64,000 bases of DNA from Trichococcus shcherbakoviae (GTDB taxonomy: Bacteria; Bacillota; Bacilli; Lactobacillales; Aerococcaceae): positions 1,831,501 to 1,895,500 of the forward strand of contig NZ_OY762653.1 of the NCBI RefSeq assembly GCF_963666195.1, read 5' to 3'. Below are positions 1-64,000 of this stretch, piece after piece (position 1 is the first letter of the stretch; every line of letters begins with the position of its first letter). The notes beneath the pieces were generated by a model. That model was not told the DNA's origin. It made no database searches and worked only from the letters and a program-made list of their open reading frames with translations. Made by a program: the position numbers and the translations under genes.

Positions 1-85
1 ATTAGATAAATCTGTCCTATTGCGCTCTTCGATGCTCAGTCGGACAGATTTCCTAAATTTCTTTCAGGGCTGAACGAACCCGTTC
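1..85. repeat. Dispersed structured repeat, copy 1
   Basis: These 85 bases are identical to 38787-38871, and weaker similarity continues for about 10 more bases. The element holds a 10-bp inverted repeat, AAATCTGTCC (8-17) with GGACAGATTT (42-51). It lies just beyond the 3' end of the leftward PTS gene, as the second copy lies beyond deoD. The window begins inside it, so its left border is unknown. Confidence 0.85.
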
Positions 86-93
86 CGCTTTTC

Positions 94-1764
94 CTATCTT
101 CCTAATAAATCTATTATATCAGATTTTAGGACATCTGCTTGGGGACCGTACACGACTTGGATGCCTTTGCCTTTGCGGATGACGCCGCGTGCACCCAATG
201 TGGACCATTTTTTATCTTCTGCAACTTGGGTTTCATCTTTGACCGTGACGCGCAGACGGGTCATGCAAGCATCGACTTCAGTGATGTTTTCTTGTCCGCC
301 GAATGCGTCGATGATGTTCCAAACAAGTTTGTCGTTATCGGATGCACCAGCGTTGCCTTCCGGTTTCGCAGTGGCAGGAGCAGCTTCTTCCGCTTCGCCG
401 TCGAAGTCCGTGTAGTTGCCCAAACGGCCTGGCGTTGCGAATTTGAAGCGTTTGATCATGAAGTTGGCGACGAAGTACATGATGACAGCAAACGCGAGCG
501 TCACCCAGATGTAGTTGACGACATCCAACCATAAGCCGGCTTTCAAGGACATCGGGATGCGTGTCAGGAATTCCAGCGTACCGAAGGAGTGGACGCGCAG
601 GCTGATGATATCGGCCATGGCGAATGCGACTCCTTGTAGGACTGCATAAACGCCGTAAAGCAGTGGTGCAGCGAACATGAACATGTACTCAAGCGGTTCG
701 GTTACCCCTGTCAGGAAAACAGCGATGGCTGCGGAGAAGAACATGGATTTGTATTTCGGACGTTTGTCGACATCGACGTTGCGGTACATAGCATAAGCCA
801 AGCCCATCAAGCTGCCGGCTGCGCCGATCATTTGACCAACTTTAAAGCGGGCAGGAGTGAATGCGTTAAGCAACTCATTGTAGGCTGCTGTATCGCCGGT
901 GTTGTTCAAGTTCACCAAATCGCTGGCCCAAGCCAACCAAAGCGGATCTTGACCGAACACTTGAGAACCTGCAGCAGCGCCTGTCAAAATGGTGTAAGTT
1001 CCACCCAAAGAAGTGTAGTTCATCGGAATCGTCAGCATATGGTGCAGACCGAACGGCAACAAGAGACGTTCCAACGTACCATATACGAAAGGCGCCAAAA
1101 TCGGTGCGGTATCCGCGGAGTCCGCGATCCAAATCCCGAAATTATTGATGCCGGTCTGAACGACTGGCCAGATGATTGCCAAAACAAGGGAAATTAGAAC
1201 GGACCAACCAATGACGACGAAAGGCACGAAGCGTTTGCCGTTGAAGAAGGACAACGCATCAGGAAGTTTGCGGTAATTGTAGTATTTGTTGAAGATGACG
1301 GCACCGACAAAACCGGCGATGATCCCAACGAAGACACCCATATTCAAAGCAGGTGCACCCAAAACGTTCGTGAAGTAGCCATTGACCAGGATATCTTGGC
1401 CGAATAACGTTTTGGTAGTCGCGCCGTCCGTAGCCAGCATATCTCCGGTTACTGCGAAAAGTTTACCGGTCGTGCGGTTGATTAGGATGAAGGCAAGCAG
1501 TGCTGCGAAGGCTCCGCCGGCACGTTCTTTTGCCCAAGATCCCCCGATGGCGACGGCGAACAGGATATGCAGGTTGACGATGACAGCCCAGCCCAGATCT
1601 TCGATAACCCCAGCCGTTGTCAGCAACAGTTGGACATCCCCCGAGAACATAGCGATCATCTTGCCGATACTGATCATCAAACCAGCTGCCGGCATGACCG
1701 CGATAACAACCATCAAAGCTTTACCGAATTTTTGCCAAAAATCAAACGTAAATATTTTCTTCAT
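94..1764 (-). CDS. malT: PTS EIIBC, glucose/maltose class, probable maltose transporter
   Basis: A 556-residue membrane permease of the phosphotransferase system. The first ~430 residues are a multi-spanning EIIC domain, starting with KIFTFDFWQKFGKALMVV. After an Ala/Glu-rich linker comes an EIIB domain with the phosphorylated cysteine near residue 500 (VDACMTRLRV). There is no EIIA domain, so phosphate must come from an EIIA encoded elsewhere. The ATG at 1764 follows GAGAGGAG; an upstream in-frame start at 1881 has no such site and would overlap the promoter. It is divergent from maltose phosphorylase with paired operators between them, which points to maltose. By analogy with enterococcal MalT it may deliver maltose 6'-phosphate, but no phosphatase gene for that product is in the window. 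Class is firm, substrate inferred. Confidence 0.82.
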   Translation of the reverse strand: MKKIFTFDFWQKFGKALMVVIAVMPAAGLMISIGKMIAMFSGDVQLLLTTAGVIEDLGWAVIVNLHILFAVAIGGSWAKERAGGAFAALLAFILINRTTGKLFAVTGDMLATDGATTKTLFGQDILVNGYFTNVLGAPALNMGVFVGIIAGFVGAVIFNKYYNYRKLPDALSFFNGKRFVPFVVIGWSVLISLVLAIIWPVVQTGINNFGIWIADSADTAPILAPFVYGTLERLLLPFGLHHMLTIPMNYTSLGGTYTILTGAAAGSQVFGQDPLWLAWASDLVNLNNTGDTAAYNELLNAFTPARFKVGQMIGAAGSLMGLAYAMYRNVDVDKRPKYKSMFFSAAIAVFLTGVTEPLEYMFMFAAPLLYGVYAVLQGVAFAMADIISLRVHSFGTLEFLTRIPMSLKAGLWLDVVNYIWVTLAFAVIMYFVANFMIKRFKFATPGRLGNYTDFDGEAEEAAPATAKPEGNAGASDNDKLVWNIIDAFGGQENITEVDACMTRLRVTVKDETQVAEDKKWSTLGARGVIRKGKGIQVVYGPQADVLKSDIIDLLGR

Positions 1765-1790
1765 TTTAAAACTCCTCTCAAATTTGCCAG

Positions 1791-1804
1791 TGCAATCGAT
1801 TGCA
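1791..1804. promoter_or_regulatory. MalR-type operator of the PTS gene
   Basis: A perfect 14-bp palindrome, TGCAATCGATTGCA, lies between the promoter and start codon of the leftward PTS gene. It is typical of a LacI-family operator, and its position downstream of the -10 suggests repression by roadblock. A near-identical site lies at 1969-1982. Confidence 0.8.
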
Positions 1805-1819
1805 ACGTTTACGATTCGA

Positions 1820-1848
1820 AGTATAGACCATATCCAGAAATTATGCAA
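1820..1848 (-). promoter_or_regulatory. Promoter of the maltose PTS gene
   Basis: Reading leftward, -35 TTGCAT (1848-1843), a 17-base spacer and -10 TATACT (1825-1820) form a good vegetative promoter. The operator at 1791-1804 falls in the early transcribed region. Confidence 0.7.
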
Positions 1849-1946
1849 GCGTTCTATTTCAGAATAATTCGGTTTTTTCAACGGTTATTCAGCGAATAGA
1901 TGAAGGGAAAAACGAAAATCCCGATAAATAACGCAACGGAAATAAT

Positions 1947-1990
1947 AATGCAACTTTTGCATTGACAATGCAACCGATTGCACGTAAACT
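1947..1990 (+). promoter_or_regulatory. Promoter and operators of the maltose phosphorylase operon
   Basis: TTGACA (1962-1967), a 17-base spacer and TAAACT (1985-1990) form the promoter. Within the spacer is TGCAACCGATTGCA (1969-1982), close to the operator at 1791. Just upstream, and overlapping the start of the -35, is another inverted repeat, AATGCAA-CTT-TTGCATT (1947-1963). A LacI-type repressor bound here would block polymerase directly. Confidence 0.75.
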
Positions 1991-2019
1991 ATGGGGGAAG
2001 AACAAATAAGGGGGAACCA

Positions 2020-4296
2020 ATGATGACGCAACAAATTTTTGAGATCAATCCATGGAAAGTGACAACCAAACAATTAGACAAAGAAAACCGCCGCCTGCAG
2101 GAAAGTCTGACGAGTCTCGGCAACGGCTATATGGGCATGCGCGGAAACTTCGAGGAAGCCTACTCGGGCGATCACCATCAAGGAACGTATGTGGCGGGCG
2201 TCTGGTATCCCGACAAAACACGCGTCGGCTGGTGGAAAAACGGTTATCCGGAATATTTCGGAAAAGTGATCAATGCGATGAATTTCCTGTATATGCACAT
2301 CTTTGTGGACGGGGAAGAAATCGATCTGCATAAGGATGAAACGAAAGACTTTGCCTTGACGTTGGATATGGAAAAAGGCCGCCTGGAACGCTTCTTTACG
2401 GTAGTGAAGAACGGCAAAGAAGTCACTGTCCATTTCACACGCTTCCTGAGCATCGACATTAAGGAGCTTTGCGCCATCAAAGTGGAAATCACAGCTTCAG
2501 AAAATGCTGAGATCCGTATCGAAAGTGCTCTGGACGGGAATGTCCAAAACGAAGATGCCAACTATGATGAAATGTTCTGGGAATGGGTCGAACAAACGGA
2601 CGATACGCTGGTCGTCGAAACGATCCCGAACAACTTCGGCATTGAACGTTTCAGTGTGGCTGCAACGATGCACCACAAAGCGACAGGCTTCAATCAAAAA
2701 GGCAACAACAGCAAAGAATTGTTCGTCTCCCAAGTGTTCGAAGGGGAAGCCGGAAACGGCCAAGTCCTTTCATTAGAGAAATACGTGACGCTGACGACGA
2801 GCCGCGATCATGCGAAGGACCAGCTGGCAGCAACTGCCGAAGAAATCTACGCCACCAAAGTAGCTGGCCAAAGTTTCGAAGAATTGGAAGCAAAACAAGC
2901 GAATCTGTGGACTAAGCGTTGGGATCTGGCGGATGTCGAAATCGGCGGAGATGACGAAGCGCAACAAGGAATCCGTTTCAACCTGTTCCAACTGTTCTCT
3001 ACTTATTACGGCGAAGATGAGCGCCTGAACATCGGACCGAAAGGCTTCACCGGCGAGAAATACGGCGGCGCTACCTACTGGGATACGGAAGCTTACGGCG
3101 TGCCGTTCTACTTGGCGGTTACCGAGCCGGAAGTTACCCGCAATCTCTTGAAATACCGTCACAACCAATTGCCGGGCGCTTTCCATAATGCGAAGCAACA
3201 AGGGTTGAAGGGCGCGTTGTATCCGATGGTGACCTTCACCGGCGTGGAGTGCCACAATGAATGGGAAATCACTTTCGAGGAAATCCACCGCAATGGTGCG
3301 ATCCCTTACGCAATCTACAATTACACCGCCTATACAGGCGATGAAAGCTACCTGGCCGAAGAAGGGCTGGAAGTGCTCAGCGCCGTCAGCCGTTTCTGGG
3401 CGGACCGCGTACACTTCTCACAAAACAAGCAATGCTACATGATCCATGGCGTAACCGGACCGAACGAGTACGAAAACAACATCAACAACAACTGGTACAC
3501 AAACCGTTTGGCTGTCTGGGTGCTGCGTTATACTTTGGAAAGCCTGGAGAAGTATCCGGAACGCGCAGAAGCATTGGGCATCACCGCAGCCGAAAAAGCA
3601 AAATGGCAGGACATCATCGACAACATGTACTTCCCGTACGATGAGGAGCGCCAAGTTTTCGTGCAGCACGACACGTTCCTGGACAAAGATCTGAAACCGG
3701 TCAGCGCGCTGGACAAAGCTGATTTGCCATTGAACCAACACTGGTCATGGGACAAGATTTTGCGTTCTTGCTTCATCAAACAAGCCGACGTCCTGCAAGG
3801 GATCTACCTGTTCGGTGACGAATTCACGTTGGAAGAAAAAGAACGCAACTTTGACTTCTACGAGCCGATGACCGTGCATGAATCAAGCTTGTCGCCATGC
3901 ATCCACGCGATCCTTGCGGCCGAGCTGCACAAGGAAGAAAAAGCTGTGGAACTGTACCAACGCACTGCCCGCCTGGATCTGGACAACTACAACAATGATA
4001 CCGAAGACGGCTTGCACATCACTTCGATGACCGGTAGCTGGTTGACGATTGCGGAAGGCTTCGCCGGCATGCGCGCCAAAGACGGTCTGAGCTTCGCGCC
4101 GTTCTTGCCGAAAGACTGGACGCACTACCAATTCCACATCAACTACCGCGGTAGCTTGATCCTGATCGCGGTGAACGAAGAACACGTCAGCTTGACCTTG
4201 GTGAAAGGCGAAGCGTTGTCTGTCCGCATCTATGATGAAGAACTGCAACTGAAAGATGAAATCAAAGTCGCACTGAAAAAGACCGTGTCCGCATGA
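2020..4296 (+). CDS. malP: Maltose phosphorylase (GH65)
   Basis: A cytoplasmic enzyme that splits maltose with phosphate into beta-glucose 1-phosphate and glucose. The 758 residues match the usual family length. The N-terminal stretch [10 protein letters not shown] followed by [15 protein letters not shown] is very like lactobacillal maltose phosphorylase. The general acid is Glu483 in [11 protein letters not shown]. The start is one of two adjacent ATGs (2020 or 2023) after AAGGGGG. It is the first gene of an operon with pgmB, galM and malR, which process both products. Other GH65 phosphorylases (trehalose, kojibiose, nigerose) are possible, but the N-terminal match and context favour maltose. 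Confidence 0.92.
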
Positions 4297-4319
4297 GCGG
4301 CATCAAAGGAGAGAAAGAA

Positions 4320-4994
4320 ATGTTGAAAGCAGTATTGTTCGACTTGGACGGCGTCATCACCGACACTGCCAAATTCCATTTTTTGGCCTGGCGTGACCTC
4401 GGCGCGGAGTTGGGGGTCACCGTTGACGAAGCCTTCAATGAAGAGCTGAAGGGTGTCAGCCGCATCGATTCGCTCGAGCGCATCCTGGCATTCGGCGGCT
4501 TGGCGGATAAATATTCCACAGCTGAAAAAGAAGCCTTGTGCACAAAGAAAAATGACCATTATCTGGAATTGATCCAGGAAATGACACCGGCGGACATCCT
4601 GCCTGGCATCCTGCCGCTTTTGGAAGAATTGCGCGAAGCGGGTCTGAAGGCGATCGTGACTTCCGCCAGCAAGAACGCACCTGGCATCCTGGAGCTTTTG
4701 CAGGTCAAGGACTACTTCGACGGCATCGTCGATCCAGCCTCAGTGGCTGCAGGTAAACCGGCTCCGGACATCTTCTTGGCCGGCGCGGAGCTGGCAGGGG
4801 CAAAACCAGCCGAGTGCATCGGCGTGGAAGATGCCGCTTCAGGCGTGGAGGCCATCAAAGCTGCGCATATTCCTGCGATCGCAATCGGCGACGCTGAAGT
4901 GCTGGCGCAAGCCGACCGCGTCTTGGCGGACACGAGCGACTTGTCGCTTGCCGTCCTGCGCGATACGTGGGAGAAGGCGACGGCCAATGGCTAG
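4320..4994 (+). CDS. pgmB: Beta-phosphoglucomutase
   Basis: A HAD-superfamily mutase converting beta-glucose 1-phosphate, the phosphorylase product, to glucose 6-phosphate. It has 224 residues, the usual size. The nucleophile and acid/base aspartates are Asp8 and Asp10 in VLFDLDGVITDTA. TSASKNAPGIL and GKPAPDIFLAGAELA match later HAD motifs, and GVEDAASGVEAIKAA is typical of this subfamily. The ATG at 4320 has AAAGGAGAG upstream and lies 23 bases after malP. Its last 8 bases overlap galM, implying coupled translation. Confidence 0.93.
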   Translation: MLKAVLFDLDGVITDTAKFHFLAWRDLGAELGVTVDEAFNEELKGVSRIDSLERILAFGGLADKYSTAEKEALCTKKNDHYLELIQEMTPADILPGILPLLEELREAGLKAIVTSASKNAPGILELLQVKDYFDGIVDPASVAAGKPAPDIFLAGAELAGAKPAECIGVEDAASGVEAIKAAHIPAIAIGDAEVLAQADRVLADTSDLSLAVLRDTWEKATANG

Positions 4995-6006
4995 CATCTC
5001 TATCCGCGAATGGGGCAGCATCGGAACGGAACAAGTCATGCGCATCGATTTGAGCCAGCCGAACGGCATGTCCGTCAGCTGCATCAACTACGGCGCACGG
5101 CTGATCCGCTTGCTTGTCCCGGACCGGGAAGGCCAGAGCGAAAATGTTGTCCTGGGCTTGGCTGATGCCGAAGCCTACGGAAACGACCGGGCTTCCTTCG
5201 GCGCCACCGTCGGACCGGTCGCCGGCCGGATTTCCGGAGGCAAATGGGGCACGGTGCAGCTGGAACAGAATAACAGCGCACACCATATCCACGGCGGAAG
5301 CCGCGGTTGGGGCCAACAGTTCTGGGGATTTACGACCGAAGAAACGGCAGAAGCAGTGACCGTCACGTTCACATTGGACTCGACACCGGAAACGGTCGGC
5401 TATCCCGGCCGGCTACAGGCGAAAACCAGCTATTCCCTCGATGCGGAAGGTTGCCTGACGGTCACTATGGAAGGGATCAGCCGGGACGATGAGGAAACGC
5501 TGTTCAATCCGACCAGCCATATCTATTTCAATTTGAGCGGCGATGCCAAGCGTCCGATCACCGATCATGTTTTGCAGCTGGCCTGCGAAGAAGTGCTGGA
5601 ATTGGATGCCGAAAAGCTTCCGACCGGGACGAAACAAGCGGTGGCGGGGACGGCTTTCGATTTCCGCGAAGCGACGCTTATCGGCGACGCCATTCAAAAA
5701 AAGCCGGAAGGATTCGACGATGTTTTCCTGATGCACTCGGACGAACAAAAGCAGTTGGTCCTCAGCGATGCGGGCAGTGGCCGGGAAATGGCGCTGTCCA
5801 GCAACCGCAGCAGCATCGTGTTGTTTTCGACGACCGACATGAATGAGCCATACCTTGTGAACGGACGCCCGATGCAAAGCCACCTCGGTTTGGCGATCGA
5901 AGCGCAGGAAGTGCCGGACGCCATCCATCATCCGGGCTGGGACAATATCGTTCTGGCGACAAATACTTTGGCGGCAAGGGTTCAAAATTACACTTTTAAA
6001 TGGTAA
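4987..6006 (+). CDS. galM: Aldose 1-epimerase (mutarotase)
   Basis: Interconverts alpha and beta anomers of glucose or galactose, here probably acting on the free glucose released by maltose phosphorylase. It has 339 residues. Family motifs are FGATVGPVAGRI, HHIHGGSRGWGQQFW, NPTSHIYFNLSGD with the catalytic histidine region, and GLAIEAQEVPDAIHHPGW with the catalytic base near Glu305. The chosen ATG overlaps the end of pgmB by 8 bases and has GGGAGAAGG upstream; further in-frame sequence upstream is only the shadow of pgmB. Confidence 0.9.
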   Translation: MASISIREWGSIGTEQVMRIDLSQPNGMSVSCINYGARLIRLLVPDREGQSENVVLGLADAEAYGNDRASFGATVGPVAGRISGGKWGTVQLEQNNSAHHIHGGSRGWGQQFWGFTTEETAEAVTVTFTLDSTPETVGYPGRLQAKTSYSLDAEGCLTVTMEGISRDDEETLFNPTSHIYFNLSGDAKRPITDHVLQLACEEVLELDAEKLPTGTKQAVAGTAFDFREATLIGDAIQKKPEGFDDVFLMHSDEQKQLVLSDAGSGREMALSSNRSSIVLFSTTDMNEPYLVNGRPMQSHLGLAIEAQEVPDAIHHPGWDNIVLATNTLAARVQNYTFKW

Positions 6007-6042
6007 TCTAGAGATACAAAAATGAACCTGAGGAAAATGCCT

Positions 6043-7059
6043 ATGACCGTTACGATAAAAGATGTCGCCAGAGAAGCGGGCGTCGCGACTTCAACCGTTT
6101 CACGCACGTTGAAGGACAGTCCGCTGATCAGCGAAAACACAAAAGTGAAAGTGCGCCAAGCGATGCATAAATTGGGCTATACGCCCAACTTCGCCGCCCA
6201 GAACCTGGCCAACAAGTCCACCCAGACGATCGGCGTGATCCTGCCGGTGGGTACGATGGGGAATCCAGCGCAGAATCCGCTCTTCTTGGAGATGATCCAG
6301 GAAATTGGCGTCGTCTGCAACGAACAGAAATACATGATTTCCCTGGCGACCGGGAAAACAATGGCGGAACTGAAGGACAGCGTACGCTTGATGCATCAAC
6401 GCAAACTGGTCGATGGCTTCATCCTGTTGTATTCGGAGGCGAAAGATCCGATCCGCAAGTTCCTGCATGATGAGAAGATTCCTTATGCACTGCTGGGGAA
6501 ACCCGATGTCTACGAAAACGAGACGATCTACATCGACAACGATAACCGCCTGTCCGGCAAATCGGCGGCCGACTGCCTGATCCAACATGGGCATCAGCGG
6601 ATCGGTTATGTCGGTCTGACGCCTTCGCAAGTCGTCGATAAGGAACGCTATAAAGGCTATTCCGATGCCTTACGCGACGCCAACCTGACCGTCCATCCGG
6701 AACTCTATTTCGAAACGCCGACTGATTTCATGGCTTTCCAGGAGTTCCTCGAAGAGACCCAACCTACCGGACTCGTCGTCGGCGATGACCGCCTAGCTTT
6801 GCGTGTCCTGCAGTATCTGCAGCTGGACAACTACAAAGTTCCGGACGACATCTCGCTGATCAGCTTCAACAATTCCGTCTTTGCGACCCTGTCCCACCCG
6901 TTCCTGACGACCATCGACATCCACGTCCAGGAACTGGCCCGACAAGCCGCCGCCCTATTGATCCGCCAACTCAACGAACCGAGCGCCTTGCTGCCGAAAA
7001 TGATCGTGCCGCATGAAGTGATTGAGCGGGAGACGGTTATGAGGGTGCGGGGGGAATAA
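6043..7059 (+). CDS. malR: LacI-family regulator, probable maltose operon repressor
   Basis: A 338-residue repressor. The N-terminal helix-turn-helix TIKDVAREAGVATSTVSRTL is characteristic of LacI/GalR proteins, and the rest is a periplasmic-binding-like sugar domain (QTIGVILPV, GLVVGDDRLALRVLQ). Three in-frame ATGs lie close together; 6043 is best spaced (9 bases) from GAGG. It is the last gene of the malP operon and probably binds the palindromes at 1791 and 1969. Its stop is only 14 bases from an insertion sequence that separates it from the terminator at 8686. Confidence 0.88.
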   Translation: MTVTIKDVAREAGVATSTVSRTLKDSPLISENTKVKVRQAMHKLGYTPNFAAQNLANKSTQTIGVILPVGTMGNPAQNPLFLEMIQEIGVVCNEQKYMISLATGKTMAELKDSVRLMHQRKLVDGFILLYSEAKDPIRKFLHDEKIPYALLGKPDVYENETIYIDNDNRLSGKSAADCLIQHGHQRIGYVGLTPSQVVDKERYKGYSDALRDANLTVHPELYFETPTDFMAFQEFLEETQPTGLVVGDDRLALRVLQYLQLDNYKVPDDISLISFNNSVFATLSHPFLTTIDIHVQELARQAAALLIRQLNEPSALLPKMIVPHEVIERETVMRVRGE

Positions 7060-7073
7060 TTCCTCAATAAATA

Positions 7074-8666
7074 ATGCCTGCTGAATAAATAGCTATTTTT
7101 AGCTTACGGGTTCACAAGGGGTTCAATTCTGAGTAAGCTCATCCATTGGATGATAGTCAAAAAAATGCGCAATGAAACCTTGGACAGGTTCATTGTAAGA
7201 ATGGATAAAGCAATCACACACAGACTGGTCTCTTCAAGGCGTGTTCGAATAAGCCTGAGCCCGAACTTTCTTTTCGCCAGGCTGAAGCCTCTTTCGACCT
7301 CTACTCGATCGCAGTTGTCGGTGTATTCTTGTTTTTTGTCAACCTTTTGATCCTTCTTGGGCCTGCCGAGCGACGGGCCGGATAATCGGATTCCGAGTTC
7401 TTTGCAGTAGCTCAAGTTTGTGCGATTTCGGTATATTTTATCCGCCAAAACTCGTTCAGGATACACTCCCATCCGTTCTTTGTAGCGTTCCACTGCAACT
7501 ATGAGGCATTCGCTCTCGTTGTAGGCATCGAAGGAAATTTTTTCGAGTCGGGCGTACCCATTGGTTATGCTCATGTCCAGTTTGGCTCCAAACTCCACCG
7601 GGTTCTTGGCTTTTCCGCGGACAATCGGGCGGATAAACGGCTGGCTGATACTGACGATGCGATCCTGCACTTTGTGCGTCCTGCTTGTGTGCATGTAGAG
7701 CTGCTGTTCATACAATTTCCGCAAAGTCCCCAACAGGTTGACTTGCTTCGTTCCTAGCGTATAACCTTGCTCCAGAAATGCGTCGATGTACCCTAAATCT
7801 CGCCGGATGTAGTTCAGTTGCTTGCCGATGGCTTTGCGAATTTGTTTGCTGCTTTTCTTTTTCTTGCGCGCGATGTTGAGATAATCCCTTCGGGCCATTT
7901 TCCGATAGGTGCGGGGTTTGGGAAGGTGGTTTGCTTCGCAGATTACGTCGATGATGCCTTCCAACTTTTCCCGACATTCGTTCAACAGTTCCGTGTCTTG
8001 CGGGAACTTGATTTCTGAAGGCGCGCAAGTGGCATCTAGAATGAGCGTCCCTTCATTCTCAGATCCTGATGCATCATTGTCATCATTATTGTCATTATCG
8101 TCAGTTTGGGAATCATCTGCTCCATCCTCTATAGGTTTGAGGATCAATTCATTGATTTCAATCAGAATTTCGGACGAGAGACGTTTGCGGAAGTGCACCA
8201 TCGAAGAAGCATCGAATGGCTTTTCATCCTTATAGGAAGGTAGTCCGACAAAGTACTGCAGATAGGGATTTTCGCGAATCTGATTGACGACTTCGGTATC
8301 TGCATACTGAAATTCGCTTTGAATAATCAAGGCACCTAGTGCCATCCTTACCGGTTTGGCGATGTTTCCTCTGTCACTGTTGAACAGAGCAGCATACTTA
8401 TCTTCAATGACTGACCAGGGAATCGAATCCGCTTTTTTGACCCAACGGTTTTCTGGGTTCATCGTAAGGCCCAATGGCTGATCGAAGTCATAAATGGTTA
8501 ATTGCCGATTCGTCTGCTTTTTGTACATTTTCATTGCCTCTTCGTATCATTTTTGAAAAAAGTGCACGGGTTTTTGGTGTTTTGCCCTGGATTCCATGCA
8601 TCTATTATACCAAAAAACATCTAAAAACGCTGTTATGATAAGGTTTGTTAATTATTCAGTAGACAT
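7074..8666. mobile_element. IS5-family insertion sequence, about 1.6 kb
   Basis: The element encodes one DDE transposase on the minus strand. Its ends form imperfect inverted repeats: ATGCCTGCTGAATAAATA from 7074 and, on the other strand, ATGTCTACTGAATAATTA ending at 8666. The exact borders and target duplication are uncertain because both flanks are A+T-rich. It sits between malR and what looks like the malR operon terminator. Confidence 0.8.
7104..8528 (-). CDS. IS5-family DDE transposase
   Basis: A 474-residue transposase that appears intact. The N-terminal region (NIAKPVRMALGALIIQ, SSMVHFRKRLSSEI) resembles the DUF772-type domain of IS5 elements. The catalytic triad is probably the Asp of GAKLDMSITNGY, the Asp of VLADKIYRNRTN and the Glu of VEVERGFSLAKRKFGL. 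An Asp/Asn-rich stretch (DSQTDDNDNNDDNDASGSEN) interrupts the first half. The ATG at 8528 is 8 bases from AGAGG; an ATG at 8534 is too close. Confidence 0.88.
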   Translation of the reverse strand: MYKKQTNRQLTIYDFDQPLGLTMNPENRWVKKADSIPWSVIEDKYAALFNSDRGNIAKPVRMALGALIIQSEFQYADTEVVNQIRENPYLQYFVGLPSYKDEKPFDASSMVHFRKRLSSEILIEINELILKPIEDGADDSQTDDNDNNDDNDASGSENEGTLILDATCAPSEIKFPQDTELLNECREKLEGIIDVICEANHLPKPRTYRKMARRDYLNIARKKKKSSKQIRKAIGKQLNYIRRDLGYIDAFLEQGYTLGTKQVNLLGTLRKLYEQQLYMHTSRTHKVQDRIVSISQPFIRPIVRGKAKNPVEFGAKLDMSITNGYARLEKISFDAYNESECLIVAVERYKERMGVYPERVLADKIYRNRTNLSYCKELGIRLSGPSLGRPKKDQKVDKKQEYTDNCDRVEVERGFSLAKRKFGLRLIRTRLEETSLCVIALSILTMNLSKVSLRIFLTIIQWMSLLRIEPLVNP

Positions 8667-8685
8667 TAAATAAATTCAGTAAAAC

Positions 8686-8745
8686 ACAGCAAGCCCCCAA
8701 TTTCCGACATCAGATCGGAGGTTGGGGGCTTGCTGTTTTTATTTT
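8686..8745 (+). terminator. Terminator, copy A of a duplicated element
   Basis: A long stem, ACAGCAAGCCCCCAA (8686-8700) with TTGGGGGCTTGCTGT (8722-8736), encloses a smaller TCCGA/TCGGA stem and is followed by TTTTTATTTTT. It probably ended the malR operon before the insertion sequence moved in. A near copy lies at 15557-15616. Confidence 0.85.
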
Positions 8746-8858
8746 TGGGGCATAGCTACGCGAGCCTCATATATAATCCGAGAATGATTTGGTCAGGAAC
8801 TTCAGGAATTGCTTAGCTTCATGGCTGATGTTTTCTCGTGTTCTTTTCTTTATTTGTC

Positions 8859-9815
8859 CTATTTTTTACGGACATCAGAAGGTAATCTCTGGAATTTCTC
8901 TTTATAGCATTTATAGAAGTAGGTTTTATTCGAAAAGCCTACTTCAGATAATATGGTATTGATTGGTATTTCAGTGGATTCGATCAATAGATTTGCCTTC
9001 AATAATTTTTTCTCGTTGAGCAATTCTGTGAAGGTTTGGCCACTTCGTTTTTTAACCATATTACTCAAATAGTTTTTGTTGAAATTTAATATTTTTGAGG
9101 CTTCATTAAGCGTAATTGTCTCGAATTCTGTGTCTATCAATTGGAGGACCTCGTAGAAAGGATCTTTTTCGCTGAAATTCTCATTGTATTCGTATGGTAA
9201 GGAACGCGCCAATTCATAAAGAAGGATGGGCAAGTAACTACTGATAATTTTGCTGGAAAAGACCTTAGGGAAAAAATATTCGTTCAACATACTGTTGATG
9301 ATTTGCTGGATGTGTTCGTTTTGTTCATTTCTATAAAGAATATAGTTTGTATGATTTGAACCTTGTTGATTATTGGTAAGTAACATTTTATACAGGATGC
9401 TATCGTTATGGTTCATGTTCTTGAGCCAATCGATGGAAATACTCTTATTATTGAATAGGATGTTCAATAGGAGATCCTCTTTCCCTAGCGCTTCAATCGA
9501 ATGCTCACTGCCGGTGTCCATCAGCAGGATATCGCCTTCCTTCAACAGATATGGGACGCCATTGATGAGTTGGCGGCATTCACCCTTCACGATGTAATTA
9601 AGCTCGAGGAATTGATGCGAGTGCTCGGGATAGGCGGCGTAGCGACTATGTTTGCTTATGTAGATATCCTTGTTTTCGAAAAAAAAGTTGTTCTTGATTT
9701 TGGGCACTTTTGTCTGCAGGTTGTCCAAATCTGGTAAGTCCGGAACAAATACATGCCTCTTTTTCTGCTCCTTTTCAATAATAGTCTCTTCCATTAGGAA
9801 TTTGATAAGTTGCAT
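8859..9815 (-). CDS. AraC-family transcriptional regulator
   Basis: A 318-residue regulator with an N-terminal cupin sensor (AAYPEHSHQFLELNYIVKGE, typical of AraC/RhaS-like arabinose-binding domains). The C-terminal double helix-turn-helix lies at about residues 215-318 (ITLNEASKILNFNKNYLSNM and PINTILSEVGFSNKTYFYKC). The ATG at 9815 follows AGGAGGTGTTAG; longer upstream starts lack a ribosome site. It is divergent from the ABC transporter operon and probably activates it in response to the transported sugar. The rhamnose mutarotase in the module suggests L-rhamnose. Confidence 0.88.
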   Translation of the reverse strand: MQLIKFLMEETIIEKEQKKRHVFVPDLPDLDNLQTKVPKIKNNFFFENKDIYISKHSRYAAYPEHSHQFLELNYIVKGECRQLINGVPYLLKEGDILLMDTGSEHSIEALGKEDLLLNILFNNKSISIDWLKNMNHNDSILYKMLLTNNQQGSNHTNYILYRNEQNEHIQQIINSMLNEYFFPKVFSSKIISSYLPILLYELARSLPYEYNENFSEKDPFYEVLQLIDTEFETITLNEASKILNFNKNYLSNMVKKRSGQTFTELLNEKKLLKANLLIESTEIPINTILSEVGFSNKTYFYKCYKEKFQRLPSDVRKK

Positions 9816-10023
9816 TCTAACACCTCCTGTATAATTGGTACTCAAAACGTATTTATGGACATTGTAACATAAAAGATTAAGTTGTTTAATAGTAATGTAA
9901 ACATTTTCATTGCGGAGATGTTTAGTAAGTAAATATAGTACTGTATAGTAGCTGATATTATTACTTCAGGCTCTAGATTATGATTGTCAAAATAGACATG
10001 ATATGACAGTAATTGCATTTATT

Positions 10024-10037
10024 TTTAAGCGCTTTCA
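10024..10037. promoter_or_regulatory. cre-like catabolite repression site
   Basis: TTTAAGCGCTTTCA matches the CcpA consensus TGWAANCGNTNWCA at 13 of 14 positions. It lies in the 400-base region between the araC-type gene and the ABC operon. Confidence 0.6.
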
Positions 10038-10125
10038 AAATAGGGTGGCCTTGCAGGATAAATATTTTTTGTAAAAATAAAGGTATCTCAGCGGCAACTA
10101 TCCAAAACTTACTTATGGATGCAAT

Positions 10126-10139
10126 TAAAAGCGGTTACA
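10126..10139. promoter_or_regulatory. Second cre-like site
   Basis: TAAAAGCGGTTACA also matches the CcpA consensus at 13 of 14 positions, about 90 bases before the ABC operon start. The pair suggests carbon catabolite control of the transporter. No clear -35/-10 pair was settled on for this operon. Confidence 0.5.
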
Positions 10140-10215
10140 ATTAGGTGTCAGTAAAGGAGACTTGTAGTAAAAGCATTACTCCATTTAAAAATAATGAGAT
10201 AAAGGAGGAATTAAT

Positions 10216-11709
10216 ATGGAAGATTACGTGCTTCAATTAGAGGGAGTTTCAAAAATTTTCCCAGGTGTCAAGGCTCTGGATAATGTGAATTTCAAATTAA
10301 AGGCAGGAGAAATTCATGCATTAATGGGAGAAAATGGTGCTGGTAAATCTACATTTATCAAAGTGATGACCGGAGTTCACCAGCCGGAAGAAGGAAAAAT
10401 TTATCTAGATGGGAAAGAAGTTAGTTTTAAGAATACAAATGATTCTAAAAAAGCTGGGATTGCAGCTATTTATCAGCATTCAACAAGCTACCCTGACCTT
10501 TCGGTAACGGAAAATATATTTTTAGGCCACGAGTATACAGCTGGAAAAATTAATTATTTAAATTGGAAAAAGATGAACAGCGAAGCAAACCAATTGTTAG
10601 AAAAAATTGGTGCAAATTTTGATGCCCGCCGAATAATGGGAGAGTTGTCGGTAGCCCAGCAACAAATTGTAGAAATTGCGAAAGCACTTTCTCAAAATGC
10701 CCGCATTATCATCATGGATGAACCTACTGCATCCCTTACAATTAACGAGAGTGAGGAACTCTATAAAATAGCGGAGGATTTACGTGATCAAGGGAAGTCT
10801 ATTATATTCATTTCCCATAGATTTGAAGATATGTATCGTTTAGCTTCAAAAGTATCCGTTTTACGTGACTCAAAATATATAGGTACTTGGGATGTTGATA
10901 AAATTTCGAATCACGATTTAATCGTAGCAATGGTGGGAAGAGAAATTAATACGCTATTCCCCAAAAAAGAATTAGTAATCGGAGATACTGTTTTGAAGGT
11001 TAATAATTTATCACGAACTGGTTACTTCAAAAATATAAATTTTGAAGTAAAAGCTGGAGAAATTGTTGCTTTGACGGGATTGGTGGGCGCAGGGAGAACT
11101 GAAATCGTAGAAACCATTTATGGTTTAGAAAAACATGATGAAGGTAGTATCGAATTAATGGGTGAGACCTTCATACCCAAGTCACCATCCCATGCTTTAG
11201 AAAATGGTATTGGATTATTATCAGAAAATAGACATGAAGGTGGGTTAATAACTGAATTAGAAATATATAAAAGTATAACCTTGACCAATTTGAGAAAAAT
11301 GACCAATCGATTTTGGATAAATTCCCAAGAAGAATTTGAAGTTGCAAAAACTTTCGGCGAAAGAGTTAACGTAAAGGCTAATTCTATTTTTGATAAAGTA
11401 TCCAATTTATCAGGTGGGAATCAACAAAAAGTTGTATTAGCTAAAATATTGACTTCATTCTTGAGAGTCATCATTCTTGATGAGCCAACAAAGGGAGTGG
11501 ATGTGGGAGCAAAAGCTGCAATGTATGAAATAATGGGAGAATTAGCTGAAAAAGGATATGGAGTCATATTAGTATCCTCAGAAATGCCTGAGGTTTTGGG
11601 TATGAGTGATCGAATCATTGTCATCAAAGAAGGTAAGGTTTCCGCTGAACTAAATACCAAAAATACTTCTCAAGAGGAAATATTACAGTATGCAATGTCA
11701 GAATCTTAA
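10216..11709 (+). CDS. Sugar ABC transporter ATPase with two ATP-binding domains (RbsA/RhaT class)
   Basis: A 497-residue fusion of two ATPase domains that powers uptake through the two permeases downstream. The first domain has Walker A GENGAGKST (38-46), signature LSVAQQQIVEIAKAL and Walker B IIIMDEPTASLT. The second has the weaker Walker A GLVGAGRTEI typical of this class, signature LSGGNQQKVVLAKIL and Walker B VIILDEPTKGVDVGA. It starts 6 bases after AAAGGAGGAATT. It is the first gene of a four-gene transporter operon, and base composition is clearly A+T-richer than the maltose locus. Substrate is inferred as L-rhamnose from the downstream mutarotase; ribose-like sugars remain possible. 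Confidence 0.88.
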   Translation: MEDYVLQLEGVSKIFPGVKALDNVNFKLKAGEIHALMGENGAGKSTFIKVMTGVHQPEEGKIYLDGKEVSFKNTNDSKKAGIAAIYQHSTSYPDLSVTENIFLGHEYTAGKINYLNWKKMNSEANQLLEKIGANFDARRIMGELSVAQQQIVEIAKALSQNARIIIMDEPTASLTINESEELYKIAEDLRDQGKSIIFISHRFEDMYRLASKVSVLRDSKYIGTWDVDKISNHDLIVAMVGREINTLFPKKELVIGDTVLKVNNLSRTGYFKNINFEVKAGEIVALTGLVGAGRTEIVETIYGLEKHDEGSIELMGETFIPKSPSHALENGIGLLSENRHEGGLITELEIYKSITLTNLRKMTNRFWINSQEEFEVAKTFGERVNVKANSIFDKVSNLSGGNQQKVVLAKILTSFLRVIILDEPTKGVDVGAKAAMYEIMGELAEKGYGVILVSSEMPEVLGMSDRIIVIKEGKVSAELNTKNTSQEEILQYAMSES

Positions 11710-11724
11710 AAAGGTGGTGGTAAA

Positions 11725-12738
11725 ATGAGTGAAAATATTCTTAAAAAAAATAGGTATAAGAATCTAACTAAGAATATGAACGTAAAAGAAATAGGGTTAC
11801 TCGTATTTATGATCATTGCTATGATTTATATTCAAATGAAGAATCCGCAATTTCTCACGGGTACCAATATCACAGATTTGCTAAAGAATACTAGTTTATT
11901 AGGAATGCTTTCGGTCGGAATGATGCTAGTAATGCTAACTGGAGGGATAGATTTATCCATCGGAGCGGTTTTAGCGTTATCCGGAATGTCTGCAGCTCGT
12001 TTTGTAAGTATTTACCCTGATTTGCCAGTTGTCTTCTCTCTTTTATTGGGAATGATGATTGGAATAGTTACGGGACTCATTTTAGGTTTGCTTGTTTCAA
12101 AAGGTCGAATTAATCCAACAATTGCATCATTAGGAATGATGAATGTGCATAGAGGATTGACATATGTTGTCGGTAATAATGCTTGGATCAGCGCTCATCA
12201 GATGACACCAGCCTTCAAATCGTTGTCCACAGGAAGTCTTTTCGGTTTGAATAACCTAATCCTGTTCTCGATCACGACATTTGCCATTTTCTACTATTTT
12301 CTACAATATGCGAAGACTGGTAGAAATATTTACGCTGTTGGATCTAATTACGAAGCAACGAGTATAACGGGGATTGCAACCAATCGTACCATTGTGACAG
12401 CATATGTATTAAATGGCTTAATTGCGGGTTTAGCAGGTGTACTGTGGGTTAGCAAGTATGCATCAGCGCAAGGGGATACAGGCGTCGGCTATGAAATGTC
12501 GGTTATTGCAGCTTGCGTATTAGGCGGAGTGAGTGTACGAGGCGGAGTCGGTAAAATTTCCAGTTTGATTCTAGGTGTACTTATGCTAGGTATTTTGAAT
12601 AATGCTTTACCATTATTAAATATATCTACATTCTGGGAAGATTTCATTACAGGGTTCATTATATTAGTTGCTATTCTTTTGAATCTTTATATTCAAAAGC
12701 GTCAAAAGAAAGATGCATTGAAAAGGAGGGCAATATAG
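11725..12738 (+). CDS. Sugar ABC transporter permease 1 (RbsC class)
   Basis: A 337-residue inner-membrane permease with about 8-10 hydrophobic segments. The family signature is TGGIDLSIGAVLALSGM near the N-terminus, and a conserved cytoplasmic loop, AVGSNYEATSITGI, contacts the ATPase. AGGTGGTGG precedes the ATG. Its stop codon is immediately followed by the next ATG, so both permeases are probably made in a fixed ratio and pair as a heterodimer, as in rhaP/rhaQ systems. Confidence 0.87.
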   Translation: MSENILKKNRYKNLTKNMNVKEIGLLVFMIIAMIYIQMKNPQFLTGTNITDLLKNTSLLGMLSVGMMLVMLTGGIDLSIGAVLALSGMSAARFVSIYPDLPVVFSLLLGMMIGIVTGLILGLLVSKGRINPTIASLGMMNVHRGLTYVVGNNAWISAHQMTPAFKSLSTGSLFGLNNLILFSITTFAIFYYFLQYAKTGRNIYAVGSNYEATSITGIATNRTIVTAYVLNGLIAGLAGVLWVSKYASAQGDTGVGYEMSVIAACVLGGVSVRGGVGKISSLILGVLMLGILNNALPLLNISTFWEDFITGFIILVAILLNLYIQKRQKKDALKRRAI

Positions 12739-13731
12739 ATGGAAGAACTCAAGTGGAAATATGAATTATCTACGAAAAAAGATAAGAGTATTAAATCCTT
12801 TTTCATGCAGTGGGAATGGTTGTTGGTTGTTATCCTCATATTGATTATTACTTTTAACTCTTCTATTTCGGGAAATTTCTTTACTGTAAATACATTTTTG
12901 ACTGCACCAATGTCATTTATGGATAAAGCCTTTATGGTTTTACCAATGACTTTCATCCTCTTATTAGGGATGATTGATATCTCTGTAGGATCCATAGTTG
13001 CTTTGTCTGCTGTTATGATGGGTTTGGCTTTCCAATCAGGGGCACCCATGTGGTTGGCAATAGTCACAAGTTTATTTACAGGGGTTATCTGCGGATTTTT
13101 AAACGGTTTATTGAATACTAAGTTTTCGGAACTTCCTCCAATGATTCTGACATTTGCTACTCAAACAATTTTTAGAGGTTTTTCCTATGTTCTATTGGAA
13201 AATAATTCGATATCTGGATTCCCCACTTGGTATACCAACTTGGGATGGGGCTCTGTAGCAGGTATTCCTATTATTATGCTTGTATTTATAGTAGTAGCGA
13301 TACTATTTACCGCTGTTCTCCACAAAACCGTATTTGGCAGAGAAATATATGCTATTGGTTTCAATAAACGAACTAGTATTATTTCCGGAGTCAAGGTTAA
13401 TAGAAATATTATCATTGTCTTTACCTTAATGGGATTAATGGCGGCAGTTACTTCTCTGTTCTTAACTTCTAGAATGTCAAGTGTTAGAGCGGATATTGGT
13501 ATGGGCTATGAACTTGAAGTAATTGCTATGGTTGTATTAGGAGGTGTCAACACGAGTGGCGGTATTGGTAGAATACTAGGCCCAATTATTTCAGTATTCA
13601 TAATTGGATTCTTGAGATATGGCTTAGGGATTGCAAATGTAAGCAGCCAAACAATCACTCTAATTATTGGGGTACTGTTAATCGTTTCAGTATTAGTTAC
13701 TAGAATCAAAATAAAAAATAAAAAAATTTAA
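12739..13731 (+). CDS. Sugar ABC transporter permease 2 (RbsC class)
   Basis: A 330-residue membrane protein paralogous to the preceding permease. It carries the matching motifs LGMIDISVGSIVALSAV and AIGFNKRTSIISGV. AAAGGAGGG lies inside the end of the upstream gene and the ATG abuts its stop, implying translational coupling. The two permeases are far from identical, which fits an obligate heterodimer rather than a recent duplication. Confidence 0.87.
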   Translation: MEELKWKYELSTKKDKSIKSFFMQWEWLLVVILILIITFNSSISGNFFTVNTFLTAPMSFMDKAFMVLPMTFILLLGMIDISVGSIVALSAVMMGLAFQSGAPMWLAIVTSLFTGVICGFLNGLLNTKFSELPPMILTFATQTIFRGFSYVLLENNSISGFPTWYTNLGWGSVAGIPIIMLVFIVVAILFTAVLHKTVFGREIYAIGFNKRTSIISGVKVNRNIIIVFTLMGLMAAVTSLFLTSRMSSVRADIGMGYELEVIAMVVLGGVNTSGGIGRILGPIISVFIIGFLRYGLGIANVSSQTITLIIGVLLIVSVLVTRIKIKNKKI

Positions 13732-13745
13732 GGGGATGAAAGAAT

Positions 13746-14777
13746 ATGAAAAAAACACTATATTTTTTAGCAGCAACAGCAGTATTATTGGCAGGATGTA
13801 CAAATTCCGGTTCTGAAGGAGAAACAGGATCTACTGATGATGTGAAAAGTTTTGGATTTGTTTACAAAAATACGGGTAACCCATTTGGAGAAAAACTTAT
13901 GGAAGGTTTTATAAACTCGATTGAAGAACAAGGGTATACAGCCATTACGAAAGCACCAGATTCTCCTACAGCTGAGCAACAAATAAATATGATTCAAGAG
14001 TTAGTCGCTCAGGGAGTAGACGGGATCGCCATATCAGCTAATGATCCAGATGCATTACAACCGGCATTGAATGCCGCAAGGGACCAAGGAATCCAAATTA
14101 TAAGTATTGATTCCGCTGTAAATACGGAATCTAGAAATACCCATATTCAACAAGCTGATCCTGTAGGAATTGGTCGCGTGTTAGCTGAGTCCGCATTGGA
14201 CATGGCTGACGGTGCTGGTGAGATAGCCATTTTATCTGCAACGAGTACAGCAACCAATCAAAATACTTGGATTGAAGAAATGCAGAATGTTATGGATAGT
14301 GATGAAAAATATGCAGATCTAAAAATAGTAAAAATTGCATATGGTGATGATTTACGTGATAAATCGACTTCCGAAACAGAAGCATTATTACAATCTTATC
14401 CAGATTTAAAAGTAATTGTAGCTCCATCTACTGTAGCTTTAGCTGCTGCAGCAAAAGTAGTAACAGATAAAGGAATCGGAGATAACGTTAAAGTAACAGG
14501 TTTAGGATTACCATCAGAAATGGCCGAATATATTGAATCAGATGTTACGCCATACATGTATCTGTGGAACCCTATTGATATGGGCTATCTAGCGGGATAT
14601 ACTTTAGCTGAAATGGCTGATGGAAATATTTCAGGTGAACTAGGTGATACTTTTGATGCAGGAGATTTGGGAACTAAAGAGGTAACTGAAGCAATGGATG
14701 GTGGAACAGAAGTATTATTGGGCGAACCGTTTAAATTTGATGCTGAAAATATTGATCAATGGAAAGATATTTTTTAA
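13746..14777 (+). CDS. Sugar-binding lipoprotein of the ABC importer
   Basis: A 343-residue secreted substrate-binding protein. The signal peptide ends in the lipobox LLAGC, with Cys18 as the lipid anchor, and an acidic Gly/Ser-rich linker follows. The mature part is a type I periplasmic-binding fold (FGFVYKNTGNPFGEKLMEGF, VDGIAISANDPDALQPAL), the class that binds ribose, xylose, rhamnose or AI-2. It lies 14 bases after the second permease and completes the importer. The exact sugar cannot be read from the sequence. Confidence 0.88.
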   Translation: MKKTLYFLAATAVLLAGCTNSGSEGETGSTDDVKSFGFVYKNTGNPFGEKLMEGFINSIEEQGYTAITKAPDSPTAEQQINMIQELVAQGVDGIAISANDPDALQPALNAARDQGIQIISIDSAVNTESRNTHIQQADPVGIGRVLAESALDMADGAGEIAILSATSTATNQNTWIEEMQNVMDSDEKYADLKIVKIAYGDDLRDKSTSETEALLQSYPDLKVIVAPSTVALAAAAKVVTDKGIGDNVKVTGLGLPSEMAEYIESDVTPYMYLWNPIDMGYLAGYTLAEMADGNISGELGDTFDAGDLGTKEVTEAMDGGTEVLLGEPFKFDAENIDQWKDIF

Positions 14778-14930
14778 AAAATATCTTATAGTCTACATGA
14801 CGAATGAGAGTGTTTTGGATTAACCAACAAATGTTGAATTGAATACTAGGATTGGCGATTATATGGTAGGTACTAGAAAAGTGATGACTGATCTATTCCC
14901 AGACTCCATTTATGAAACAATCACAATATG

Positions 14931-14964
14931 AAACACGATAATGCTTCCAGTTATCGTGTTTTCA
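14931..14964 (+). terminator. Probable terminator after the ABC operon
   Basis: AAACACGATAA and TTATCGTGTTT form a perfect 11-bp stem with a 9-base loop, followed by a short T-run. It lies 153 bases beyond the binding-protein gene and before rhaM. Read-through would leave rhaM in the same operon. Confidence 0.6.
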
Positions 14965-15072
14965 TTAACACAATTATGCCCGAAGATATTTTACTCGATG
15001 TAAAAAAGAAAATAGACAATACTATATGGGATGAATTTAGTTCTAAAATACTCAATAAGGGAGATTAGCAAA

Positions 15073-15387
15073 ATGTACAGATTGGCTTCAATTATGTATC
15101 TCTATCCTGGGAATCAAGTAGAATATGAAAGGCGGCATACAGAATTATGGCCTGAAATGAGTAATAGCCTAAAGGAGTACGGTGCTTCAAACTATTCAAT
15201 TTTTTTAGATGAAGAGAAGGATACCTTATTTGCATATGTGGAAGTGAAAGACAAAGAAACCTATGAGAGCTTCAGCAATACGGAGATTTGCAAAAAATGG
15301 TGGGAATATATGGCCCCAATCATGAAGACAAACGACGATAATAGTCCGATCAGTAAAAGTTTAAGACAAGTTTTTTATTTGGAATAA
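15073..15387 (+). CDS. rhaM: L-rhamnose mutarotase
   Basis: A 104-residue cytoplasmic enzyme that interconverts the anomers of L-rhamnose. The length equals that of E. coli RhaM. Tyr18 and His22 ([14 protein letters not shown]) fall exactly at the catalytic positions known there. A C-terminal [11 protein letters not shown] is also typical. The ATG at 15073 follows AAGGGAG by 9 bases; an earlier in-frame start at 15031 has no ribosome site. It is the only rhamnose-specific enzyme in the window and is the main reason for assigning the adjacent importer to rhamnose. No isomerase, kinase or aldolase is present. Confidence 0.9.
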
Positions 15388-15420
15388 TGAATTGATTTGG
15401 GTGTCACAATATTCCTTTAA

Positions 15421-15513
15421 GAAATTCCAAACATAGTAAACAAAATCAAGCATCCGGTCCTCCGCAAAGGCAAAGTCACCGAAGTCGACGCACGCTCCCG
15501 GACTATGTTGTGA
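15421..15513 (+). pseudogene. C-terminal remnant of an unidentified protein
   Basis: An open frame without a start reads EIPNIVNKIKHPVLRKGKV, then TEVDARSRTML and a stop. The last 22 codons are G+C-richer than the rhamnose module to the left and look like a genuine protein tail. A strong terminator follows at 15557. I read this as the broken 3' end of an older gene marking the right edge of the module. The family is not recognised. Confidence 0.4.
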
Positions 15514-15556
15514 AGTTTGATGGCATAGTGACTTCTCTACCGCTAAATTATTTAAA

Positions 15557-15616
15557 ACAGCAAGCCCCCATTTCCGATATCCAATCGGAGACTGGGGGCT
15601 TGCTGTTTTCTTTTTG
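15557..15616 (+). terminator. Terminator, copy B of a duplicated element
   Basis: ACAGCAAGCCCCCA (15557-15570) pairs with TGGGGGCTTGCTGT (15593-15606), followed by TTTCTTTTT. Loop, inner stem and tail closely match copy A at 8686. The two copies are in the same orientation and bracket the A+T-rich rhamnose module. Confidence 0.85.
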
Positions 15617-15703
15617 GGGGATGGTTCTGAGCCCAGCCGAATTCGGACGCAGGTTTATACCCATGCAGAAGGAGATAAAAAATGGAAGTGATTGCATAAA
15701 ATT

Positions 15704-15734
15704 ACTTTTGTCAATTTACATATGTGACAAAAGT
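15704..15734. promoter_or_regulatory. Inverted-repeat operator before the sensor locus
   Basis: ACTTTTGTC (15704-15712) and GACAAAAGT (15726-15734) are perfect inverted arms. The core, TGTCA-N11-TGACA, recurs with the same spacing at 22066-22086 upstream of the mannose-class PTS. It is a candidate site for the response regulator of this locus. Confidence 0.65.
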
Positions 15735-15767
15735 ATATAGACTGTGAGGTGGGAGAGTGATGATAGG

Positions 15768-16724
15768 GTGCGAAATGTAAGCAAAATGATGGTTATAATT
15801 GTCTCTGTTTGTGTCATCGCGGTTTCATCCATCTATTATAATTATAAATTCGTAAGGTATGACAGTAAAAAAATTGTTTTTGGTGCCACTTATATGACCA
15901 TGAATAACAGCTTTTACAAGGCCATAACAGATGAAATAGAAAAACAAATCAATGATCGTGGGGATATCTTATACACCCGTGATCCAGCTTTGGATGTCGA
16001 TAAACAAAACGAACAAATCAATGACCTGATCGAGATGGGGATTGATGTATTGATCATCAACCCGGTTGATTATTCGAAAGTGAATGATTTTTTGAAAAAA
16101 GCCAAAGAAAAAGGCATCAAGATAATCGTCATTGATGCGCAGCTGGATGACGACACGATTGCCGATACGACTGTTTTATCCAATAATTATGATGCTGGCG
16201 TGCAATGTGCCAAGGATATGATGCGCAATCTGTCTTCGGCAAAGATTGTGCTTTTAAAACACAGCGCTGCTTTATCGTCTGTTGACCGGATCAACGGTTT
16301 TCTGGATACTATCAAAGATAATGCTAATTATACAGTTGTTGCAAGTGAAGAGTGTTTGGGCCAAACGGAAGTCGCCATGCCCGTAATGATGGAAATCATT
16401 GATAAAAAAATTGATTTCGATGTTGTCATGGCTTTGAATGACCCGAGTGCATTGGGGGCTTTGGCGGCAATAAAAGATAAACAAGTCAATCATGAAGTGC
16501 TGGTCTATGGCGTGGATGGTTCACCGGATATGAAAAAACTATTGATTGACAGTGATGAAGTCCAGGGAACTGCAGCGCAATCGCCTACTACGATGGGGGC
16601 AAAAGCGATTGAAGCAGCCTATAAAATTATTAATAATGAACATTATGAAAAGTCGATTGTTGTACCGGTTAGCTTAATAACCAAGGACAATATCAGCGAA
16701 TATGATGTTTCGGGGTGGCAATAA
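15768..16724 (+). CDS. Membrane-anchored periplasmic sugar-binding protein, probable sensor subunit
   Basis: About 318 residues. One N-terminal hydrophobic segment (MMVIIVSVCVIAVSSIYY) anchors a type I periplasmic-binding domain (IVFGATYMTMNNSFYKAI, DVLIINPVDYSKVNDFL, VYGVDGSPDMKKLL). There is no lipobox cysteine, so the protein is probably a signal-anchored sensor rather than a transport lipoprotein. No permease or ATPase lies beside it; a histidine kinase and response regulator follow, separated only by an insertion sequence. This resembles three-component sugar sensors in which a binding protein hands its ligand state to a kinase. GTG at 15768 is preceded by GGTGGGAGAG; GTG at 15744 is an alternative start. 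Confidence 0.75.
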   Translation: MRNVSKMMVIIVSVCVIAVSSIYYNYKFVRYDSKKIVFGATYMTMNNSFYKAITDEIEKQINDRGDILYTRDPALDVDKQNEQINDLIEMGIDVLIINPVDYSKVNDFLKKAKEKGIKIIVIDAQLDDDTIADTTVLSNNYDAGVQCAKDMMRNLSSAKIVLLKHSAALSSVDRINGFLDTIKDNANYTVVASEECLGQTEVAMPVMMEIIDKKIDFDVVMALNDPSALGALAAIKDKQVNHEVLVYGVDGSPDMKKLLIDSDEVQGTAAQSPTTMGAKAIEAAYKIINNEHYEKSIVVPVSLITKDNISEYDVSGWQ

Positions 16725-16767
16725 TGATCAATTTAGGGACGAAGCATATAGCCTAGATTCCCAAAAA

Positions 16768-18393
16768 ATTATAACGTGGTCGGGGGCACAACACCTAAGG
16801 TGTTATATAATTGCGACTGCTTCTTCGTAATCTCACCCACTCGCACTGCACTGCCTGGATTTTCAAATGCCTCAATGACATCCAATTCGTCCAGTAATTC
16901 CTGCATCGTATAATTTTTATACAGCCCTTTTTCGGACATCTGCTTTTTGATGTACGATAAATAGATCAATGCAATAAACTGCACGAATAATTTTCCTTCA
17001 AGCGAACTTTCTGATGAAACGGCTGTGCGCCGTAAATTCAACCGCTCTTTAAGATTTCCAAAGGCTTTCTCAACGATGTCTTTGTTACGGTACAAATCTA
17101 AAGCGGCGATGGGATCCTTGATTTCATTGCTGATGAGGGCAAAGAATCCGTAGTCTTTTTCTGCTTGGGTAATGGCTTTTTGTTTTGGGGTTACCTTTGT
17201 CCCGCGTTTTGGTGTTGAAGTGATTTCGAAGTATTTAGCGTACTGCTTTTCGTGTTCTGCTTTGCGGTTCCCGGAAACTAGTTCTGCTTCGAGCCGATCA
17301 AGAAGCGCATTGAAACGGTTCTCGTGCTCCAGTGCTTTTTCACCGCTAAAATAAAGATGCAGGTACATCCGCCGTTTCCCTTCAATCACATCGCCTTTGT
17401 ACGGGCGTTTCTGTGAATACTCCCAGTCTATCGTTGCAGTATGGCTGTAAAGTTGGTAGCTGGCATTGTAATTAGCGCGTGTTCGGATGTTATCTCGAAC
17501 CTTGTTCAGTTCTTCCTGCACGTATTTCAGGGATACTTTTGTGGCCATCAAAAATTTCAAATGATTTTGGTACAAGGCATCGATATTTTCCTTGCTGTAA
17601 AACCCTCGGTCCATTACGAGTTTGACCTTGCTAAAACCAAGATTGCCTAGATCGGCAAGCAAGTGCTTCACTGTTTTGACATCGCTTATATTGCCTGCTA
17701 ACTTGCGGTAGTAAAACGGTAAGCCAGATTCTTCACCAAACAACAAAGCAAGATTGATCTGCGCAAGCGGATCGTGGTCCTTGTTGATACCGTATTTGAC
17801 TTGCTTAAGAGACTCTGAATAGGAGGAAACACTGGTAGTATCATAAGCCCAATATTCATTCTCCGTCCGTCGCTTAGCCTGCAGGCTGAAAAAACGATTT
17901 TTAGCTTCTTCCGTAACCGAGGCAAACAGATCGCTGCTTCTTTGCGAGGGAATACAGCTGCCGTAAGGATGGGAATGAGTGCGATCCCACTTTGGAAAAC
18001 GAAGCATCGTATTGCGATCTTCCAAAATCAAGAAGTAGGCAATCGAGAGTATCTGCTTATAGCTTTCAGGAAAGCAAGCTTTTAGATCGGCTGTAACACC
18101 AAGCAGTTCTCCGATTTTGTCAAACAGATAGGTCGCTCCGTAGAAGCTTCGTTTCATGACGGTGGATGGTACCGGCCCTTGCTTTGCAGGTGCTAATGCC
18201 GGCGGCATAGCCAATCGCTTAGAGGGAACCAGGTTCCCAGCTTCGTCCAGTTTTCCTATGCAGACACGCTTGCTGCGCGACTGTTTCTTTTCTTTATCCC
18301 AATAGTTGGTTGATTCGTAAACATAGGTAGTGCCGTTCTTTTTGTTGGTTACATATACTAAACTCATAAAATCACGCCTTTCCACGTTATAAT
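16768..18393. mobile_element. IS1634-like insertion sequence
   Basis: A 1.63-kb element with one minus-strand transposase and terminal inverted repeats ATTATAACGTGG (16768-16779) and CCACGTTATAAT (18382-18393). The left repeat contains the transposase stop codon. It sits inside the sensor locus, between the anchored binding protein and the histidine kinase, in the opposite orientation. No clean target duplication was found; the right edge abuts an inverted copy of its own end. Confidence 0.82.
16769..18367 (-). CDS. IS1634-family (IS4-like) DDE transposase
   Basis: A 532-residue transposase, apparently intact. The N-terminal region (MSLVYVTNKKNGTTYVYES) is the usual start of this family. The catalytic residues are probably the Asp of WAYDTTSVSSYSE, the Asp of LVMDRGFYSKENID and the Glu of DIVEKAFGNLKERL. 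ATG at 18367 follows AAAGG with 9 bases between; a GTG six codons upstream lies within the terminal repeat and is less likely. The TAA stop is formed by the left inverted repeat. Confidence 0.87.
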   Translation of the reverse strand: MSLVYVTNKKNGTTYVYESTNYWDKEKKQSRSKRVCIGKLDEAGNLVPSKRLAMPPALAPAKQGPVPSTVMKRSFYGATYLFDKIGELLGVTADLKACFPESYKQILSIAYFLILEDRNTMLRFPKWDRTHSHPYGSCIPSQRSSDLFASVTEEAKNRFFSLQAKRRTENEYWAYDTTSVSSYSESLKQVKYGINKDHDPLAQINLALLFGEESGLPFYYRKLAGNISDVKTVKHLLADLGNLGFSKVKLVMDRGFYSKENIDALYQNHLKFLMATKVSLKYVQEELNKVRDNIRTRANYNASYQLYSHTATIDWEYSQKRPYKGDVIEGKRRMYLHLYFSGEKALEHENRFNALLDRLEAELVSGNRKAEHEKQYAKYFEITSTPKRGTKVTPKQKAITQAEKDYGFFALISNEIKDPIAALDLYRNKDIVEKAFGNLKERLNLRRTAVSSESSLEGKLFVQFIALIYLSYIKKQMSEKGLYKNYTMQELLDELDVIEAFENPGSAVRVGEITKKQSQLYNTLGVVPPTTL

Positions 18394-18407
18394 TATAACG
18401 TGGAAAG
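18378..18407. repeat. 30-bp perfect palindrome at the insertion-sequence junction
   Basis: CTTTCCACGTTATAA is followed directly by its own reverse complement, TTATAACGTGGAAAG. The left half is the right end of the insertion sequence; the right half is a 15-base inverted copy lying outside it. The palindrome ends at the first base of the histidine kinase start codon. Confidence 0.85.
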
Positions 18408-19771
18408 TGCGGAAATTCAATAGGAATAGCCAGAAAATTCCTTTTATATCAATGTTTTTTGCATTCCTCGTTATAATTTACACGGGAATGAAGGATATAG
18501 CTTATATTCATAATTCCTTATTGCTACTAAATTTTATTATTGTGTTATTTAATGCCTCCATCTTTTTGCTTTCGACAAAATATTTACAAGCCCACGGATA
18601 TGCCTCGGCGTTTTTGGAAAACCTCTCTTATGTCCCTCCGGCTCCGGAAAAGACCTTTTTTGGGGCGATCCTGTTGTTCTTGGTATTACTGGCGAGTATG
18701 TACTTCCGCACGAAAGACAGTTACATCGTTTATTGGCTGATCTATTTGGAAATTATCGTGATGATCACATTGATCATCGTTTTGAACGGCAGTTACAATG
18801 GCATCGTGTTGTTGGTGTTCGCAGATATTTTGTACAATACAAAGAAAATTAAATATTGGCCCGCACTGTTGGTCGTCAGCTTTGGACTGCTGATCATCTC
18901 TGATTATGCCATTCTTTCGCTCATTGTCAGAATGCCGTCAATTGAAACCTATATTAATTTTTATCCCAGCGGAGCCAGAACGTTGATCTTGTTCTTCAGA
19001 AACATCCTTGCTTCGCTGAATATCGTTGGCTTCATTTCTTTTCTGGCGACTTCTTTATTTGTCCAACAAAAAGAAAAACAACGGGTCGGAGAACAGTTGG
19101 CGATGGTCTCACGCGTAAATGTCGAATTGAAGAACTATGCCAATCTGACTGAAAAAATCGGCGAAGATAACGAACGGAAAAGAATCTCCAGGGAAATACA
19201 CGATACGCTGGGCCATGCTCTGACCGGAATATCGGCGGGTGTCGATGCCTGCATTGCCATCATTGATATCGATCCGGAAAAAACGAAACAGCAACTGTTG
19301 CTGGTCAGCGACGTTGTCAGGATGGGCATCAAAGATGTGCGGCGTTCCTTGTATAAATTGCGCCCGGGCGTTTTGGAAGACAGCACGCTGAAAGATGGAT
19401 TGACCAAAATGATCGCCGAGTATGAAGGCGTATCCAATCTGAAAATAGATTTATATTACAAATGGGATAATGTTGATATTGAGAATACCAAAGAGGATAT
19501 CATTTTCAGGATGATCCAGGAATCGATCACCAATTCTTTGCGGCATGGGCATGCTACGGAAATTGAAATCAATATGTTCGTCTACGATAATGAATATGTC
19601 ATCATCATCCAAGATAATGGCACGGGTTGCGAAAGCATCAAATGTGGTTATGGGTTAAAGCAGATGTGTGAACGCGTTTCTATCTTAAATGGGACGATCA
19701 GATTTTCTGGCGAGAACGGTTTCCGGACTGCCATAGAAATACCGATCGAAAGGGGAATAAATTATGATTAA
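18407..19771 (+). CDS. NarL-type sensor histidine kinase
   Basis: A 454-residue membrane kinase. The first ~220 residues hold about six hydrophobic segments and no recognisable extracytoplasmic domain. A HisKA_3 dimerisation domain follows with the phosphorylated His265 in REIHDTLGHALTG, then an HATPase domain (QESITNSLRHGHATEI, DNGTGCESIKCGYGLKQM). With no large outside sensor of its own, it probably receives its signal from one or both anchored binding proteins. The GTG start lies at the very edge of the insertion-sequence palindrome with no convincing ribosome site, so the native 5' end may be lost or altered. The response regulator overlaps it by 8 bases. Confidence 0.85.
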   Translation: MRKFNRNSQKIPFISMFFAFLVIIYTGMKDIAYIHNSLLLLNFIIVLFNASIFLLSTKYLQAHGYASAFLENLSYVPPAPEKTFFGAILLFLVLLASMYFRTKDSYIVYWLIYLEIIVMITLIIVLNGSYNGIVLLVFADILYNTKKIKYWPALLVVSFGLLIISDYAILSLIVRMPSIETYINFYPSGARTLILFFRNILASLNIVGFISFLATSLFVQQKEKQRVGEQLAMVSRVNVELKNYANLTEKIGEDNERKRISREIHDTLGHALTGISAGVDACIAIIDIDPEKTKQQLLLVSDVVRMGIKDVRRSLYKLRPGVLEDSTLKDGLTKMIAEYEGVSNLKIDLYYKWDNVDIENTKEDIIFRMIQESITNSLRHGHATEIEINMFVYDNEYVIIIQDNGTGCESIKCGYGLKQMCERVSILNGTIRFSGENGFRTAIEIPIERGINYD

Positions 19772-20444
19772 AGTAATGATTGCCGATGATCAAGAGTTGA
19801 TTAGACAATCCTTGGAAATTGTCTTGTCAACGAAACCGGATCTTGAAGTTGTATCAACCGTAGCTGATGGTTTTGAAGTGCTGGAAAGCATCAAGAAATG
19901 CAAACCGGATGTCATTCTGATGGACATCCGGATGCCCAAAATGGATGGCGTCTACTGCACGAAGATGGTGAAGGAACAATACCCTGAAATTAAAATCATT
20001 ATCCTGACTACTTTCGATGACAATGAATTTGTGTTCAGTGCTTTAAAATACGGCGCCAGCGGGTATTTGTTGAAAGGCGTCAGCATGGACGGCTTGCACC
20101 AAGCCATTCTGACCGTCATCAATGGGGGCGCGATGATCAACCCGGATATCGCCACTAAAGTGTTCAAAAAATTCTCGCAAATGGTAACCAGCAGTTATGC
20201 GATCCAAGTGCATGACAAAAATGTTGCGGATATCTCCAACCGTGAAATGAAGGTCATCCAACAAGTGGGATTCGGCCTGTCCAACAAAGAAATATCGCAA
20301 AAGCTGTTCTTGTCGGAGGGAACGGTCCGGAATTACCTCAGCACCATTTTGTCCAAATTGGATTTAAGGGATCGGACCCAACTGGCCATTTGGGCAGTCC
20401 AAACGGGACAAACGACAAAAGACTTCGGTAATGATCATGACTAA
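19764..20444 (+). CDS. NarL/FixJ-family response regulator
   Basis: A 226-residue two-component regulator. The receiver domain has acidic residues Asp8 and Asp9, the phosphorylated Asp54 (VILMDIRMPKMDG), Thr82 and Lys104. The C-terminal LuxR-type helix-turn-helix reads ISNREMKVIQQVGFGLSNKE, with the recognition region SEGTVRNYLSTILSKL. It overlaps the kinase gene by 8 bases, so kinase and regulator are certainly partners. Likely targets are the promoters with TGTCA-N11-TGACA at 15709 and 22066. Confidence 0.92.
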   Translation: MIKVMIADDQELIRQSLEIVLSTKPDLEVVSTVADGFEVLESIKKCKPDVILMDIRMPKMDGVYCTKMVKEQYPEIKIIILTTFDDNEFVFSALKYGASGYLLKGVSMDGLHQAILTVINGGAMINPDIATKVFKKFSQMVTSSYAIQVHDKNVADISNREMKVIQQVGFGLSNKEISQKLFLSEGTVRNYLSTILSKLDLRDRTQLAIWAVQTGQTTKDFGNDHD

Positions 20445-21729
20445 AATGAAAAAGGTATTCCTCGCATTAATCGGTTTTAGTCTGTTGATGATCTATCTGT
20501 TTGTCAGCTCTCGCCGGGAAGTCACGATTACGCTGGGGATGTTCACCGGCAGCAATTGGGATGTCTACAATGCGGAAAGTTATAAAGTGATCGATGATGC
20601 CATCGAAAAATTCGAAAAGGAACATCCTAACGTAACGATAGAGTATAAGAGCGGCATCTTGAAACAAGATTATTCAGCCTGGTTAGCTTCCAATATCGCC
20701 AGCGGGGAGCAACCGGATGTTTTTATGGTATTGGCTGAAGATTTCAATAAGTTGTCTTCATTGGGCGCATTGATGCCGTTGGATGAATTGATCAAAGCTA
20801 ACAACGTAAGTACTGATATCTTCTATGAAAGTGCGCTCAGTTCGGGCAGTTACCAAAATACGCAATATGCCTTACCCTATGAGATCAACCCGACCATGAT
20901 GTGCGTCAATCGCGATCTGTTGGAAAAGGAAGGTATCGTGATACCTGAGGGTAATTGGACGATCGAAGAATTTTATCAAATCTGTGCACAAGTAACCAAG
21001 GATACGGATGGTGATGGCACGATCGATCAGTATGGCTCCTATGGTTTTAAATGGCAAGATGCGGTCAATGGTTATGGCATCAGCTTGTTTGATGAGGAGG
21101 GTGCCTCAAGCAATCTGAATCAAAGCGATGTAAGAGAAGCCCTATCCTATATTCAAAAACTGAAAGACCTGAATAAGGGCTATCAAGTATCGTCAGAGGA
21201 CTTCGATAAAGGCAATGTCGCTTTTTGCCCGTTGACGTTTGCGCAATACCGGACTTATCAACCATATCCTTATCGCGTCAGTAAATATTCTACTTTCAAA
21301 TGGAGTTGCTTGGCGATGCCCGGGACAATCGCTAATCAAAAGACTTCCCAAATAGCCACCTCTTTGATAGCGATAAATTCCAAAACGACACAGCAACAAT
21401 TAGCTTTTGAGTTTCTGGAAACCTTAACGATTGATCAAGAAATTCAACAGGAACTATTTGAAAATTCGCAAGGGGCTTCCGCTTTGAAGAGTGTGATGGC
21501 CAGCGACAGCACCAAAGCGCTGCTGGATCAGGATGCCATGAGCAATTATTCCTTAAAACAAGATGTGTTGGATGACATCATCGAAAATGCGGTGATCGAA
21601 CCGAAATTCAAAAAATACAACAATATCATCGAAAGATGCGATTATCTGATCACGAATGCATTGAATGAAAACAAAATTGATGATGAGCTGGTCGACATCG
21701 AAAAAGAAATCGATAATCTTTTAAAATAA
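20431..21729 (+). CDS. Membrane-anchored family 1 extracellular solute-binding protein
   Basis: A 432-residue sugar-binding protein of the MalE-like class (TITLGMFTGSNWDVYNAES, GEQPDVFMVLAEDFNKLSSL, DTDGDGTIDQYGSYGFKW). The hydrophobic N-terminus (KKVFLALIGFSLLMIYLFV) ends without a lipobox cysteine, so the protein probably stays attached by an uncleaved signal anchor. It overlaps the response regulator by 14 bases (ATG at 20446 is an alternative) and has no permease or ATPase partner. It is therefore more likely a second ligand sensor or co-receptor for the kinase than part of an importer. Confidence 0.78.
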   Translation: MIMTKMKKVFLALIGFSLLMIYLFVSSRREVTITLGMFTGSNWDVYNAESYKVIDDAIEKFEKEHPNVTIEYKSGILKQDYSAWLASNIASGEQPDVFMVLAEDFNKLSSLGALMPLDELIKANNVSTDIFYESALSSGSYQNTQYALPYEINPTMMCVNRDLLEKEGIVIPEGNWTIEEFYQICAQVTKDTDGDGTIDQYGSYGFKWQDAVNGYGISLFDEEGASSNLNQSDVREALSYIQKLKDLNKGYQVSSEDFDKGNVAFCPLTFAQYRTYQPYPYRVSKYSTFKWSCLAMPGTIANQKTSQIATSLIAINSKTTQQQLAFEFLETLTIDQEIQQELFENSQGASALKSVMASDSTKALLDQDAMSNYSLKQDVLDDIIENAVIEPKFKKYNNIIERCDYLITNALNENKIDDELVDIEKEIDNLLK

Positions 21730-21803
21730 TCGGAATGACAAATGTCACGCGGAGGATGAGGTCTGTTAAGTCCGAGGAATCCGCTGTAGAATGCAACAAG
21801 AAA

Positions 21804-21849
21804 AGCCCTGCTGCGATAGGAATAGCCTATCGCAGCAGGGCTTTTTTTG
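21804..21849 (+). terminator. Strong terminator after the sensor operon
   Basis: AGCCCTGCTGCGATAGG pairs perfectly with CCTATCGCAGCAGGGCT around a 5-base loop and is followed by eight T residues. It closes the kinase/regulator/binding-protein operon. Confidence 0.92.
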
Positions 21850-21874
21850 TATGGGAATTGAATTTATGCGCAGA

Positions 21875-22030
21875 GATACCCCGCCAAAACCCCTTTGGCG
21901 GGGCAAAATGTCCAAGGGCAACACGAGATTCCCCGCCAAAACACATTTGGCGGGGCAAAACGTCCGCGGACAACACAAGATACCCCTCCAAACCCAATTT
22001 GGCGGGGTATCCCACCGCCAAAACCGCAGT
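21875..22030. repeat. Tandem hairpin array 1, 52-bp period, three units
   Basis: Units start at 21875, 21927 and 21979. Each contains CCCCGCCAAA and TTTGGCGGGG (CCCCTCCAAA in the third) as hairpin arms, with centres at about 21891, 21943 and 21995. Spacers vary but keep GTCC-to-GGAC-like minor stems. No coding role is apparent. It lies between the sensor-operon terminator and the PTS promoter. Confidence 0.85.
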
Positions 22031-22065
22031 CCGGTAGTGAACATTTTTCGTTATTTCATGCCAAA

Positions 22066-22111
22066 TGTCACATGAATGTGTTGACACCCGACACGATGCA
22101 AGCGCTTCTAT
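22066..22111 (+). promoter_or_regulatory. Regulatory region of the mannose-class PTS
   Basis: TGTCA (22066-22070) and TGACA (22082-22086) repeat the 11-base spacing of the inverted repeat at 15709. TGACA is part of the -35 element TTGACA; a -10 is less clear (TTCTAT at 22106 is a candidate). TGCAAGCGCTTCTA (22098-22111) resembles a CcpA cre site at 11 of 14 positions. Dual control by the response regulator and catabolite repression is inferred. Confidence 0.6.
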
Positions 22112-22161
22112 GGGTGGTATTCTTTAGAGGCTAATTGATATACGCGAAGGAGGAAAATAAT

Positions 22162-22587
22162 TTGAAATATGTGGTTCTGGTAAGCCACGGCGATTTTGCG
22201 ACGGGCTTAAAGACATCGTTGGATATGCTGGCTGGAAAACGGGATGATGTGATCGCAGTTGGATTGCCTGATGGGAAAACAGCGGATGAGTTTGCTTTGA
22301 TGTTCAAGCAAGCTGTTCAAGCTGTGACTGGGGAGGATGAAATCATCTTGCTTGCTGATATTGTAGGCGGCTCACCTTTGACAACTTCATTGAATGTTTT
22401 AGCGGATGAAGGCAAACTTGCCAATACAATTACTATCGGCGGTATGAACTTGCCATTGGCTTTAACTTCCGTTTTGATGAAAGACAGCTTGGATAAAGAA
22501 ACTTTTACCGCTACGGTCGTATCCGAAGCGAAAGCAGCTTTGCAGGAATTCAAATTAGAACAACCAGAAGAAGACGACGAAATTTAG
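22162..22587 (+). CDS. PTS mannose-class EIIA
   Basis: A 141-residue soluble domain that passes phosphate from HPr to EIIB. The active His9 is in VVLVSHGDFATGLKTSL, the hallmark of the mannose/fructose/sorbose class. LLADIVGGSPLTTSLN and ITIGGMNLPLAL are further conserved segments. Translation starts at TTG 22162, placed by AAGGAGGAAAATAAT; no ATG is available at a sensible distance. It is the first of four PTS genes. The sugar cannot be told from sequence. Confidence 0.9.
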   Translation: MKYVVLVSHGDFATGLKTSLDMLAGKRDDVIAVGLPDGKTADEFALMFKQAVQAVTGEDEIILLADIVGGSPLTTSLNVLADEGKLANTITIGGMNLPLALTSVLMKDSLDKETFTATVVSEAKAALQEFKLEQPEEDDEI

Positions 22588-22601
22588 AGGAGGAAAGAGA
22601 A

Positions 22602-23096
22602 ATGACAGTATCATTTATTCGGATTGATGATCGGATGATCCACGGGCAAACATGTACGCGTTGGGCAAAAGAGTACCCTTGTGACGGGTTAGTCGCTGTG
22701 AATGATAAGGCGGCTCAGAGTGACGTTCTGAAAGCGGCCTATAAGAGTGCCAGCGGTTTAAAAACGTTCATTTGGACCAATGAGGAATGGCAACAAAAAA
22801 ATCAAAAAGTATTGGACAGCAAAGATCGCTATTTCCTGATCACCAAAGATCCTTTGGACATGAAAAAGATTTTGGTGGATCAAAAATTCAAACCCGGAAT
22901 CGATACTGTGATCGTAGGTCCGTGCAATGACCGTGAAGGTGCTACGAAATTGGGAAATAACCAATCGATCACACAAGCAGAAGCAGAGGCTTTTGAAGCG
23001 ATGCATCAAGCTGGGTATAAAATTAAATTTGCCTTGCTGCCTGATGTTTCAATCGGAACCTGGGAAAATTTCAGAAGCAAATTTGGGTTTAAATAA
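22602..23096 (+). CDS. PTS mannose-class EIIB
   Basis: A 164-residue soluble EIIB that phosphorylates the incoming sugar. The active His14 is in IRIDDRMIHGQTCTRWAKE, matching the conserved RIDxRxIHGQ motif. AGAGGAGGAAAG precedes the ATG, 14 bases after the EIIA gene. EIIA and EIIB are separate proteins here, as in sorbose/fructose-type members, rather than the EIIAB fusion of the major mannose transporter. Confidence 0.92.
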   Translation: MTVSFIRIDDRMIHGQTCTRWAKEYPCDGLVAVNDKAAQSDVLKAAYKSASGLKTFIWTNEEWQQKNQKVLDSKDRYFLITKDPLDMKKILVDQKFKPGIDTVIVGPCNDREGATKLGNNQSITQAEAEAFEAMHQAGYKIKFALLPDVSIGTWENFRSKFGFK

Positions 23097-23120
23097 TAAA
23101 ACAAAAGGGGAGAAGAAATC

Positions 23121-23954
23121 ATGACAATCAGTTGGATTCAAGCAGCTATGCTAGGGCTGTTCGCCTGTTTATCAAGTATGCCTGGTTTAGGCGGTACATC
23201 ATTCGGAAATTATACATTAGGTCGTCCTTTAATCGGTGGTTTAGTATCAGGCATTATCTTAGGCGATATCCAAACGGGTATTTTAGTCGGTGCTGCAATG
23301 CAAATCGTGTACATCGCATTGGTCACTCCTGGTGGAACGGTCTCAGCTGACGTTCGCGCGGTCAGTTATATCGGTATCCCGCTTGCGATGGTCGCTCTAA
23401 AAAGCTATGGCTTGGCGGCTCTTAGCGTGGAAGGTGCAGCATTGGCTACATCATTCGGTACGATGGTCGGGACTTTGGGTACCGTATTATTTTACGGAAC
23501 TGCAACAGCTAACTTGGCATGGCAACACATCGGTTGGAAAGCGGTGGAAAAAGGCGAATTCCGTAAGCTATATGCAGTCAATATGGGCTTGCCTTGGATT
23601 TCCCATTTCTTCTTCTCCTTTATCCCAACCTTGATCATGTGTAAATTGGGAGCCGATGTCGTTGAGTTGATCAAAGAAACCTTACCGATGGACGGCTTGG
23701 CAATGAAAACTTTATTCACAGTCGGATCCTTGCTTCCTTGCGTCGGGATTGCGATTCTGTTGAAACAAATCGTTACCAAAGCAGTAGACTTCATTCCCTT
23801 CTTCTTTGGCTTTACGTTGGCTGCTTCATTAGGGATCAACTTGGTTTCAGCGACAGTGGTTGCGGCTATGTTTGCTTTAATCAACTATCGCATCAAACTG
23901 CTGTCATTGCAAAGAGTGGTTTCAGTAAGCGGCGATGAAGAGGAGGACATTTAA
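23121..23954 (+). CDS. PTS mannose-class EIIC
   Basis: A 277-residue membrane subunit forming part of the sugar channel. It is hydrophobic throughout, with the family-typical GRPLIGGLVSGIILGDIQTG and GAAMQIVYIALVTPGGTVSA near the N-terminus. AAAAGGGGAGAAG precedes the ATG. The EIID ATG begins one base past its stop codon. Confidence 0.9.
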   Translation: MTISWIQAAMLGLFACLSSMPGLGGTSFGNYTLGRPLIGGLVSGIILGDIQTGILVGAAMQIVYIALVTPGGTVSADVRAVSYIGIPLAMVALKSYGLAALSVEGAALATSFGTMVGTLGTVLFYGTATANLAWQHIGWKAVEKGEFRKLYAVNMGLPWISHFFFSFIPTLIMCKLGADVVELIKETLPMDGLAMKTLFTVGSLLPCVGIAILLKQIVTKAVDFIPFFFGFTLAASLGINLVSATVVAAMFALINYRIKLLSLQRVVSVSGDEEEDI

Positions 23955-23955
23955 G

Positions 23956-24792
23956 ATGATGGCTAAGGAATTAAGCAAAAAAACATTGACGAAATCTTTC
24001 CACAACTGGTATTACGGAAACCTGACCTGTTTCTCCCAAGAACATATGCAAACATTTGGCTATCTATGTTCGATGCTGCCGATCGTTGAAGAACTCTATG
24101 ATAAAAAAGAAGATCAAGCAAAATCGATGAAGACCTATACTGCCTTCTTCAATACGGAACCACAAATAGGTACAGTCGTAGTCGGTATCACAGCCGGGTT
24201 GGAAGTTGCTCGTGCCAACGGGGCAGCGGATGTCGATGATGAAACGATCAATGGTTTGCGTGCCGGTTTGATGGGACCTTTGGCGGGTATCGGTGACTCC
24301 CTGATCGTTGGAACGCTGATTCCGATTTTACTTGGTATCGCACTGGGCTTATCTACGGATGGCTCACCCTTAGGCGCAATTTTCTACATGATCGTGTGGA
24401 ACCTGATTGCCTACTTCGGGATGAAATTCCTTTACTTCAAAGGCTATGAACTAGGCGGTAAAGCTGTTGATTTCTTAGTAGGACCACAAGGGTTGGCGTT
24501 ACGTGAATCGATCACTTTATTAGGCGGAATGGTCATCGGGGCGGTTGCAGCTACTTGGGTAAGTGTCAAAACATCGTTCGCGTTGATTGGATCAGACGGA
24601 AACAGCATTTTGACGCTGCAAGACAAATTCGACTCCGTATACCCAGGCTTATTGACTGCTTCATTTGTAGTAGGCTGCTGGTATTTGCTGTCCAAAAAGA
24701 ACATGTCCCCAATTAAAGTCATGTTGATTTTGGTAGTCGTTGCCTTTGTCGGCGTTTTGGTTGGATTCTTCAACCCAGGATTGACTTATTAG
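23956..24792 (+). CDS. PTS mannose-class EIID
   Basis: A 278-residue membrane subunit that pairs with EIIC. Family features are SFHNWYYGNLTCFSQEHM near the start, GLRAGLMGPLAGIGDSLIVG in the middle, and membrane segments at the C-terminus. The ATG at 23956 (or the adjacent 23959) follows AGGAGG located inside the end of the EIIC gene; the earlier in-frame start at 23935 lies within EIIC. A terminator follows, so the operon ends here. Confidence 0.92.
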   Translation: MMAKELSKKTLTKSFHNWYYGNLTCFSQEHMQTFGYLCSMLPIVEELYDKKEDQAKSMKTYTAFFNTEPQIGTVVVGITAGLEVARANGAADVDDETINGLRAGLMGPLAGIGDSLIVGTLIPILLGIALGLSTDGSPLGAIFYMIVWNLIAYFGMKFLYFKGYELGGKAVDFLVGPQGLALRESITLLGGMVIGAVAATWVSVKTSFALIGSDGNSILTLQDKFDSVYPGLLTASFVVGCWYLLSKKNMSPIKVMLILVVVAFVGVLVGFFNPGLTY

Positions 24793-24844
24793 TATCTAGT
24801 AATATTGTCTTGGCTGACTGATCTTGATAAATTTAAAACGAAAT

Positions 24845-24890
24845 ATCCCCATAAGTCGCGTTGTATACGCGGTTATGGGGATTTTTTTTT
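24845..24890 (+). terminator. Terminator after the mannose-class PTS operon
   Basis: ATCCCCATAA (24845-24854) and TTATGGGGAT (24873-24882) form the stem, followed by nine T residues. The remaining 280 bases before the next gene hold a 22-base motif (25033-25054) shared with 29085-29106, and a TATATA -10 candidate near 25131; nothing else is evident. Confidence 0.9.
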
Positions 24891-25174
24891 AGTTTGGAAA
24901 TAAACAGTTGAAACTTCTCGCATAAAAAACGATCTCAAAGCCTTGCTGCTGTAGTATCTGTAAGCGCAAAAAAGCATGAACCTTTTCGGTCGGGTATAAT
25001 TGAGTCACAACGAAACAATTATTAACGCAGTTAAATTCAGTACTTAGTCTGATGAATGAACAAGGTCAATTGGCAACGGGTGGCTTGTATGTTTATGCCC
25101 CGATGAGCGTGAAAAGTTGTAAAGTGGTGTATATAAACATGCGTTGTCGAAGAGAATTGAGAGGGAGTGGAAAT

Positions 25175-26314
25175 ATGCATGCAACTTTAACATCAGAAAT
25201 TTCTCAAAATATCGTAAATCGCACGATGAAAATACTTCCGTATAATGTGAATGTTATGGATAACGAAGGTAAAATCATAGGATCTGGGGACCCGAAAAGA
25301 ATATCCATGAAACATGAAGTGGCGGTTGAAGTTATCCGCAAAAAGCAATCCATAGAGGTAAAATCAGAAGATGCTCTTCTATGGGGAGGCGTAAAGGAAG
25401 GTCTGAATTTACCGATTGTAATAGGGGATGAAATTGTAGGTGTAGTAGGGATTACAGGAAAATTAGATGAAATTAGAGGCTATGGCGAGTTAGTGAAAAT
25501 GACAGCTGAAATGATTATTGAACAATCGATTCTTGAGAAAGAACTTCAACTTGATGAACGCATCAACCGAGAAGTTATCACACAATTGATAAATAAAGGG
25601 TATAAATATGACACCCTGTTCTATAAAAAAATCAAAATATTACAGTTAAACTTGAATGAACCAAGGGTGGCTATTGTAATCAAAGGCAATACCGATGAAT
25701 TGAGATTATTAAGCCGCTTAACAGATATGCTGAAGGAATTAATTGAAGAACACGATTTATATACCACCCTGTTCACAGGAGAAATGGTGATACTAAAAAA
25801 AGTAAGTCTCAATGACGGGATTTGGAATGAAGAAAAAACATTGCAAGTTTTGAAAATTTGGTTAACGAAGTTAGACAGATTGGGATTGGAAATATCAATT
25901 TCCATTGGCAGTTTTTATAGTGAGCATAAAGAATGGTGGAAATCATACGAAGAAGCAAAAGACGCTCTAGTTGTTGGAGAAAAATTAAAAGTCACCCAAA
26001 GAATTTTTCAGTTTCGAGATGTTTCTTTATATGTACTTTTATCAAAGATGATCCCTACTATAAAGGAAAATTCTATTTTCCGGGGTTATGATAAGCTGAA
26101 ACTGAATGATAAGAACCTAGAATTACAAAATACATTGGATTCCTATATAAAAAATAGTGGTAACAGCAAGCAGACAGCTGCTGAATTGTATGTCCATCGT
26201 AATACTGTCCAATACCGATTGAGTAAAATTCATGAGATTACAGGAAAAAATCCTTTTTTTTATTCTGATTTATTTGAATTATATCTGTCATTGATTGTTG
26301 ATAAATTAGATTAG
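25175..26314 (+). CDS. cdaR: CdaR-family sugar-diacid regulator
   Basis: A 379-residue activator. It has an N-terminal putative sugar-diacid recognition domain (LTSEISQNIVNRTMKILPYN, GDEIVGVVGITGKLDEI), a central GGDEF-like region, and a C-terminal PucR/CdaR helix-turn-helix (KQTAAELYVHRNTVQYRLSK). The ATG at 25175 follows GAGGGAGTGG; in-frame starts upstream lack a ribosome site. It precedes a GntP permease and a glycerate kinase in the same direction, the arrangement seen in glycerate or glucarate utilisation loci. Glycerate is the likely inducer. Confidence 0.88.
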   Translation: MHATLTSEISQNIVNRTMKILPYNVNVMDNEGKIIGSGDPKRISMKHEVAVEVIRKKQSIEVKSEDALLWGGVKEGLNLPIVIGDEIVGVVGITGKLDEIRGYGELVKMTAEMIIEQSILEKELQLDERINREVITQLINKGYKYDTLFYKKIKILQLNLNEPRVAIVIKGNTDELRLLSRLTDMLKELIEEHDLYTTLFTGEMVILKKVSLNDGIWNEEKTLQVLKIWLTKLDRLGLEISISIGSFYSEHKEWWKSYEEAKDALVVGEKLKVTQRIFQFRDVSLYVLLSKMIPTIKENSIFRGYDKLKLNDKNLELQNTLDSYIKNSGNSKQTAAELYVHRNTVQYRLSKIHEITGKNPFFYSDLFELYLSLIVDKLD

Positions 26315-26440
26315 ATACAAAAAATGGAAAATTGCACAATAAATTCATTTGGGAGCGCTTCTCATTTGTGCTGTATGCTAATGCTTCCGGAAAGTGAAAC
26401 GGTTACAATTTGTGTATTGAAATTTGGGGAGGAATAATTA

Positions 26441-27706
26441 ATGGATGTGCAAGTAAGTGCTTTAGGAGCAATAGTGGGCTTGATAGTAGCTATTTTTTTG
26501 ATTTTTAAAAAAGTTCCACCGGTATATGCATTATTTAGCGGAGCGCTGATCGGAGGGTTATTAGGCGGTGCTACTTTGGTAGAAACCGTCAGTTTGATGA
26601 ATCAAGGAGCGCAAGGAATTGTCACTGCAGTTCTAAGAATACTATCTGCTGGTGTTCTGGCAGGAATACTAATAGAGTCAGGTGCAGCTTCATCTATTGC
26701 CCAAACAATCATAAAAAAATTAGGTCATTCAAAAGCTCTGTTTGCCTTAGCTTTAGCAACGATGTTGCTTACGGCAGTAGGTGTGTTTATTGACATAGCA
26801 GTTATTACTGTTGCTCCTATCGCAATGGCGATAGCCTATAAAACAAACATGTCAAGAACGGCTATTTTATTAGCAATGATTGGCGGAGGCAAGGCTGGGA
26901 ATATTATTTCGCCAAATCCAAATACGATAGCAGTATCCGAAGCTTTTGGTGTACCTTTAACAAATGTTATGTTGGCGGGAGTCATTCCTGCTGTTTTCGC
27001 AGTGGTTGCCACTTATTTTATCGCTAAACGTTTAGTGTTGAAAGGAAGTTCCATTTCCGAAAAAGAATTGTCGGAAGAAACGCAGTCAGTTCCTTCTTTT
27101 GGGAAAGCGATTGTGGCGCCTTTGGTAGCGATTGTTCTGTTGTCATTAAGGCCGATTGCCGGTATTGCAATTGACCCAATGATTGCATTGCCAGTCGGAG
27201 GAATAGCCGGAACAGTTGTGATGGGAAAATTTTCCTCAATCACAGCTTATACTATTTCGGGATTAAATAAGATGTCTGGAGTAGCTGTATTATTGTTAGG
27301 GACGGGGACACTGGCCGGAATAATCAGTAATTCGGCGTTGGGTGAGGTACTGATCAGCGGGATTGAAACAATGGGCTTGCCTGCCTATATGCTGGCTCCA
27401 ATTTCAGGGATATTCATGTCAGCTGCAACAGCATCTACTACATCGGGAGCTGCCGTAGCAAGTAGTGTCTTTAGTCAAACACTATTAAAAGCTGGTATCA
27501 GTAACATCGGAGGAGCAGCTATGGTTCATGCGGGAGCTACTGTATTGGATCATTTGCCGCACGGGAGTTTCTTCCATGCAACTGCGGGAAGTGTCACGAT
27601 GGATTTTAGAGAAAGACTAAGATTAATTTCTTATGAGTCTCTTATAGGGTTGATCATTACTGTGATTTCTACACTTATATTTGGAGTATTTAACTTATTT
27701 GGTTGA
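26441..27706 (+). CDS. GntP-family permease, probable glycerate or gluconate symporter
   Basis: A 421-residue, very hydrophobic transporter with about 12 membrane segments. It resembles gluconate:H+ symporters (KVPPVYALFSGALIGGLLGG, MIGGGKAGNIISPNPNT, GATVLDHLPHGSFFHATAGS). GGGGAGGAATAATT precedes the ATG. Its place between the CdaR regulator and glycerate kinase suggests D-glycerate as substrate. The 126-base gap upstream contains GAGCGCTTCTC and ACGGTTACA segments that resemble partial cre sites. Confidence 0.87.
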   Translation: MDVQVSALGAIVGLIVAIFLIFKKVPPVYALFSGALIGGLLGGATLVETVSLMNQGAQGIVTAVLRILSAGVLAGILIESGAASSIAQTIIKKLGHSKALFALALATMLLTAVGVFIDIAVITVAPIAMAIAYKTNMSRTAILLAMIGGGKAGNIISPNPNTIAVSEAFGVPLTNVMLAGVIPAVFAVVATYFIAKRLVLKGSSISEKELSEETQSVPSFGKAIVAPLVAIVLLSLRPIAGIAIDPMIALPVGGIAGTVVMGKFSSITAYTISGLNKMSGVAVLLLGTGTLAGIISNSALGEVLISGIETMGLPAYMLAPISGIFMSAATASTTSGAAVASSVFSQTLLKAGISNIGGAAMVHAGATVLDHLPHGSFFHATAGSVTMDFRERLRLISYESLIGLIITVISTLIFGVFNLFG

Positions 27707-27803
27707 TGAGATGAAAAAGATGGCCATTCATCAATAAGTAAAGCGAAGTATCTCACTGAGACGAAAACGATTTGGAGAAAGATAAAGGAGAGTGACTGAT
27801 TAC

Positions 27804-28946
27804 ATGAAAATTGTTATCGCACCAGACTCATTTAAAGAAAGTTTGACAGCATTAGAAGCAGCTAATGCTATTGAAGAAGGATTTAAAAAGGTATTTCCTG
27901 ATGCCGAATACTTAAAAGTTCCGATGGCCGATGGAGGCGAAGGAACGGTACAGTCTTTGGTCGATACAACAAATGGTAAAATTCAGACGCTCACTGTTCA
28001 TGGCCCATTAGGAGAATTGGTAGAAGGATTTTACGGCATTTCAGGAGATGGGAAATTAGCCATTATTGAAATGGCGGCAGCTTCAGGTTTGGACTTGGTT
28101 AGCCCTTCAGAGCGAAATCCGTTGATCACATCCACATGGGGTACCGGGGAATTGATTCAAGATGCTATAAACAAAGGGGTAAAGGAAATTTTGATTGGCA
28201 TAGGAGGCAGTGCGACCAATGATGGTGGTGCTGGAATGATTCAGTGCCTGGGCGGTAAACTCTTGGATAAAGAAGGGCAACAAATCGTTCCTGGTGGAGT
28301 CGGCTTGGCTGATTTAGTTTCGATCGATCTTTCCGAATTAAATCCCAAATTAAAAGAAGTTGAAATCAAAGTAGCTTGTGATGTGGATAATCCTTTTACC
28401 GGACCTAAAGGCGCTTCTTATATTTACGGGTTTCAAAAAGGCGGAACGGCTGAGCAAGTAGAACAACTCGATAAAAATCTGGCACATTTTGCCAGTTTGA
28501 TTCGCCAGTATCTGAATAAGGACATTGAGTTTGTTGCTGGGGCAGGAGCAGCTGGCGGTTTAGGCGGTGCTTTGATGGCCTTTTTAGACGCTAAGCTGCA
28601 AAATGGCGGCGAGTTGGTAAGCGAATTGGTCGGTTTAGCAGAAAAGATTTGTGATGCCGATTTGGTGATAACGGGTGAAGGCGGAATAAACCACCAAACG
28701 ATTTATGGGAAAACACCCATTTGTGTAGCTAAAATTGCTCAAAAATATCAAGTCCCAGTCATCGCTATTGCAGGAAGCTTGACTGGTAATTACGAGACAG
28801 TCTATGAACATGGAGTGACGGCAGTATTCAGCATTCTTTCTGAGCTCACTTCATTAGAGACAGCGTTGGAGATGGGATATGAGAATATAAGAAAAACAAC
28901 ACAGAATATTGCGTCAGTTATTCAATTAAGTCAGAGCAGGCTTTGA
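27804..28946 (+). CDS. garK: Glycerate kinase
   Basis: A 380-residue kinase of the GarK/GlxK family that phosphorylates D-glycerate to 2-phosphoglycerate and feeds lower glycolysis. Motifs include KIVIAPDSFKESLTALEAA at the start, VPMADGGEGTVQSL, IGIGGSATNDGGAGMI and GEGGINHQTIYGKTP. ATG at 27804 is 13 bases from AAAGGAG; the GTG at 27792 is only one base away, so the ATG is preferred, and family members begin with this sequence. It follows the GntP permease by 97 bases and is closed by a terminator. Confidence 0.93.
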   Translation: MKIVIAPDSFKESLTALEAANAIEEGFKKVFPDAEYLKVPMADGGEGTVQSLVDTTNGKIQTLTVHGPLGELVEGFYGISGDGKLAIIEMAAASGLDLVSPSERNPLITSTWGTGELIQDAINKGVKEILIGIGGSATNDGGAGMIQCLGGKLLDKEGQQIVPGGVGLADLVSIDLSELNPKLKEVEIKVACDVDNPFTGPKGASYIYGFQKGGTAEQVEQLDKNLAHFASLIRQYLNKDIEFVAGAGAAGGLGGALMAFLDAKLQNGGELVSELVGLAEKICDADLVITGEGGINHQTIYGKTPICVAKIAQKYQVPVIAIAGSLTGNYETVYEHGVTAVFSILSELTSLETALEMGYENIRKTTQNIASVIQLSQSRL

Positions 28947-28973
28947 AAAATAAAATTAAACATCCGTAAAAAG

Positions 28974-29019
28974 TTCAATCGGCAGCTTATTCAAAAAGTT
29001 GCTGATTGGATTTTTTTTA
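28974..29019 (+). terminator. Terminator after the glycerate kinase gene
   Basis: CAATCGGCAGCTT and AGTTGCTGATTG form an imperfect stem, followed by eight T residues (29011-29018). Confidence 0.75.
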
Positions 29020-29157
29020 TTGCACTGACTTTTTCAAAATCTGCAGGTGGTACTGTTTTCGTTGAGTTTATGATTTCAGGCGGAAAATTCAGTACTTAGT
29101 CCGATGCCTTTGTACGGAACAGGGATTATAATGTAAGGGAAAGAGAGGGGAAAGGCC

Positions 29158-29526
29158 ATGAATTTCTTAATGAATCTGATTTGGTTTGTGTTGGGTGGTT
29201 TCATCAGCTTCATTTCCTGGGTTGTGATCGGTGTTTTGTGGTGCCTAACGATAGTCGGGATCCCAATCGGTATGCAATGCTTCAAGTTCGCGGTGATGGC
29301 GGCTGTGCCGTTCGGTAGGGAAATCCGCATCAGCGAAAGCGGCACGTCTTTAGTGTTGAATATAATCTGGATGCTGTTGGGCGGCTTGGCATTGGCTGCT
29401 GAGGAAGTCATCCTGGGCATCGTCTTCTGTCTGACTATCGTAGGCATTCCGTTCGGGCTGCAGCACTTCAAACACGCCAAGCTGGCATTGTTTCCGTTTG
29501 GGGCGGAAATCTATCGGGTTGCATAA
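29158..29526 (+). CDS. YccF-domain inner-membrane protein
   Basis: A 122-residue membrane protein of unknown function. Two internally repeated halves each read roughly hydrophobic segment, CLTIVGIPIG or CLTIVGIPFG, then xxxFKxAxxAxxPFG, as in YccF proteins. AGAGGGGAAAGG precedes the ATG. It stands alone, facing a bidirectional terminator at its 3' end. A shared 22-base motif lies about 50 bases upstream (29085-29106). Confidence 0.85.
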   Translation: MNFLMNLIWFVLGGFISFISWVVIGVLWCLTIVGIPIGMQCFKFAVMAAVPFGREIRISESGTSLVLNIIWMLLGGLALAAEEVILGIVFCLTIVGIPFGLQHFKHAKLALFPFGAEIYRVA

Positions 29527-29580
29527 CAGGCAATATCATTGTCGGATGAGTACGCTACCGAAGACTCTATTTTAAAAAGC

Positions 29581-29632
29581 AATGAGGCCCTTTATTTCCA
29601 GTCAATCACTGGGAATAAAGGACCTCATTTTT
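29581..29632. terminator. Bidirectional terminator
   Basis: A long imperfect stem runs from AATGAGGCCCTTTATT (29581-29596) to AATAAAGGACCTCATT (29614-29629). A T-run on the right serves the rightward YccF gene, and A residues on the left serve the leftward oxidoreductase gene. Confidence 0.85.
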
Positions 29633-29649
29633 ACGGTTCAATGCAATAA

Positions 29650-30519
29650 TTAATTTTGCGTAATTCCATTCACGATTTGGCTCAAACCCTCCTGGATCGG
29701 TGTTGCTGGACGACCAAGGAGTTTTTCGAAATCGTTGCTCTCAACATCCAGTGAACCCACGCGAATACTTTTTTGGATCTCAACAAGGATAGGGATAACG
29801 AAATCCGGCACGCCAGCGTCCTGCATAATAGCGGCGTAGGTAGCGTCATCGACTTGTTGTACAGTTACTTCTTTGCCCAATACACTTCCGAGAGCTGCCG
29901 CTATTTCTTCCTGAGCCAATACCTTGCCGGAAAGCTCGTAGGTTGTGTTTTCTTGCCCGTCACCGGAAAGGACAGCAGCCGCAGCCTCTGCATAATCTTG
30001 TTGAAGTGCCCAACCTACCTTGCCGTTTTCTGCTGATGTGATCCATGGAGCTCCTGCCAGGACACCTTGAATTCCCGAAATTTCATTCTCCAAGTACCAG
30101 TTGTTGCGCAAGAAGGAGTAGGGAATCCCAGTTTTCAGAATTGCTTCTTCTGTGAACTGATGCGTTGGGGCGAATAAGTTTTGGCTTTCTTTTGCATTCG
30201 CTAAACTGGTGTACGCGATGAACCCGACGCCCGCGCGTTCTGCCGCAGCCACTGCATTGGCGTGCTGACGAATTCTTGTTTCGTTATCCCCATCCGCGGA
30301 AACAAGCAATAAACGATCAACGCCTGCAAAAGCAGCATCCAGTGTTTCCGGGTGATCAAAATCCCCTTGGCGGACTTCCACGCCACGAGCCCTTAACGCT
30401 TCCGCTTTCTCTGGGTTACGAACACTGACGGCCAATTCACTGGCCGGTACAGTCTTCAACAGCGTTTCTACAACCTTCGAGCCGAATTTTCCTGTTGCTC
30501 CCGTTACTAATAATTTCAT
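29650..30519 (-). CDS. NmrA/QorB-like NAD(P)H quinone oxidoreductase
   Basis: A 289-residue atypical short-chain dehydrogenase. The Rossmann motif GATGKFGSKV (residues 7-16) binds NAD(P)H. HQFTEEAILKTGIPYSFLRN and the C-terminal FEKLLGRPATPIQEGL match QorB (YtfG)-type quinone reductases. AAAGGGAGAG precedes the ATG. It is divergent from an HxlR-type regulator, and its -35 region lies inside an inverted repeat that recurs upstream of the reductase gene at 62799. A role in quinone or electrophile stress is inferred. Confidence 0.85.
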   Translation of the reverse strand: MKLLVTGATGKFGSKVVETLLKTVPASELAVSVRNPEKAEALRARGVEVRQGDFDHPETLDAAFAGVDRLLLVSADGDNETRIRQHANAVAAAERAGVGFIAYTSLANAKESQNLFAPTHQFTEEAILKTGIPYSFLRNNWYLENEISGIQGVLAGAPWITSAENGKVGWALQQDYAEAAAAVLSGDGQENTTYELSGKVLAQEEIAAALGSVLGKEVTVQQVDDATYAAIMQDAGVPDFVIPILVEIQKSIRVGSLDVESNDFEKLLGRPATPIQEGLSQIVNGITQN

Positions 30520-30563
30520 TTTGCATCTCTCCCTTTTTATGTTTACTTTTCTTTTGTAACCTT

Positions 30564-30624
30564 ATAATATGGTATCAGGGATCTTTTTGTAAGTAGGCAC
30601 TTTAATATTACCTAGTCACAAAAA
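30564..30624. promoter_or_regulatory. Promoter and HxlR-type operator between divergent genes
   Basis: For the leftward gene, -35 TTACAA (30592-30587), a 17-base spacer and -10 TATTAT (30569-30564). The -35 overlaps an inverted repeat, TTTTTGT-N3-TAGG to CCTA-N3-ACAAAAA (30584-30624). The left half, TGTAAGTAGGCACTTT, is repeated exactly at 63452. The divergent regulator probably binds here. Confidence 0.75.
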
Positions 30625-30654
30625 CAGGACTAATGCGGAAGAGAGGCGTTTATC

Positions 30655-30999
30655 GTGGCAAGAAGTCGGTTTGGAGAAGTTGTAGGGGAGCAAATAGAGG
30701 TTTGCCCCGTTACGCAAACGCAGGACATCATCGCAGGCAAATGGAAAATCATCATCCTGTGGAATCTGAGCACGCAGACGAGAAGGTTTAATGAGCTTCA
30801 ACGGTTGTTGCCGAATATTTCAAAAGGGATCTTAACAAGACAATTGCGGGAATTGGAAGAAGACCAGATGGTTCACTGGGAAGTCTATAAGGAAGTTCCA
30901 CCTAAAGTAGAGTATTCCTTGACGCCATTGGGAGAGAGCTTTATTCCGATACTGCAGAGTATGGGCGAGTGGAGCAAGAAAAATTTGGTGAGCAAGTAA
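30655..30999 (+). CDS. HxlR-family transcriptional regulator
   Basis: A 114-residue winged-helix regulator. Typical features are CPVTQTQDIIAGKWKIIILW, then FNELQRLLPNISKGILTRQL and the wing YKEVPPKVEYSLTPLG. The single cysteine near residue 17 (EVCPVT) is in the position used by redox- or electrophile-sensing HxlR proteins such as HypR. The start is GTG at 30655 after GAGAGGCG. It probably represses its divergent quinone oxidoreductase neighbour and, through a shared operator, the reductase at 62799. Confidence 0.88.
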   Translation: MARSRFGEVVGEQIEVCPVTQTQDIIAGKWKIIILWNLSTQTRRFNELQRLLPNISKGILTRQLRELEEDQMVHWEVYKEVPPKVEYSLTPLGESFIPILQSMGEWSKKNLVSK

Positions 31000-31011
31000 A
31001 AAGTTGAAGTG

Positions 31012-31036
31012 ATGGGGGAATCAGCCCCCTCTTTTA
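31012..31036 (+). terminator. Short terminator after the HxlR gene
   Basis: GGGGG, a short loop and CCCCC are followed by TCTTTTAG. The rest of the gap to 31341 contains TTGACA (about 31103) with TAAGCT 17 bases later as a weak promoter candidate for the esterase gene; no other structure is evident. Confidence 0.65.
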
Positions 31037-31341
31037 GTTTGGATAATTTGATAGGCTGATTGAACAACTGGCTGTAAAATAATTGATGGTCAAAGGTATC
31101 TGTTGACAGGTTCCTTTTTCTTGCGTAAGCTTTGATATATATTTCAGCTTAGGGAAGGAATATGGCTTAAAGGAACGGATATGTGGAAGCGGTATCAGTT
31201 TGTTTGGATAGCGAAATCACACCGATACGGCGAAACTTCATTTTTTTACGAGGGCTAAACACACACGTATGGGTGACCGATCGCTAGCTCGCCGTTTTGT
31301 GGAAAAACTGGGAAAAGCAAAAAGTACAAGGAGGCAAAAAT

Positions 31342-32274
31342 ATGATTGTTGAAACGATAAAATTGTATCCGGAACGGGAAGACGTCACGCTGACGACTTA
31401 TGTACTGCAGGATTCGCCGGAATTACTGGACGGCGCAACGCGTCCGGCCGTACTGATCTGCCCTGGCGGCGCCTATCTTTCCTGTTCGGATCGGGAAGCT
31501 GAGCCAGTGGCGATGCGGTTTGCAGCGATGGGCTATCATGCCTTTGTGCTGCGCTATTCTGTTTATCTGGAAAAGGGAGAAGCCTTCGAATCCATTTTTG
31601 GAGGCGTTGATAGGCGGGAACACACAGTCTTTCCGGCCGCCATCCGCGATATCGGCAAAGCCATGTTGACGATCCATGAACATAGTTGGGAGTGGTTGGT
31701 AGATACGGAGAGGATCGCATTATGCGGCTTCTCGGCAGGTGCGCATAATGCCGCGACCTATTCCGTTTATTGGGACAAACCGATTCTGACCGATTATTAC
31801 CAAGTGTCGGAAGAAAAACTTCGTCCCGCTGCTACGATTTTGGGCTATACGTTGAGCGATTATCTGTTCATGAAAGCGACCGAAAAGGATGAAATGGGCA
31901 CCCTTCTGTTTGATGCCTCCGTAACGTCGCTGCTGGGAGAAGCGACCCCTAGCGATAAAACGCTGAAGGAAGTGAGCCCGGCGTTGTTGGTGACCGAAAA
32001 AACACCGCCGATGTTCCTGTGGGCCACCGCATCCGACGCACTTGTTCCGGTCGGGCACACGTTACGGATGGGGATGGCTCTTTCGGAGCGCGATATCCCG
32101 TTTGAGATGCACGTATTTGAAGAAGGTCCGCATGGATTGAGCCTTGCCACGCAGGCTACAGCCAACGCTAAAACGTTGGTAGACCAAAATGCCGCCAAAT
32201 GGATCGACCTGGCGGACGCCTGGCTGCTGAAACGCTTCAGTCTCGATTTGCAGGATAAAACCGAGTGGGATTAG
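31342..32274 (+). CDS. Alpha/beta-hydrolase, probable carbohydrate acetyl esterase
   Basis: A 310-residue cytoplasmic hydrolase (no signal peptide). The oxyanion segment CPGGAYLSCSDREAEPVA, nucleophile Ser131 in CGFSAGAHNAA, Asp in TASDALVPVGH and His in EEGPHGLS form a complete catalytic set typical of BD-FAE/Aes-like esterases that deacetylate sugars. AAGGAGGCAAAAAT precedes the ATG. It stands alone, so its physiological substrate is not indicated by context. Confidence 0.85.
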   Translation: MIVETIKLYPEREDVTLTTYVLQDSPELLDGATRPAVLICPGGAYLSCSDREAEPVAMRFAAMGYHAFVLRYSVYLEKGEAFESIFGGVDRREHTVFPAAIRDIGKAMLTIHEHSWEWLVDTERIALCGFSAGAHNAATYSVYWDKPILTDYYQVSEEKLRPAATILGYTLSDYLFMKATEKDEMGTLLFDASVTSLLGEATPSDKTLKEVSPALLVTEKTPPMFLWATASDALVPVGHTLRMGMALSERDIPFEMHVFEEGPHGLSLATQATANAKTLVDQNAAKWIDLADAWLLKRFSLDLQDKTEWD

Positions 32275-32301
32275 GAACTGTGCTGGCAAGATTTTGAGGG
32301 G

Positions 32302-32436
32302 AAAAGATGAATAGTCGTGAGATATCCATCTTTTAAGTGCACTAGGAGCCGAAAAAGATGAATAATAAAAAGTTATTCATGTTTCCAGGCTAATCAGGAA
32401 CAAAAAAGATGAATAAGAGAAAGTTATTCATCTTTT
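32302..32436. repeat. Tandem hairpin array 2, 51-bp period, three units
   Basis: Three hairpins are centred at about 32318, 32369 and 32420. Arms are AAAAGATG/CATCTTTT, ATGAATAA/TTATTCAT and AAAAGATGAATAA/TTATTCATCTTTT; the last is a perfect 13-bp stem with a 7-base loop. Spacers are unrelated to each other. None has a proper terminator tail except perhaps the last. It lies just 3' of the esterase gene. Confidence 0.8.
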
Positions 32437-32476
32437 CGGACTCTCCGGTAACCAATTAAATGTGGGAAAAGCGCAA

Positions 32477-32530
32477 AAAAGTTAAGGGAAGCCTCGTTAT
32501 TTCGAGGCATTTCCTTAACTTTTCTTATTT
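32477..32530. terminator. Bidirectional terminator between esterase and phosphatase genes
   Basis: AAGTTAAGGGAAGCCTCG and CGAGGCATTTCCTTAACTT form a near-perfect stem flanked by A residues on the left and TTTCTT on the right, serving the converging genes. Confidence 0.85.
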
Positions 32531-32554
32531 ATCCAGATTTGTTTTCAAGGAACC

Positions 32555-33124
32555 TTAAAACCCATGCCGTTCGACTTCCAACAGCGCAAAAGTTTTCGCT
32601 TCTACGTCGTATTCGTACTTGAAGACGCAGCAGTTGGTGATGCCGTTCTTCACTACTTCACGGGGATCCTGCCATGCGCGCAGGAAGTGGATGCAGGCGC
32701 CGGCATGGGAAACGGCGAGCACGTTTTGATGATCATCCTGTTCCATGATTTCGGTGCAAGTACGGACCATCCGTTCCATTACCTGGTCGCCGGATTCGCC
32801 GCCGTACTGAACGAAAAAGGTACTTTTGTCTTTGGGATTCAGATCTTCGCTTTCGCCTTCGAAGGTACCGAAGTGCATTTCCTTCAGGCCTTTCAGGCGT
32901 TGGTAGGGCATCAATTCGTTCGTCACGATCTCCAGCGTATCGCAGGCGCGCTCGGCTGTGGAGCTGTAGGCGTGGTCGAGGTCGATTGCATCAAAGTAGG
33001 CACTCGCGATTCCGGCTTGCTGGATGCCGAGCTCCGTCAACGGCGAATCGCAGGCGCCCTGGATTTTTCTGCGGACATTGAAAAGGGTCTGGCCATGGCG
33101 CATCAAGTACAACGTTTTTTTCAT
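32555..33124 (-). CDS. Histidine phosphatase family protein (phosphoglycerate mutase-like)
   Basis: A 189-residue member of the histidine phosphatase superfamily. The RHG motif is Arg9-His10 in LMRHGQTLFNVRRKIQG, the Glu donor lies in KEMHFGTFEGE, and the second catalytic His in LAVSHAGACIHFL. AGGAGGAACCCAC precedes the ATG at 33124; upstream in-frame starts lack such a site. Most such Firmicute proteins are broad phosphatases rather than glycolytic mutases. Context gives no substrate. Confidence 0.88.
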   Translation of the reverse strand: MKKTLYLMRHGQTLFNVRRKIQGACDSPLTELGIQQAGIASAYFDAIDLDHAYSSTAERACDTLEIVTNELMPYQRLKGLKEMHFGTFEGESEDLNPKDKSTFFVQYGGESGDQVMERMVRTCTEIMEQDDHQNVLAVSHAGACIHFLRAWQDPREVVKNGITNCCVFKYEYDVEAKTFALLEVERHGF

Positions 33125-33260
33125 GTGGGTTCCTCCTGGGATGTGAAGCGTATGCATATCAATTATACTACTTGCTTCGGGGGGCAAGTCAACAGGGAGT
33201 GCCTTCGCATACTCCGCGCTCTCATACATATGGCTGATGTGATACGCCACACTGGTTTTC

Positions 33261-33390
33261 TCCTCCGGCGAGCGGAGGCTACGCCGGAGGACGCATCACA
33301 TTTAAAGTCTGTGCTCCGATGAGGACAAGCTCGCAGGAGATGAGTCCGCAAGATACCGCTGTACTCCGATGGGAGAACCCTCGCCGGAGG
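33261..33390. repeat. Tandem hairpin array 4, about 50-bp period, three units
   Basis: A G+C-rich region with hairpins centred at about 33276, 33326 and 33376. The first is a perfect 10-bp stem, TCCTCCGGCG/CGCCGGAGGA. The others begin CTCCGATGAG and CTCCGATGGG and close with GGAG. Outer arms ATGTGAT and ATCACAT (33237-33300) embrace the first hairpin. The array lies between the phosphatase gene start and the terminator of the Fe-S protein gene. The surrounding 33125-33490 contains no gene that I can support. Confidence 0.7.
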
Positions 33391-33489
33391 AGCGGACCGA
33401 TTCCGTCGCTTGGGTTGGCGATCTTCCGATTTGTGGTGACCTTGAGGGAGCCGCGGGGAAATACGCAGATAGCTGCGGCAGAATAGAAC

Positions 33490-33541
33490 GAAAAAATCAC
33501 CCGCGAAGGATTCTTGAGATCTTTCGCGGGTGATTTTTTTT
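33490..33541. terminator. Strong bidirectional terminator
   Basis: AATCACCCGCGAAG and CTTTCGCGGGTGATT form a 14-bp stem with A-run on the left and eight T residues on the right. For the leftward Fe-S gene the A-run reads as the T-tail. Confidence 0.9.
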
Positions 33542-33562
33542 GTAGAAGGCGTGGTTTATCGG

Positions 33563-33904
33563 CTATTTTTTAGTTTTTTCCGGCGGGCAATCATTTTTTT
33601 CCTCAGGGCTGTCTTCAGTTTGTTCGGGTTTCATGGCTCCTAGGGGAAAGGTCGGCAAGATTTCTTCGGAGCCTTTCAAGCGATACTTCAGCGCTCCGGA
33701 TGGGCAAGTATGAATGACGCGCGCCACTTCTTCAGGCGTATCGGCATCAGCCAAAATCCAAGGTTTTCTTTTCGTGTCGAAGATTGCATTGTTCTCCCGC
33801 ACGCAGTTGCCGGAGTACGTGCAGACGCTTAAATTGAAGTAGACATCGATCTTTTCTCCTGTATATTTTCGATAGCCACTCGCTAATAGTTCAGATTCAT
33901 TCAT
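33563..33904 (-). CDS. Divergent 4Fe-4S single-cluster (YjdI-like) protein
   Basis: A 113-residue protein with a Fer4_19-type domain. YTGEKIDVYFNLSVCTYSGN and the later HTCPSGALKYRL hold the cysteines (CTYSGNC and CPSGA) that would bind one iron-sulfur cluster. The charged C-terminal tail (EEKNDCPPEKTKK) is probably disordered. GGGGAGG precedes the ATG at 33904; the longer in-frame upstream stretch is non-coding. Members of this family often sit with an acetyltransferase partner, which is absent here. Function is unknown beyond probable redox or cluster binding. Confidence 0.82.
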   Translation of the reverse strand: MNESELLASGYRKYTGEKIDVYFNLSVCTYSGNCVRENNAIFDTKRKPWILADADTPEEVARVIHTCPSGALKYRLKGSEEILPTFPLGAMKPEQTEDSPEEKNDCPPEKTKK

Positions 33905-34096
33905 AATAATGCCTCCCCTTTCGGACCGCCTTTTGGCAGCGGATTCATTTGTGTCCATTATATCACTTTGGCCATGAAATCCGTAAAGGAATACTTCTTT
34001 TGGGCAAAGGTGGCTATGGGCAATGAAAAGTAGTAGACTAGGTTTGGAGAACAGGGAACTTTTTGATGTCCCCGTGGCACGAAGAACAAAAGGATT

Positions 34097-34220
34097 GGGG
34101 TGATACAAATGGACGCAGATAGTAGTCAGGGTATAGCAGACAAACCACCTAGGCGCGGTTTTAGCCTGAATGGTTCCGCATGGAGCCAGCCATCAGGTCT
34201 GTGTTTGTATCCTCAGCCCA
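34097..34220 (+). ncRNA. Structured 5' leader of mgtE, candidate riboswitch
   Basis: A branched fold can be drawn: GATACAAA (34102-34109) with TTTGTATC (34204-34211); CAGAC (34137-34141) with GTCTG (34197-34201); TGGTTCC with GGAGCCA as an inner hairpin. AGGC/GCCT and CCTGA/TCAGG compete for the same bases, which would allow switching. CACCT at about 34146 could pair with AGGTG of the mgtE ribosome site. It does not match the M-box (ykoK) or yybP-ykoY signatures I know. Structure seen; function inferred. Confidence 0.5.
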
Positions 34221-34306
34221 AACGCAGATAATATAAACCGGAAACTTGTCATCTAGAATCCGTCTGTTATGCCTTCAAAAAGATGAATCAATTTGGAGGT
34301 GTAGAC

Positions 34307-35644
34307 ATGGAATTGAACGAATTGTTGTTGAACGCAGTAGCAAACCAAAATGTTACGGAATTGAAAGAGCTCATCGGTGATCACTATCCTGTGGATGTCG
34401 CAACGGCTCTGTTTGAATTTGAAGATGAAGAATTGGCCGGATTGCTTAATTTATTGGATGCGAAGGGAATCGCCGCCATCATAGAGGAGGCGGAAGAAGA
34501 ACTCCAGCAAGGCATGATCGGTCTGCTGGACTCGAAAAAAATCGTTAAGTTCTTCGCCTATATGTCGCCAGATGACATTACCGACATCCTGGGAACGATC
34601 GGTGTCGGACAACGCAAAGAAATTTTGGGGATGATGAAAAAAAGCGACTCGAATGAGATCCAGATGCTGTTGGGGTATGGACCTGACACGGCTGGGGGGC
34701 TCATGACGACGAAATACATCGCCTTGAGAAGCGAACTCAGCATGAAAAATGTGCTGCAGGAAATCCGGCGCATCGGCCCTAAAACAGAAATCATCGAAAC
34801 GATTTTTGTCGTCGATAAAGCGAATGAACTGATTGGATCGGCCGACTTGCGGGATATTTTGGCATCCGCTGAAGATGTCAGTTTGGAAGAAATCATGAAC
34901 GACAATGTACTCTCTGTCCGCCCGGAAACCGACCAGGAGGAAGTCTCGCTTATCGTTTCCAAATACGATCTGAAAGTCATCCCTGTCGTGAACCGCCGAA
35001 ACGCCATCCTCGGCATCATCACGATCGATGACATCATCGACGTCATCGTCGAAGAACAAACAGAAGATTTGCTGATGCTGTCAGGGGTAAGCAAGGATGA
35101 AAAGGTCGGCAACAAAATCAGCACTTCTGTTGTCAGACGGCTGCCTTGGTTGGTCATCAATTTGATGACTGCCTTCCTGGCTTCCTTTACGGTCGGGATG
35201 TTCGAGGATGTCATCATTCAAGTAGTCGCGCTTGCTGCTGCAATGCCGATCGTTACCGGAATGGGCGGGAATGCCGGCTCACAGACGTTATCCGTGGTCA
35301 TCCGGAGCATCGCCTTGGGGGAAGTCGATATAAAAAACGATTGGAAATATGTTTTCAACGAGGTTGGCTTGGGGTTAATCAACGGGTCGGTGACCGGATT
35401 GATCACCGGCATCATTCTTTATTTCAGATATGATAATTTCTTTTTGGGACTGATCATTCTGATAGCCATGATCGGGAATCTCATCATCGCAGGCTTCTTC
35501 GGGTTCTTGATTCCGTTGGCTTTGAAAAAATGGGATCTTGATCCGGCAATTTCTTCCTCCATTTTCCTGACAACGGCGACCGATGTATTCGGCTTCTTCC
35601 TCTTTTTGAGCTTGGCGAAAATGTTCTTGCCGCACTTGCTGTGA
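34307..35644 (+). CDS. mgtE: Magnesium transporter MgtE
   Basis: A 445-residue divalent-cation channel. The N-terminal helical MgtE_N domain (~1-120) and a CBS pair (~125-245, VLSVRPETDQEEVSLI, GIITIDDIIDVIVEEQ) gate the pore in response to cytoplasmic Mg2+. Five membrane segments follow, with the pore motif TGMGGNAGSQTLSVVIRS. TTTGGAGGTG precedes the ATG at 34307. The gene is monocistronic between a long structured leader and a terminator, so regulation is probably through that leader. Confidence 0.93.
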   Translation: MELNELLLNAVANQNVTELKELIGDHYPVDVATALFEFEDEELAGLLNLLDAKGIAAIIEEAEEELQQGMIGLLDSKKIVKFFAYMSPDDITDILGTIGVGQRKEILGMMKKSDSNEIQMLLGYGPDTAGGLMTTKYIALRSELSMKNVLQEIRRIGPKTEIIETIFVVDKANELIGSADLRDILASAEDVSLEEIMNDNVLSVRPETDQEEVSLIVSKYDLKVIPVVNRRNAILGIITIDDIIDVIVEEQTEDLLMLSGVSKDEKVGNKISTSVVRRLPWLVINLMTAFLASFTVGMFEDVIIQVVALAAAMPIVTGMGGNAGSQTLSVVIRSIALGEVDIKNDWKYVFNEVGLGLINGSVTGLITGIILYFRYDNFFLGLIILIAMIGNLIIAGFFGFLIPLALKKWDLDPAISSSIFLTTATDVFGFFLFLSLAKMFLPHLL

Positions 35645-35668
35645 CAGGCATGCATAAAGGGTTATCCG

Positions 35669-35706
35669 AGAGGCGCTTACGAGATAAGCGACCTCTCTTT
35701 CTTTCG
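35669..35706 (+). terminator. Terminator after mgtE
   Basis: GAGAGGCGCTTA and TAAGCGACCTCTC form the stem, followed by TTTCTTTC. Confidence 0.85.
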
Positions 35707-35785
35707 ATTTAGGGCAGGTGTTATATAATGTAAGCAAATCAGTTTTCTTGCAAGTGGCCCGATGACATTTTGGAGGGGATGGACG

Positions 35786-37105
35786 ATGTTCAACAGAAAT
35801 CACAGGATGAAAGTCCTTTTTGCAACACTAATAATAGTGACGGCTATGGCCGGCTGCGCGAAGGAACCATACAGGGATTCCGCAGTCGAAGAATCGGTGG
35901 CAACCAAAGATGCTCCTCATACATTGGATGTATTCCATATAGCTTTTGCCCCCGGAGCGGATGAAACGGAGCGGACGTTCAGTTGGCATACCCGGGGCAT
36001 GAACAAAAAAGGCGTAGTGGAGCTGAGCCAGCTGGATGAAGAAGGCAATGTCCTGTCGAGCGAAACGTTTGAGGCGGCTGGCGAAGGTATTTTACGCGGT
36101 TTTTCAAGCCACAAAGCCACTATCACCGGACTGGAGGAGAACCAGCTTTATTCCTACCGCTTCGGTGATGGCCACCGTGCCTGGTCGGAATCCTATACAT
36201 TCCGGACGCAGGCGACCGAGGACGATGACTTCAACTTCCTGTTCTTCGGCGATCCGCAGATTGGAGCGGGCGATGGCGCCCAGATCGATGCAGACGGATG
36301 GGACCGGACGGTGACGACCGCGACGGAAATGTTTCCCGACACAGCCTTTCTTGTATCAGCGGGAGATCAGGTGAACACAGCCCACAATCTGAAACAATAT
36401 GATGGTTGGTTCTTCCCGGAAGAACTGACCTTCTATCCGATCATGACCCTAATCGGCAACCATGATTACACGCCTTTTGCCGATTATTTCAATCCGCCCA
36501 ACGAGACGGGGCTGGGCGCGGATGATGCCGGCAGTGACTTTTATTTTACCTATGGGAACACGCTGTTTATCGCCTTGAACACCCAAAGAAACAATATCGA
36601 AGAGCATCGGGAAGCAATGGAATTGGCTGTAGCGGAAAATCCGGAGGCTACGCATCGAATTGTGCTGATGCATAAATCCATCTACAGCAGTGCCGATCAT
36701 GCGCGCGATGAGGATGTGTTGGCTTTCCGGGACGGATTGGTACCGGTCTTCGATGAACTTGATATCGATGTGGCTTTGATGGGGCATGACCATGTCTATG
36801 TGCGAACCTATCAGATGAAAGGCGATGCGGTCGTTGAGGAAATCGCCTACGATGAGGCAGGCGCCGCTGTCGATCCGGAAGGCACACTGTATTTGACCGG
36901 TAACTCAGCTTCTGACTCCAAATATTACGACATGCAGGATTCCTCCGTCTATGAACGCTATGCCGCCGTTGCGCTGCAGTTGGAGGAACCGACTTTTATG
37001 AATGTCGAAGTGACCGACGATTCCCTAACTTTCACAACCTATAAAACCGCCGATCAGTCGGTTGTGGATGCTTACAGCATTGTGAAGGTGGATTCGGGGG
37101 AATGA
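35786..37105 (+). CDS. Secreted lipoprotein metallophosphoesterase, purple-acid-phosphatase-like
   Basis: A 439-residue exported phosphatase. The signal peptide ends in the lipobox AMAGC with Cys24 as anchor. A fibronectin-III-like N-terminal domain (~45-145) precedes the metallophosphatase domain, whose metal ligands lie in FFGDPQIGAG, SAGDQVNTAH, LIGNHDYTPF, LMHKSIYSS and LMGHDHVYVRTY. TGGAGGGGATGG precedes the ATG at 35786. It stands alone and probably scavenges phosphate at the cell surface; substrate unknown. Confidence 0.88.
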   Translation: MFNRNHRMKVLFATLIIVTAMAGCAKEPYRDSAVEESVATKDAPHTLDVFHIAFAPGADETERTFSWHTRGMNKKGVVELSQLDEEGNVLSSETFEAAGEGILRGFSSHKATITGLEENQLYSYRFGDGHRAWSESYTFRTQATEDDDFNFLFFGDPQIGAGDGAQIDADGWDRTVTTATEMFPDTAFLVSAGDQVNTAHNLKQYDGWFFPEELTFYPIMTLIGNHDYTPFADYFNPPNETGLGADDAGSDFYFTYGNTLFIALNTQRNNIEEHREAMELAVAENPEATHRIVLMHKSIYSSADHARDEDVLAFRDGLVPVFDELDIDVALMGHDHVYVRTYQMKGDAVVEEIAYDEAGAAVDPEGTLYLTGNSASDSKYYDMQDSSVYERYAAVALQLEEPTFMNVEVTDDSLTFTTYKTADQSVVDAYSIVKVDSGE

Positions 37106-37263
37106 AAGAGAAAAGCTGGATAGTCTTTTCGTTGCCTTCGGATGAGCTTTCTCGAGGGTAACGTTTTTTTTGCGCCAAAATAAAGCCATTTTTTACCGAA
37201 AAATGTTATAGTGTCAGTGCATGCATCATCGAACTAGAGTTGAATCAGAAAAGAGGAATATGT

Positions 37264-38559
37264 GTGAACTTAAGCCAAAACCAAAATCTTACCCAAACGC
37301 AGACACAAAAGCAAACGCTTTCCCAAACGATGCTGCAAGGAATCCATATACTTCAGTTAGGAAATCTCGAACTACACGATTATCTGAATCAGAAGGTTTT
37401 GGATAATCCGTTTCTGCAGATGAAAGTAAGGGAGTCGCGGGTTTCCAGAAGCGGCAGTCAAGCCAATGATTTGAGTTGGATACCTGACCGTAAACAATCC
37501 CTTTATGAATATATTACGGAGCAAGTTATGCTGACTTATCGGGATACCTACCTCCGCACCTTGATTGTTTGGTGGATTAACCAATTGAACGATAAGGGGT
37601 ATGTCATCAAAAGCATCGAAGAAGCTGCTGCTGAAACGAAGGCCACCCCGATCCAAATGATGGATGCCTTGACACTGCTGCAGCAACTCGATCCGCCTGG
37701 CATCGGGGCGCGTAACCTGCAGGAGTGTCTGATGCTGCAGACGGAACGGCGGGAGGATGCACCCGATATCGCTTATATCGTGTTGGAAGAGTCATTTGAT
37801 GATTTGATCAACAGAAAATGGGGCGCCATTTCTAAAAGATATGCGGTAACATTAGAAAATATCCAATCCGTTTTCGATTTTGTCCAGCATCTGAATCCTT
37901 CTCCCGGGTCAGCATTCCAAGCCGACGAGCAAATCTCGATCAGACCGGATATCATTGTCACCATCAAGGATGCACAACTTCAGATAAACGAAGCCCGCTA
38001 CGGCGTGCCGATCCTTTCCTTCAATAAAGCCTACGCAGAGGAACTGGAGCAAATGAAGGACAAGGAAGTCGTTAAGTATGTCAGAGAAAAAAAGAAAGAG
38101 TACGAATCGCTGCAGGAAAATTTGTCGCTCCGCAGTGAAACGATTTTACGCGTCAGTACGGCAATCGTGCACAGACAGGCAGCTTTTTTCTTTGATGAAG
38201 CGCATCCGCTTGTTCCACTGCAATTAACAGACCTCGCCGAGGAATTGAATCTGCACGAATCCACCATCAGTCGCGCAATAAACGACACGTATGTCCAAAC
38301 AGATTCGGGTCTCTATGAACTGAAGTACTTCTTGTCCCGGAAAGCCAAATCGGGAAATGAAGACGCCATCTCCACAACGTCGGTCCAACAGATGATCCAA
38401 AAACTGATTGAGGAAGAGGACAAGCACAAACCGCTGTCCGATCAGAAAATAGTCGATCTGTTGGTCCAAGAGAAAATCGATATCTCGAGGCGGACAGTGG
38501 CCAAGTACAGGACGGAGCTCAACATCCCAGCCACTTCGAAGAGGAAACGGTTCGATTGA
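37264..38559 (+). CDS. rpoN: RNA polymerase sigma-54 factor
   Basis: A 431-residue alternative sigma factor. The Gln-rich region I (QTLSQTMLQGIHILQLGNLE) contacts activators. A core-binding domain follows, then the helix-turn-helix LNLHESTISRAINDTYVQT and, near the end, the RpoN box RRTVAKYRTELN that reads the -24 element. The start is GTG at 37264, after AGAGGA. In this group sigma-54 typically drives mannose-class PTS operons with a LevR/ManR activator; none is in the window, and no GG-N10-GC promoter was found before the PTS at 22162. Confidence 0.93.
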   Translation: MNLSQNQNLTQTQTQKQTLSQTMLQGIHILQLGNLELHDYLNQKVLDNPFLQMKVRESRVSRSGSQANDLSWIPDRKQSLYEYITEQVMLTYRDTYLRTLIVWWINQLNDKGYVIKSIEEAAAETKATPIQMMDALTLLQQLDPPGIGARNLQECLMLQTERREDAPDIAYIVLEESFDDLINRKWGAISKRYAVTLENIQSVFDFVQHLNPSPGSAFQADEQISIRPDIIVTIKDAQLQINEARYGVPILSFNKAYAEELEQMKDKEVVKYVREKKKEYESLQENLSLRSETILRVSTAIVHRQAAFFFDEAHPLVPLQLTDLAEELNLHESTISRAINDTYVQTDSGLYELKYFLSRKAKSGNEDAISTTSVQQMIQKLIEEEDKHKPLSDQKIVDLLVQEKIDISRRTVAKYRTELNIPATSKRKRFD

Positions 38560-38612
38560 TCAGAAAGGCACAATAATCGGCTGGCATTTTTATATTTTTG
38601 ATAATACGCAAC

Positions 38613-38662
38613 AAAAAACGAGGGTGTCTCATCATTCAATGAGACGTTCCCTCGTTTTTTTT
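38613..38662 (+). terminator. Terminator after rpoN
   Basis: CGAGGGTGTCTCAT and ATGAGACGTTCCCTCG form a strong stem with six As before and eight Ts after, so it may act in both directions. Confidence 0.9.
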
Positions 38663-38786
38663 AGACATATAGGAATTTATAAAATTTTTTCAACTCAAAA
38701 GTGCATCACCGTAGGTGTTTCACAAGTTTGCAAAATGTTTCATGCATCTAAAATGATGTCCAGCTTCACGGGTTAGCCCTTCGGAA

Positions 38787-38871
38787 ATTAGATAAATCTG
38801 TCCTATTGCGCTCTTCGATGCTCAGTCGGACAGATTTCCTAAATTTCTTTCAGGGCTGAACGAACCCGTTC
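38787..38871. repeat. Dispersed structured repeat, copy 2
   Basis: Identical to bases 1-85. Here the left flank is visible: ACGGGTTAGCCCTT (38767-38780) can pair with AGGGCT (38852-38857) and AACCCGT (38863-38869), enclosing the AAATCTGTCC/GGACAGATTT stem. The full element is therefore a two-tier hairpin of about 110 bases. It lies between the rpoN terminator and the 3' end of deoD. Confidence 0.88.
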
Positions 38872-38982
38872 AGCTTTTCTTACTTTATTCATACGCTCCT
38901 TCAGCCGGCGTACGCAAAGAGGCCGCCTCATTAGAGACAGCCCCACGTTTTTCTATGGAAGAAGTTTTTTTAATCCCTATTA

Positions 38983-39687
38983 TTACTCCTGGATGGCTGC
39001 TTCCAGTGCAACGATAATCATGTCGTTGAATGTTGTTTGGCGTTCTTCGCTGGAGGTCAATTCGCCGGTGATCAGGTGATCGCTGACCGTCAGGATGCTG
39101 AGTGCGTTAACATGGAATTTAGAAGCTAGGTAATAAAGCCCCGCGGTTTCCATTTCGACCCCGAGTACACCATATTTGCTCATATTGTCTGTGATATTGG
39201 AATCACTGTAAAAGCTGTCAGATGAGTAGACGTTTCCGACATGGATCTTCATACCTTGTTCTTTCCCGAGCGTGTAGGCTTTATTGATCAAGTCATAATT
39301 TCCGATAGGCGGGAAATAGGCGGGCGCGAAATCTTTGTAGATCATGGAAGAGTCCGTTGCCGCCGCTTGCGCGATGATGACGTCGCGGATATGCACATCT
39401 TCTTGGATAGCACCGCATGTACCGATACGGATCAAGTTTTTGGCGCCAAAATCATTGATCAATTCATGAATGTACAAGGTTGCGGATGGCATCCCCATTC
39501 CCGTACCTTGCACCGATATTTTTTTGCCCTTATAAGTGCCTGTGTAGCCCAGCATATTTCTGACGGTGTTATAGCATACCGCATCCTCCAAGAATGTTTC
39601 CGCGATATACTTCGCCCGAAGCGGATCCCCCGGTAATAGAACGATTTCCGCGATTTGTCCTTTTTCTGCATCAATGTGAAGACTCAT
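38983..39687 (-). CDS. deoD: Purine-nucleoside phosphorylase, DeoD type
   Basis: A 234-residue hexameric phosphorylase that splits purine nucleosides into base and (deoxy)ribose 1-phosphate. Motifs are [16 protein letters not shown] (phosphate site), [29 protein letters not shown] (ribose site) and the catalytic Asp in [23 protein letters not shown] precedes the ATG at 39687. Its pentose product is the substrate of deoB nearby. A palindromic Crp-type site at 39767 lies upstream of its promoter region. Confidence 0.95.
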
Positions 39688-39766
39688 AATGATTTCCTCC
39701 TCTTTAGTGGTTAGTACCAATGATAGAGCAAAGGAGGATGAAGCGTTATGAAATCGCTCTCATCAT

Positions 39767-39788
39767 AAGTGTGAGGATGTTCACACTT
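39767..39788. promoter_or_regulatory. Crp-type palindromic binding site
   Basis: AAGTGTGA-N6-TCACACTT is a perfect 8-bp-arm inverted repeat matching the classic TGTGA-N6-TCACA consensus. It lies 80 bases before the deoD start and 68 bases past the 3' end of the Crp-like gene, so it most likely controls deoD. Confidence 0.75.
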
Positions 39789-39855
39789 ATTTTGTTAAAG
39801 GGTTCATTCTTGGAAAGCGTTTTCTTTGTTAACATGAAGGCACGACATCAGGGAC

Positions 39856-40512
39856 CTAGATGTTTGCGTAAGCTTTCAACTTTGAAAGGTTTAAGATGCG
39901 GATCTTTTTTGATTCCAAAGCGATGATTTTTTCGTCCTGCAGATCTTTGAATGTTTTTGAGACGGATTCCCGGGTCGCGCCGATGATGCTGGCGATCGTG
40001 CTTTGGTTCGTATGCTGGATGATCAGATCAGTGGAAGCCTCACTGTTTTCGATAAAGTCAAGCAGGGTACGACAGACGCGGGTGTGGACGCTATGGAATG
40101 TGAGATTCTGTATTTGCCTGTTCAATGCTTTGAATCTTTGGTTATAAATACGGAAGATATTTTTCAGAAGGGCTTTATTTTCATACAGCAAGGTAGTGAA
40201 ATCCGCTTGGGATAAATAGTAAATTTCTCCGTCTTCAATCACTTCAACAGAAGATAGGGCGTTGCCGTCCGAAAAAAGTTCTATTTCGCCAAGTACTTCA
40301 TGTCTTTTTGCGAAACCGAGTATGAGCTCTTTCCCCTCATGCATGCGATATACCTTCAGCATGCCGCTCTTGATGATGTAAATTTTTTCGATGGGGTCAT
40401 CCTCGAAGATAAGCATATGGTTTTTCTTGTACTTCCTTGATGGGAGCTTTGAAAGGATGGTTTGTACTTGTTCGTCGGTCATGCCATCAAATAGTTGAAT
40501 GCTTTTACTCAT
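39856..40512 (-). CDS. Crp/Fnr-family transcriptional regulator
   Basis: A 218-residue regulator with an N-terminal cyclic-nucleotide-type beta-roll (IYIIKSGMLKVYRMHEGKEL, HEVLGEIELFSDGNALSSVE) and a C-terminal winged helix. The recognition helix region IIGATRESVSKTFKDL keeps the Arg-Glu pair that reads TGTGA in E. coli CRP. The N-terminus lacks the cysteine cluster of iron-sulfur FNR. GAGGTGAAATT precedes the ATG. It lies head to head with deoB and upstream of deoD, so nucleoside salvage is its probable target. Ligand unknown. Confidence 0.88.
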   Translation of the reverse strand: MSKSIQLFDGMTDEQVQTILSKLPSRKYKKNHMLIFEDDPIEKIYIIKSGMLKVYRMHEGKELILGFAKRHEVLGEIELFSDGNALSSVEVIEDGEIYYLSQADFTTLLYENKALLKNIFRIYNQRFKALNRQIQNLTFHSVHTRVCRTLLDFIENSEASTDLIIQHTNQSTIASIIGATRESVSKTFKDLQDEKIIALESKKIRILNLSKLKAYANI

Positions 40513-40561
40513 AATTTCACCTCATTCAAAATTGTAACATGAAACAGAAAGGAAGGGTATC

Positions 40562-41734
40562 GTGAAAAGTAAACGAATACATTTGATCGTATTGGACTCT
40601 GTTGGGATCGGGGAGGCGCCGGATGCGGCAGTTTTCCATGACAGCGGGGCGCACACCATCGGCCACATTGCCGAGAATATGGCATTGCGGCTGCCCCATC
40701 TCGAAGGCTTGGGGTTAGGCAATATCGCCGATATAAAAGGGATAGAAAAGGCGATCTCAAGCAAAGCCTATTGGACAAAGTTGGCTGAAAAGAGCGCAGG
40801 AAAAGACACGATGACAGGCCATTGGGAAATTGCGGGCCTGCAGATCGATACGCCCTTCAGGGTATTCCCGGATGGTTTTCCCGAGGAATTGTTGGAAAAA
40901 ATATCGTCCTACTCAGGCAGAAAAATCATCGGCAACAAGCCCGCTTCGGGAACAGCCATCCTGGATGAGCTGGGGCCGGAACAAATGGAGACGGGAGCAT
41001 TGATCGTCTACACATCCGCTGACCCTGTCCTTCAGATCGCAGCACATGAGGGGATCATCCCGTTGGAGGAACTGTATGATATCTGCGAATATACGCGCCA
41101 AATCACAAAAGATGATCCCTATATGATCGGCCGGATCATCGCACGGCCATACACCGGCGAACCCGGCTCCTTCCAACGGACGGCTAACCGGCATGATTAC
41201 GCACTGAATCCATTCGGGAAAACCGTGTTGGATCAGCTGAAAGACAACGGGAAAGACGTCATCGCCGTCGGGAAAATTAACGACATCTTCAATGGCCAAG
41301 GCATCACCAAAGCTATCCGGACAAAGAGCAATATGGACGGCGTGGATCAGTTACTGAAGGTGATGGGCGAACCATTTGAAGGGCTTTCATTTACAAACTT
41401 GGTCGACTTCGATGCGCTGTACGGGCATCGCCGGGATGTTCAAGGATATGGGGAAGCTTTGATGGCCTTTGATGCCCGAATGCCGGAAATACTTGATCAA
41501 ATGGCAGAAGATGACTTGTTGATCATTACGGCAGATCATGGAAACGATCCGACAGCACCGGGAACGGATCACACGCGTGAATATGTACCGTTGCTTGTCT
41601 ATTCAAAACAATTGGTTCAACCAGGTGAATTGACCACAGCCCATCATTTTGCGGATATTTCCGCAACCATCGCAGATAATTTTGATGTACCACAAGCAGA
41701 ACACGGAAAAAGTTTTTTGGCGGAACTAAAATAA
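40562..41734 (+). CDS. deoB: Phosphopentomutase
   Basis: A 390-residue alkaline-phosphatase-superfamily enzyme converting (deoxy)ribose 1-phosphate to the 5-phosphate. Metal and active-site motifs are [15 protein letters not shown], the conserved [12 protein letters not shown] with the phosphorylated Thr, [20 protein letters not shown] and [14 protein letters not shown]. The start is GTG at 40562 after AAAGGAAGGG. It leads an operon with a BmpA-type binding protein, an ABC importer and an NCS2 permease. Confidence 0.95.
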
Positions 41735-41756
41735 AAAAATCATAGGAGTGATTCAG

Positions 41757-42788
41757 ATGAAAAAATTTACAGTTAGAACGATTGGTTTTTCCTTATTGGC
41801 AACAACCCTGCTAGCAGCTTGCGGAAACGGTGGCTCAAGTGACAACAGCGAGAGCGGCACAACTGCCGGGAAAGAGTTTAAAGTCGGGATGGTAACGGAT
41901 TTGGGCAGTGTGAACGACAAGTCCTTTAACCAAAGTGCCTGGGAAGGTTTGCAAAAGTTGCAAGCAGACTTCGGCTACGATGTGAAATACCTTGAACCAC
42001 AATCCGATGCGGAAGTGGAACCGAGCTTGCTGCAATTCGTCAACAGCGGCACGGACTTGACCTGGGCAACGGCAGCAACGTTGGCGGATGCCGTTACGAA
42101 CATAGCCAAAAACAATCCCGATGCCAAATTGGGAATCGTCGATGCCGATATCGAAGGGATCGACAACATCGTATCGATTTCATTCAAGGAGAATGAAGGG
42201 GCATTTCTGGCAGGCGTTGTTGCAGCGAGCATGTCTGAAACCGATAAGATCGGATTTATCGGTGGAATGGAAATCCCTGTTATCCAACGCTTTCAAGCCG
42301 GTTTTGAAGCCGGAGTCCGTGAAATCAATCCGGATGCGCAAATCGTCGTTAACTATGCGGGGGTATTCAACCGTGTGGATATCGGAAAATCCGCTGCCGC
42401 CACTATGTACAACGATGGTGTGGACGTCATCTTCCATGCTGCAGGCGGAACTGGAAATGGTATTTTCAATGAAGCACAAGAACGTTTCAAAGCGGGCGAA
42501 AAAGTTTGGGTCATCGGCGTCGATAAAGATCAGTCCTTGGAATTCGGGAATGATGTTACCTTGACATCCATGATCAAGAATGTCGACAATGCAGTCTATG
42601 AAGTATCCCAACAAGCTGCCGAAGGGGAATTCCCGGGTGGACAAGTGGTGCGTCTAGGATTGGCAGAAAATGGCGTTGGTTTGGCTAATACTTCCGATAT
42701 CAATGTGCCAAAAGAAGTACTGGATGTAGTGGAAAGCTATAAGGAAAAAATCATTTCTGGAGAAATCACAGTGCCTGAACAGCCATAA
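41757..42788 (+). CDS. bmpA: BMP-family nucleoside-binding lipoprotein
   Basis: A 343-residue secreted lipoprotein of the BmpA/PnrA family (lipobox LLAAC, Cys22). Family motifs are GMVTDLGSVNDKSFNQSAWEG at the mature N-terminus, ISFKENEGAFLAGVVAAS and VIGVDKDQ. It delivers purine nucleosides to the following ABC importer. ATAGGAGTGATTCAG precedes the ATG, 22 bases after deoB. Confidence 0.92.
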   Translation: MKKFTVRTIGFSLLATTLLAACGNGGSSDNSESGTTAGKEFKVGMVTDLGSVNDKSFNQSAWEGLQKLQADFGYDVKYLEPQSDAEVEPSLLQFVNSGTDLTWATAATLADAVTNIAKNNPDAKLGIVDADIEGIDNIVSISFKENEGAFLAGVVAASMSETDKIGFIGGMEIPVIQRFQAGFEAGVREINPDAQIVVNYAGVFNRVDIGKSAAATMYNDGVDVIFHAAGGTGNGIFNEAQERFKAGEKVWVIGVDKDQSLEFGNDVTLTSMIKNVDNAVYEVSQQAAEGEFPGGQVVRLGLAENGVGLANTSDINVPKEVLDVVESYKEKIISGEITVPEQP

Positions 42789-42798
42789 GGAGAATATT

Positions 42799-44334
42799 AT
42801 GATGAATCAAACGAAGGTCGAGAAAGTATTGGAATTGAAGCACATCACAAAGAAATTTGGCGATTTTGTCGCTAATGATGATATTTCGCTGACAGTAGGA
42901 CGTGGAGAAATCCACGCTCTGCTTGGTGAAAATGGGGCTGGAAAATCCACTTTGATGAATGTGGTGTTCGGGATGTATCAACCAGATGGCGGTGTCATAT
43001 CCGTTTATGAAAATGAAACGAAGATTGAGAACCCGAATCATGCCATTCACCTCGGCATCGGGATGGTCCATCAACATTTTAAACTGATCGAAAATTTTAC
43101 CGTGACCGAAAACATCATTTTGGGGATGGAACCAAAGGACGGAATCCGGATTAACATGAAGGCAGCGGTGAAAGAAGTCAGCGATATCTCCGCGAAGTAT
43201 GGGTTGAAGGTGGATCCGACCAGTAAAATCGAGGATTTGCCCGTTGGGATGCAACAAAAAGTTGAAATCTTAAAATGCCTTTATCGCGGTGCCAATCTGT
43301 TGATTTTTGATGAACCGACTGCGGTATTGACCCCGGATGAAATTGGGGAACTGCTCCAGATCATGAAAAAATTAGTGGCGGAAGGCAAGTCCATCATTCT
43401 GATCACCCACAAACTGAATGAAATCATGAAAGTAGCCGACAAATGCACCGTCATCCGAAAAGGGAAATTCATCGCCAGCGTGGATGTGGCTGAAACGAAT
43501 GAAGAACAGCTTGCCGAGTTGATGGTCGGAAAGAATCTTTCCCGTGAAATCGAGAAAGCGGCATACAACCCGCAAGCGACCGTGTTGGAAATCACGAACC
43601 TTACTTCATTCAGTGCAAGTAAAAAGCGTATTTTGGACGATGTTAATCTGACCGTAGCGGCCGGCGAAATTTTAGGGATTGCCGGGGTGGACGGGAATGG
43701 GCAAAGTGAATTGGTGGAAGCAATCGTCAAGATGCGCGCATTCGATGAGGGGGATGTCCTTATCAATGGCGTCTCGATCAAAGAGAAATCCACGCGTGAA
43801 ATCTATGAATCCGGTGTGAGCTATGTGCCGGCCGACAGACATAAGCATGGTCTTGTTTTGGATAACGATATAGCCGAAAACCTGATTTTGATCGAATATT
43901 ACAAGGAAAAGCATAACCAAGGAATCAAACTGGACAAAGTGCGGATGTATGAAGAAGCGCGGGAAGCGATGCAAAACTATGATATCCGTGCTGAAAATGA
44001 ATATACGGTTGTACGGGGCATGTCCGGCGGTAATCAACAAAAAGTCATCCTATCGAGGGAAATAAGCCGCGATCCGAAATTGCTGATCATCGTGCAGCCG
44101 ACAAGAGGTCTGGACATAGGCGCCATCGATTTTATCCATCGCCAAATCGTGCGTTTGCGTGACAAAGGAGTCGCTATCTTATTGGTTTCTTTTGAGTTGG
44201 AGGAAATTTTGACCTTGTCGGACCGGATAGCAATCATCTTCGACGGCAAAATCGTCGGGGAAACAAAACCAGAGACAACGAACGACAGAGAGCTGGGTCT
44301 GATGATGGCTGGTAAAGGATCGGGTGAGGAATGA
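42799..44334 (+). CDS. nupA: Nucleoside ABC transporter ATPase with two ATP-binding domains
   Basis: A 511-residue double ATPase. The first half has Walker A GENGAGKST (43-51), Q-loop GMVHQHFKLIENFTV and Walker B LLIFDEPTAVLT. The second half has the degenerate Walker A GVDGNGQSEL, signature MSGGNQQKVILSREIS and a Walker B ending in VQPTRGLDIGA, where Gln replaces the usual Asp-Glu pair, as is normal in this family. AAGGAGAATATT precedes the ATG. Energises uptake through the two permeases that follow. Confidence 0.9.
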   Translation: MMNQTKVEKVLELKHITKKFGDFVANDDISLTVGRGEIHALLGENGAGKSTLMNVVFGMYQPDGGVISVYENETKIENPNHAIHLGIGMVHQHFKLIENFTVTENIILGMEPKDGIRINMKAAVKEVSDISAKYGLKVDPTSKIEDLPVGMQQKVEILKCLYRGANLLIFDEPTAVLTPDEIGELLQIMKKLVAEGKSIILITHKLNEIMKVADKCTVIRKGKFIASVDVAETNEEQLAELMVGKNLSREIEKAAYNPQATVLEITNLTSFSASKKRILDDVNLTVAAGEILGIAGVDGNGQSELVEAIVKMRAFDEGDVLINGVSIKEKSTREIYESGVSYVPADRHKHGLVLDNDIAENLILIEYYKEKHNQGIKLDKVRMYEEAREAMQNYDIRAENEYTVVRGMSGGNQQKVILSREISRDPKLLIIVQPTRGLDIGAIDFIHRQIVRLRDKGVAILLVSFELEEILTLSDRIAIIFDGKIVGETKPETTNDRELGLMMAGKGSGEE

Positions 44335-44338
44335 TACC

Positions 44339-45409
44339 ATGGAAAAAGTGAAAAAAAAGACAAAAAACAGCAATGTAATGATTCCGGTCATCGCCGTACT
44401 GATTGCACTCGTCATCGGGGCAATCGTGATGGTCATCGGTGGGTACAATCCGTTGGTTGCCTATCAGTCGTTGGTCACAAAAGTATTCGGATCGGTTTAT
44501 GATATCGGGGAAACGATTCGTGCCATCATTCCGCTGCTTTTGAGTGGCCTGGCTGTTGCAGTGGCCAATAAAGCGGGTGTATTCAACATCGGGGTGGACG
44601 GCCAGATCATCATGGGCGCCGTCAGTTCGCTTTTGGTCGGTACGCTCATCGAGATGCCGCCTATTTTGCACGGTATTGTGGCCATCTTTGTCGGTGTCGT
44701 AGCGGGTGGATTATGGGGTGTTTTGGTTGCGGGTCTCAAGACCAAATTTGGGATCAATGAGGTCATCAGCTCGATCATGCTGAACTATATCGCGTTGTAT
44801 TTCAGCCATATTTTGATCAAGAATTTCGCGGCGCAGGAAGGAACGGCACGTTCTGCCATGATCAAAGAATCGGCTGGCATCACGTTCCCTTCCTTGAACG
44901 AAGTGTTCGATGGCGCGCGGATCCATTGGGGATTCTTTCTGGTCCCGTTCATCATCTTTGCTTTTTACTACTTTTTTGAGAAGACCCGCTGGGGGTATGA
45001 AACCAAAGTCGTAGGCTTGAATCCGAATGCAGCTTCCTATGCCGGCATCCGCGTGAACCGCATTATGACCCGCACGATGTTCCTTTCCGGGGCTTTGGGT
45101 GGCTTGATCGGTACTTTGGATACGCTGGGTGTTTATGGATATGTCGCAATCAGTTCCTCCACAAGCGGTATAGGCTTCGATGGTGTGGCCATTGCTTTGT
45201 TGGGAGGCAATTCCGCATTGGGAACGACCTTATCCGGGATTCTGATCGGGGCCTTGAATTACGGTTCGCAAGGGATGCAGTTCGGTGCGGGCGTGCCGAG
45301 CGAAATCATCGGTATTGTGATCTCGCTTATTATTTTCTTTGTGGCAGCACCCGGAATCGTCAAAGCATTATTGCCAAAGAAACAATTGCATAAAGAGGAG
45401 GCGAAATAG
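44339..45409 (+). CDS. nupB: Nucleoside ABC transporter permease (NupB/NupP class)
   Basis: A 356-residue membrane protein with about nine hydrophobic segments after a basic N-terminus (EKVKKKTKNS). Family motifs are VANKAGVFNIGVDGQIIMGA and GLNPNAASYAGIRVNRIM. The ATG at 44339 is 8 bases after GGTGAGGA, which lies in the end of the ATPase gene. Its stop directly abuts the next ATG. Confidence 0.9.
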   Translation: MEKVKKKTKNSNVMIPVIAVLIALVIGAIVMVIGGYNPLVAYQSLVTKVFGSVYDIGETIRAIIPLLLSGLAVAVANKAGVFNIGVDGQIIMGAVSSLLVGTLIEMPPILHGIVAIFVGVVAGGLWGVLVAGLKTKFGINEVISSIMLNYIALYFSHILIKNFAAQEGTARSAMIKESAGITFPSLNEVFDGARIHWGFFLVPFIIFAFYYFFEKTRWGYETKVVGLNPNAASYAGIRVNRIMTRTMFLSGALGGLIGTLDTLGVYGYVAISSSTSGIGFDGVAIALLGGNSALGTTLSGILIGALNYGSQGMQFGAGVPSEIIGIVISLIIFFVAAPGIVKALLPKKQLHKEEAK

Positions 45410-46357
45410 ATGGTAGCCAATATTATAAGCGGCAGTTTGATTTTTGCTACAGCACTGTTGTTCGGTGCACTCGGCGGGATGCTCAGCGAGCGGGCCGGCG
45501 TCACCAACTTAGGTGTGGAAGGTTTCATGATTTCTGGGGCTTTCTTCTCCGCTATCGGCGCCAACTTCGCCGAATCGATGGGGATGGGCGGGTTCAGCCC
45601 ATGGATAGGTTTATTATCGGCCTTTGTGTTCACTTCCTTGTTCTCAGCGATGCATGCGCTGGCGACGCTTAAATACAAGGCTGATCATGTCATCAGTGGG
45701 GTGGTCATCAACTTGTTGGCCGCCAACTTCACCTTTTTCTTGGTGAAATTGCTGTTTGATGGCGCGGCAGATACACCACGCTTACGGAATATGTTCGCAA
45801 AAGTGAACATACCGGTATTATCCGACATCCCGTTCATTGGGGATGCCTTGTTCCGTTCCTATCCTACAACCTATTTGGCTTTCATTATGGTCTTTGCCAT
45901 CGGATTTTACTTCTTCCGCACACCTGCAGGCTTGCGTCTGAGAGGGGTCGGCGAAAATCCTGGATCCATCGACACTGCCGGGATCAACGTCATGAAAATT
46001 AAATTCTGGGCTGTGATGCTCAGTGGTTCGATTTCTTCCTTGGGAGGAGCGACGATTGTCTTGACGACAAACGGAAACTTTTCGTTCAATACAATCGCCG
46101 GGCAAGGCTTCATCGCGATTGCGGCAGTCATTCTGGGACGCTGGAACCCATACGGCGTCATGATGGGAGCGTTACTTTTTGGATTCGCACAAGCCATCAA
46201 AGACCAAATCCAAATCTTGGACTTTGCGAGTGCCATTCCGACTGAATTCTTCTATATGCTGCCATACATCGTGACCTTGTTGGCGCTTATCTTCACAGGA
46301 AGAAAAACTAGGGGACCAAAAGCGCTGGGTGTCCATTATGACGCGAGCGTGAGATGA
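45410..46357 (+). CDS. nupC: Nucleoside ABC transporter permease (NupC/NupQ class)
   Basis: A 315-residue membrane protein pairing with the preceding permease. Motifs include SERAGVTNLGVEGFMISGAF near the start and RLRGVGENPGSIDTAGINV in the cytoplasmic coupling loop. AGAGGAGGCG lies at the end of the upstream gene. The last four bases overlap the NCS2 permease start (ATGA), so the whole operon is translationally coupled. Confidence 0.9.
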   Translation: MVANIISGSLIFATALLFGALGGMLSERAGVTNLGVEGFMISGAFFSAIGANFAESMGMGGFSPWIGLLSAFVFTSLFSAMHALATLKYKADHVISGVVINLLAANFTFFLVKLLFDGAADTPRLRNMFAKVNIPVLSDIPFIGDALFRSYPTTYLAFIMVFAIGFYFFRTPAGLRLRGVGENPGSIDTAGINVMKIKFWAVMLSGSISSLGGATIVLTTNGNFSFNTIAGQGFIAIAAVILGRWNPYGVMMGALLFGFAQAIKDQIQILDFASAIPTEFFYMLPYIVTLLALIFTGRKTRGPKALGVHYDASVR

Positions 46358-47649
46358 TGGAGCTGTTGCAAGAACTGTTTCGTGTGAAAGAGAAAGGAAG
46401 TTCCTTACGAACCGAAATGTTGGCGAGTGCGACTTCCTTTTTCTCTATTGTGTATATTGTGGCCGTCAATGCGTTGATTTTATCTCAAGCCGGTATGGAT
46501 TATAATTCGGTTGTGATTGCGACGATACTGACAACGGCCGTCAGTAACATTCTGATGGGCCTGTATGCCAATTCACCCTTGATACTTGCCCCGGGGATGA
46601 GCGACAATGCTTTCTTTACCTATATCTTGGTCGATGCCTTTGCTTTTACTTGGCAACAAAGTTTATCGATTATCTTTATCGTCGGGCTACTCTTCTTTCT
46701 GTTGACGCATTTCAACGTGGTCGATCAACTCCTTCGCTCCATCCCGGTGACTTTGATCAAAGGGATGAGCGCGGGAGTCGGCTTCTTCCTGATATTCCTT
46801 GGTTTGAAGAACGGCGGCATCATCGTATCCTCAGAGGGTACAATCGTGGCACTGAATAATATTTTTCAACCGGTGCCGTTGACGCTCTTGGCAACGCTGC
46901 TGGTCGGGCTGATCCTGTTCGTCAAAAATGTAAAAGGCAATTTTTTATTAACGATTATTTTCGGTGTTCTCATTTCCATTGCGCTAGGGGTAACGGATAT
47001 CAGCTCCTTTTCCTATTCCTTCATCGATCTGGGTTCCTTGGAGCCGTTTGTCTTCCAACTTGATTTTTCGGGCGTTCTGTCGATGGACTACTGGGTTGCC
47101 GTATTTTCTCTTCTGATTTTGGTCGTTTTCCAGAACTTAGGGACACAAGTCAGTTTTTTGACATCCGAACAACCGAAAGTATTGAAACGAACGCTGGAAT
47201 CGAATGCTTTATCAGTGATGATTGCCGGTTTGTTGGGCTGCAGCTCCACCTGCACAAGTGCGGAAGGCGCAACGGGCATCGCTGTAGGAGGAAGAAGCGG
47301 ATTGACATCCTTTATGGTGGGCGTTTATTTCCTGTTCACCATCGCGTTGATTCCCTTCATTGCCCTTATCCCGCTGGCAGTCATCTCGGCTTTGCTCATC
47401 ATTGTAGGGTCCTTGTTAGCGGCCAACAATCTGAAGGGCATCAATTTTGATGATTTCACGGAATATTTTCCGGCTATCCTGATGGTGCTGATGATGGTGT
47501 TGACGTTTAATATCGCGGATGGTATCGGCTGGGGGTTTATCCTGTATACGTTCATCAAAGTGTTTTCGGATGATCGACAAGCGGTATCAAAAATGATGTA
47601 CGGATTGACGGGTATCTTTATTCTGTATTTCGTTTTGAAATTTATTTGA
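46354..47649 (+). CDS. NCS2/AzgA-family nucleobase permease
   Basis: A 431-residue transporter with about 12 membrane segments. MLASATSFFSIVYIVAVNAL, MGLYANSPLILAPGMSDNAF and CSSTCTSAEGATGIAVGGRS correspond to the conserved segments of adenine/guanine/hypoxanthine permeases. It ends the deoB-nup operon with a 4-base overlap and would import or export the free bases released by DeoD. AzgA proteins usually show ANSP and GLNA-like motifs; PGMSDNAFF here is somewhat divergent, so the exact base is uncertain. Confidence 0.87.
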   Translation: MMELLQELFRVKEKGSSLRTEMLASATSFFSIVYIVAVNALILSQAGMDYNSVVIATILTTAVSNILMGLYANSPLILAPGMSDNAFFTYILVDAFAFTWQQSLSIIFIVGLLFFLLTHFNVVDQLLRSIPVTLIKGMSAGVGFFLIFLGLKNGGIIVSSEGTIVALNNIFQPVPLTLLATLLVGLILFVKNVKGNFLLTIIFGVLISIALGVTDISSFSYSFIDLGSLEPFVFQLDFSGVLSMDYWVAVFSLLILVVFQNLGTQVSFLTSEQPKVLKRTLESNALSVMIAGLLGCSSTCTSAEGATGIAVGGRSGLTSFMVGVYFLFTIALIPFIALIPLAVISALLIIVGSLLAANNLKGINFDDFTEYFPAILMVLMMVLTFNIADGIGWGFILYTFIKVFSDDRQAVSKMMYGLTGIFILYFVLKFI

Positions 47650-47651
47650 AA

Positions 47652-47697
47652 AAGGCAAAAAGCTGGTCTCTTTTGGAGATCGGCTTTTTGCTTTTTG
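47652..47697 (+). terminator. Terminator after the nucleoside operon
   Basis: GGCAAAAAGCTGGTCTC and GAGATCGGCTTTTTGC form the stem, followed by TTTTT. A group II intron begins two bases after the T-tail. Confidence 0.88.
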
Positions 47698-48132
47698 AGT
47701 GCGCCCGGCATGGGTGATAACTTGGTGGTGAAAGTCCACTACAGGCTTTGCAGTAGGAACTGTTAGCGAATGACAAGGGTGTCCACCGTGAGGTGGAATC
47801 TGAAGGAAGTCGGACGCAAATACTCGCACTGACGGACAGAAATCTCATATAAGGCTGGTTGGAGACGGACGAGCTTGCTCAACAAAGTGAAGTCCTATAC
47901 TGCACGAATCTCTGACAGTAAATGAGGCAGTGACATGAGTGGAAGGTTATCATTCTTACCCGGGGAGGTCTTATGGACATGAGGAATCATGGAGTAAAGC
48001 TTGCCATAAGAAGTCAGCAGAAGCCATAGTAGTAACCATATGGTTATGAAGGGCTGAACAATAATAATCTTGATAGAAACAAGGAGGTGAATGTATCTCG
48101 GCACTACAGAAAACGTCGTGGTATAGACCAAA

Positions 48133-49493
48133 ATGACGGCTGTCTCCAGAAGGGATAAGTTGGAAACGAAAGAGATATGGAGAAGCGTAGAGAGATACAG
48201 CATGGATATGAGGAAACAAGATGGTATCACGTTAATCGAGAAAATCGCAACACCAAGAAACCTAGTCATTGCCTGCGAGAAAGTCTACAAAAATAAAGGC
48301 GCTGCGGGTATTGATGGCATTACTGTTCAAGAAATAGATGAACATATGGCCAAGTACCAAAAGGCGATCATTGCGAAATTATTAGATGGAACCTATAAGC
48401 CACAACCGGTCAAGCGGGTTTCCATACCCAAAGAGAATGGCAGTATGCGGAATCTGGGAATTCCAGTTGTGAGAGACAGAATTGTTCAACAGGCTATCCT
48501 ACAGATAATAGAACCGTTGGTTGACCCATACTTTTCCAAGTACAGTTTCGGTTTCCGAAAAGGGAGAAGCGCGCATGATGCCATTAAACAAGCCGAGAAA
48601 TACATTGAAGAAGGATATAAAACAATCGTAGACTGTGACTTGAAGAATTACTTCGATATGGTAAATCATCAAAAACTGATGGTGTATCTGAGAGAATTCA
48701 TACAGGACGAGATTGTACTGAAGTTAATCTGGAGTTTTCTTCGCTCGGGAATCATGGAAGAGAATACGTTTATCCAATCTTATAAAGGTACTCCGCAAGG
48801 TGGTGTCATCTCTCCGCTTTTAGCCAACATCTATCTCAATCAGCTAGACAGAGAACTGGAAAAACGAGGTCATCGCTTCGTTCGTTATGCGGATGACTTC
48901 TGCATATACGTCAAGACTCCTCGTGCGGGAGAACGGGTACTGACTAGTGTAACTACCTTCCTTGAGAAGAAATTAAAGCTAACGGTGAATACCGATAAGA
49001 GTAAAGTTACTACCCCCGGTAGTGCTAAATTCCTTGGGTTCACCATTTGGAAAACGATGGGAAAGTCAGAAGCCGTCCTCATAAGACGGCTAAACACAAA
49101 TTTCGCAAACGATTAAAACAGCTAACTAGTCGGAAACGACCGGGCACCTTCCTAGACATAGTGAAAGAAATCAATTTGTACACACAAGGATGGATTAACT
49201 ACTATGGCATTGGTGACATGAAGACCTTTATTAGCAAAACAGCTCAATGGCTTAATCACCGATTGAGACAGCTAATTTGGAAGAGATGGAAAAGAGTTTC
49301 TACCCGCTTTTACGGATTAATGCGTTATGGTATTGGTAGGGAAGAGGCTTGGAAAGTTGCAAATTCCCGTAAAGGCTACTGGAGAATGTCGAAAAACCAG
49401 ACGATTCACAGAGCTATTAACAAAAAAAGGCTGGTAAGTTGGGGTCTGAAAGACCTCAATCAACTATACCAGCACAGATACTTAAGTTATTGA
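48133..49493 (+). pseudogene. Frameshifted group II intron reverse transcriptase/maturase
   Basis: About 450 residues in total. The first frame (48133-49116) carries all RT blocks, including GTPQGGVISPLLANIYLNQL and the catalytic RYADDFCIYV. After KFLGFTIWKTMGK the proper continuation (RSRPHKTAKHKFRKRLKQ, LTSRKRPGTF, GWINYYG) lies in another frame from about 49065 to 49493. The offset fits loss of one base near 49060-49080. Maturase domain X and the C-terminus are therefore cut off. A sequencing error in GGGAAAG is possible; otherwise the outer intron has no maturase of its own. Confidence 0.85.
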
Positions 49494-49526
49494 ACCGCCG
49501 TGTACGGAACCGTACGCACGGTGGTG

Positions 49527-51371
49527 GTGTGCTGTGCAAAGGCACATCGAAGATGGAGGAAGGCCCTCCAATAAGGGCTGTGGCAGGCAGACTTATTAAA
49601 CAACCTAGTGCTGCTGTAGTAAAGAGCTATGGTAGTGAGCAACTATGGAAAAGGCCATAAATAATGGTCATGTAGGTTATGTAGAGATGAACGCAAGTGA
49701 ACCGCTGATGAAGTATCGATAGCGTAAAACGATGTCAAAACTTGAACTTCACCACTCATCAAGGACAAGAGTAGCGACCAAACTGCCTGTTGGCTACTCG
49801 GCATCCGGTATTAAGGCGGCATGAATGCATAACAGGCTTCGATGTGAAACACAGGAACCTAGACAGCAATGATAAACGAAAAGGTACAAGTCACAGAAAG
49901 ATAAGACCGAAAGTAGTGATGTGCTGTATAGGGGCGGAATAACCCGTAGTAATGAAGAAGCTATTGTAATGATAGTGGAGTGAAGGGGTTATATCATTTA
50001 GCTGAAAGTAAAAAGTCAACTGTTAGAAAGCAGGAGGAACAGATGAACAACAGCAAACCTTACATTATTCCCAAAAGGACAGTATTTGAGGCCTATAAGA
50101 AAGCAAAAGCCAATAAAGGCAGTGCTGGAATAGATGGGCAAGATTTTGAAGCATTCGATGAAAATCTATCGGCTAACCTATATAAAATATGGAATCGGAT
50201 GAGTTCGGGTACCTATTTTCCGCCTCCAGTAAAAATGGTTGAAATACCGAAGAAAAATGGCGGTACAAGGACACTAGGAATACCTACGGTATCCGACAGA
50301 ATAGCGCAAACCGTAGTGAAATACTATCTGGAATCATCATTGGAGCCTATTTTTCATAAAGACTCTTACGGATATAGGTCGAATAGGTCCGCTTTAGATG
50401 CAGTAGGACAAGCCAGAACGAGATGCTGGAAATACGATTATGTTTTGGAATTTGATATCAAGGGTTTATTTGACAATATTCCTCATGATCTGCTCATGGT
50501 AGCTGTTCACAAGCACATAAAGGAAGACTGGCTAATTCTCTATATAGAGAGGTGGTTGAAAACACCTTTTGTAAATAGAAATGGTGAAGAGGTCAAGAGA
50601 GAAAGCGGAACACCACAAGGTGGTGTAGTAAGTCCCGTTCTAGCAAATTTATTTATGCATTATGCTTTTGATAAGTGGATGGACATTTATTTCCCAAAAT
50701 CTCCTTTTGAAAGATACGCAGATGATGCAATAATCCACTGTAAATCAGAAATAGAATGCCGGAATATTCTTGAATCACTTGATAGACGTCTAAAACAATG
50801 TGGGCTTGAACTTCATCCTGATAAAACGAAAATTGTATATTGTAGTGATAAAGACAGAAAGTGCACGTATCCTGTTACCTCTTTTGACTTTCTGGGATAC
50901 ACTTTCAAGAAGAGGTTTATCAAAGATAGAACAGGGAGACTGCAATTCAATTTTCTTCCAGCCGTAAGCAAACAGTCGGAGAAAGCTTTCAGAACTAAAC
51001 TGAAAAATCTACAAATACATAAAATGACGGGAAGTACTATTCAAATAATATCTCAAATAATAAATCCCATAGTAAGAGGATGGATTAACTACTTCGGAAG
51101 ATACAACAGAAGCCAACTCAAGAGTTCGTTAGATGTACTAAATAGAAGATTAGTTAAGTGGGCTACTCGAAAATATAAAAGATTTAGAGGACATCCAAAG
51201 AGAGCAAGAGAATGGTTAATAGAGGTGGCAAAGAGAGAGCCCAACATGTTTCCACATTGGACTCTCAAGTTAATGCCATAAGTAAGGTGAGTGATATGAG
51301 CCGTATGAATCGAGAGGTTCACGTACGGTTCTGTGAGAGCATTTAGGTGAAATTCCTAAGTGCTACTCGAC
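49527..51371 (+). mobile_element. Inner group II intron, inserted between domains V and VI of the outer intron
   Basis: A complete 1.85-kb intron. It starts GTGTGCTGTGCAAAGGCAC (fits GUGYG), carries an intact reverse transcriptase, then domain V (GAGCCGTATG to ACGTACGGTTCT, 51299-51332) and domain VI (AGCATTTAGG / CCTAAGTGCT), and ends in CTACTCGAC. The outer intron resumes exactly at 51372. Its reverse transcriptase and domain V differ clearly from those of the outer intron, so it is not a self-copy. Confidence 0.85.
50043..51281 (+). CDS. ltrA: Group II intron reverse transcriptase/maturase, intact
   Basis: A 412-residue multifunctional protein that assists splicing and retrohoming of the inner intron. 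RT blocks include KANKGSAGIDGQDFEAFDEN, GIPTVSDRIAQTVVKYYLE, SGTPQGGVVSPVLANLFMHY and the catalytic FERYADDAIIH. The maturase region (INPIVRGWINYFGRYNRSQL) follows, with a basic tail. No HNH endonuclease domain is seen. AGGAGGAACAG precedes the ATG at 50043. Confidence 0.92.
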   Translation: MNNSKPYIIPKRTVFEAYKKAKANKGSAGIDGQDFEAFDENLSANLYKIWNRMSSGTYFPPPVKMVEIPKKNGGTRTLGIPTVSDRIAQTVVKYYLESSLEPIFHKDSYGYRSNRSALDAVGQARTRCWKYDYVLEFDIKGLFDNIPHDLLMVAVHKHIKEDWLILYIERWLKTPFVNRNGEEVKRESGTPQGGVVSPVLANLFMHYAFDKWMDIYFPKSPFERYADDAIIHCKSEIECRNILESLDRRLKQCGLELHPDKTKIVYCSDKDRKCTYPVTSFDFLGYTFKKRFIKDRTGRLQFNFLPAVSKQSEKAFRTKLKNLQIHKMTGSTIQIISQIINPIVRGWINYFGRYNRSQLKSSLDVLNRRLVKWATRKYKRFRGHPKRAREWLIEVAKREPNMFPHWTLKLMP

Positions 51372-51444
51372 TGAGAGGTCGGAGCCTAAAGGCTCCTCCT
51401 ACTCGATTCGAGACGCAGGGGTGCGGGTCTTAGCTTATGCGGAG

Positions 51445-51685
51445 TGAATCGCTGTGCTCACCGATTCATCACCGATAAAAAACTGTACAGGAGGGTGAGA
51501 TTGTCGAATAGTGGACGGCTATTCGACTAATTAACCTCAGCGTAAGGTGAAATTGTCGAATGGGTGAAATCATTCGACAATTTGATCACAGCATGGAACG
51601 GAATTGTCGGATGTTGCAGTGACATTCGATAATTCTCGCCTAACGTAAGACGAAATCCGCGAATGTTGGAGGTCTATTCGGGAAA
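51445..51685. repeat. Tandem hairpin array 3, about 52-bp period, five units
   Basis: Hairpins are centred at about 51456, 51515, 51566, 51618 and 51670. Arms are variants of AATTGTCGAAT and ATTCGACAATT; the third unit is a perfect 12-bp stem (AATTGTCGAATG/CATTCGACAATT). Spacings are about 58, 52, 52 and 52. The last unit overlaps the 3' end of the leftward gene that stops at 51674. No T-tails, so they are not ordinary terminators. Confidence 0.85.
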
Positions 51686-52828
51686 CCGGCCGCGCCACAC
51701 TTTAATATTTTTATTTCGAGCCGTTTTTTTATTATGTAGCCTCATTTCCAATACTGTGTTCACGCTACTGACAATACCTTTAGCATCGCTGTTGAGGAGG
51801 CTGAGATCCCCGGTCATGACTTCATAACGACTGTCTTCGTAAGGGGCATCGTTTTTCGCGGCCGTGCAGATCGGATAGGTCGTTCCTTCTGCGGGCTCGA
51901 GAATTTTTTCGAGGACAATCTTATGTTGCCAATCATCGCCGAAGTCATAGGTGTAACGGGCTTGGTCCTTCTCCACCAGAAAATGATCATGCAGACATTC
52001 CTCTACTTCAGAGAGGCGAATCTTTCTGGCATTAAAAAAGAGGTTGGAAAAGGGAGACGCATCCTCCTCGATAAGTTCGATGTAGACATTTTTTTGGCGG
52101 ACTCCGTTCGATTTTTGGATCATAAAGTCATGAAGATGGTGGCCTTGCCAATTGAACAGGATCTGGATGATTTTGTGCAGTTCCTGGAATGAGCTGGCGC
52201 TGTTGACCTGAACCTTCCGCCAGACCGGGCCTCTGACGTTTTCAAGCGTGATCTTGAAGGAGTAGATTTGTGGCTGCTTAGGTGCGGCTGGCTTTTTCGA
52301 TTTTCGGGAGGATGGATTCAATAGCTGTGTTAATTCATCCATCTGCCCTTTTATAATGTCATAGCTATCTCCGCGTTCGGGAGACCGTTCAATGAGTTGG
52401 TTGAGCTCTGCCAAGATAGCCTCTGCGGGAGTTAATGTTTTTCTGAAAGTGACTGTGTATTCATCTGGAATATCCTGAACGGAAATGTACGTTGCCGCGT
52501 CACCGGGTTTCTTGAAGTAGTCCTTGAGGGGTGTGCCATTTTCATAGAATCTTTCATCGAAAAGCGAGGTATTCTCAGAGTCTTCGTTGTAAACAAAGGG
52601 ATCTTCAGACACTTGGTCAGAGGCAGGTTGCGGCTGAATCGAGACGCCGGACTGCTTTTTTCCGTTGGAACGTATGATTTGGAAAGAATGATTTTTGGGA
52701 GCCTCTTCCTGGAGGACTTCCAAAATATCTTGATACAGTTGCTCGAATGTGGAATTGTCCTCAATCCGGATTGTGTGAGAAATCGGTTCGGTCAGCAGAT
52801 TTTTTTCTATCGTCATTTCGTAAATCAC
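51674..52828 (-). CDS. Plasmid pRiA4b ORF-3-like protein
   Basis: A 384-residue protein. The C-terminal half (~185-370) is the pRiA4b ORF-3 / IS1096 TnpR-like domain: YSFKITLENVRGPVWRKVQV, FQELHKIIQILFNWQGHHLH and the signature YTYDFGDDWQHKIVLEKIL. The N-terminal ~40 residues (TEPISHTIRIEDNSTFEQLY) look like a degenerate copy of the same fold start, joined by a variable acidic linker. GTG at 52828 follows GGAGG by 7 bases. Function is unknown; such genes often occur on mobile DNA. Confidence 0.82.
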   Translation of the reverse strand: MIYEMTIEKNLLTEPISHTIRIEDNSTFEQLYQDILEVLQEEAPKNHSFQIIRSNGKKQSGVSIQPQPASDQVSEDPFVYNEDSENTSLFDERFYENGTPLKDYFKKPGDAATYISVQDIPDEYTVTFRKTLTPAEAILAELNQLIERSPERGDSYDIIKGQMDELTQLLNPSSRKSKKPAAPKQPQIYSFKITLENVRGPVWRKVQVNSASSFQELHKIIQILFNWQGHHLHDFMIQKSNGVRQKNVYIELIEEDASPFSNLFFNARKIRLSEVEECLHDHFLVEKDQARYTYDFGDDWQHKIVLEKILEPAEGTTYPICTAAKNDAPYEDSRYEVMTGDLSLLNSDAKGIVSSVNTVLEMRLHNKKTARNKNIKVWRGRFPE

Positions 52829-53036
52829 GTAAGAGCCTCCTTGGCAAAAATAATTGCCGCAATTTGGGTGTTAGTATCCCTATCATAACCAATAATGGGG
52901 TTGGGAAGCAACCTGATATTTTGCGGATGAGCATACCAGAAAATAGTTATATCAGTATAAAAAGTTGCCGTTTAAGCGGCCGTATCAAGGGGCATGAAAG
53001 TCAATTTTGTGAAATATTGATGACGAATTCACAAAA

Positions 53037-53065
53037 TTGTTTCAGTGTGTGTCTAGGTGTATGAT
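53037..53065 (+). promoter_or_regulatory. Promoter of the zinc-ribbon/hypothetical gene pair
   Basis: TTGTTT (53037-53042), a 17-base spacer and TATGAT (53060-53065), about 95 bases before the start at 53161. The remaining 330-base gap shows no other clear element. Confidence 0.55.
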
Positions 53066-53160
53066 AGGTATAACGAAAGGTTGCAATCGTTTCGTATACC
53101 CATTTGTTTTTTGAGCACTGTCCCTTCGGATTTGTCATTCAGAGGAATGGAGTGTTGAAA

Positions 53161-53451
53161 ATGACCAGAAAAAAAGATCAGAGAATGGTCCAAAGCAAGT
53201 TCATCTGCCAAGAATGCGGAGCGCAGATGGTGCTTTACCGCAAAAGAGCAGAGCAGCGTAAATTGGGGCACGTCAAACATATGTATTGCCCGATTTGCAA
53301 GGAAACAAAGGCCTTCACGGAAATCAAGGATTGGGACCGGAATGTTGTTTTTTGGGAAGATTATCAAAATGCGCTATTGACCGAAGCGGAAACGGACGAA
53401 CTCTGGGATTCACTCTGGACGCGCAGTTCCGAATCATTGTTACATGGTTGA
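53161..53451 (+). CDS. Small zinc-ribbon protein of unknown function
   Basis: A 96-residue protein with two CxxC knuckles (FICQECGAQM and MYCPICKETK) separated by 23 residues in a basic region, forming a probable zinc ribbon, and an acidic C-terminal tail (ALLTEAETDELW). GGAGTG lies 7 bases before the ATG. It is 17 bases upstream of the next gene and probably co-transcribed with it. Could bind nucleic acid or a protein partner; I do not recognise a specific family. Confidence 0.65.
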   Translation: MTRKKDQRMVQSKFICQECGAQMVLYRKRAEQRKLGHVKHMYCPICKETKAFTEIKDWDRNVVFWEDYQNALLTEAETDELWDSLWTRSSESLLHG

Positions 53452-53468
53452 AAGGGAGGCGGACAATA

Positions 53469-54536
53469 ATGGATGAAGACAATATTTTTGAGAGTCATGA
53501 ATTTGAGGCAAAAGCTGATTTTGAAATGGACTGGGAAGACTTGTTGGAAGAACTGAGCGATTATGAAATACCTGAAGAGAGATTGAGTGAATTGGCTGCT
53601 CAGGATGGTGGCTTTCCGTTCCTGGAACTGCATTTCCAAGAACTGCGCTATCTGAATTTGATGGATGAACAGCTCTATGTCGGAGAAAACGAATCTGCAG
53701 AATTCTACACAAGCATGGCGAACACATACGGCACCAGGGTAATCGATGGGATCGAATATGCCCTCATGGATGACTTCGCCTATCATTATTTTCATGAAAT
53801 GATGACGGTTGAAGCGGTGGACCGCCAAGGCAGGCAGTTCGTCATGGTCTACGGCATGCCCGATAACTGGGAGGAAATTGAGAAACAGGTAGAGGAAAAG
53901 GTCTGGGATCCCAGTGAGGAGGATGAAGTGGCGGCAGCTGATGGAACCGAGACGTGGGAACACCCGGATATGGTCATCAGCATGATCGATTTCCGCAACG
54001 AAATCATCAATCGGGCAGCGCTTGAGTTGCGAAAAAATGGCTTCCCATTGGACCTGAATTTCCAGTCCAAACGGATGTTCATGGACGATGTGCTCATATC
54101 GAGGGCGATCACACTTCAGATGCCGGGCATAATCGCGGCTTTTGAAAAGATCTCCGCAAACTTCAGTGATGTCGACCACATTGGGTTTTCGATGGATGAG
54201 AAAAGGATCCGCATTTTTTACGCCGACACGGACGAAACAATCGACCATATGCTTTCGGCTTGCGGAAAGATAGCGCACGGATCGGCAAAAAAGACCGGAA
54301 TCGGTGAGGTTTTTTATGATACTTTCTTGGATCGGGTCGAACGGGCATTGTTCGAACTGATCTTCCTTGTCAACAAACCGACAGATGAGTTGGCTTTCGT
54401 GAGTGGGGTCGCGAGGCAACGATTGGATGCTATCCGGGCAGGTGAACTGGAGTTGGGGGAACTGACCTTGGACCAGGTCAACCGGTTGATGCTCAGCTTT
54501 CCGGAACTGTTGAATTTGGAATGGCTGTTCGTTTAA
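53469..54536 (+). CDS. Conserved-looking protein of unknown function
   Basis: A 355-residue soluble, acidic protein. No signal peptide, membrane segment or known domain is recognised. The N-terminal ~40 residues are strongly acidic (FEMDWEDLLEELSDYEIPEE), and the C-terminus (ELTLDQVNRLMLSFPELLNL) is predicted helical. GGGAGGCGG precedes the ATG at 53469; the in-frame extension upstream overlaps the zinc-ribbon gene and is rejected. It pairs with the small zinc-ribbon gene in one operon. Confidence 0.7.
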   Translation: MDEDNIFESHEFEAKADFEMDWEDLLEELSDYEIPEERLSELAAQDGGFPFLELHFQELRYLNLMDEQLYVGENESAEFYTSMANTYGTRVIDGIEYALMDDFAYHYFHEMMTVEAVDRQGRQFVMVYGMPDNWEEIEKQVEEKVWDPSEEDEVAAADGTETWEHPDMVISMIDFRNEIINRAALELRKNGFPLDLNFQSKRMFMDDVLISRAITLQMPGIIAAFEKISANFSDVDHIGFSMDEKRIRIFYADTDETIDHMLSACGKIAHGSAKKTGIGEVFYDTFLDRVERALFELIFLVNKPTDELAFVSGVARQRLDAIRAGELELGELTLDQVNRLMLSFPELLNLEWLFV

Positions 54537-54549
54537 GAAAGTGAGGTTG

Positions 54550-54741
54550 TTAGCGCTCAATCAATCCCCTTAGAGCTTCGTCGTATTCAGCCATGGATTC
54601 AATCACACATGCTAAAAATGTTTCCGAATCATTCGTTTTCTGATTTTGTTGTCGGGAAAGAAGGGTGCTTCGCGCATCTGATGAGAGTCGAATGATCCTG
54701 GCGGATGCTCTTTTGGCTGAGAACCGATTTATCTTTTTCAT
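54550..54741 (-). CDS. Small basic hypothetical protein
   Basis: A 63-residue protein beginning MKKINRFSAKRASARIIRLS: basic N-terminal half, then a helical-looking acidic half (ETFLACVIESMAEYDEALRG). GAAAGGCGTG lies upstream of the ATG at 54741; a GTG at 54750 is too close to it. It converges on the preceding gene with a 13-base gap. No family is recognised. Confidence 0.5.
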   Translation of the reverse strand: MKKINRFSAKRASARIIRLSSDARSTLLSRQQNQKTNDSETFLACVIESMAEYDEALRGLIER

Positions 54742-54911
54742 ACTGTTCACGCCTTTCGAAGAAATGGATTTTAGTTATTCATAGCTTATCAGAAAAACCT
54801 CACGATTGTATCAATATTTTTCGTTTTCACCAGAAAAACGCTTGTAAATCTGCCGTTATAATGGTACATTCTCATTATAATCTAATGTTCGGAAGAGAGA
54901 AGGGAATCAGC

Positions 54912-56075
54912 ATGAATTATGTATTTATTTCACCCCATTTTCCCAGTAATTTCAAGAATTTCGCGGTCGGTCTGAAGAAGGCGGGCGTGCATGTTTTCGG
55001 GATCGCCAGCGAACCTTACGAGTTGTTGGATACGGACTTGCGCGAGAGTCTGACCGAGTATTTCCGCGTCAATGATATGGAAAATTATGATGAAATGCTG
55101 CGCGCGGTGGCTTACTTGACATACAAGCACGGCAAAATGGACCGAATCGAATCGCACAATGAATACTGGTTGGCGCAGGATGCGCGTCTGCGCACCGATT
55201 TCAACGTGTTCGGCTTCAAAAATGAGGATATGGCCTTCGTAAAACTAAAGTCAGCCATGAAAGAAAAATTCAGCGAAGTCGGCATTCGGGTAGCGCGCGG
55301 GCGCGTCATCGGTGACTATCACGATGCCCTCGGGTTATGCCACGAATACGGCTTTCCGGTCTGCATCAAGCCTGATTCAGGCGTAGGTGCGGCGGACACG
55401 CACAAAATCCGTTCCGAAGAGGAACTAGGGTACTTTTTCCATGTGAAGAATCCTTATGAGTCCTACATTCTCGAGGAATTCATCGATGGAAAGATCGTCA
55501 CGTATGATGGCTTGACCGATGCAAACGGGAATATCCTTTTCGATGCTACTCTGGTGTACGAAAAAGCCGTGTTGGAAATCGTCGAAAAAAATGCGGATAT
55601 GTTCTACTATGTCGACCGCAATATGCCGGATGATTTGCGTGAAATCGGCACCAAGCTCGTGCAGGCTTTCAATGTCCGTGAGCGTTTCTTCCATTTTGAG
55701 TTTTTCCGTTTGCCTGACGGCAGCCTTGTTGCCCTGGAGGCCAACCTGCGTCCGCCTGGCGGGCATACGATGGACATGTGGAACTGGGCGAATGACGCCG
55801 ATCTCTATGCCGCTTATGGCGAACTGGTCGCGACCGGAAATTTCACGGCGCAGATGCATTTTCCTTATTACTGCTGCTACGTCAGCCGCAAGGGCGTCCA
55901 TCCTTACCGCTTCACACATGAGGAAGTGATGGCCCGTTACGGTGGCAACGTGGTCCTGTTTGAAGAAATGCCGGGGATTTTTGCGGCTATTATGGGGGAT
56001 TTCGGCTACGTGATCCGTGCGGCAGAATATCAAGAACTGATGGACATCATCCACATGATTTCCGTAACCGAATAG
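54912..56075 (+). CDS. ATP-grasp family ligase of unknown substrate
   Basis: A 387-residue protein of the ATP-grasp fold. An N-terminal preATP-grasp region (NYVFISPHFPSNFKNFAVGL) precedes the ATP-binding segments GFPVCIKPDSGVGAADTHKI and YILEEFIDGKIVTYDG. The metal-binding end is FHFEFFRLPDGSLVALEANL followed by RPPGGHTMDMWNWA. Such enzymes join a carboxylate to an amine or thiol through an acyl phosphate. GAGAAGGGAATC precedes the ATG. An esterase follows after 15 bases. Product unknown. Confidence 0.82.
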   Translation: MNYVFISPHFPSNFKNFAVGLKKAGVHVFGIASEPYELLDTDLRESLTEYFRVNDMENYDEMLRAVAYLTYKHGKMDRIESHNEYWLAQDARLRTDFNVFGFKNEDMAFVKLKSAMKEKFSEVGIRVARGRVIGDYHDALGLCHEYGFPVCIKPDSGVGAADTHKIRSEEELGYFFHVKNPYESYILEEFIDGKIVTYDGLTDANGNILFDATLVYEKAVLEIVEKNADMFYYVDRNMPDDLREIGTKLVQAFNVRERFFHFEFFRLPDGSLVALEANLRPPGGHTMDMWNWANDADLYAAYGELVATGNFTAQMHFPYYCCYVSRKGVHPYRFTHEEVMARYGGNVVLFEEMPGIFAAIMGDFGYVIRAAEYQELMDIIHMISVTE

Positions 56076-56090
56076 ACTGGGGGAAATAAG

Positions 56091-56840
56091 ATGCACGTAG
56101 AATATTCATCACAATGGAGCGGTCACCTAAACCGTGAGATGCGTTTCAATCGCTATGGACATGCTGGTAAACCGATCATCGTCTTCCCATCATCCGGGGG
56201 AAGCCACAACGAATACGCGGACTTCGGCATGATTGAAGCTTGCCAGTGGTTCATCGACCAAGGCTTGGTGCAGTTTTACACGCCGGACAGCGTGGACAAC
56301 GAATCCTGGCTGTGCGAATGGAAAAGTCCCTACGACCGCGCCAATATGCACGAACTCTATGACCGCTACATCATCGAGGAACTGGTGCCGCACATCAAGC
56401 ACCAGACGAACCATCAGGGACCGATGATCGCGACCGGCTGCAGCATGGGCGGCTACCACAGCCTGAACTTTTACCTGCGCTATCCGGACGTCTTCGACAG
56501 CGTCATCGCGCTGAGCGGGCTCTACGATGTCCGTTATTTCTTCGGGGATTACCATGACCGCAACGTTTATGAGAACTCCCCGATCGACTACCTTTGGAAT
56601 CTGAATGACGGCTGGTTCCTGGACAAATACCGTTCCGGCAACATCATCGTCGCCACCGGCCAAGGCAATTGGGAAGAAGTCAGCATCAAAGACACGAAGA
56701 AAATCGAAGAAGTGCTGCGCTTCAAGAACATCCCCGCCTGGATCGATTTTTGGGGCACTGATGTCCACCACGACTGGGAATGGTGGCGCGTCCAGATGCC
56801 GTATTTCTTGGGCAAACTGAATGAGCAAGGCAAACTATAA
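56091..56840 (+). CDS. Esterase-family alpha/beta hydrolase
   Basis: A 249-residue hydrolase of the esterase D / putative-esterase type. The nucleophile is Ser118 in ATGCSMGGYHSLNF; the acid is probably near GLYDVRYFFGDYHDRNVYEN and the histidine is in WGTDVHHDWEWWR. No signal peptide, so it acts in the cytoplasm. CTGGGGGAAATAAG precedes the ATG. It is tightly coupled to the ATP-grasp gene, suggesting that the two act on the same metabolite. Confidence 0.85.
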   Translation: MHVEYSSQWSGHLNREMRFNRYGHAGKPIIVFPSSGGSHNEYADFGMIEACQWFIDQGLVQFYTPDSVDNESWLCEWKSPYDRANMHELYDRYIIEELVPHIKHQTNHQGPMIATGCSMGGYHSLNFYLRYPDVFDSVIALSGLYDVRYFFGDYHDRNVYENSPIDYLWNLNDGWFLDKYRSGNIIVATGQGNWEEVSIKDTKKIEEVLRFKNIPAWIDFWGTDVHHDWEWWRVQMPYFLGKLNEQGKL

Positions 56841-56852
56841 TGATGAAAAATC

Positions 56853-56886
56853 TGTCCTTTCAGCGTTTTGCTGAGAGGGCCTTTTT
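56853..56886 (+). terminator. Terminator after the ATP-grasp/esterase operon
   Basis: CCTTTCAGC and GCTGAGAGGG form the stem around GTTTT, followed by a CCTTTTTG tail. Confidence 0.8.
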
Positions 56887-56960
56887 GTTGCGCGTAAAAA
56901 ATGAAATTCTCTCGAATTCAGGGTGCAGCAGCTTCAAAATTGATTATAATAATACTATTG

Positions 56961-56977
56961 TTCTGGATTGTCCAGAA
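56961..56977. promoter_or_regulatory. Palindrome upstream of the ascorbate-class PTS operon
   Basis: TTCTGGA-TTG-TCCAGAA is a perfect 7-bp inverted repeat. TATAAT (56945-56950) lies 10 bases upstream, so the palindrome would cover the start of transcription. It could be an operator for the PRD regulator or for another repressor. Confidence 0.5.
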
Positions 56978-57153
56978 AAAATAGACAAACGCTAGTAGCT
57001 GCAGCACGCCTTCAATCATTCATTTCCATTGGTATGAAAGCGTTTTTGGAATTGGGTCCAGTCGATTTTCGATTTCGGGAAAACGGTTGGACCGAGATAA
57101 GCTTCAAATGAAAAGGGTTGCAAGCTATACTAGGTTTCGTAAGGAGGGTGTAC

Positions 57154-59217
57154 ATGTACGACAATCGATTATTGATTCTCCTCAAAAAAATCATCGCCAT
57201 GCCGCAGATGCATTATTGGGAATTGGGATTGAAGATGAACGAGCCGACGAACGTGCTCATGCAGGACTTAGCTACCTTGAATGAGTTGTTGGCCAAAAAT
57301 GATTTTCCAACGGTGTCAGTTGATCCGGAAAAATACACCGTGCCCAAATCCTTGATCGCCATGGAGGATGCGCTTCAAAAAGTTTTCGCTTCACCGCAGA
57401 TTTATCTCGATGAAGAGGAGCGGATGTATATGCTTTACCTGTATACATTCATCCGCAAAGATTTTATTTCCAATTTTCACTATCAGGATCTATTGAAAGT
57501 AAGCAAGAACACGACATTGGCCGATATCAAACGGCTGCGCTGCAAGTTGTCTGAATACGGAACTACCTTGGAATATCAGCGTTCGAGAGGGTACTTTTTG
57601 GAGGGGAATGAGGCCGATAAACGGCGGATGGCTTTCCACAGCATCAGCCAGCTGTTGCGCCACGCTTCCGGAAATTGGGCATTGAACTATATTGCGGAAG
57701 ATTGGCAGGAAACGATCGACCTTGAGCCGGTCATTCGGATCATCAAGGCCTACGCAAACGAACACAATATGCATTATGTGGAGGAACGGATCCGTGACTC
57801 GCTTTATCTTATCCTTTACACGAGGATCCGGGTAGCGCGTGTCCAAGGGCACCTGACTTTTACAGAGAAACAGCAAGGAGTTCTGTCGGCAAGCCCGTTA
57901 TGGGAGTTGGCAGAGAAGGTTTACCGCCACTTGTTCAAGGATTTCGAGATTCAAGGGGAGAAAGAGGAAATTGGCTTCATCGTGATGCTTTTCCTGGGAA
58001 CAATCGAGGGCAAATGGGAAAGCAGCGAAGATGAAGCCCTCAAGAAAATCACAATGGCCATCATTTCCGAAATGGAACGGATCGCCGTCGTATCTTTCGA
58101 AAGGAAAGAGGAACTCTTCCGAAACCTGTATCTTCATCTGGTGCCTGCCTATTACCGCATTCTTTTCGGAATCGAGCTTGATAATGTCTTGACGGAAATG
58201 ATCCAGGCCAAACACAAAAGGTTGTTCATTTTGGTGAAGCGTGCGCTTAAACCGTTAGAAGAATATGCGGAAGGTGCGATGACCGATGATGAGATCGCTT
58301 ATTTCACGATCCATTTCGGCGGCGAGATAGAAGGCCAAATCAATAAGCAGAGTACGTATCGGGCAGCGGTCATTTGTCCGAGCGGCATCAGTTCTTCTTT
58401 GATTCTGCTTTCGGAGCTGCGCCAAATGTTCGGAAATATCAGTTGGATAGATGGACACAATTTGGAAAGTTTTTACGATCTCGATTCGAAGGAATATGAT
58501 CTCGTCTTTTCAACCGTATATGTCGAATCCGCCAAACCCGTATTCATAGTGAACCCGATGATGAACGCGGAATCAAAAAGGCACCTGATCCGCGCAGTAC
58601 TGGATGCTTTTCCGGTAGACAGTTATTTAGGGCCGGACCTGAATGCGCTCATAGCGATCATCAAGAAACATGCAAAAATTGAAAATGAAGGGGCCTTACG
58701 GAACGAGTTGAGCATGACTTTGAATCCAACAGATGCCTACGGAAGGAGATATACGCCTATGTTAAAAGATTTATTGGTAGCGGATACGATTCAATTTGCC
58801 GATCAGTGCGCTGATTGGGAGCAGGCGATCCGTTTTGCAGGAAACCCGTTATTGGAAAATGACACAATCTCGAGCGATTATATCGCAGCGATGATCAATA
58901 AAGTGAAAGAATTCGGTCCATTTATCGACTTGGGGAAAGGTGTTGCCATCCCGCATGCCAGACCGGAGGAAGGGGTCAACCGCATCGGTATGTCGATGCT
59001 GCGGCTCAAGGAACCGGTGAATCTATTGGGGGATGAAGCCCATGCAGTGGATACGATCATCTGTATCGCAGCTATCGACAACAAAACCCACCTGAAGGCA
59101 TTGTCGGAATTGACCGGCATCCTGAGTTCAGAAGATAAATTGTCGGAATTGAAAGCAGCAACTACCAGCAAAGAAATCATAAATATGTTCAGTGAAGGGG
59201 AGAAAGTCAATGGTTAG
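57154..59217 (+). CDS. PRD-containing PTS regulator with EIIB-like and EIIA domains
   Basis: A 687-residue BglG/MtlR-type regulator. In order: helix-turn-helix regions (~1-165), two PRDs (~180-400, with EIGFIVMLFLGTIEG and DEIAYFTIHFGGEIEGQ), an EIIB-like domain (~415-500, AAVICPSGISSSLILLSELR with a Cys) and a C-terminal EIIA of the fructose/mannitol type (~540-687). The EIIA active histidine is in GVAIPHARPEEGVNRIGM. AAGGAGGGTGTAC precedes the ATG at 57154. The stop overlaps the EIIB gene by 8 bases. No separate EIIA gene is present, so this domain may serve transport as well as regulation. Confidence 0.88.
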   Translation: MYDNRLLILLKKIIAMPQMHYWELGLKMNEPTNVLMQDLATLNELLAKNDFPTVSVDPEKYTVPKSLIAMEDALQKVFASPQIYLDEEERMYMLYLYTFIRKDFISNFHYQDLLKVSKNTTLADIKRLRCKLSEYGTTLEYQRSRGYFLEGNEADKRRMAFHSISQLLRHASGNWALNYIAEDWQETIDLEPVIRIIKAYANEHNMHYVEERIRDSLYLILYTRIRVARVQGHLTFTEKQQGVLSASPLWELAEKVYRHLFKDFEIQGEKEEIGFIVMLFLGTIEGKWESSEDEALKKITMAIISEMERIAVVSFERKEELFRNLYLHLVPAYYRILFGIELDNVLTEMIQAKHKRLFILVKRALKPLEEYAEGAMTDDEIAYFTIHFGGEIEGQINKQSTYRAAVICPSGISSSLILLSELRQMFGNISWIDGHNLESFYDLDSKEYDLVFSTVYVESAKPVFIVNPMMNAESKRHLIRAVLDAFPVDSYLGPDLNALIAIIKKHAKIENEGALRNELSMTLNPTDAYGRRYTPMLKDLLVADTIQFADQCADWEQAIRFAGNPLLENDTISSDYIAAMINKVKEFGPFIDLGKGVAIPHARPEEGVNRIGMSMLRLKEPVNLLGDEAHAVDTIICIAAIDNKTHLKALSELTGILSSEDKLSELKAATTSKEIINMFSEGEKVNG

Positions 59218-59500
59218 ATTTGGAGCAGCGTGTGGTTCAGGTTTGGGTTCGAGTTTTATGGTGGAAATGAACATTCAATCGATCTTAAGGGAACTGGGGG
59301 TAAGCGACAAAGTAACGGTGCAGCATTACGACCTAAGTTCTGCAAGTCCAGGTGAAGCGGATGTGTGGTTCGTTGGGCAAGACCTGGAGAATTCTGCGGG
59401 ACATCTCGGCGATGTGCGCTTCTTGAAAAGCATTATTGACATGAATGAACTGCGCGAAAAAGTGACGCAAGCATGCAAAGACAAAGGTTTGATCGCATAA
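59210..59500 (+). CDS. ulaB: PTS EIIB, ascorbate/lactose-fold class
   Basis: A 96-residue soluble EIIB. The phosphorylated Cys8 lies in RFGAACGSGLGSSFMVEM, the signature of UlaB-type proteins. AAGGGGAGAAAG precedes the ATG, which overlaps the regulator gene by 8 bases. It passes phosphate to the sugar carried by the EIIC that follows. Confidence 0.9.
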   Translation: MVRFGAACGSGLGSSFMVEMNIQSILRELGVSDKVTVQHYDLSSASPGEADVWFVGQDLENSAGHLGDVRFLKSIIDMNELREKVTQACKDKGLIA

Positions 59501-59526
59501 AATAAAATCGAAGAGGTGTAGAGATT

Positions 59527-60888
59527 ATGAATGGACTATTAGATATCCTGATTGACATTGCCAGTACCCCTGCCATTTTAGTAGCTTTAATCGCTGTTTT
59601 GGGTTCCGTGCTTCAAAAGAAATCAACAACAGATGTTGTCAAAGGCGGCGTAAAGACATTCGTCGGGTTCCTGGTTGTGACTGCAGGAGCCGGCGTGATC
59701 GTCGGTGCGTTGGAGCCTTTTGGGGAAATGTTCAAAGTAGCCTTTAACATGCAAGGTGTTATCCCGAATAATGAAGCAATCGTAGCTGTCGCATTAGACC
59801 AATACGGCACAAGTACAGCCCTTATCATGTTGTCGGGGATGATCTTCAACATCCTGATTGCACGCTTCACTAAATTCAAATACATTTTCTTGACCGGTCA
59901 CCATACGCTGTACATGGCGTGCATGGTTGCGGTAATCATGTCCGTTGCCGGCTTCACTTCTCTGTCGCTTATTTTATTAGGTGGATTGGTTTTAGGGATC
60001 ATCATGTCCGTATCGCCGGCATTGGTTCAACGCTTCATGGTTGAATTGACAGGCAATGACTCGGTAGCTTTGGGACACTTTAGTGCCGTCAGCTATGCAT
60101 TGAGCGGATATGTCGGTAAATTAATCGGAAATAAAGAAAAGTCTACGGAAGACATCAAATTCCCTAAGAGCCTTGGTTTCCTTCGTGATTCAACCGTCAG
60201 CATCGCGATTACGATGACTGTTCTCTACACCATAGTTGCCTTGTTTACAGGCTCTGCATACATCCAAGAAAATTTAAGCGGCGGGACGAACTATCTGATC
60301 TTCGCTTTACAGCAGTCCGGTTCATTCGCAGCCGGCGTGTTCGTAATTCTTGCTGGTGTTCGTCTGATCCTGAATGAAATCGTTCCGGCCTTCAAAGGGA
60401 TCTCCGATAAATTGGTTCCGAATGCAAAACCAGCATTGGACTGCCCAATCGTTTATCCGTATGCGCCAAATGCTGTACTGATCGGTTTCTTCTCAAGTTT
60501 TGTAGGTGGACTTGTCAGCATGGTCATCATGATCTTCACTGGCGGTGTCATCATCCTTCCGGGTGTAGTCCCACATTTCTTTGTTGGAGCGACTGCCGGG
60601 GTCATCGGGAATTCTTCAGGCGGACTAAGAGGTGCAATCGCCGGTTCATTCCTGCAAGGTATGTTGATCAGCTTCTTGCCGCTATTCTTAATGCCGGTAT
60701 TGGGCGAATTAGGTTTTGCTGGATCCACATTCTCAGATGCCGACTTTGCTTCATCAGGCATCATTCTTGGCAGCCTGGCTAATATGGGCGGTAAGACAGC
60801 AATCATGATCGGTATCGCAATCGTTATTGCAATCATGCTGGCTTTGACTGCTCTTGATAAAAACAAAAAAACAGTAACCGCAGAATAA
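59527..60888 (+). CDS. ulaA: PTS EIIC, ascorbate class (SgaT/UlaA)
   Basis: A 453-residue membrane transporter with about 11 hydrophobic segments. Typical features are TPAILVALIAVLGSVLQKKS near the start, the segment FLTGHHTLYMACMVAVIM and LDCPIVYPYAPNAVLIGF. GAAGAGGTG precedes the ATG. Carried substrate may be L-ascorbate or a pentitol-like compound; the transketolase genes downstream favour a pentose phosphate product. Confidence 0.9.
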   Translation: MNGLLDILIDIASTPAILVALIAVLGSVLQKKSTTDVVKGGVKTFVGFLVVTAGAGVIVGALEPFGEMFKVAFNMQGVIPNNEAIVAVALDQYGTSTALIMLSGMIFNILIARFTKFKYIFLTGHHTLYMACMVAVIMSVAGFTSLSLILLGGLVLGIIMSVSPALVQRFMVELTGNDSVALGHFSAVSYALSGYVGKLIGNKEKSTEDIKFPKSLGFLRDSTVSIAITMTVLYTIVALFTGSAYIQENLSGGTNYLIFALQQSGSFAAGVFVILAGVRLILNEIVPAFKGISDKLVPNAKPALDCPIVYPYAPNAVLIGFFSSFVGGLVSMVIMIFTGGVIILPGVVPHFFVGATAGVIGNSSGGLRGAIAGSFLQGMLISFLPLFLMPVLGELGFAGSTFSDADFASSGIILGSLANMGGKTAIMIGIAIVIAIMLALTALDKNKKTVTAE

Positions 60889-60904
60889 GGAGGAAGTGGC
60901 ATAC

Positions 60905-61741
60905 ATGGATAACCAAGCAATAAAAAACTTAGCAGATCAGATTCGGTACTATACCTTAAAAGAATTGAACTATATGGGTTACGGGCATTACGGCGGCAGT
61001 CTCTCGATTGTGGAGACGCTCGCCGTCCTCTATGGCTATCAACTGCAAGTAAGTCCTGAAACGAAGGATGACCTGAACCGCGATTTCTTCGTCCTTTCGA
61101 AAGGGCATGCCGGACCTGCGTTGTACGCAACCCTATTCTTGAAAGGTTACATCACTGAAGACTGGCTCTACACATTGAACCAGAATGGTACGAATTTGCC
61201 GTCGCATCCGGACAAAAATAAAACACCAGGCGTGGATATGACAACCGGATCGCTGGGTCAAGGCATTTCCGCCGCTACGGGGATTGCGTATGGGAACAAG
61301 CTTGCCGGGCGCAATAACTATACCTACTGTGTAGTCGGGGATGGTGAACTGAATGAAGGGCAATGCTGGGAAGCAATACAATTTGCCGCCCATAGACAGC
61401 TCGATCATTTCATCCTGTTCATCGACGACAACAAGAAACAACTCGATGGGTATACGACTGAAATCTGCAATCCGTTTGATTTCGAAGCGAAATTCGCTGC
61501 TTTCGGATTCCATACACGGAAAGCCGACGGATCTTCAGTTGAAGAAATCAATGCCGCAGTCGAAACGGCTAAGTCCCTGACAGGGAAGCCGATCGCCATC
61601 GTACTGGATACGGTAAAAGGTCAAGGGGTTCCGTACATCGAAGACATGTACAGCAACCACCACCTTCGCTTGGATGATGCGGCAAAGGCTGCCATTGAGG
61701 CGACTACTGAAAAAATCGGCATTGAGATAGGAGTGAGATAA
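60905..61741 (+). CDS. Transketolase N-terminal subunit
   Basis: A 278-residue thiamine-diphosphate-binding half of a split transketolase. Motifs are LSKGHAGPALYATLFLKGY, TGSLGQGISAATGIAYGNKL and VVGDGELNEGQCWEA (TPP/Mg site). AAGGAGGAAG precedes the ATG at 60905; a GTG at 60896 is too close. It is followed after 2 bases by the C-terminal subunit. In this operon it probably feeds the sugar phosphate produced by the PTS into the pentose phosphate pathway. Confidence 0.92.
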   Translation: MDNQAIKNLADQIRYYTLKELNYMGYGHYGGSLSIVETLAVLYGYQLQVSPETKDDLNRDFFVLSKGHAGPALYATLFLKGYITEDWLYTLNQNGTNLPSHPDKNKTPGVDMTTGSLGQGISAATGIAYGNKLAGRNNYTYCVVGDGELNEGQCWEAIQFAAHRQLDHFILFIDDNKKQLDGYTTEICNPFDFEAKFAAFGFHTRKADGSSVEEINAAVETAKSLTGKPIAIVLDTVKGQGVPYIEDMYSNHHLRLDDAAKAAIEATTEKIGIEIGVR

Positions 61742-61743
61742 GG

Positions 61744-62712
61744 ATGACTTTTGAAGCGAAAATTGGGAAAACCGAATTGCGTGAAGTATACCGAAAATTC
61801 TTGTTGGATAAAGCGAGAAAAGACGACAGCATCGTTGTGCTGGAAGCAGACTTGTCGAGCTCGATGTCCACGGATAAAATCAAGGAAGAGTTGGGCGATC
61901 GCTACATCAACGTAGGGATCATGGAGGCCCAGGAAGTATCTTGCGCCGCAGGACTTTCGGTAGCCGGGTTCAAACCCTATATCCATACTTTCGGACCGTT
62001 CGCGAGCAGACGGGTATTCGACCAGATCTTCATCTCGGTCGCCTATGCCGGAACGAATGTGACCATCATCGGCTCCGATGCGGGCGTCACAGCGGAGGCC
62101 AATGGTGGAACGCATATGCCTTTCGAGGAGTTGTCCCTATTGCGTGCCATCCCGGATGCGCATGTCTATGAGGCCAGCGATGACAAATGCTTGCAGGCTA
62201 TCCTTGAAGAAACGTACCATACGGATGGCTTGAACTATGTGCGGATGATCCGTAAAAACGCGATCGAAATCTATCCGGAAGGAGAAACTTTCGAAGACGG
62301 CTTCAAGCTGTTGCGGGAAGGTTCCGATGTCAGCATCATCGCTTCGGGGATCATGGTATCCGATGCTTTGCAGGCTGCAGATCGGTTAGCGGAAGAAGGC
62401 ATCTCAGCCACGGTCATCGATCTATATCGGGTCAAACCGGTGAATGAAGCGGCTTTACTGAAAGCTGCTGAAACGGGCGCAATCGTGACAGCCGAGAACC
62501 ACAATGTCATCGGCGGCATCGGCAGCGCGGTAGCCGAAACATTGGCTGAACTGAAGCCGACTTTGCAATATCGCGTCGGCGTCCGCGAAGCTTTCGGACA
62601 AGTCGGGAAAGTGGATTATCTGAAGGAACAATACGGTCTGACCGTGGAAAACATTGTTGCACAGGCCAAAAAATTGGTTGATCAAAAAACAAAGGTTGGC
62701 GTGAACGTGTAA
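61744..62712 (+). CDS. Transketolase C-terminal subunit
   Basis: A 322-residue partner carrying the pyrimidine-binding and C-terminal domains. VVLEADLSSSMSTDKIKEEL, NVGIMEAQEVSCAAGLSVAG with the catalytic Glu, and PYIHTFGPFASRRVFDQI are characteristic, as is GSDAGVTAEANGGTHMPFEE. GGAGTGAGATAAG precedes the ATG. Together with the gene upstream it forms a complete transketolase. A terminator follows. Confidence 0.92.
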   Translation: MTFEAKIGKTELREVYRKFLLDKARKDDSIVVLEADLSSSMSTDKIKEELGDRYINVGIMEAQEVSCAAGLSVAGFKPYIHTFGPFASRRVFDQIFISVAYAGTNVTIIGSDAGVTAEANGGTHMPFEELSLLRAIPDAHVYEASDDKCLQAILEETYHTDGLNYVRMIRKNAIEIYPEGETFEDGFKLLREGSDVSIIASGIMVSDALQAADRLAEEGISATVIDLYRVKPVNEAALLKAAETGAIVTAENHNVIGGIGSAVAETLAELKPTLQYRVGVREAFGQVGKVDYLKEQYGLTVENIVAQAKKLVDQKTKVGVNV

Positions 62713-62718
62713 CGTCTG

Positions 62719-62766
62719 AAAAGGAACGGAAAGCAGGGGACGTCCTGTTTTTCCGTTCCTTTTTTA
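62719..62766 (+). terminator. Terminator after the transketolase operon
   Basis: AAAGGAACGGAAAGCAGG and CCTGTTTTTCCGTTCCTTT form a long stem ending in six T residues. Confidence 0.9.
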
Positions 62767-62798
62767 ATGGTCAAAACAAATTAGTCGTTCTTGATGAA

Positions 62799-63368
62799 CT
62801 ATTTCACGATTCCAAACCCACCGGCCCATGTGATTTCTTCTTTGACGGCCAGTGTCATCTGCAGGAAGCCGAATGCTTCCAGTTCGCGTGCGCGTTTCAA
62901 GCTGCCGGCGTCAACGACCGTTAACGGGCTGTCTTTCAGCGCAGTGATCAATTGCTCTTTCGCGTCTGCAAAATCAGAAGCCAGCAACACGACTGTAGGG
63001 ATTTCACCACTGACTTTACCTGAAGCCAATGTTCCGGCGAAATTTGTGTTGAAGCCTTTGACAACTTTGCTGTTTGGAAGTTTCTTCTGGATTTCCGAAG
63101 CAGCAGAGCCATCTGCCGGCACAACCAATTCGTCCCACGTTTCGAAGTTTAATGGATTGGTGATATCAACGACAATTTTTCCGTCCAATTGCTCTTTATA
63201 ACGGCTGATCACATCATCGACCGCAGGATAAGGGACTGCCAATACAACGACTTCATCCAGTGTTGCATCCGTTTCATGTTCAACATAATTCACTGCATTT
63301 CCTGCAGCTTCAAAATTCTTTGCGATTGCTGTTGCCATATTGCCTTTTCCGAAAATTGTTACGTTCAT
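62799..63368 (-). CDS. NADPH-dependent F420-reductase-like protein
   Basis: A 189-residue Rossmann protein of the F420-dependent NADP oxidoreductase family. VTIFGKGNMATAIAKNFEAA is the dinucleotide motif, VVDITNPLN is conserved, and VKGFNTNFAGTL matches the substrate side. The organism group does not make F420, so a flavin or quinone-like substrate is more likely. AGGAGGAACTACA precedes the ATG. The promoter carries the same operator as the QorB-like gene at 29650, suggesting joint control by the HxlR regulator. Confidence 0.85.
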   Translation of the reverse strand: MNVTIFGKGNMATAIAKNFEAAGNAVNYVEHETDATLDEVVVLAVPYPAVDDVISRYKEQLDGKIVVDITNPLNFETWDELVVPADGSAASEIQKKLPNSKVVKGFNTNFAGTLASGKVSGEIPTVVLLASDFADAKEQLITALKDSPLTVVDAGSLKRARELEAFGFLQMTLAVKEEITWAGGFGIVK

Positions 63369-63426
63369 TGTAGTTCCTCCTGGAAAATTTATTGGGTGTG
63401 GAATGGGCTATTCGTCCCATGCATTC

Positions 63427-63489
63427 ATTATAGACATTTCAGCTATCAATCTGTAAGTAGGCACTTTTTCATCAGTAGGTTACAAAAAG
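63427..63489. promoter_or_regulatory. Promoter and HxlR-type operator, second copy
   Basis: For the leftward gene, -35 TTACAG (63456-63451), an 18-base spacer and -10 TATAAT (63432-63427). TGTAAGTAGGCACTTT (63452-63467) is identical to 30589-30604 and again covers the -35; GTTACAAAAA follows at 63480-63488 as the other half. Confidence 0.75.
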
Positions 63490-63558
63490 GTGCGTACTAG
63501 TCAGCCGGAATGCTGTCATATAAGATGGGATTAATTAAATTTGATTGGGGATGTAAAC

Positions 63559-63918
63559 ATGTTTGAACATATTGCGTGGATTTTTGAGTTAACATTAAAT
63601 ACTAAAGAGTTGTCCGGTTTGAAAGAACTGATGAATGAAATGGTGAACACAACAAAGGAAAATGAGCCAGGCACATTGGCTTATGAATGGACTGTTTCGG
63701 AAGATGGAGAAATTTGCCATATTTATGAATGCTACGAAAGTGATGAAGCTACTTTAGCGCATCTTGCAACATTCAAAGAAAAATATGCTGCACGTTTGAT
63801 GGCCTTTGGCGATGCAACCAGTTTTGTCGTTTATGGTTCACCCAATACAGCTGTAATTGAAGCTTTGGACGGTTTTGGGGCTAAATACATGGCGCCTATC
63901 GGTGGCTTTAGACGTTAA
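63559..63918 (+). CDS. Antibiotic-biosynthesis-monooxygenase-like (ABM) protein
   Basis: A 119-residue ferredoxin-fold protein: LNTKELSGLKELMNEMVNTT, EPGTLAYEWTVSEDGEICHI and YECYESDEATLAHLATFKE are typical of YgiN/ABM-like quinol monooxygenases or heme-degrading relatives. GGGGATG precedes the ATG at 63559. It is divergent from the F420-reductase-like gene across the HxlR-type operator, and a short-chain dehydrogenase gene begins 23 bases downstream. A role in quinone or electrophile handling is inferred. Confidence 0.78.
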   Translation: MFEHIAWIFELTLNTKELSGLKELMNEMVNTTKENEPGTLAYEWTVSEDGEICHIYECYESDEATLAHLATFKEKYAARLMAFGDATSFVVYGSPNTAVIEALDGFGAKYMAPIGGFRR

Positions 63919-63941
63919 CATAAAGGAGCGAGGAACTAGTT

Positions 63942-64000
63942 ATGAAAAACATCGAAGAATTATTAGGCTATCAAGGTAAGACAGTCGTGATCACTGGAGC
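63942..64000 (+). CDS. Short-chain dehydrogenase/reductase, 5' fragment
   Basis: Only the first 19 complete codons are in the window: MKNIEELLGYQGKTVVITG. This is the start of a Rossmann fold as found in SDR enzymes. AAAGGAGCGAGG precedes the ATG. It probably forms an operon with the ABM-like gene. Confidence 0.65.
   Translation, partial: MKNIEELLGYQGKTVVITG

What the first reader, a model, noticed from the sequence alone, without database searches (positions are those of the whole stretch)
51445..51685. Five-unit hairpin array with a 52-bp beat, the best example of a periodic hairpin family
Hairpin centres at about 51456, 51515, 51566, 51618 and 51670 give spacings near 58, 52, 52 and 52. 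Stem arms are variants of AATTGTCGAAT/ATTCGACAATT, and the variations are often matched on both arms. Spacers differ from unit to unit. Three other intergenic arrays in this window (21875, 32302, 33261) have the same 50-52 bp beat but wholly different stems. A conserved spacing with non-conserved sequence suggests that structure or helical phasing (close to five DNA turns) is what is selected. This may be an undescribed class of repeat.
Basis: partly seen in the sequence, partly recalled or inferred. Interest (0 to 1): 0.85.

Follow-up and report, generated by a model that had tools for sequence, protein, structure and literature searches.

The report
Hairpin arrays on a fixed beat
The DNA after many genes of this Trichococcus bacterium carries rows of hairpin-forming repeats spaced almost exactly 52 letters apart, and hairpins of quite different sequence keep nearly the same spacing, so the spacing itself may matter although nobody yet knows why.

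Summary
The array is real. Hairpin centres lie at 51456.5, 51515, 51566.5, 51618 and 51670. The middle three are one copy of a dispersed three-hairpin element of the genus Trichococcus (15 aligned copies, 14 without internal indels). The first hairpin is off the beat and of another stem; the fifth is decayed and overlaps a stop codon. The wider claim largely holds. In 331 intergenic gaps outside the window, 30 hairpin pairs are 49.5-53 bp apart, against none in 20 shuffles. Six stem families, some perhaps related, share a 50-52 bp beat. In sampled arrays the period varies little (51.5, sd 0.85) and hairpin length much (29.0, sd 3.7). At two orthologous sites, different species carry different stem families on this beat. 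One genome of another genus has beats of 31 and 40-42 bp; together the beats lie near 3, 4 and 5 DNA turns. Classed arrays of the window genome sit after genes, often between convergent ones, none between divergent ones. No convincing strand-specific (RNA) signal was found. Best reading: REP/BIME-like elements read as DNA on one helix face. Function is inferred; neutral tandem amplification is nearly as likely.

The parts
51445..51468 (.). hairpin 1, TGAATCG/CGATTCA, off the beat and of another stem; probably not part of the element
51499..51531 (-). hairpin 2 (unit of the three-hairpin element; 11-nt loop)
51550..51583 (-). hairpin 3 (middle unit; 10-nt loop between the 11-nt arms, as in the aligned copies)
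51602..51634 (-). hairpin 4 (unit of the element; 11-nt loop, two unpaired positions)
51654..51686 (-). hairpin 5, decayed extra unit on the 52-bp beat; overlaps the stop codon of the neighbouring gene
51485..51649 (-). stretch taken for the dispersed three-hairpin element and aligned with 14 other copies; true ends of the element not determined
51674..52828 (-). gene ending at the array: plasmid pRiA4b ORF-3-like protein (PF07929)
49555..51407 (+). group II intron (D1-D4 hit from 49555, RT/maturase ORF 49980-51281, D5 51296-51371) on the other side; absent from the same site in relatives; 3' junction approximate, 5' end not determined
21879..22011 (.). three-hairpin array, CCCCGCCAAA stems, spacings 52, 52; site shared with relatives
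32302..32436 (.). three-hairpin array, AAAAGATGAATAA stems, spacings 51, 51
33263..33389 (.). three-unit array, CTCCGGCG/CGCCGGAG type, spacings 50.5, 50; units 2 and 3 imperfect
   Evidence: my count; repeated in relatives

Best explanation
The array belongs to a set of REP/BIME-like palindromic DNA elements of Trichococcus: mostly two to seven hairpins on a 50-52 bp beat, placed behind gene ends. SHOWN: the beat, its sharing by different stem families, the location, gain and loss of whole units, and different stem families at the same site in different species. INFERRED: the elements act as double-stranded or cruciform DNA. The beat puts every palindrome on the same face of the helix, so that a protein or complex that recognises the shape (a gyrase or nucleoid-protein platform, as reported for BIMEs) can bind side by side and deal with supercoiling where transcription units meet. 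New units arise by unequal exchange between neighbouring hairpins. Selection removes changes of spacing and keeps stems paired, but hardly cares which stem sequence is used.
For: Beat absent from shuffles. Period less variable than hairpin span: 51.5 sd 0.85 against 29.0 sd 3.7 (33 of 36 Trichococcus arrays); 40.7 sd 0.55 against 26.0 sd 3.5 (19 of 25 in G021) (doubled spacings were halved and a main class chosen). TTGTCCGAT family in the DNA held: 77 of 84 adjacent spacings exactly 52; 27 of 30 multi-unit arrays have 52-bp steps, and their 23-nt spacers are only 33% alike between arrays against 26% when shuffled. Locus A1: TTGTCCGAT units in six genomes, GTCGACTGTT/AACAGTCGAC units in four, the latter on steps of 52 in all four. 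Site 32302: AAAAGATGAATAA type in G000, G041 and G005, CTCCGG type in G002. Location of 32 TTGTCCGAT arrays: 17 convergent, 8 ++, 5 --, 0 divergent, 2 unclassed, against 46, 129, 90 and 66 of 331 gaps. Element orientation is mixed relative to genes, as expected of DNA. Whole units lost between species.
Against: No protein is identified and no binding was tested. Adjacent units are often near copies (spacers 19% different), so part of the exactness is inherited through tandem duplication; the TTGTCCGAT units were sought at a fixed length, so loop indels would be missed. All stem families seen at locus A1 are dispersed repeats, so a copied architecture could carry the beat. Covariation is modest. 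Some copies decay to one unit. Exceptions to the beat exist: 58.5, 58, 59, 63.5, 53/48, 88. Only three period classes support whole turns.
Confidence: 0.37

Rival explanations
1. Neutral or selfish tandem satellites. A founding pair of hairpins is amplified by slippage or unequal exchange; DNA polymerase template switching keeps the arms complementary; the beat is merely inherited from the founders.
For: Whole-unit indels between species. Inner units with a hybrid T-T mismatch where some end units are perfect, as unequal exchange predicts. Higher-order repeats such as the alternating spacers at 1265600. Template switching can create and maintain hairpins: PMC8794818 (title and start of abstract in the listing).
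Against: Does not by itself explain why different stems with a different hairpin/spacer partition share one period, nor why spacers nearly unrelated between arrays keep their length. Few small length changes: 7 of 84 spacings are not 52; 3 of these are a skipped unit less one base.
Confidence: 0.3
2. RNA hairpins in 3' untranslated regions that stabilise messages or stop transcription.
For: Arrays start 13-150 bp after the stop codon in 19 of 20 codirectional Trichococcus cases; a terminator was found in between at 10 of 50 gene ends, against 75 of 310 ends in gaps without arrays (crude detector). Stable folds. TTGTCCGAT stems in codirectional arrays: 6 G-T against 1 A-C on the transcript strand.
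Against: All families: 1 G-T against 4 A-C in codirectional arrays; 15-copy element: 34 against 24, of which 18 against 16 distinct. The control on terminator-like hairpins gave 25 against 27, so the test has little power. Orientation mixed. RNA gives no reason for an exact beat.
Confidence: 0.15
3. Non-autonomous mobile elements copied by an unidentified transposase, whose ruler sets the spacing; the host gains nothing.
For: Dispersed copies with a shared architecture, such as the short-loop middle unit. The GTCGACTGTT family is dispersed too, on the same beat, as are two families in G021.
Against: No clean empty site or target duplication was found at the few sites compared; sites are often shared by several species. 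T. ilyis has 11 exact TTGTCCGAT hairpins but no Y1 transposase match. Other transposase families were not tested.
Confidence: 0.18

Closest known systems
REP/BIME elements (repetitive extragenic palindromes, best known in enterobacteria and pseudomonads)
   Same: Extragenic, palindromic, abundant, dispersed, often tandem and regularly spaced (PMC2817692, passages read). Position behind gene ends is recalled for REP, found here for the arrays.
   Different: Units within an array are direct repeats, not alternating in orientation; no REP-like pairing with a Y1 transposase found; one beat shared by several stem families.
BOX elements of Streptococcus pneumoniae
   Same: Intergenic modular repeats in a related order with a variable number of internal units (recalled; PMC3049150 seen only in the listing).
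   Different: BOX is one family with distinct end modules (recalled); here several families share a beat. No sequence comparison with BOX was run.
CRISPR arrays
   Same: Palindromic repeats at fixed spacing.
   Different: Within an array the spacers are alike (19% different), and the repeats vary in arm and loop.

Membership tests
REP/BIME | palindromes in high copy (above 100 per genome), mostly extragenic | tested here: met
   139 places within 3 mismatches of TTGTCCGAT-11-ATCGGACAA in the window genome, control 1; 1 of 32 arrays inside a called gene (crude gene caller)
REP/BIME | regularly spaced REPs in alternating orientation (PMC2817692) | tested here: not met
   regular spacing met; but loops and spacers show units in the same orientation within the listed arrays
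REP/BIME | association with an IS200/IS605-like tyrosine transposase (RAYT) | tested here: inconclusive
   Y1_Tnp in 12 of 13 genus genomes, none in T. ilyis, which has array stems. 11 loci around the 47 Y1 matches were scanned: no TTGTCCGAT or AATTGTCGAAT hairpin beside them, but one CTCCGACGAA/TTCGTCGGAG hairpin, of the CTCCGG type, some 216 bp from Y1 in L200. One IS605-like pair lies beside an element at 411-414 kb
REP/BIME | binding of gyrase, IHF or DNA polymerase I | not testable with these tools
   needs binding or cleavage assays
Known RNA families (Rfam 15) | match above gathering score | tested here: not met
   window: only group II intron parts; array region: 3 weak matches, best 22.7 bits against a threshold of 72; L020, L212, L284: 0 matches
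CRISPR | near-identical repeats separated by unique spacers | tested here: not met
BOX | boxA-boxB-boxC modules | not tested
   no BOX sequence was compared

The most novel reading that the evidence does not exclude
A class of chromosomal elements defined by spacing rather than sequence: tandem palindromes held at a genus-specific whole number of DNA turns (3 or 4 in one genus, 5 in Trichococcus), in which one stem family can take the place of another while a machine that reads DNA shape, or a copying ruler, fixes the beat.
Probability: 0.23. Interest if true: 0.88.

Novelty: new variant of a known kind. Interest (0 to 1): 0.72.

Why it matters
Sequence-based repeat finders treat each stem family apart and so miss what unites them. 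If the beat is selected, it points to an unknown reader of DNA shape, or to a topological role of gene ends in Gram-positive bacteria. If it is not selected, it shows that copying of hairpins alone can hold a length to one base over long divergence. Either outcome is testable in non-pathogenic Trichococcus or in a laboratory reporter, and opens the old question of what REP-like repeats do to a spacing experiment.

Tried and rejected
Claim that the GTCGACTGTT stem is confined to locus A1: an exact-pattern search found one place in 13 genomes, but BLAST with the array finds relatives elsewhere, for example 80% over 220 bp in the window genome at 2227582, and looser matches in held DNA at steps of 52 (L254, L241). 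I dropped the claim and for that reason moved odds from the best explanation and the novel case slightly to the mobile-element rival. Strand test for RNA pairing: G-T against A-C counts conflict, and the terminator control showed no excess, so it is uninformative. Loop orientation against gene direction: 9 of 12 codirectional TTGTCCGAT arrays agree (my count), not convincing. Idea that arrays avoid part of the chromosome: dropped, because the list is cut off (100 of 139 places) and one search shows matches at 2.29 and 2.55 Mb; for the same reason the arrays are those of the DNA held, partly fetched for having them, not all of the genome. One search counted flanking DNA behind the last unit as spacer; its figure (34%) is replaced (19%). 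Similarity of the TTGTCCGAT spacer to the loop of the GTCGACTGTT array at A1: not above that of other arrays. First terminator detector too insensitive, replaced. E. coli comparator: one 50-kb stretch, no similar-arm array, too little to compare beats. Controls: 2 arrays in 300 kb of G018, G022 and G026, one of them a single 52.0-bp step in G022; 9 in 669 kb of 75 diverse loci (75 of the 79), 7 of them inside called genes, with no common period, though one in Alkalibacterium has a 102-bp step; none in 80 kb of G023, G034 and G040. Exact-pattern scan of genome contigs gave 0. Divergent placement: labels two element copies in relatives, and two of 25 arrays in G021, as between divergent genes; the gene caller was trained on Trichococcus only.

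Full report
WHERE IT IS. The window lies in a 2.93-Mb single-contig genome. Its genus is Trichococcus: a protein search names Trichococcus species as closest, and equal contig lengths identify two genus members, G008 and G011, as T. ilyis and T. pasteurii. The array lies between a (-) strand gene with a PF07929 domain, 51674-52828, and a group II intron.

THE ARRAY. Five hairpin centres exist as reported, with spacings 58.5, 51.5, 51.5 and 52. Both strands fold better than all 200 shuffles. The central three hairpins recur elsewhere as a unit. I aligned 15 copies from 14 stretches (window/L007 and L003/L263 look orthologous), with mean column identity 71%; both internal gap columns come from one copy, L009. 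Ten of the 14 stretches came from BLAST matches, which do not depend on spacing; weaker units were kept only if spaced 50-54 or 102-106 bp from another, so this set is partly chosen by spacing, and one further candidate (L185) was left out as another subfamily. Of 36 pairs, 8 show a change on both sides, against 4.5 expected (23 of 500 shuffles reach it); 91.1% of cells pair, against 90.0 in shuffles and 22-46 when slid. Covariation is present but weak.

THE BEAT IS GENOME-WIDE. In 20 even stretches plus the window (464 kb) the pair distances of hairpins peak at 52 and 104, while four shuffles stay at 0-2 in the bins around them; outside the window 17 pairs are at exactly 52.0. In 39 even stretches (780 kb) 26 pairs lie at 52.0-52.4 against 0, 0, 1, 0, 0. 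In the 331 gaps of those stretches, 30 pairs lie at 49.5-53 against none in 20 shuffles. BLAST with the array matches 10 of 12 genus genomes and 0 of 29 others. The commonest stem found, TTGTCCGAT-11-ATCGGACAA, has 65 exact copies in the window genome and 0 to 113 in 13 genus genomes (10 of 13 have it); the listed places all have an 11-nt loop although 8-14 was allowed. It occurs in 4 of 295 genomes of the order, all of this genus.

EXACTNESS. In the DNA held, 116 units in 32 arrays give 84 adjacent spacings: 77 of 52, 3 of 51, 3 of 103, 1 of 59 (fixed-length unit search, held DNA only). Adjacent arms differ by 4.8%, loops by 21%, spacers by 19% (50 spacer pairs). Of 30 arrays with at least two units, 27 have a 52-bp step and so a 23-nt spacer; between these arrays spacers are 33% alike against 26% when shuffled. 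So the length is kept where the sequence is not. Part of this is inheritance within arrays, since neighbouring units are related.

DIFFERENT STEMS, ONE PERIOD. Stems on the beat in Trichococcus: TTGTCCGAT, AATTGTCGAAT, CCCGCCAAA, CTCCGGCGA, AAAAGATGAATAA and GTCGACTGTT; in G001 also CCGACAGA at 104. The first two and perhaps the last may be related, sharing GTC with CGA or GTCGA. In 36 arrays of three genomes 33 fall in the main class after division of double spacings, with period 51.5 sd 0.85, hairpin span 29.0 sd 3.7 and loop 8.8 sd 2.8. Dividing doubles and the class limits narrow the first figure; the raw spacings are, where 22 of 24 arrays of the window genome show only 50-52 or twice that.

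SAME SITE, DIFFERENT STEMS. At locus A1 (L020 8160-8405), downstream of one conserved gene and terminator, G000, G003, G010, G041, G002 and G008 (one unit) carry TTGTCCGAT units, while G001, G011, G005 and G006 carry GTCGACTGTT/AACAGTCGAC units (39-nt hairpin with 19-nt loop, plus 13-nt spacer) on steps of 52: three steps each in G001, G011 and G006, two in G005. G004 seems to keep one such unit, and G000 has AACAGCCGAC beside its array, which reads as a remnant of the other type. Both families are dispersed. At the 32302 site G000, G041 and G005 have the AAAAGATGAATAA type at 51, and G002 has CTCCGG-type units. At the 21879 site the CCCGCC element keeps its place: steps of 52 between such units in G011, G041 and G008 and 104 in G005, besides other hairpins off the beat. 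G003 lacks whole units (52, 102 and 52 bp) at two window sites and one other.

ANOTHER GENUS, OTHER BEATS. G021, one genome of another genus in the same family, has 25 similar-arm arrays in 500 kb; steps are 31, or 40-42, or multiples, with exceptions at 24, 92 and 102. Its 31-bp family gives 136 of 136 adjacent steps of 31.0 in 12 partly overlapping loci; its TGACAAT family 39 of 48 at 40, 7 at 41, 2 at 39.5. Of 76 family genomes only G021 matches these two arrays, but for one short match in T. pasteurii. 31, 40.7 and 51.5 lie near 3, 4 and 5 turns of about 10.3 bp. This is suggestive, resting on three classes.

PLACE AND HOW UNITS ARISE. Of 32 TTGTCCGAT arrays 17 lie between convergent genes, 8 in ++ and 5 in -- gaps, none between divergent genes, 1 in a called gene and 1 at a stretch end; background gaps are 46, 129, 90 and 66 of 331. 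Genes are from a crude caller of my own. In codirectional Trichococcus cases the array starts 13-150 bp after the stop in 19 of 20. In several arrays inner units read TTG..CAT, with a T-T mismatch, while the first unit reads ATG..CAT (643439, 679791, 895475, 1172388) or the last TTG..CAA (894274, 895475): what exchange between two perfect neighbours would leave. Against this, 547942 has the mismatch in all six units and 808552 is mixed.

WHAT IT IS. It resembles REP/BIME elements in place and number, but its units do not alternate in orientation, and a linked Y1 transposase is not shown. It works, I infer, as DNA read for shape at a fixed phase; gyrase binding is borrowed from BIMEs (PMC2817692 passages) and untested. 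Neutral amplification with template switching is nearly as likely; it is the shared period of different stems with different hairpin lengths that favours a constraint.

Noticed in passing
47782-51371: Two group II intron parts in a row: D1-D4 hits at 47782 and 47991 with an RT ORF (48133-49116) and a maturase ORF (49047-49493) in different frames, then a second intron at 49555-51371; one domain V hit was found. The second is absent at this site in relatives.
   Followed up: partly
21796-21850: Terminator-like hairpin whose stem sequence in G003, G011 and G008 is wholly different from that in G000 and G041, while the flanks stay alike.
   Followed up: partly
L293 (G011 C26:314400-315200): A short tandem repeat (TTTGTAGA type) at the stop codon before locus A1, a few copies in several species and many in T. 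pasteurii; each copy brings another TAG.
   Followed up: no
L189:1115-3074: IS605-like pair (TnpB-like ORFs, my reading, and Y1 transposase) beside a copy of the three-hairpin element; seems incidental.
   Followed up: partly
L212:12305-12650 and further G021 loci: 31-bp hairpin arrays with 136 of 136 steps exactly 31 in 12 partly overlapping loci, TAGTTCGT/ACGAACTA stems.
   Followed up: partly
L155:7988 and L226:12391: Paired AAAAAGTCCGGCG/CGCCGGACTTTTT-type hairpins 63.5 bp apart in two species, near six turns; terminator-like.
   Followed up: no
L219:11311: A single 52.0-bp hairpin pair, CTTTCCTTGATA/TATCAAGGAAAG, in G022, another genus of the family.
   Followed up: no
G002 C2:7491-8368: Series of matches to the GTCGACTGTT array, most of them 104 bp apart, twice the beat.
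   Followed up: no
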